A stretch of 18,211 nt of DNA, taken from positions 1 through 18,211 of the forward strand of contig CAJWLW010000070.1 in the NCBI GenBank assembly GCA_913042885.1, given 5' to 3'. Both the position numbers and the translations under genes were made by a program. Of this stretch, positions 1-18,211 are shown one piece after another (positions within the stretch are counted from its first letter, which is position 1; each line of letters begins with the position of its first letter). Source of the stretch: an uncultured Lentisphaeria bacterium. GTDB lineage: Bacteria; Verrucomicrobiota; Lentisphaeria; JABSQK01; CAJWLW01. The notes beneath the pieces were generated by a model, which was not told where the DNA came from, made no database searches, and worked only from the letters and a program-made list of their open reading frames with translations.

Positions 1-50
1 GAAATCGTGCTCTGCCCCCGAGTTCTCGCAACCTGATCCGCAGGAACGAT

Positions 51-104
51 ACCGGGCAGCAGCCGGTACTTGCGTTCATCAGTGCGTACTTCGATATTTT
101 CGGC
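51..104 (+). repeat. Fragment of a dispersed repeat (copy of 17853-17907)
   Basis: This 54-bp stretch is almost identical to 17853-17907: two substitutions and one missing G. Read as protein the shared part gives roughly TGQQPVLAFISAY followed by DIFG. In this copy the frame stays open across the shared part; the extra G in the 17.9 kb copy shifts its frame. It looks like a fragment of a protein-coding gene I do not recognise, present at both edges of the window. Confidence 0.7.
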
Positions 105-248
105 AGACTTGTCGGTCGCTCCTTCAGCGCATTAAGCAGCGTCATCCCGACTTTCTTCCTCGCCCACCTGCATTCTCCCAGCAGTACATTGCGCCTGGAA
201 ACGTCTACGGCAGAGTGTCGAATATGAAACGTCCAATTGCTTGACTTC

Positions 249-269
249 GCTGAGTCGCGACGACTAAGC
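249..269. promoter_or_regulatory. Imperfect palindrome upstream of xylulokinase, possible operator
   Basis: Arms GCTGAGTCG and CGACTAAGC flank the trinucleotide CGA and pair at 8 of 9 positions. The site lies about 110 bp before the xylulokinase start, and a TTGACT hexamer begins at 241, partly upstream of it. Sugar-kinase genes are often controlled by LacI- or GntR-type repressors that bind such sites. No regulator gene is present, so this is a guess from symmetry and position. Confidence 0.25.
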
Positions 270-379
270 TATGAATTGTCGAAAAGTCTCTGGATCATAG
301 GGAACGCCGATGTTATCACACCAACAACTCATACACGTTGCTATCCTGGTCGGCTTCGTTGCAGCTTGCGGGAGCAGTT

Positions 380-1825
380 ATGTATATTGGGGTTGATCTT
401 GGCAGCAGCGCGGTCAAGGCGGTTGCCGTGGACGAGACGGGGGCCTGTGTAGCCAGCCACAGCCGGCCGCTGACGATTTACCGCGGCCCCGGCGGGCAGG
501 CTGAACACCGGCCGGCAGACTGGGAATCGGAGGCTGGTGCGTGTTTGCGTGCGCTGACTGAGGAATTGGGAAAACAGGGACACGTGCCGGCTGCAATAGC
601 GGCAACCGGTCAGATGGACGGCCCCGTTCTTCTCGACGCCCATTTGCGACCGGTTGCACCGGTCCAGATGTGGTGTGACGCCCGTTGCGCCGCCCAGTGC
701 GAGGATATCGAGTCACGGATTCCTGCTCAGAAACTTCTCCAGATCACAGGGCACAGTGCAGTTACGGGGTACACGGCGCCGAAACTCATGTGGTTCGCCG
801 AACACGAGCCGGAGGTGTTGACCCGGTCGGCTCACCTGATTTTCCCGAAAGATTATCTTACTTTGCTGCTGTCTGGAACGGTGGGGTCGGACATTTCCGA
901 TGCCTCCAACAGCCTGCTGCTGGACGTGCGCAGCGGTTCGTGGGATGAATCGATCGTGTCTGCCCTTGGCCTGGATTCAGTGAACCTGCCGGATTTGTCC
1001 CGTTCTGCCGATGTGGTCGGGCATGTGTCCCGCCAGGGTGCAGAGTGGTCGGGGTTACCGCCCGGAATCCCGGTTGCCGCCGGGGCCGGCGATTCGATCG
1101 CTGCAGCTCTCGGTGCAGGGTTGACGGATTCGTCACGGCTGCAGATCGTGGTGGGATCAGCGGGCAATGTCAACTGTGTCCTCGATCGCCCGATTATCGA
1201 CAGCCGAGGGCGGGTCCACACCGGGTTCTTTGTCGATTCCGAGCATTGGATCTGCACCGGTGTGCTGCAGTCAGCGGGCGCATCGATTCAATGGTGGTCC
1301 GATGTATTGGATATGCCGCTCGATGAGATGGTGGCGGAGGTCGAGGGTGTGGGGCCGTCGGGCGTTTTCTTTGCTCCGTATCTGGCGGGTGAGCGTACGC
1401 CCCACCTCGACGCCCGGGTGCGTGGAGGCTTTGTCGCGCTCGAAGGTTCCACGAGCCGCGCCGACATGACCCGGGCTGTGCTGAATGGCGTGGCGTGTTC
1501 GTTCCGGGACGCGGCGCAGGTTTTCGCTGAACTGGGTGTACATGCAAACGAAATTTCGATCACCGGCGGCGCCGCGCGCAACGAGACGATTTGCCGGCTG
1601 ATCGCAAACGTTATGCAGAAGTCGCTCACGCGGATCGATGCAGATGTGACGGCGATGGGTGCCGCGATGCTGGCAGCCTGTGCCGCCGGCCGCTTCCTGA
1701 GCTGGCAGGACGCAGCCGCAGCCTGGCCTGCGTCGGGCGAGGTGTTCGCTCCGGAAAATGCGGCGATTCACGAAGAAGCCTACCAGCAGTTTCGCCGGTT
1801 ATATCCGCGTCTGGCAGGATGGTGA
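380..1825 (+). CDS. xylB: Xylulokinase (FGGY carbohydrate kinase)
   Basis: Predicted cytoplasmic kinase that phosphorylates D-xylulose with ATP, feeding xylose carbon into the pentose phosphate pathway. Seen in the 481-residue product: N-terminal phosphate-binding loop DLGSS (6-10), the substrate-side segment GQMDG (77-81; xylulokinases usually have GQMHG), SDISDASNS (170-178), and the catalytic aspartate in GAGDSIAAALGAG (Asp238). A second ATPase-fold signature follows in the C-terminal half, around GGAARNETIC. Length is normal for XylB. I chose ATG380 because GGGAG lies about 9 bases upstream and the protein then begins right before the phosphate loop; an in-frame ATG at 338 would add 14 unlike residues. 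It converges on the threonine aldolase gene with only 35 bp between stops. Other FGGY substrates, such as ribulose, cannot be fully excluded. The GH39 gene in this window could be a source of xylose. Confidence 0.88.
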   Translation: MYIGVDLGSSAVKAVAVDETGACVASHSRPLTIYRGPGGQAEHRPADWESEAGACLRALTEELGKQGHVPAAIAATGQMDGPVLLDAHLRPVAPVQMWCDARCAAQCEDIESRIPAQKLLQITGHSAVTGYTAPKLMWFAEHEPEVLTRSAHLIFPKDYLTLLLSGTVGSDISDASNSLLLDVRSGSWDESIVSALGLDSVNLPDLSRSADVVGHVSRQGAEWSGLPPGIPVAAGAGDSIAAALGAGLTDSSRLQIVVGSAGNVNCVLDRPIIDSRGRVHTGFFVDSEHWICTGVLQSAGASIQWWSDVLDMPLDEMVAEVEGVGPSGVFFAPYLAGERTPHLDARVRGGFVALEGSTSRADMTRAVLNGVACSFRDAAQVFAELGVHANEISITGGAARNETICRLIANVMQKSLTRIDADVTAMGAAMLAACAAGRFLSWQDAAAAWPASGEVFAPENAAIHEEAYQQFRRLYPRLAGW

Positions 1826-1860
1826 AATCTGATCGGCAACCACAATCGACGCAGGCATCG

Positions 1861-2904
1861 TCAGCCAACGAGGCTGTCCATTGCCGTGCGAATTCGATCC
1901 AGCGCCTCGTCGATTACCGTCCGACCATGATCGTGGGTGGGGACCAGACGGACCTGTGACGGCGGGCGGCCGGAGACTTCGACGCCGTATTCCTGCCAAA
2001 GCGAGATAATGCGTGCGGTGTCGAGTCCGGGGCCGACGAGGTCGACATTGACCATGTTGGTTTCCACCGTTTCCAAGTCCACGTCGAGGCCGTCGATGCG
2101 GCACAGATGTTTCGCCAGATAACGGGCATTCGCATGGTCGTCCGCCAACCGGTCCACCATCGTCTCCAGCGCCACGATCCCGGCGGCGGCGATTATGCCG
2201 GCCTGCCGCATGCCGCCGCCAATGCGACGGCGGGCGAAGTTGGCCCCGGCGATGAACTCCCGGCTGCCGACCAGCACCGAGCCCAATGGGCAGCAGAGAC
2301 CCTTGGACAAGCAAAACATGAGGGTGTCCACATCCTCAGCATAGGCAGCCGCCGGTACACCGGAGGCCACGGAGGCGTTCAGGATGCGGGCGCCGTCCAG
2401 GTGAATCCGCAGTCCGTGGTCACGGGCCACGGCACACAGTTCTCTGTGCAGGGCCAGCGGCACCACGCGGCCGCCGCTGCGGTTGTGGGTATTCTCCAGG
2501 CAAAGCAGGCGGGGGACCGGGCAGTGCAGGTTTTTTTTGCGAATGGCCGCCGCCAGTTCGCCCGGGGCCATCATCCCCTTGTGACTCGGCACCGGCATGG
2601 GAGACAGGCCCGCAACGTTGGCGAAGCCGCCGCCTTCGTGCTGATAGAGATGGCTGGACGAGTCAATCAAGACTTCATCGCCCGGCCGGCCGTGGCACAT
2701 CAGCGCCACCAGGTTACCCATGGTGCCGCTGAGAACGAGCATGGCCGCTTCTTTCCCCATCAGGTCCGCAGCCATTTCCTCGAAACGCTTTACGGTGGGA
2801 TCCTTGCCATAGGTGTCGTCCCCCAATTCGGCGGCACGGATGGCATCCAGCATCTCTTCGGTGGGAAGCGTCTGGGTGTCGCTGTAAAGATTGATCGGTT
2901 TCAA
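1861..2904 (-). CDS. ltaE: Low-specificity L-threonine / allo-threonine aldolase
   Basis: Fold-type I PLP enzyme predicted to cleave L-threonine or L-allo-threonine to glycine and acetaldehyde. The 347-residue product matches the family length. Visible family features: N-terminal LYSDTQTLPT (6-15), GDDTYGKDPTV (28-38), HEGGG (89-93) in the substrate region, HLDGARI (168-174) with the aspartate that contacts the PLP nitrogen, and CLSKGLCCPLGS (198-209) with the Schiff-base lysine Lys201. The only suitable start is a TTG preceded by a weak GAGA element; no ATG precedes residue 1 in frame. It lies opposite xylulokinase and shares no operon with it. Upstream (2905-3150) no promoter stands out. 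The symbol ltaE is used for the family; stereospecificity cannot be read from the sequence. Confidence 0.9.
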   Translation of the reverse strand: MKPINLYSDTQTLPTEEMLDAIRAAELGDDTYGKDPTVKRFEEMAADLMGKEAAMLVLSGTMGNLVALMCHGRPGDEVLIDSSSHLYQHEGGGFANVAGLSPMPVPSHKGMMAPGELAAAIRKKNLHCPVPRLLCLENTHNRSGGRVVPLALHRELCAVARDHGLRIHLDGARILNASVASGVPAAAYAEDVDTLMFCLSKGLCCPLGSVLVGSREFIAGANFARRRIGGGMRQAGIIAAAGIVALETMVDRLADDHANARYLAKHLCRIDGLDVDLETVETNMVNVDLVGPGLDTARIISLWQEYGVEVSGRPPSQVRLVPTHDHGRTVIDEALDRIRTAMDSLVG

Positions 2905-3150
2905 GTCGATCTCGTTTGGGTTAATGCCGTTCGTGAAGTCCAGAAGCCTGGGAGCTTGTACAGACAGTGCTGTGAAACTGGTTATTTTTCAAGTCACAGT
3001 CCGTCGGGACACCTGGGGGCAGTCCCTGAAGGCGGACACCGTGCTTCTGGCATCTTCAGCGGCGAACGCATGTCGGCAAGCCGCGGTTTTCCCTGGCGCC
3101 ACCGACCTGCTGGACGCCGATCCAGGTGTCCCGGCCGAGCGCGCCGATAT
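2905..3150. other. Intergenic stretch with degraded sequence
   Basis: No intact gene is visible. The plus strand has open frames with no recognisable motif that lead into the short-chain dehydrogenase fragment at 3151. CTGTGA and TCACAG arms at 2971-3000 can pair across 18 bases, but they do not form a standard operator. Confidence 0.4.
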
Positions 3151-3236
3151 GTCCCCGCAGACATCCGCGACGAGCCGGCCGTGGCGGGACTGATGGACGG
3201 ACTGGATTCGCTGGACGTGCTGGTCAATAACGCGGC
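3151..3236 (+). pseudogene. Short-chain dehydrogenase/reductase (SDR) fragment
   Basis: About 28 codons read VPADIRDEPAVAGLMDGL and then DSLDVLVNNA. This is the SDR segment running from the aspartate that contacts the adenine ring to the NNAG motif. The upstream Gly-rich cofactor motif and the downstream YxxxK catalytic motif are absent. At about 3232 the frame passes straight into the 17.9 kb repeat (AAHGVEVWAL), so this is a chimeric junction, not a working gene. The shared bases at the junction (GCGG) suggest joining at a short homology. Assignment rests on a short but characteristic stretch. Confidence 0.6.
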
Positions 3237-3297
3237 GCACGGCGTCGAGGTATGGGCCTTAACAGCGGAGCGGCAGTAATGAAAACACCGTGGGGAT
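3232..3297 (+). repeat. Second fragment of the dispersed repeat (copy of 17947-18016)
   Basis: The first 26 bases are identical to 17947-17972. After a diverged stretch, a shared ATGAAAAC and TGGGGAT follow. In both places the protein frame reads AAHGVEVWAL and then leads into an ATGAAAAC start-like sequence. Together with 51-104, the window holds two separate pieces of what is one continuous unit at 17.85-18.02 kb. Confidence 0.75.
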
Positions 3298-3303
3298 GCT
3301 CCC

Positions 3304-3612
3304 ATGCAAGCGCGCTCGACAAATTTTAAAAAATGGCGACCTTCGACTTGTATCTGCACCTCCCCGCCACATTATATCGGTGATTGTCCGCGAGCGAGAC
3401 TTCGGAGTCATTCGGACTATCTAACGGAAGAGGGCCTCGGTGACGCTTTTCGCGCAATCCTAAGAATAGGCCCTGATGCAGGATATACTGTTCGGCCCAA
3501 AATTATGAAACAAAATCGACTATTACTAACCGCAGGGAACTGCTATGCGAATTTCTTCAGTTGGCAGAAGAATCCGGATGGAACCTACGTTGTTGGCTGG
3601 AAGAAAAAGTAG
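3304..3612 (+). CDS. Small hypothetical protein of an integron-like cassette
   Basis: Open frame of up to 102 codons, unrecognised. The C-terminal part is the most protein-like: KIMKQNRLLLTAGNCY, then FFSWQKNPDGTYVVGWKKK, basic at the end and without membrane segments. Its TAG stop lies directly against an attC-like site, the arrangement typical of integron gene cassettes. The start is unclear: ATG3304 lies just past the dispersed repeat and may not be native, while ATG3505 would give only 35 residues. Neither has a good ribosome site. AT content is clearly higher than in the flanking metabolic genes, as cassette genes often are. It may also be a broken gene. Confidence 0.4.
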   Translation: MQARSTNFKKWRPSTCICTSPPHYIGDCPRARLRSHSDYLTEEGLGDAFRAILRIGPDAGYTVRPKIMKQNRLLLTAGNCYANFFSWQKNPDGTYVVGWKKK

Positions 3613-3667
3613 GCCCAACAAGTCGGTGCAAGCAGCGTCGCTTCGCGCCTGAGCTATGACGTTCGGC
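3613..3667 (+). other. attC-like integron recombination site
   Basis: It begins with GCCCAAC (fits the R'' consensus RYYYAAC) directly after a stop codon and ends with GTTCGGC (R' consensus GTTRRRY, one deviation). The two ends pair except for one central position. Between them is the usual attC kind of core: AAGTCGGTGCAAGC, then CGCTTCGCG, then GAGCTATGAC. Length 55 bp is at the short end for attC sites. Integron integrases fold such sites as single-stranded hairpins and cut after the G of GTT. The next cassette would then start at 3662 with TTCGGC, which is exactly complementary to the box at 4025-4031. Confidence 0.68.
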
Positions 3668-3733
3668 ACCGCAGACAGGGTCGGCGGAATCGGACGTAAA
3701 AACAAAAGACCCTATAGTAAGGAGATGTGAAAA

Positions 3734-4012
3734 ATGGGAGACTTCCTGAAGTTCAAGAAGATGGTCACACCGATCATTATCCAAATCGCGTTCTGGTTTG
3801 GCATTGCGTTCGTGTTATGGAGCGGAGTGGATCTTGTGAAACAGTCGCTTGCTTTTGACGCGTCTCCCTGGCCGGGCATTCTGATGATTATACTCGGGCC
3901 GTTGGTCGTGAGAGTGTATTGCGAGGTGCTCATCGTTATCTTCAAGGTCAAAGACACGCTTGTAGAGACGCAGAACCTGCTCAAGGAAAGTCTCTATTCA
4001 GAAGCTGAATAG
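3734..4012 (+). CDS. DUF4282-type small membrane protein, probable cassette cargo
   Basis: A 92-residue protein with two hydrophobic segments, about residues 11-35 and 46-68, and short charged ends. The pattern FLKFKKMVTPIIIQ, a middle glycine-rich turn and GPLVVRVYCEVLIVIF followed by a DTLVE tail is that of the DUF4282 family, small inner-membrane proteins of unknown function. The start is well supported: AAGGAG at 3719-3724, nine bases before ATG. It is the only gene between two attC-like sites and so is probably the cargo of one integron cassette of roughly 430 bp. No own promoter is clear; cassette genes are often read from outside. Function unknown. Confidence 0.8.
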   Translation: MGDFLKFKKMVTPIIIQIAFWFGIAFVLWSGVDLVKQSLAFDASPWPGILMIILGPLVVRVYCEVLIVIFKVKDTLVETQNLLKESLYSEAE

Positions 4013-4024
4013 AGAGGGGTTAGA

Positions 4025-4090
4025 GCCGAACCAAGCCTTGCACAAGTATTTCTGGATGGCCGCGGCCATCCAGAAAACTGTGAAGGCGAC
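4025..4090 (+). other. attC-like site with lost right end
   Basis: GCCGAAC (4025-4031) is the exact reverse complement of GTTCGGC at 3661-3667, as expected for the two ends of one excisable cassette. After a CAA spacer, 4035-4039 pairs with 4083-4087 and 4041-4044 pairs with 4079-4082, leaving G4040 unpaired. One extrahelical base in the left L box is a hallmark of attC. The loop region is a 28-bp perfect palindrome. After GAC (4088-4090) a GTT box should follow, but AGCTATC is found, so the site seems broken at about the recombination point. Confidence 0.6.
4049..4076. repeat. Perfect 28-bp palindrome
   Basis: TTTCTGGATGGCCG is followed immediately by its exact reverse complement. It sits where the variable terminal structure of the second attC-like site would be. 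It is not followed by a T run, so it is not itself a good terminator. Confidence 0.9.
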
Positions 4091-4108
4091 AGCTATCGCC
4101 GGGTTTTT
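4085..4108 (+). terminator. Probable rho-independent terminator
   Basis: GGCGA pairs with TCGCC across the loop CAGCTA, followed by GGG and five T. It lies 70 bp after the DUF4282 stop codon and partly overlaps the right arm of the attC-like structure, so the two folds are alternatives. Confidence 0.45.
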
Positions 4109-4128
4109 ATTCCAAGAATATTTTCGCT

Positions 4129-4393
4129 TTGGACTCCGGTTCCTACGGACTCCGCTTCGGATGTATTGGCTGCGGCGGTATCGGGCGTGTTCATGTGCAC
4201 AACAGCCAGTTCGTACCGGGAACGACGGTGACAGCTTTCGCCGATATCGACCGGGCCAGGGGCGGAGACGTTTTGTGACACGTTTGGCGGGCGATATGCC
4301 ACCACCGATGCGCAGGATATTTTCCAGGATCCGGACCTCGATGCGGTACTCATCCACTTCCTTCATGGCTTCCCAACATGCTTGACACCATAA
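4129..4393 (+). pseudogene. Gfo/Idh/MocA-family oxidoreductase, N-terminal remnant
   Basis: Two frames together give the N-terminal NAD-binding fold of this family. The first has LRFGCIGCGGIGRVHVHN with the GxGxxG dinucleotide motif and then VTAFADID, the strand ending in the adenine-side acid. It stops at a TGA (4276-4278). The next frame continues with GGRYATTDAQDIFQDPDLDA and VLIH. A one-base shift near 4270 explains the break. The family's EKP motif and substrate domain are missing because the next gene begins at 4378. Such enzymes oxidise sugars or sugar derivatives with NAD(P). There is no start codon with a ribosome site. Confidence 0.75.
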
Positions 4394-5964
4394 AGGGCGC
4401 CCTGATCGTCTCCTGCCAGGCCGAATCGGGGTTTCCGCTGAACACCCCCGACCGCCTGGCGGCGCTGGCGGAGACCGCGATCATGGGCGGAGCCCGTGGC
4501 ATCCGCGCCAGCGGCCCGGAAAACATCATGGCCATCCGCGAACGGGTGTCCGTACCCGTGATCGGGATCTACAAGAAGGAATATCCGGGTTCCGAGGTCA
4601 TCATCACCCCGACCATGGATGAAGTCGAGGCTGTCGTCGCTGCAGGCGCAACGATCCTCGCCCTCGATGCCACCCGTCGAAGGCGCCCGAATGGATGCAG
4701 CTTTGCGGATCTCATGGGCGCTGTTCGCAGTCGGTTCGACATCCCGGTGATGGCCGACATCTCAACGCTCGAAGAAGGTGTGACTGCGGCGGCAAACGGC
4801 GTCGACATTCTGGCCCCGACTCTGGCCGGCTATACCTCATACAGTCGGCAACTGGTCGGGCCTGGGCCCGACCTGCAGTTGACGAAAGAACTCGTCCGCC
4901 TCGGTGTTCCCGTCATCGCCGAAGGCCGGCTGCAGACTCCGCAGGATGTCCGCGCGGCATTCGCTGCCGGTGTTCACGCGGTGGTGGTGGGGTCGATGAT
5001 CACCCGGCCGCATCTCATCACCCGGCACTTCCTGACCGGGGTACCCAAACCCAACACGCCGATCGGTGCCATTGACATCGGCGGCACCAAGATTGCCGCT
5101 GCGATATCGGCAGGCGTCGACTGGGTGGATCGTGAGAGGGCGCCGACACCTGCCGACGCTGACGCTGTGGTGAATACCGCCATCGACCTGCTGCAGCGGC
5201 TGATCCACCGCAACCGCATCGGGTCCCTGGCAGCAATCGGTGTTTCAACGGGTGGTGGGGTTGACCACGAGGGACGCATCGCATCGGCAACAGACATCAT
5301 GCCTGGTTTCGCGGGGACCGATCTGCGGACTGCGGTAGCCGATGCCTTCGGCGTGCCTGTCGGCGTCATGAACGACGGGCACGCAGCGGCACTGGCCGAG
5401 GCCGAAATCGGGGCCGGCAGCGGGTATGCCACGGTACTGGGCTTAACCATCGGCACCGGTCTGGGCGGCGGTATTGTCCATCACGGCGAACTGTACCGGG
5501 GAGGTTCCGGCCTGGCAGGCAGTGTCGGACACCTGATCATTGAACCGGGGGGACGCCCATGCAGCTGCGGCGGCACTGGCTGCGCAGAGGCCTATGTCAG
5601 CGGCGGCGGTCTGTTGCAGACATATAACGAAGCCGCGACGACTGCCGTGACGACAGCGACAGCGGTCGCCGAACTGGCGGCGGCCGGTGACGAGACTGCG
5701 GTACGTGCTGTTGCCGAAACGGGCCGCCGCCTCGGCCAGGCTATTGCTGCGGCAGCGGCGACGCTCGATCCCGACGTGGTGGTCGCAGGAGGAAGCGTGG
5801 CCACCCTGGGTGAGCCGCTGCTTGGGCCGGCTCGGGAGTTTCTGGCTGCAAACGGCTTTGCTGCCATTGCGAGCATTCCGATCCTCCCCGCCAGGCACGG
5901 CGCCGACGCCAGCCTGACCGGCGCGGCCCTCTTGGCAACACGGCTTGCCTGCGTTGACCAATGA
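4378..5964 (+). CDS. N-acetylmannosamine-6-phosphate 2-epimerase fused to ROK-family kinase
   Basis: A 528-residue bifunctional protein. Residues 1 to about 222 are a NanE-type barrel converting ManNAc-6-P to GlcNAc-6-P: GALIVSCQAESGFPL, catalytic lysine in GIYKKEYPGS (Lys66), ADIST (Asp127), and the acid in IAEGRLQTP (Glu182). Residues 229-525 are a ROK sugar kinase, presumably for ManNAc: AIDIGGTKIA (phosphate loop), catalytic Asp333 in MNDGHAAA, and a full zinc site with His385 plus the CSCGGTGC cysteines 395, 397 and 402. The linker is short (about residues 222-229). The two domains do successive steps, kinase then epimerase, of sialic acid or ManNAc breakdown. The gene starts inside the tail of the Gfo/Idh/MocA remnant and has no convincing ribosome site, so its original leader may be lost. 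The NanE N-terminus looks complete. Kinase substrate is inferred from the fusion partner. Confidence 0.88.
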   Translation: MLDTIKGALIVSCQAESGFPLNTPDRLAALAETAIMGGARGIRASGPENIMAIRERVSVPVIGIYKKEYPGSEVIITPTMDEVEAVVAAGATILALDATRRRRPNGCSFADLMGAVRSRFDIPVMADISTLEEGVTAAANGVDILAPTLAGYTSYSRQLVGPGPDLQLTKELVRLGVPVIAEGRLQTPQDVRAAFAAGVHAVVVGSMITRPHLITRHFLTGVPKPNTPIGAIDIGGTKIAAAISAGVDWVDRERAPTPADADAVVNTAIDLLQRLIHRNRIGSLAAIGVSTGGGVDHEGRIASATDIMPGFAGTDLRTAVADAFGVPVGVMNDGHAAALAEAEIGAGSGYATVLGLTIGTGLGGGIVHHGELYRGGSGLAGSVGHLIIEPGGRPCSCGGTGCAEAYVSGGGLLQTYNEAATTAVTTATAVAELAAAGDETAVRAVAETGRRLGQAIAAAAATLDPDVVVAGGSVATLGEPLLGPAREFLAANGFAAIASIPILPARHGADASLTGAALLATRLACVDQ

Positions 5965-6073
5965 ATCACGGGTATCGTGACGGGGGACGCACAGTCGTTG
6001 CAAAGTCATGTCCCGGAACAGTTGTTGACACGGAATGCTGCTGGGCGGTCAGCCCCCGCTGGGACACCAACTT

Positions 6074-7063
6074 TTACGATAAATGTCTCAAAACCGCCTC
6101 CGTTGTCAAGCGACGAAGCTCTTGAATCGCCCCCTCCGAGTAGAACCCAACATGAGGCGTAAAAATGACATTCGTTAGGGTTCGGAGGGGATGGTCAACG
6201 GGGAGAGGGGCATGCTCGTAGACATCTAAGAGCGCAGCACCCAAACGTCCCGCGCCTAATGCCTCCACGAGCGCATTTTCGTCCACTAACCCACCGCGTG
6301 ATGTGTTGATGAGTACTGCGCCGGGTCTCATCAAGTTTATCGTTTCGGCATTGATGAAATGGCGTGTTTCATCCGTCAGAGGCATGTGGAGCGAGACATA
6401 ATCGGATTGGCTCAGCAACGCTTCCAAGCCGGGCAACCCAACGCCTAATTGCTTGGCGAAGGACGGGTCCGGTGGACTTCTATACGCCAAGACCGTCATG
6501 CCAAAGCCCACCGCTCTTTGTGCAACCGCCCGGCCAATACAACCAAATCCCAATAAACCGAGTGTTTGTCCAGATAAACGGGTAACTGGTCCGCAACCCC
6601 AAATCCCAGTCGTTTGTTCCCGTTCATTCCAGCGCTTTTGGCCCACAAATTGGTGGTACTCAACGATTTTTCGATTCCAGGCCAACAACATCGCCAAGGT
6701 GTGATTGGCAACTTCTTCCGTGCAGTAATCATGAATACCCACCACGGGAATACCCGCCGCTTCAGCGGCTTTTCTGTCAATGTTGTCCAACCCGGTACCA
6801 AAACGCGTAATGACCTTGCAACGTTGCATGGACTGGATAACCGCCTCGTTAAAAGGGGCATGCATGCACATGATCGCGTCGGCGTCATGAACTGCATCAA
6901 TCAAACTCGCCTCGTCATGCCAGTCTACCTTTTCGACGCGCATGTCAGCCAGCACAGATTTTTCAATGGACAGATCTTCACCTGCCGGTGAGTCCGTCAC
7001 AGCGACAAAGTATGTTTTCTTTTCCTTCAATTCTTTCAACCTTCCAGTTTTCCAGCCTTGCAT
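6074..7063 (-). CDS. D-isomer-specific 2-hydroxyacid dehydrogenase (phosphoglycerate-dehydrogenase-like)
   Basis: NAD-dependent dehydrogenase of the SerA/CtBP superfamily, 329 residues. Seen: substrate-domain segment ITRFGTGLDNID (85-96), hinge NHTLAMLLAWNR (120-131), GxGxxG in LGFGCIGRAV (171-180), catalytic arginine in NTSRGGLVDENAL (Arg256) and the histidine of TPHVGFYSEGA (His304). The third catalytic residue, the glutamate just before the proline in the usual DVFxxEPLP, is Ala285 here (DVYEHAPLP); Glu283 is two residues off. Either the enzyme is impaired or it belongs to a variant group. It follows the truncated PEP mutase-family gene by 23 bp on the same strand, so the two were probably one operon. 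The start ATG7063 has AAGGG very close upstream and is not certain. Substrate unknown. Confidence 0.85.
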   Translation of the reverse strand: MQGWKTGRLKELKEKKTYFVAVTDSPAGEDLSIEKSVLADMRVEKVDWHDEASLIDAVHDADAIMCMHAPFNEAVIQSMQRCKVITRFGTGLDNIDRKAAEAAGIPVVGIHDYCTEEVANHTLAMLLAWNRKIVEYHQFVGQKRWNEREQTTGIWGCGPVTRLSGQTLGLLGFGCIGRAVAQRAVGFGMTVLAYRSPPDPSFAKQLGVGLPGLEALLSQSDYVSLHMPLTDETRHFINAETINLMRPGAVLINTSRGGLVDENALVEALGAGRLGAALLDVYEHAPLPVDHPLRTLTNVIFTPHVGFYSEGAIQELRRLTTEAVLRHLS

Positions 7064-7086
7064 CCCTTAATCCATCAGGTGCTGCA

Positions 7087-7484
7087 CTATCTTCCCCGAG
7101 CCACCTGCTCTGGATCTCTTTCCTCAATTTCAGAAAAAAACGTCGCTCCACCCAGCTCCATAATTCGTTGGTAGCCTGCGTTGAAGTCGGCCACATCGAC
7201 GATGCCGTTTTTCATGAGCGCTTCATACACTGTGACGACAGCGTCAATTGCACTCACGAGTCCGACCAGGGGATAGATTACGATTTGAAATCCCAACTCC
7301 TTCAGGACGTCAACATGCACTTCGTCACCGTCCAGGTGTCGAAGGCCGGCGGTCCACAGGAGAGGCTTGTCCGGGATGGCCTCGCGTACCTGCTTCGCCT
7401 CCTCAAGGCTGCTCACAAGAGTCATGATGACATCGGCGCCGGCTTCCGAATACATCGCCAGTCGCTCCAATACCTCATCCGAGT
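7087..7484 (-). pseudogene. PEP mutase / isocitrate lyase family protein, C-terminal half
   Basis: About 132 codons match the second half of this barrel family, whose members make or break C-C or P-C bonds next to a carboxylate (carboxyphosphonoenolpyruvate mutase, methylisocitrate lyase, oxaloacetate hydrolase). Seen: RLAMYSEAGADVIMTLV, then KPLLWTAGL, then ELGFQIVIYPLVGLVSAIDAV, the typical late strand and helix. Full members have about 280-300 residues. The first half, with the KxxC-type active-site loop and metal-binding acids, is missing. The gene is cut exactly where the terminal repeat begins (7485), and the open frame runs on into the repeat as foreign residues. It therefore cannot work as an enzyme, though a transcript could still reach the dehydrogenase downstream. 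Confidence 0.82.
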
Positions 7485-7668
7485 TGATAAGAAACCGCTT
7501 TTCGAAACTGCTGAAGCATACTGCGAGGGGGGGGGCATGCAAACTGAAACGGGGTCAATCCCGTCCCTTATCCACTGCGAGTGGCAGTCGCTTACTGGCG
7601 TGTACTTCGTTGCTGCCCTGGTCGTGCTTTGTCACCTCCGGCCGGGACCGTCGCAAGCGGACGACAGG
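7485..7668 (+). repeat. Terminal-repeat element, copy A (partial)
   Basis: It begins TGATAAGAAACCGCTTTTCG, very close to the ends at 9224 and 9670 (inverted). Homology to 9224-9410 continues beyond the terminal repeat to about 7668, with roughly four fifths of positions alike, then stops. No inverted partner end is found between here and 9224, so this is a one-ended or truncated copy. Its outer end cuts the PEP mutase-family gene. Confidence 0.8.
7515..7542 (-). promoter_or_regulatory. Outward promoter-like hexamers in copy A
   Basis: On the minus strand TTGCAT (7542-7537), 16 bases including a run of nine C, then TATGCT (7520-7515), pointing at the truncated PEP mutase gene and the dehydrogenase. 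The -10 matches four of six consensus positions and the -35 three of six. Support comes from the same layout in the other copies. Confidence 0.3.
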
Positions 7669-7845
7669 GGGTGCGAGGTATTCGAGGGTCGGGCCGCCGT
7701 GCGAGACGGTCATGCCGTCGTTGGTGACGGGTCGGGGTTCGGCGGGCGCGTGGTCGAGAGCGTCCTGCGGCGACATCCCTTCGCCGATCGGCACCCGGAT
7801 CTGTTCACCGAGGGATAGGAGCCGAGGCAGGCGTGATCGGCGCCT
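7669..7845 (-). other. Unrecognised open stretch after the sialidase stop codon
   Basis: Directly after the sialidase TGA, the same minus-strand frame stays open through this stretch and on into copy A, stopping at about 7555. It reads for example GEQIRVPIGEGMSPQDALDH and TNDGMTVSHGGPTLEYLAPP. The composition is protein-like, but I recognise no family and there is no start with a ribosome site. It may be the remnant of another gene that copy A has cut. Confidence 0.3.
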
Positions 7846-9183
7846 TCACCCGCGCAGGTAGTCCAGGGGGATCGTTCTAACCCTCGTCCCCGTCATGCTG
7901 ACGCCGCAGGTTCCCCAGCCGTAGTCGTAGACGAAGACGGCCTCGTCGCCGACGAACTGCACGTCGGGATAGGCGATCCGCAGGGGGCCGGGCGCGCGAT
8001 GGTAGCGGTCGGTGTCGGAAGGTTGGTAGTACCAGTAGTCCTCGCGTTGCTCGATGATCTCGTGCCAGTCCGCCGGCAGCGGCGGGATGACCGTCTCGTC
8101 GTCGAGCGACTCGAGGTTCCGCAAGCTCTCCCACGTCCGGCCCTCGTCCCGCGAGATCGCGCACGAGAGGCGGTGCCGGTGCAGGCCCTTGAGAATCTCG
8201 CCGCGCGACCCCTGGTTCCAGACCATCAGGATCTCGCCGGTCGGCATCCGGCGCAGGCAGGCGGGGGTGGCGGTGCTGGCGATCTGAAGGACCGGCTCAG
8301 GCCGTTTCCAGGTGAGGCCGAGGTCGTCGCTGAAGGATTGATAGCGCCGGCCGTGCTCGCTGCGCAGGTCCATGAGCAGGCGCCCGTCGCGCAGCGGCAG
8401 GACCGCCGGTTCGCCGAGGGCGTAGCAGACGCGGTAGCGGCACACGAAAAGTTCGCTGAGGCTGTGCTGCCACGTCCGGCCTTCGTCGTCGCTGACCATG
8501 ACGAAGCTGAACGACAGGTGGTTGTCGGCTTCGCTGGCGACGGTCTCGTCGAAGGAGATCCAGCGGTACGACGGAGCCAGGATGCGGCCGGAGTCGAGCA
8601 CGAGCGCGTGTCCGGCGCAGCACATGGCATGCTGGGAGAACACGACGACCGGGGCCGACCAGGTGCGGCCCTCGTCGCTGCTGGAGCGGAACATCATTCC
8701 CGAGCCGGCGTCACGGGTGGGATGGCCCTGGGGGAAGTGCTCGTGATCGTTATAGACCATGCCCAGGCGGCCGCTGTTCATGCGGAAGACCGACTGGTGG
8801 TTGCCTTTGACCCGCGCGCCCGCCGCGTCGCGCATCTCCCAAGGCTCGCTCCAGGTGCGGCCGGCATCGGCCGACGAGCGCATCGTCAGGTAGATGTAAT
8901 CGCGCTGCGGCGCGGTGTTGACGGTGGAAAGATCGGCCTCGCCGGTCGGCGCGTCGTTGCTCCGCGAAGGCGTCTGTGGCGGCTTGGCGACGTATGCGCC
9001 CGGGTCCAGGTGACCCGCCAGCTCGTACTCGAAGCCGATCACGTAGAGCTCGCGCTCGGTCGGTCCCGGCGTCAGCGTCATTTCGTAGGTGACCGGATTG
9101 CGCGGCTCGATGATCATCGAGCTGGGGAAGCGATCGACTTCAAGGGGGCAGCCGGTTGCGGCGGCTTTCTCGTGGGTCGTCAT
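7846..9183 (-). CDS. Sialidase-like protein with five Asp-box (BNR) repeats
   Basis: A predicted six-bladed propeller of 445 residues. Five Asp boxes (SxDxGxTW) are visible at about 103-111 (SSADAGRTW), 168-175, 231-238, 284-292 (SFSDDLGLTW) and 344-351, spaced as in exo-alpha-sialidases. The family removes terminal sialic acid or related sugars from glycans. The presence of a ManNAc-6-P epimerase/kinase fusion nearby fits that role, but Asp boxes also occur in non-sialidase propellers. No signal peptide is seen, so the enzyme would act in the cytoplasm or its leader has been lost. I start it at ATG9183, 41 bp from the end of the terminal-repeat element; the open frame continues upstream into that element, but those residues are not part of the family. 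A promoter-like site inside the element points at this gene. Confidence 0.8.
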   Translation of the reverse strand: MTTHEKAAATGCPLEVDRFPSSMIIEPRNPVTYEMTLTPGPTERELYVIGFEYELAGHLDPGAYVAKPPQTPSRSNDAPTGEADLSTVNTAPQRDYIYLTMRSSADAGRTWSEPWEMRDAAGARVKGNHQSVFRMNSGRLGMVYNDHEHFPQGHPTRDAGSGMMFRSSSDEGRTWSAPVVVFSQHAMCCAGHALVLDSGRILAPSYRWISFDETVASEADNHLSFSFVMVSDDEGRTWQHSLSELFVCRYRVCYALGEPAVLPLRDGRLLMDLRSEHGRRYQSFSDDLGLTWKRPEPVLQIASTATPACLRRMPTGEILMVWNQGSRGEILKGLHRHRLSCAISRDEGRTWESLRNLESLDDETVIPPLPADWHEIIEQREDYWYYQPSDTDRYHRAPGPLRIAYPDVQFVGDEAVFVYDYGWGTCGVSMTGTRVRTIPLDYLRG

Positions 9184-9223
9184 CTGGGTCCACCGACGCG
9201 GGTCTTGCCGATCCGCGGTTTTT

Positions 9224-9286
9224 TGATAGGAAATTGCTTTTCGGAACTTTTGAATCATATCGCGAGGGGAGTTGCTATGCAAGCTG
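9224..9286 (+). repeat. Left inverted terminal repeat (copy B)
   Basis: Ends TGATAGGAAATTGCTTTTCG outward. It is 86 percent identical to the inverted right end at 9608-9670 and clearly related to copies A and D. Read inward it encodes DRKLLFGTFESYREG; the other copies give DKKPLFETAEAYCEG and DRKPLFGTFEAYCEG, a handy signature for searching. Confidence 0.85.
9255..9283 (-). promoter_or_regulatory. Outward promoter-like hexamers in copy B, facing the sialidase gene
   Basis: On the minus strand TTGCAT (9283-9278), 17 bases, TATGAT (9260-9255). The -10 matches five of six consensus positions and the spacing is optimal. A transcript would begin near 9248 and run out of the element into the sialidase-like gene, whose start is 72 bp from the -10. 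Confidence 0.42.
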
Positions 9287-9483
9287 TAACCGGTTCGATC
9301 CTGCCTCTTATGCACTGCGAGTCGTAGTTGCTCACTGGCGTGTACCTCGTTGCCGCCCTGGTCGTGCTTTGTCACCTCCGACAGTGACCGTCGCAACCGG
9401 ACGACAAGCACGGGAGCGTTGTCAGCGTCTGAAGGGACAGGGGTATGTTCTGTCGCTGCTGGGCTGGCGGGTTCGATAGGCGC

Positions 9484-9603
9484 GTCGGCCTCGAGCGCCT
9501 CCCGAGCCTGCTCAGCCTGCCAGGGCTGAATCCTCTCATCCTCCGCCAACATGGCAAGGAAATGCTCGATCTCCGCTCGGGGATGCCACCGCAACGTTCC
9601 ACC
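9484..9603 (-). pseudogene. Possible tyrosine-recombinase (integron-integrase-like) N-terminal fragment
   Basis: On the minus strand this reads RWHPRAEIEHFLAMLAEDER followed by IQPWQAEQAREALEAD. An FLxxLAxxxRIxPWQxxQAxxAL pattern resembles the N-terminal SAM-like DNA-binding domain of integron-type and phage-type tyrosine recombinases. It is followed by a Pro/Ala-rich stretch; no catalytic R-H-R-Y region is found. It lies wholly inside the 447-bp element, as expected for the remains of the element's former recombinase gene. The resemblance is from memory of the family and covers only about 36 residues. Confidence 0.35.
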
Positions 9604-9607
9604 CGTT

Positions 9608-9670
9608 CAGTTTGCATGCCAGCTCCCCTCGCAGTATGCTTCAAAAGTTCCGAAAAGCGGTTTCCTATCA
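9608..9670 (-). repeat. Right inverted terminal repeat (copy C)
   Basis: Inverted partner of 9224-9286, ending in TTTCCTATCA on the plus strand. It is closest in sequence to copy A at 7485. Confidence 0.85.
9612..9640 (+). promoter_or_regulatory. Outward promoter-like hexamers in copy C
   Basis: TTGCAT, 17 bases, TATGCT, pointing out of the element toward the flavoprotein gene at 9822. The -35 and -10 are weak matches but keep the position and spacing seen in the other terminal repeats. Confidence 0.32.
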
Positions 9671-9720
9671 GCCCGGACTCCAGGATGTGATTTTTGCCCG
9701 TTCAGAAGGCAGGGACGGTT

Positions 9721-9749
9721 TTGTGATTTCGGTTGGAGTGGAGTATACC
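9721..9749 (+). promoter_or_regulatory. Candidate sigma-70-type promoter of the flavoprotein gene
   Basis: TTGTGA and TATACC, each four of six consensus matches, separated by exactly 17 bases, 73 bp upstream of the ATG at 9822. It lies outside the terminal repeat and is the more likely native promoter. Confidence 0.45.
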
Positions 9750-9821
9750 ATCCAGTAGTCCCCGATGGAGCATGCCCGGATGAGAACGGCCCGGAGTTGT
9801 TGGAACAGGGAAAGCGATTGA

Positions 9822-11435
9822 ATGCCCGAGACATATGATGGCATCCTCCTGGGTAGCGGTCACAACAGCCTGATCCTGCAGGCCTATGCAGGACGTGCTG
9901 GGTTGGAAACGATCTGCCTGGAACAGGATGGAAAACCGGGGGGTGGCCTGACAACCGAGGAACTTCCACAGGGAAGTGGTTTTCGGCACAACACCCACGC
10001 CTTCTTTCACCGGGGCCTTGATCAACTTCCCTGGTACCACGACCTTCAACTCCGGCAACTGGGGGCCGAGTACCTGGAGCCGGAATTGAACGTGGCCCTG
10101 ATCTGTCGCGATGGGCAGAGCCTGCAGTGGTGGACCGATTTTGAACGTACCGTGGAGTCCTTCCGCCGTTTCGATCAACAGGATGCCGAGACCTTGATCC
10201 GCTGGCGTCGGTCTTTCCAGCCAATCGTCAAGCAGATCCTGGTTCCCGAGGCCCAGTCACCCCCGTTGCCCCCGGAGGAGAGAACCCGCCTGCTGTCCCG
10301 GTCGTCCCTCGGCCGGCAGTTACTTGAGGTGAGCGAGTTATCCCCGCTGGAGTTTGTCCACAGGGAGTTTCGACATCCGGTGATCCAGGCAGGGCTGCTT
10401 TTTTTCAATGGCCTGCGTGAAGTCGATCTTCGTGAACCCGGTTTTGGTCACCATATTCCCCAGTTGCTGGCTGCTGACGCCTACGCCCAGATCTGCCTGG
10501 GGGGATCCGGGCAACTTGCCAGGGCGCTGGTTGCCGCGGTGGAGGGGAGCGGAGGGAGGATTGAATGCCAGACCCGGCCGAAACGGATCCTGGTCGAGGG
10601 AGGTCGTGCCGTGGGCGTGGAGACGGCGGATGGACGGCAGCTTCGTGCCCGGCAGTTCATCGCCTCGGGACTCAATCCTCAGCAGACATTTCTGGAACTG
10701 TTTGACGCCGCCGATATCCCGGCCGAGTGGCGACGGCTGGCCGAAGGCTATCGCTACAACCTGCTTGCGCCGCTGTTTGGGACCTACCTGAACCTGCAAG
10801 CCCCGGTCCACTATGCGGCGGCGGCGGACTGTCCCGAGTTGGATCAGGCATTGATGGTGATCCTGGGACTGGAACGGAGCGAGCAATTCCTTGAGATTGT
10901 CGAGCACCATCAGCTGGGGACAATCCCTCCCACGGTGATGTGGGGATCGTGCCCGACCCAGTTTGATCCCCAGCAGGCACCCGAGGGGAAACACGCCGCC
11001 TTCATGTGGGAGAAATTGCCTTTTGAACTTGCCGGGAATGCAGCCCGATGGGACCAGGAGAAGGACCGGCATGGAGAGCAAATGATCGAGACCTGGAGGG
11101 AGTATGCACCCTCATTGCAGGCGGACCTGCTGGATGTCACCACCCGTAGCCCACTGGACACGGCACGGCGACTGCCGAACATGCGGTTTGGTGATCTGCT
11201 GGTTGGAGCCATGACCCGTCAGCAGATGGGATTTCATCGCCCCTTTCCCGGGGCAGGTCACTACCGTGGCCACCTGCCGGGCATGTACCTTTGTGGATCG
11301 AGCTGTCACCCGGGCGGAAATATCACGGGCATGCCAGGCTATAACAGTGCCCAGGTCCTGCTGGCCGACCTGGGAATCAAGGTCGACTGGACACCGGCGG
11401 CCTTGCTGCAGCGACTCCCCGCGGCTGACGGGTGA
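9822..11435 (+). CDS. FAD-dependent oxidoreductase, phytoene desaturase / PYROXD2-like
   Basis: A 537-residue flavoprotein of the amine-oxidase/phytoene-desaturase superfamily. Residues 6-36 form the FAD Rossmann motif (DGILLGSGHNSLILQAY, acid at Glu34 ending the second strand), followed by GGGLTTEELP. The C-terminal FAD segment is MYLCGSSCHPGGNITGMPGY, with NSAQVLL after it, as in PYROXD2-like proteins. The middle part carries the usual substrate-side insertion. There is no signal peptide and no C-terminal membrane anchor. Start ATG9822 is preceded by AGGGAAAG at a suitable distance and directly by the stop of an in-frame 18-codon leader frame (9765-9821). The substrate cannot be told: the group includes carotenoid desaturases and many uncharacterised members, and no other carotenoid gene is nearby. 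Confidence 0.85.
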   Translation: MPETYDGILLGSGHNSLILQAYAGRAGLETICLEQDGKPGGGLTTEELPQGSGFRHNTHAFFHRGLDQLPWYHDLQLRQLGAEYLEPELNVALICRDGQSLQWWTDFERTVESFRRFDQQDAETLIRWRRSFQPIVKQILVPEAQSPPLPPEERTRLLSRSSLGRQLLEVSELSPLEFVHREFRHPVIQAGLLFFNGLREVDLREPGFGHHIPQLLAADAYAQICLGGSGQLARALVAAVEGSGGRIECQTRPKRILVEGGRAVGVETADGRQLRARQFIASGLNPQQTFLELFDAADIPAEWRRLAEGYRYNLLAPLFGTYLNLQAPVHYAAAADCPELDQALMVILGLERSEQFLEIVEHHQLGTIPPTVMWGSCPTQFDPQQAPEGKHAAFMWEKLPFELAGNAARWDQEKDRHGEQMIETWREYAPSLQADLLDVTTRSPLDTARRLPNMRFGDLLVGAMTRQQMGFHRPFPGAGHYRGHLPGMYLCGSSCHPGGNITGMPGYNSAQVLLADLGIKVDWTPAALLQRLPAADG

Positions 11436-11794
11436 GAAATCTGCCAGGCCTCCGAGCTCCCGTTCAGACGGGGGTTCCTTGCATTCCTCGGCTGCAATCC
11501 TCGACGACCTGTCGACTCACGATGCGTCACACCGGCAGGATAGGCCGGTTCCGAAGCCCGGTCAATCCGAACTTCCTGTAAATCGCGGGCCGAGCCTTGG
11601 GTACGCGAATCAGACGGCGGTATCTACGTCCAAAGTCTGGCCATTGTCCCAGGCATGCTGGCATGGCGATCCGCTGCGGGTTGACGAGCGTCTAAAAAAA
11701 AATTGCAATTTTCCGGCGTTTTTCTTATACTGCTATTCTTACCGATATAACTAATGCAACCAATGCTGAAACTGGCATACAACGGAGAAGTCAG
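11436..11794. other. Intergenic region with weak terminator and promoter
   Basis: No gene. CCCGT pairs with ACGGG across TCAG at 11459-11472, followed by GGTTCCTT, a weak terminator of the flavoprotein gene. The region from 11695 to 11760 is strikingly AT-rich and holds the promoter described separately. Confidence 0.45.
11703..11731 (+). promoter_or_regulatory. Sigma-70-type promoter of the secreted protein gene
   Basis: TTGCAA, 17 bases, TATACT (five of six matches at -10), within an AT-rich stretch, with an A run just upstream of the -35 that could act as an UP element. The start codon follows at 11795, giving a leader of about 57 bases that contains GGAGAAG at 11784-11790. Confidence 0.6.
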
Positions 11795-13342
11795 ATGACG
11801 ACCCGATTGCTGAAAACGATTGTCTCGGGCATTGCCCTGCTTTGCCTGTCCCTGTCGACGACCCACGCCCAGTGTGTGATCTACTCGGAGGATTTTGAGG
11901 GAGGCGGTGATCCGCAAAACATCCAGGACGCGCCTTTCTCCTATATAAAGGACGCGGGTCTTTCCTTCACATTAGAGGTGGCTTCGGGTACCGGCCTCAC
12001 CGGCCGGGCAGTGGACGGTGCTACGGGTGGTGCGGGGAATATCCTGGTGCGTTCGCGGCCCATTGACAACATACCGTACCCGGACCTGACCCAGAAGCTC
12101 ACCCTCACGGCCGATGTCGCGGTCTCGTCGGTGGGTATGGTCAACGATTCCGGCATCGGTCTGGCTGTTTCCAGCTTGCCCGGGGGGATATATACGAATC
12201 ATGGCGCCTTTATCTTCGCCTCCAACGGTTTCAAATGGAACTACGATTTCCGCGGCCTGATGGGCAACGGCCCCGGGGCATATGGCACGATTACCACCGA
12301 CGGCTATGCGGAGATCGTGTTGGCCACAATCGAGATCGACTATGATGCCGATACGGTGACCGCGAGCATCACCCACAGCGGCGGCACAGATTCCGTCACC
12401 CAGAACTTTCCAGCCGGTGCCGCGGATGGGATCGATCGATTTGCTATCCAGCTGAACGGTAACCTGGCCGGCTACGGCGTTGACGTCGATAATATCGAAA
12501 TCGAAAGCACCCTCGTCCCAAGTGTCGTCTACTGCGAGACCTTCGAGGGCGGCGATAATGGCCAGGATATTACCGATGCACCGTTCGGTTACAGCAAGGC
12601 CGCCGGTCTGGCATTCCCGATGGAGGTCAACTCCTCGACGCCGTTAACGACTTCATACACCCTCGCTGTCGACGGTGATTCCCCCGGCCCCGGCAAGTTG
12701 CTGCTGCGAACAAAAAACGTCGCGATTCCGACCGGTATCGGCAAGCTGATCACCAACGCGGATCTGACACAATCATATTTCGGACCGATCAATGACTCTT
12801 ACATCGGCCTGGCCAAAGCTGGCATCGGTGCGCCGTTCAACGATAGCGGCGCGCATATCGGTGCCGCCGGCACAAGAGGCGGTTGGGTCTATGATTTTCG
12901 CGGTATCGGCGGGACAAGCGGGCAGCTCTCGACGGCCTCAGTTGCCGAGATCGTCGAGGCCGAGATTGAAATCGACTACGTCAACAGCATCGCCACCGCC
13001 CGCCTGACACACAGCGGCGGTACCGACACCCACTCAGAAAGCTTCCCGTCCGGCGGAGCTGACACCCTTGACCGCGTCGTCTTGCTGTCCAACGGCAGCT
13101 TCGGCGGCTATGGGCTGGATGTCGATAACATCCTGATCCGCTCCTGCGATGACTGCGAGGGCTTGGCATCGGCAGCTTTCGATAGCCTCTGCGCCAGCCT
13201 GGTCTCTACGCCGCCAAGCAGCGTTGCACAACTTGAGGACAGCGCCGCCGCTGCGATTGCCGAGGCTATCTCGGGTGCCGACCTGTGCGACGGTGACACT
13301 GCGGGTTGCGCCTCGCAACTTTTGTCGCAGATCCTGCCGTAA
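11795..13342 (+). CDS. Secreted protein with two tandem LamG-like modules
   Basis: A 515-residue exported protein. The signal peptide covers residues 1-25 (TTRLLK, then a hydrophobic core, cleavage after THA before QC). Residues 27-238 and about 244-449 are two copies of one module. Each begins CxIYSEDFEGG or VVYCETFEGG, has DAPFxYxKxAGL, THSGGTDS near the end, and closes with GYGxDVDNI. The layout (acidic start, many beta strands, GYGVDVDNI close) suggests a concanavalin-like beta-sandwich as in LamG or PEP-CTERM-type proteins, though no PEP-CTERM tail is present. Residues 453-515 are an alanine-rich, cysteine-containing tail. A good ribosome site, a promoter and a terminator indicate a single-gene unit. 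Function unknown; an extracellular carbohydrate-binding or surface role is a guess. Confidence 0.8.
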   Translation: MTTRLLKTIVSGIALLCLSLSTTHAQCVIYSEDFEGGGDPQNIQDAPFSYIKDAGLSFTLEVASGTGLTGRAVDGATGGAGNILVRSRPIDNIPYPDLTQKLTLTADVAVSSVGMVNDSGIGLAVSSLPGGIYTNHGAFIFASNGFKWNYDFRGLMGNGPGAYGTITTDGYAEIVLATIEIDYDADTVTASITHSGGTDSVTQNFPAGAADGIDRFAIQLNGNLAGYGVDVDNIEIESTLVPSVVYCETFEGGDNGQDITDAPFGYSKAAGLAFPMEVNSSTPLTTSYTLAVDGDSPGPGKLLLRTKNVAIPTGIGKLITNADLTQSYFGPINDSYIGLAKAGIGAPFNDSGAHIGAAGTRGGWVYDFRGIGGTSGQLSTASVAEIVEAEIEIDYVNSIATARLTHSGGTDTHSESFPSGGADTLDRVVLLSNGSFGGYGLDVDNILIRSCDDCEGLASAAFDSLCASLVSTPPSSVAQLEDSAAAAIAEAISGADLCDGDTAGCASQLLSQILP

Positions 13343-13369
13343 GTGTCGGCGAAACTGCGCTCGTAATTC

Positions 13370-13404
13370 AACGCCCGTCTGCCGAATCGGTAGACGGGCG
13401 TTTC
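13370..13404 (+). terminator. Rho-independent terminator after the secreted protein gene
   Basis: A perfect 11-bp stem, AACGCCCGTCT with AGACGGGCGTT, encloses an 11-base loop (GCCGAATCGGT, which can itself pair) and ends in TTTC. It starts 27 bp after the stop codon at 13342. Confidence 0.8.
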
Positions 13405-13487
13405 TGCGTACGGCCGCGGTTGTGCCCGGTTGCGCGCTATCATAGCCAATTGCTTCACCACCAGTCGCGACCCGCGTTTGCTCCCTA

Positions 13488-13850
13488 TTGATCATCCCAA
13501 CAAAGAAACACGGTACCGCAGTTCCAGCCCCAAGGTCTTTGTTCGGTGGTGGGCGTCTTCGGTTGCGCGGCAACTGTCATTGCCACTCCACCTTTTCCGA
13601 TGGCACCTATTCCGCTGAAGAAACCGTTGCCCGCTATCGAGACGCCGGCTACGATTTTCTCTATCTCACCGAGCATTGTGCTAAGCTCACCTATGGTAAG
13701 TTCCCGAATTTTGACGCACTTGACTCTCCTGACTTCAAGGTGCTTCCGGGCGTTGAGTACCGCGCCGCAAACTGCAGGAAGCCTATATCCGCCCTGCTGG
13801 CGAGGCTTTCAAGAAAGACAGCGGCTTGTCGACGTGTTTACGCCTTTTGA
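13488..13850 (+). pseudogene. PHP-domain protein, N-terminal remnant
   Basis: The frame contains GNCHCHSTFSDGTYSAEETV and then RYRDAGYDFLYLTEH, the first two metal-binding motifs of PHP phosphoesterase-type domains (HxH, then TEH in place of the usual TDH), followed by KVLPGVEYR. Full PHP proteins of this kind have 250 or more residues and further histidines and a final D-x-H motif, which are missing. After about 13767 the sequence no longer resembles the family, so the gene has lost its middle and end. There is no good start: the frame opens at a TTG without a ribosome site. Proteins of this form are common in PVC bacteria and are of unclear function. Confidence 0.7.
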
Positions 13851-13983
13851 GTCGCACGTGTACGAGCTGCAGCCCGGTAGAGATGAATGATGGGAGCGAG
13901 TGCGATATCGCACCGGGCGATAATACTCGGCTACGCCTCCCACACTGCTTACACGCCGTAAACAATGCGCGAAGCCCTGGTCT
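13851..13983. other. Junction region between PHP remnant and copy D
   Basis: No gene is visible. It contains the 12-bp palindrome TGCGATATCGCA (about 13898-13909) within a longer symmetric stretch. It may belong to the interior of element copy D, but it shows no clear likeness to the interiors of copies A or B-C. Confidence 0.35.
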
Positions 13984-14046
13984 CGACTCGCATTCCACCA
14001 GGCCTCGCAGTATCGTTCAAGAGTTCCCGAAAGCAATTCCCTATCA
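13984..14046 (-). repeat. Terminal repeat, copy D (right end only)
   Basis: Ends in CCCTATCA on the plus strand, the same outer end as copy C. The inward reading gives DRELLSGTLERYCEAWWNA, corresponding to DRKPLFGTFEAYCEGSWHA in copy C. It is the most diverged copy. No left partner was found upstream. Its outer end lies 33 bp before the GH39 start codon. Confidence 0.72.
13988..14016 (+). promoter_or_regulatory. Outward promoter-like hexamers in copy D
   Basis: TCGCAT, 17 bases, TATCGT, pointing at the GH39 gene 63 bp away. Individually weak; notable because the spacing equals that of copies B and C. Confidence 0.25.
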
Positions 14047-14072
14047 GTAACAGAAGCGAACAGGCGGTTACT
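14046..14072. promoter_or_regulatory. Inverted repeat just before the GH39 start
   Basis: AGTAAC and GTTACT, exact reverse complements, separated by 15 bases and lying between the end of copy D and the start codon. It could be a small operator or a hairpin near the ribosome site. Six-base arms can arise by chance. Confidence 0.2.
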
Positions 14073-14078
14073 CAGTCG

Positions 14079-15818
14079 ATGACAGCGCAAGAGCCATCGT
14101 CGGTGACCATTTCGATCGACGCGCAAAGCGAGACGGGCCCACTGGACCGTATCTGGCGTTGCATCGGATACAACGAGATCAACTGGACTTACACGCCTAT
14201 CGGCAAGCAAGTCTTGCGGGCAATGCAGGAGCTCGGTGAGGACGCGTTTTATGTCCGTGTGATGGGGTCGTTTTCCTCGGGTAACCGACGCAGCTACTCG
14301 GGATGGGGAACGACAAACTGCTATACCGAAGATGCCGCCGGTCGCGCCCACTATGACTGGAGCATCACGGATCGCCTCTACGACACCCTCGTGGAGTACG
14401 GCTGCAAGCCGATGGTCGTGCTCGGGTTCATGCCGCATGATCTTTCCGCGCATAGCGAGACCGGGCTATTCCACAGCTGGCGTTATCCTCCGAAGGACTA
14501 TCGCCGCTGGCAGGAACTGAATTTCCGTTTTGCCGAGCATCTGCTCGAGCGCTACGGCAAAGAGGAAATCCGCACGTGGTTCTTTGCCCCATGGAACGAG
14601 CCGGACGAAAGGATGGCCTTCAGTTGCGATCCGGATGAGGCCCGGGACACGCCCCAACGTCGGCAGGAGGAATACCTTAAACTGTTCGATCATGCCGCTG
14701 CCGGGATTCGCGCCGCTGACGAAAACTTGCGTTTGGGTGGACCTGAGTGCGACAAGAGCACCGAATTTCTCGAGTTTTTTTTAGAACAGTGTAAACACGG
14801 CATCGACCACGTCACCGGAAAAAAGGGAAGACAGCTGGACTTCGTGTCGATGCACGGCAAAGCCACGGGTATACAGCCCGTCCAACTGGGGCCGAGTGGG
14901 CCATCTGTCCAACCAGGCGCGTGCGTGCCGATGCCGGATTTCGACCTGCTCGTGCGAAGAAGACTTCTTGCTTATGACAACGTGCTCCGCAAGTATCCTG
15001 AGTTCCACAGCTTGCCGTGGATCTGCAATGAGTGGGATATTGACTTTGGCACGATCTACGGCATCCACGACAGTTCGGACTACAGGTTTCGTGACACCAG
15101 TTACTACCCCGTTTTCCTGATCCGGATGGTCAAGGAAATGCTCGATCTCAAGCAGCGATTGGGCATCAATCTGACCCACATCGGGACGTGGGCGTTCTTC
15201 TTCCACGGCAGCCGGTGCTTCGAAGGCCACCGCGCCCTGTTCGATCCCATGGGCATCCGTAAGCCGGTCTTTAACGGGTTTGAAATGCTTTCACGCCTGG
15301 GGAAGAAACGCCTGGCCGCGGTGACGGACGATACCGAACTGGATATCTCTGCGGGCCAGGAGGCGGGCATCGAGGGCGGACGTTGTCCGACGGAAACCGA
15401 GACCCTCGACGACCTGCCGCAGGAACGACGAATTCTCCCGCGCCCGCAGGTCGACGTTCTGGCCGCCCGTGATGGTGACTGCGTGCAGGTTCTGGTGTGG
15501 TCTCAGGTTTACCGATGCGATGCCATTGGCGACCGGCCGGTCGATGTGATCATCCGCGGTCTGGAGGACTGGGTGCGGGTGCGCATCTCCCACTATCGCA
15601 TTGATGAGCGCCACTCGAACGCCCACACGGTATGGGAGGAATTGGAATGTCCAGACTGGCCCACCGATGAACAAGTCGCGGCGATGCGTTCGCGTGAGGG
15701 TCTGGAGAAATACGAGGCGGATCGAGAGCTGACACCTGCCGGAGGACGTGTATCGATCCAGACTGTTTTGCCTATGCACAGCGTCTCGCTCCTGCTTGTG
15801 AATCGTTGTTCCGATTAA
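14079..15818 (+). CDS. Glycoside hydrolase family 39 (beta-xylosidase / alpha-L-iduronidase type)
   Basis: A 579-residue retaining glycosidase of clan GH-A. The acid/base glutamate is Glu174 in APWNEPDE, and the nucleophile is probably Glu318 in WICNEWD at the expected distance. Other barrel elements are YVRVMGSFSS (58-67) and PMVVLGFMPHDLSAH (111-125). The C-terminal part is a beta-sandwich ending SIQTVLPMHSVSLLLVN, as in GH39 enzymes. No signal peptide is present, so it probably acts in the cytoplasm on imported oligosaccharides. I chose ATG14079 because the open frame before it is the terminal repeat; AGGCGG lies upstream at a rather long distance. Xylose released by this enzyme would suit the xylulokinase at the other end of the window, but uronates or other sugars are also possible for GH39. 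Confidence 0.85.
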   Translation: MTAQEPSSVTISIDAQSETGPLDRIWRCIGYNEINWTYTPIGKQVLRAMQELGEDAFYVRVMGSFSSGNRRSYSGWGTTNCYTEDAAGRAHYDWSITDRLYDTLVEYGCKPMVVLGFMPHDLSAHSETGLFHSWRYPPKDYRRWQELNFRFAEHLLERYGKEEIRTWFFAPWNEPDERMAFSCDPDEARDTPQRRQEEYLKLFDHAAAGIRAADENLRLGGPECDKSTEFLEFFLEQCKHGIDHVTGKKGRQLDFVSMHGKATGIQPVQLGPSGPSVQPGACVPMPDFDLLVRRRLLAYDNVLRKYPEFHSLPWICNEWDIDFGTIYGIHDSSDYRFRDTSYYPVFLIRMVKEMLDLKQRLGINLTHIGTWAFFFHGSRCFEGHRALFDPMGIRKPVFNGFEMLSRLGKKRLAAVTDDTELDISAGQEAGIEGGRCPTETETLDDLPQERRILPRPQVDVLAARDGDCVQVLVWSQVYRCDAIGDRPVDVIIRGLEDWVRVRISHYRIDERHSNAHTVWEELECPDWPTDEQVAAMRSREGLEKYEADRELTPAGGRVSIQTVLPMHSVSLLLVNRCSD

Positions 15819-15837
15819 CACCTCTTCGATTCGTATC

Positions 15838-16170
15838 GCTGGGTTCTGGCCGGTGAATTTGGGTACGAATTGGGAACCGCGCTGCGAAATCCAAGTATCG
15901 CTGGGCGCCCGAGACCGGGCCCCGTGCATTGACAAGGAATCCGTCGCGGTTGACCAGATGCATCGTCCGGGCGCGGAGATCCATTTATCGCTTGTCACGC
16001 CCAGGTTGTCTCCTCTGAAAAGGAACTCGGCGCCCGGCACGTCGTTGCCGCCCGGGCCGACCACCCGCACCGACACGTCGAGAAGGTCGTCGACAGGAAG
16101 CCGCATGCGAGAGATGGGGGACGCTGAGAGAAATAGCGGCGAATAACGCGACGAGAAGTTCCAATTTCAC
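15838..16170 (-). pseudogene. Frameshifted secreted protein with regulatory-like beta domain
   Basis: On the minus strand a signal peptide starts at GTG16170 (KLELLVALFAAISLS, cleavage near SHA). Its frame then drifts into arginine-rich nonsense. One frame over, the sequence continues sensibly: DDLLDVSVRVVGPGGNDVPG followed by AEFLFRGDN, like an Ig-like or carboxypeptidase-regulatory beta domain. A further shift near 15975 gives MHLVNRDGFLVNARGP. Two frameshifts and an abrupt end near the GH39 stop show decay. GGTGGAA precedes the GTG start. Function unknown. Confidence 0.5.
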
Positions 16171-16395
16171 GGATTCCACCGAAAGATGTTGATTTCGAAA
16201 AGCGCTGAACCTACCCGCCTGTCCCTCCCCCCAATGCCCGCTTTTTTCCTTCCTCACGCTCCCGGCTCATATCGACCTCACTCCTTGAATATGACAGAAC
16301 CCACCGCCAAACCTTGCAGGTTGGAAGATTTCACCCCGTGCTTTTTTTATCAAGTCTCTTTTTTTGCGTTCCCGCCACCTGCACCTACAGGTCGC
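16171..16395. other. Intergenic region between two remnants
   Basis: No gene or clear signal. Runs of T (16342-16348, 16355-16361) and C occur. The upstream part of the minus-strand remnant would have its promoter here, but none stands out. Confidence 0.4.
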
Positions 16396-16696
16396 CCCCG
16401 TGAACCACCCATTGGCTCACCACACACTGACGGATGGGAAGGAGAAGTACATCCGGTTCGCGGTCGATGGTAGAGAGCAATTATTCCGGCTGCCGGATGA
16501 CCCCCACGAGTTGCATGACCTGTCCCATCGACCGGAAGGGGCAGACAGGATTACGTATTGGCGAAACGAGCTCATCGAGCGACTGCTCGGCAGCCCGGAG
16601 GCGTTCACCGACGGACAGCGACTCATTGCCGGGCGTCCGTTTCCACCTCGGCGCCAACCAGGCACTATAGCGGACGCGGACAAGCCGTGCCGTTGA
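16396..16696 (+). pseudogene. Sulfatase, C-terminal remnant
   Basis: The frame matches the C-terminal domain of type I sulfatases: LTDGKEKYIRFAVDGREQLF, then RLPDDPHELHDLSHRPE, a helical stretch, and LIAGRPFPP near the end. This is the part that follows the last active-site histidine region. The N-terminal three quarters, including the C/S-x-P-x-R sequence converted to formylglycine, is absent. The fragment has a natural stop codon at 16694 but no start. Sulfatases are numerous in PVC bacteria and remove sulfate from marine or host glycans. Confidence 0.8.
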
Positions 16697-16778
16697 GCTT
16701 GACTGTTGTCACTCGGATCGGCGGATGCCGAATTCCCGGTCGGCGTGAGTCTGCTGAATACGCCCGCCACCGAACGGT

Positions 16779-16808
16779 TTGACTCACTTCAAAGCTTGGG
16801 AAGATTAT
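16779..16808 (+). promoter_or_regulatory. Possible promoter of the pseudopilin-like gene
   Basis: TTGACT (five of six at -35), 18 bases, GATTAT (four of six at -10), 25-55 bp before the two candidate start codons. Plausible but not strong. Confidence 0.35.
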
Positions 16809-16832
16809 CGAGAAGCGGTTAGGTTACACGCA

Positions 16833-17723
16833 ATGATCGGAAAAGATACAAATGGAAACAGAGTGAAAGATCGACGCCCCTTCACCTTGATCGAGCTGCT
16901 GATTGTCATCGCCATAATCGCTATCCTGATGTCATTGCTGTTGCCAGCGCTGAGCGGCGCCAAACGCCGGGCGAAACTCATTGTTTGCATGAGCAACCTG
17001 AAGCAGATGGGCGCAGGCATGATCATATACGCCGCAGTTTCCGATCAGCAGTGGCCGTTCCACGGCACCGACCCCGTCCCCCACCCACAGTCGTACCCGA
17101 ACCAAGTTTATACCGAGGCCTTGGGGCTGTACAACGACCACTTTGGCATGGACGAGGTCAAATGGCTCGAATTGTTTGCCGACACGGTCCTGTCAAATGC
17201 GCCAATCGGCTTTTGCCCGCTCGAGCGCTGGGACAGGCCAAGAGAGCTCGGCGGAATGTGGACCACCGCCGCCACAGGCCAGTTCAAGAACCTCTACGGA
17301 TTCAAGGCCGATCGCAACTTCTACTTCATTGGCTACCATCGTTTCGCCGGCTTCTGCCCGCCACCCTACAACGGTGGGCCGGACGACTCGTCGCACGACT
17401 GGTCAGCGTCGACGAACTCACAGCTTGATGTAACACCGCATAAGCCAGGCAATTCAGGTGACGTCATTCTCGCCGATAACGACTGGAACAACGACCACCA
17501 ATCGCTTTCTGCACATGCCAGCGATCCGGATCAACCGGGACACATCTCCCAACCGTACCCGACGAAGTACATCGACAACAACCTCGCCTACGGTGACGGA
17601 CATGTCGAAACCCATCGACATCGCTCGATGGACCACAACGGCATCAACTGGTTTTTTCCCGAGGGCGGCCACGTCAAGAAATTGGGGGGGGCTGGAACCG
17701 ATCCACACCTGTACACATATTGA
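16833..17723 (+). CDS. Type II secretion G-like pseudopilin (prepilin N-terminal methylation motif)
   Basis: A 296-residue protein with the class III prepilin signal: basic leader KDRRP, then [20 protein letters not shown], with the conserved Glu21 five residues after the processing point. The residue before the cut is proline where glycine is usual. A helix continues ([20 protein letters not shown]) into a globular domain with aromatic and cysteine residues, and it ends with [10 protein letters not shown], the DGH motif of the large PVC pseudopilin family (DUF1559-like and relatives). The start is either ATG16833 or GTG16863; the latter leaves a more typical short leader, neither has a strong ribosome site. 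Such proteins exist in dozens of copies in PVC genomes, and their function is mostly unknown. No secretion genes lie nearby. Confidence 0.85.
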
Positions 17724-17852
17724 GGACAGACCGCGGCCGTCATGCCCGTCCCACCATCCTCTGTCTCGGCAGCATGACCTTCGGCCCGGCGGTTGTCCGG
17801 ACCCGCACTGTGCGGCTCTGGCATCGTCCAGGCGCTGCACTACGGCGACGTG
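17724..17852. other. Degraded sequence after the pseudopilin gene
   Basis: One frame reads RPTILCLGSMTFGPAVV, reminiscent of the start of a PfkB-type sugar kinase, but it lasts only about 17 residues. From 17793 another frame reads CGSGIVQALHYGDVTG and leads into the repeat. No intact gene. Confidence 0.3.
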
Positions 17853-18018
17853 ACCGGGCAGCAGCCGGTACTTGCGTTAATCAGTGCGTACGTCGGATAT
17901 TTTCGGCGCCGAACGGCAGAAGCTCGAATACGTATCGGGGCTGTGTGCGGCGCACGGCGTCGAGGTATGGGCGTTAGTTAGCAGCAAGGAGGGAGTGATG
18001 AAAACGTCATGGGGATAA
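17793..18018 (+). pseudogene. Unrecognised gene fragment holding the full dispersed repeat
   Basis: The frame reads CGSGIVQALHYGDVTGQQPV and LALISAYV. After a one-base insertion near 17895 (absent in the copy at 51-104) it goes on as DIFGAERQKLEYVSGLC and AAHGVEVWALVSSKEGV, then MKTSWG and a stop at 18016-18018. I do not know the family. It is the only place where both repeat pieces (51-104 and 3232-3297) stand together, so it is the best guide to the parent sequence. AAGGAGGG precedes the ATG at 17998, but that frame closes after six codons. Confidence 0.5.
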
Positions 18019-18021
18019 CCT

Positions 18022-18211
18022 GTGCAGAATGTTGGGAGCATCCGAGCACTACTGGTCACTTTGTCAGTCGGTGTGTGCATTGCCACTTTGATGGGCTGCG
18101 GCAATAAACCGGAGAAGGACACATCACCGGTGGCAGACCCCATAGAAACATTGACGTTGAGCGGTGCGCCGGGATTGACGCAAAAAAGCGCGGAATCTTT
18201 CGATCCCGCGC
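18022..18211 (+). CDS. Lipoprotein, 5' part (runs off the window)
   Basis: From GTG18022 the frame is open to the window end. It begins with a lipoprotein signal peptide: Arg8, hydrophobic core LLVTLSVGVCIATL, lipobox LMGC with Cys26, then a polar linker GNKPEKDTSP. The mature part (PIETLTLSGAPGLTQKSAES) is too short to name a family; solute-binding lipoproteins are one option. GGGG about nine bases upstream could serve the GTG start. A much better ribosome site, AAGGAGGG, precedes ATG17998 in the same frame, but TAA at 18016 separates that ATG from this gene. Either the two are a leader and main gene, or a mutation created the stop. Confidence 0.6.
   Translation, partial: MQNVGSIRALLVTLSVGVCIATLMGCGNKPEKDTSPVADPIETLTLSGAPGLTQKSAESFDPA

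Follow-up and report, generated by a model that had tools for sequence, protein, structure and literature searches.

A probable decayed MITE-like element with 63-bp inverted ends and its partial relatives in a contig of an uncultured Lentisphaeria bacterium

The bacterial MITEs that have been described can usually be linked with an IS or transposon family already named. In the window analysed here, a stretch of 18,211 nucleotides of an uncultured Lentisphaeria bacterium, a 447-bp segment with long inverted ends and several related ends nearby raises the question of whether it is such an element, and, if so, what moved it and what became of its relatives. In this paper we describe the anatomy of this segment, compare it with known classes of mobile DNA and weigh the readings that it allows. 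We favour, with a probability of about 0.7, a transposable element that is decayed and non-autonomous, has terminal inverted repeats at its boundaries, resembles a MITE and is unassigned to any family; its mobility is read from anatomy alone. The window holds one two-ended copy (element A, 9224-9670), one half-copy (B) and one isolated end (C), which lie among the following features, each given with the evidence that located it:

7087-7484, minus strand: PEP-mutase/isocitrate-lyase-type gene, C-terminal part only, truncated at the outer border of half-copy B (Pfam, PDB 3fa3)
7485-7666, plus strand: half-copy B, one end and the left interior block, with similarity ending at 7666 (blastn, nhmmer profile)
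7846-9182, minus strand: BNR/sialidase-like gene between half-copy B and element A, a passenger or a bystander (Pfam on the open reading frame 7846-9594; start at 9182 chosen by reading)
9224-9286, plus strand: left terminal inverted repeat of element A, A-L (arm pairing, alignment, nhmmer profile, edge comparison)
9287-9406, plus strand: left interior block, also present in half-copy B (blastn, fold and codon-phase checks)
9407-9607, minus strand: right interior block, single copy (window search: apart from the block itself, the best E is 0.076)
9490-9573, minus strand: some 28-29 codons whose translation is similar to the N-terminal extension found in integron-integrase-like tyrosine recombinases (genome frame search, family profile, 120 family members)
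9608-9670, minus strand: right terminal inverted repeat of element A, A-R (arm pairing, alignment, nhmmer profile, edge comparison)
13575-13769, plus strand: PHP-domain fragment, profile positions 2-66 of 164 (Pfam)
13979-14046, minus strand: single end C, in the orientation of the right end and the most diverged (alignment, nhmmer profile)

The inverted ends reported by the first-pass annotation were recovered on re-alignment, with agreement at 54 of 63 positions; the two arms are 86% complementary over 63 nt and stand 321 nt apart. Related ends had also been placed at 7485, in the orientation of the left end, and at 14046, in that of the right end, and both are there. The copy at 7485 had been taken for a single end, and an end does lie there, but the copy is longer, a half-copy of 182 bp, which blastn aligns to the left part of element A at 82.6% over 184 aligned nt (7484-7666 against 9223-9406). 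All four ends fall inside 6.6 kb, as the earlier figure of under 7 kb implied, and the outer heptamer TGATAGG stands in three of them, with the one-base variant TGATAAG at 7485, again as described. A degenerate 23-base pattern, itself derived from these ends, has four exact matches in the window and none in 200 dinucleotide shuffles, and an nhmmer profile built from the four ends scores them at 66-75 bits, the next match in the window reaching 3.3 bits (E=1.2).

The outer edge of these repeats is sharp. Invariant columns across all four ends make up 31 of the 44 positions that run inward from the edge (positions 1-44) and none of the 20 flanking positions outside it, a pattern that fits an element end rather than a coding repeat. 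End C agrees with the right arm at 46 of 63 positions and is clearly conserved only over the outer ~44-57 nt. A protein-coding gene family, which had been named beforehand as the finding that would overturn the proposal, was looked for and rejected on codon-phase counts, since the differences are spread as 6/5/8 between A and B and as 3/4/2 between A-L and A-R, with no phase bias. A structured RNA was likewise tried and rejected, five interior pieces folding no better than shuffles (z -0.83 to 0.65), and Rfam gave no match in the window.

Could the repeats have arisen with no mobile element at all, whether through segmental duplication and rearrangement as the genome decayed or through an error of assembly? 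The window does hold other pieces that would suit such a history, namely the truncated genes of PEP-mutase type and PHP type, along with a second set of repeats. Four ends that share one outer boundary, lie in unrelated flanks and face both ways speak against it, and a divergence of 13-25% among the ends argues against an assembly artefact; we regard this as the least probable of the alternatives considered. The mobile-element reading is supported by four ends in both orientations, their common sharp boundary and a gene that breaks exactly at one of them.

That gene is the PEP-mutase-type one, whose break coincides exactly with the outer edge of half-copy B. Residues 22-116 of its open reading frame match residues 170-264 of PDB 3fa3 (302 aa) and the Pfam alignment starts at profile position 157 of 240, while the first ~19-20 residues are encoded by the end of half-copy B. 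Element A sits between two divergent genes and encodes the first 124 residues of the frame 7846-9594. The PHP-domain fragment lies ~0.2 kb inside end C, its own break is not at that end, and coding-looking scraps run from the fragment up to 14046.

Several further observations concern the surroundings. The second repeat set pairs 51-104 with 17853-17907 (94.5%) and 3232-3297 with 17947-18016 (78.6%), which suggests that 17853-18016 may be a fuller copy and the others partial ones. At 3130-3276 (plus strand) an internal section of short-chain dehydrogenases is matched weakly (E 0.029), the match ending beside the repeat piece at 3232; at 16364-16693 (plus strand) a sulfohydrolase family is matched weakly in its C-terminal part (E 0.26), perhaps another gene piece. 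NanE (N-acetylmannosamine-6-phosphate epimerase) and a ROK kinase share one frame (4378-5964, plus strand) near the sialidase-like gene; the two are adjacent in two genomes of a Planctomycetota-centred sample at 38-41% identity, and among the matches listed from 149 genomes the best identity of the window's NanE-ROK protein is 43%. At E<=1e-90 the window's dehydrogenase-like protein is matched in 2 of 294 genomes, at 60% identity in one, and a search for NanE-ROK at E<=1e-60 in nine genomes of the order to which that one belongs, run without a positive control, found it in none. When 12 window proteins were compared with seven other stretches, only two proteins matched and the gene order was not common to them.

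The position of the sialidase-like gene between B and A allows a larger unit to be drawn, in which B and A, or the B end with A-R, would move the gene together as a composite of 2.19 kb (7485-9670). The B end and A-R do agree slightly better (87% over 77 nt) than the arms of A itself (84.5% over 71 nt). Half-copy B has one end only, the B/A-R pair is without a target-site duplication, and a second copy of the unit was not found, so that we hold such a composite to be very unlikely.

With regard to the class of the element, A resembles a MITE in being short with inverted repeats at its termini and in having, apart from a recombinase-like fragment of ~29 residues, no transposase gene inside. A target-site duplication of 2-14 bp was found neither at element A nor at the other pairs of ends, apart from 2 bp for B/C. 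We therefore call the element MITE-like and not a proven MITE; decay or rearrangement could have erased a duplication. It also speaks against the mobile-element reading that the window has only one two-ended copy, whose arms already differ by 14%. A tyrosine-recombinase transposon would have a recombinase gene between its ends, where A has the fragment only, and the 38-bp ends and 5- or 6-bp duplications of TIMEs and Tn3 are not seen, as judged from the plasmid search with the 70-bp end and from the flanks of the ends. The earlier claim of an undescribed non-autonomous family holds in so far as the segment is best read as a non-autonomous inverted-repeat element that has partial relatives close by, but "undescribed" can mean only that it was not found in the collections searched.

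The first-pass annotation had also reported no transposase in the window. No intact one was detected by Pfam in 17 distinct open reading frames or pieces, which are part of those in the window, but the interior of element A does hold something that resembles a recombinase. A frame that reads inward from the right end was first taken for the N-terminal extension of integron-type integrases. In 149 genomes the fragment gave seven matches in six genomes at E<=0.05, the best of them at 54% over 28 aa within a 447-residue frame; its E of 0.0019 applies to one genome, so that ~0.3 chance matches are expected over the 149 searched. By eye, the 447-residue frame reads as an integron-integrase-like tyrosine recombinase and the other matched frames do not. 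Its relatives number 1346 proteins, and among the 120 listed PF13495 is present in all and PF00589 in 118, several being named integron integrase.

With a profile from 107 family members the window frame reached 11.4 bits (E=0.0027), and 30 windows shuffled by permuting blocks of two bases gave no score above 4.2 bits; within the window itself, no part other than the right interior came below E=1. The 49-aa fragment matched 30 of the 120 family members at E<=1e-3, with a best score of 21.2 bits against at most 10.6 for 300 shuffled queries, a comparison that is partly circular because the set was gathered via a match found with the fragment. General searches were silent: Pfam and NCBIfam did not detect the fragment and gave no match for the element peptides tried (two and one, respectively), and the stretch encoded by element A, compared with 5.8 billion proteins, gave 628 candidates and none at E<=1. 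The N-terminal 139 residues of the integrase frame were matched in 3 of 99 genomes at E<=1e-5, and the extension was covered only in the genome from which the frame came.

Was the fragment once part of the element's own enzyme? Element A would then have arisen by internal deletion from a tyrosine-recombinase transposon that carried an integron-integrase-like gene between these inverted ends, the fragment being a leftover. Its place inside A, reading inward from the right end, is what such a history would leave, and insertion by a tyrosine recombinase would accord with the missing target-site duplication. The fragment, however, is equivalent to residues ~47-75 of the complete integrase, and the end of the element lies only ~11 codons upstream, with a stop codon in frame; an intact gene start would not fit, and the fragment therefore looks like a piece rather than a shortened working gene. 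The remaining reading frame of A has no match in the family (best E 2.2), and half-copy B is without the fragment's block. Long inverted repeats spanning the integrase gene were found at none of 31 loci of the wider family, the best being 17 nt at 94% or 30 nt at 80%. This is a weak test: 28 of the 31 lack the extension, their alignment to the family query starting at residue 83 or beyond, three carry it, and in 15 less than 1 kb was available on one side. The loci comprised one each from 30 of the 57 matching genomes (299 searched), plus one, and a cross-locus control was discarded as inflated by homologous sequence in common (mean 41, up to 566 bits). In the genome stretch L026, at 1053-1263 and just upstream of the integron-integrase-like gene, inverted repeats of 23 nt (95.7%) and 25 nt (88%) are nested; L042 has them in the same place. 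A further genome scan, run without a positive control, gave 0 of 144 genomes. We consider descent by internal deletion unlikely, and favour, perhaps four to one and mainly because of the fragment's position, a captured fragment over a remnant of the element's own enzyme. It is distinctly improbable that A is the shrunken remnant of an unseen type of transposon, in which an integron-integrase-like tyrosine recombinase would work on ~60-bp terminal inverted repeats, insert without target duplication and have ends able to pick up neighbours such as the sialidase-like gene.

Copies outside the contig were sought in viral contigs, genome_contigs, 392 genomes, plasmids, phages and proteins, and none was found. 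The end pattern and two further patterns gave nothing beyond chance in the viral contigs. In genome_contigs the end pattern had seven exact matches, judged to be chance, with blastn similarity of 23-32 nt in six of the seven and none past end position 34. Among the 392 genomes, a Planctomycetota-centred sample that may not be the host's group, 48 had matches to the element at E<=0.01; the 53 places listed were all short, at 21-68 nt, 48 fell within query positions 224-352, and only one lay in an end (query 9-33), in a genome (G005) that was already a pattern match. The 70-bp end gave one 22-nt match (E=6) in 72,556 plasmid records at E<=10, and the half-copy matched 15 plasmid records at that threshold, with E of 2-6 among the matches listed and nothing beyond chance. 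No copy was found in phages, and a protein search returned 10 candidates and one match, apparently the window's own protein, on a contig of 19,517 bp. An autonomous relative with the same ends was found neither in genome_contigs, by exact pattern, nor in the 392 genomes. As the sampled genomes are not anchored to the host's group, absence from these collections says little, either for or against the other refutation named beforehand, a repeat confined to this window.

In the open-licence PMC literature, as far as the titles and abstract starts of the matches listed go, we recognised no element of this kind. The nearest functional analogue is the TIMEs (PMC4133298), whose ends are of Tn3 type and 38 bp long and whose target duplications measure 5 or 6 bp. 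Like element A, they are described there as short, without a transposase and bounded by inverted ends, and they can form composite-like structures around other DNA; they differ in that the ends here are of 44-63 bp, with no duplication, and plasmid matches are only at chance level. Other bacterial MITEs and integron mobilization units are, like A, non-autonomous and bounded by inverted repeats, and, unlike most of these MITEs, A is assigned to no IS or transposon family. The likeness to integron integrases with an N-terminal extension is confined to ~29 residues that resemble the extension, A having neither the catalytic domain nor an intact gene. Integron-like recombinases are grouped among the simple tyrosine recombinases in PMC8138268, where the passages considered describe no terminal-inverted-repeat transposon for that subgroup.

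On the favoured reading of a decayed non-autonomous element, an enzyme acting in trans would once have recognised the outer ~44-63 bp, and the copies would have arisen by transposition. Later deletions or rearrangements at the repeats may then account for half-copy B, end C and the truncation of the gene, and the integron-integrase-like fragment would more probably be captured DNA than a relic of the element's own enzyme. Understood in this way, the locus contributes one repeat family of a well-known type and one instance of a gene interrupted precisely at an end of this kind. Ideas on how integron-type integrases can move DNA would change only on the discovery of an autonomous copy that encodes a tyrosine recombinase.
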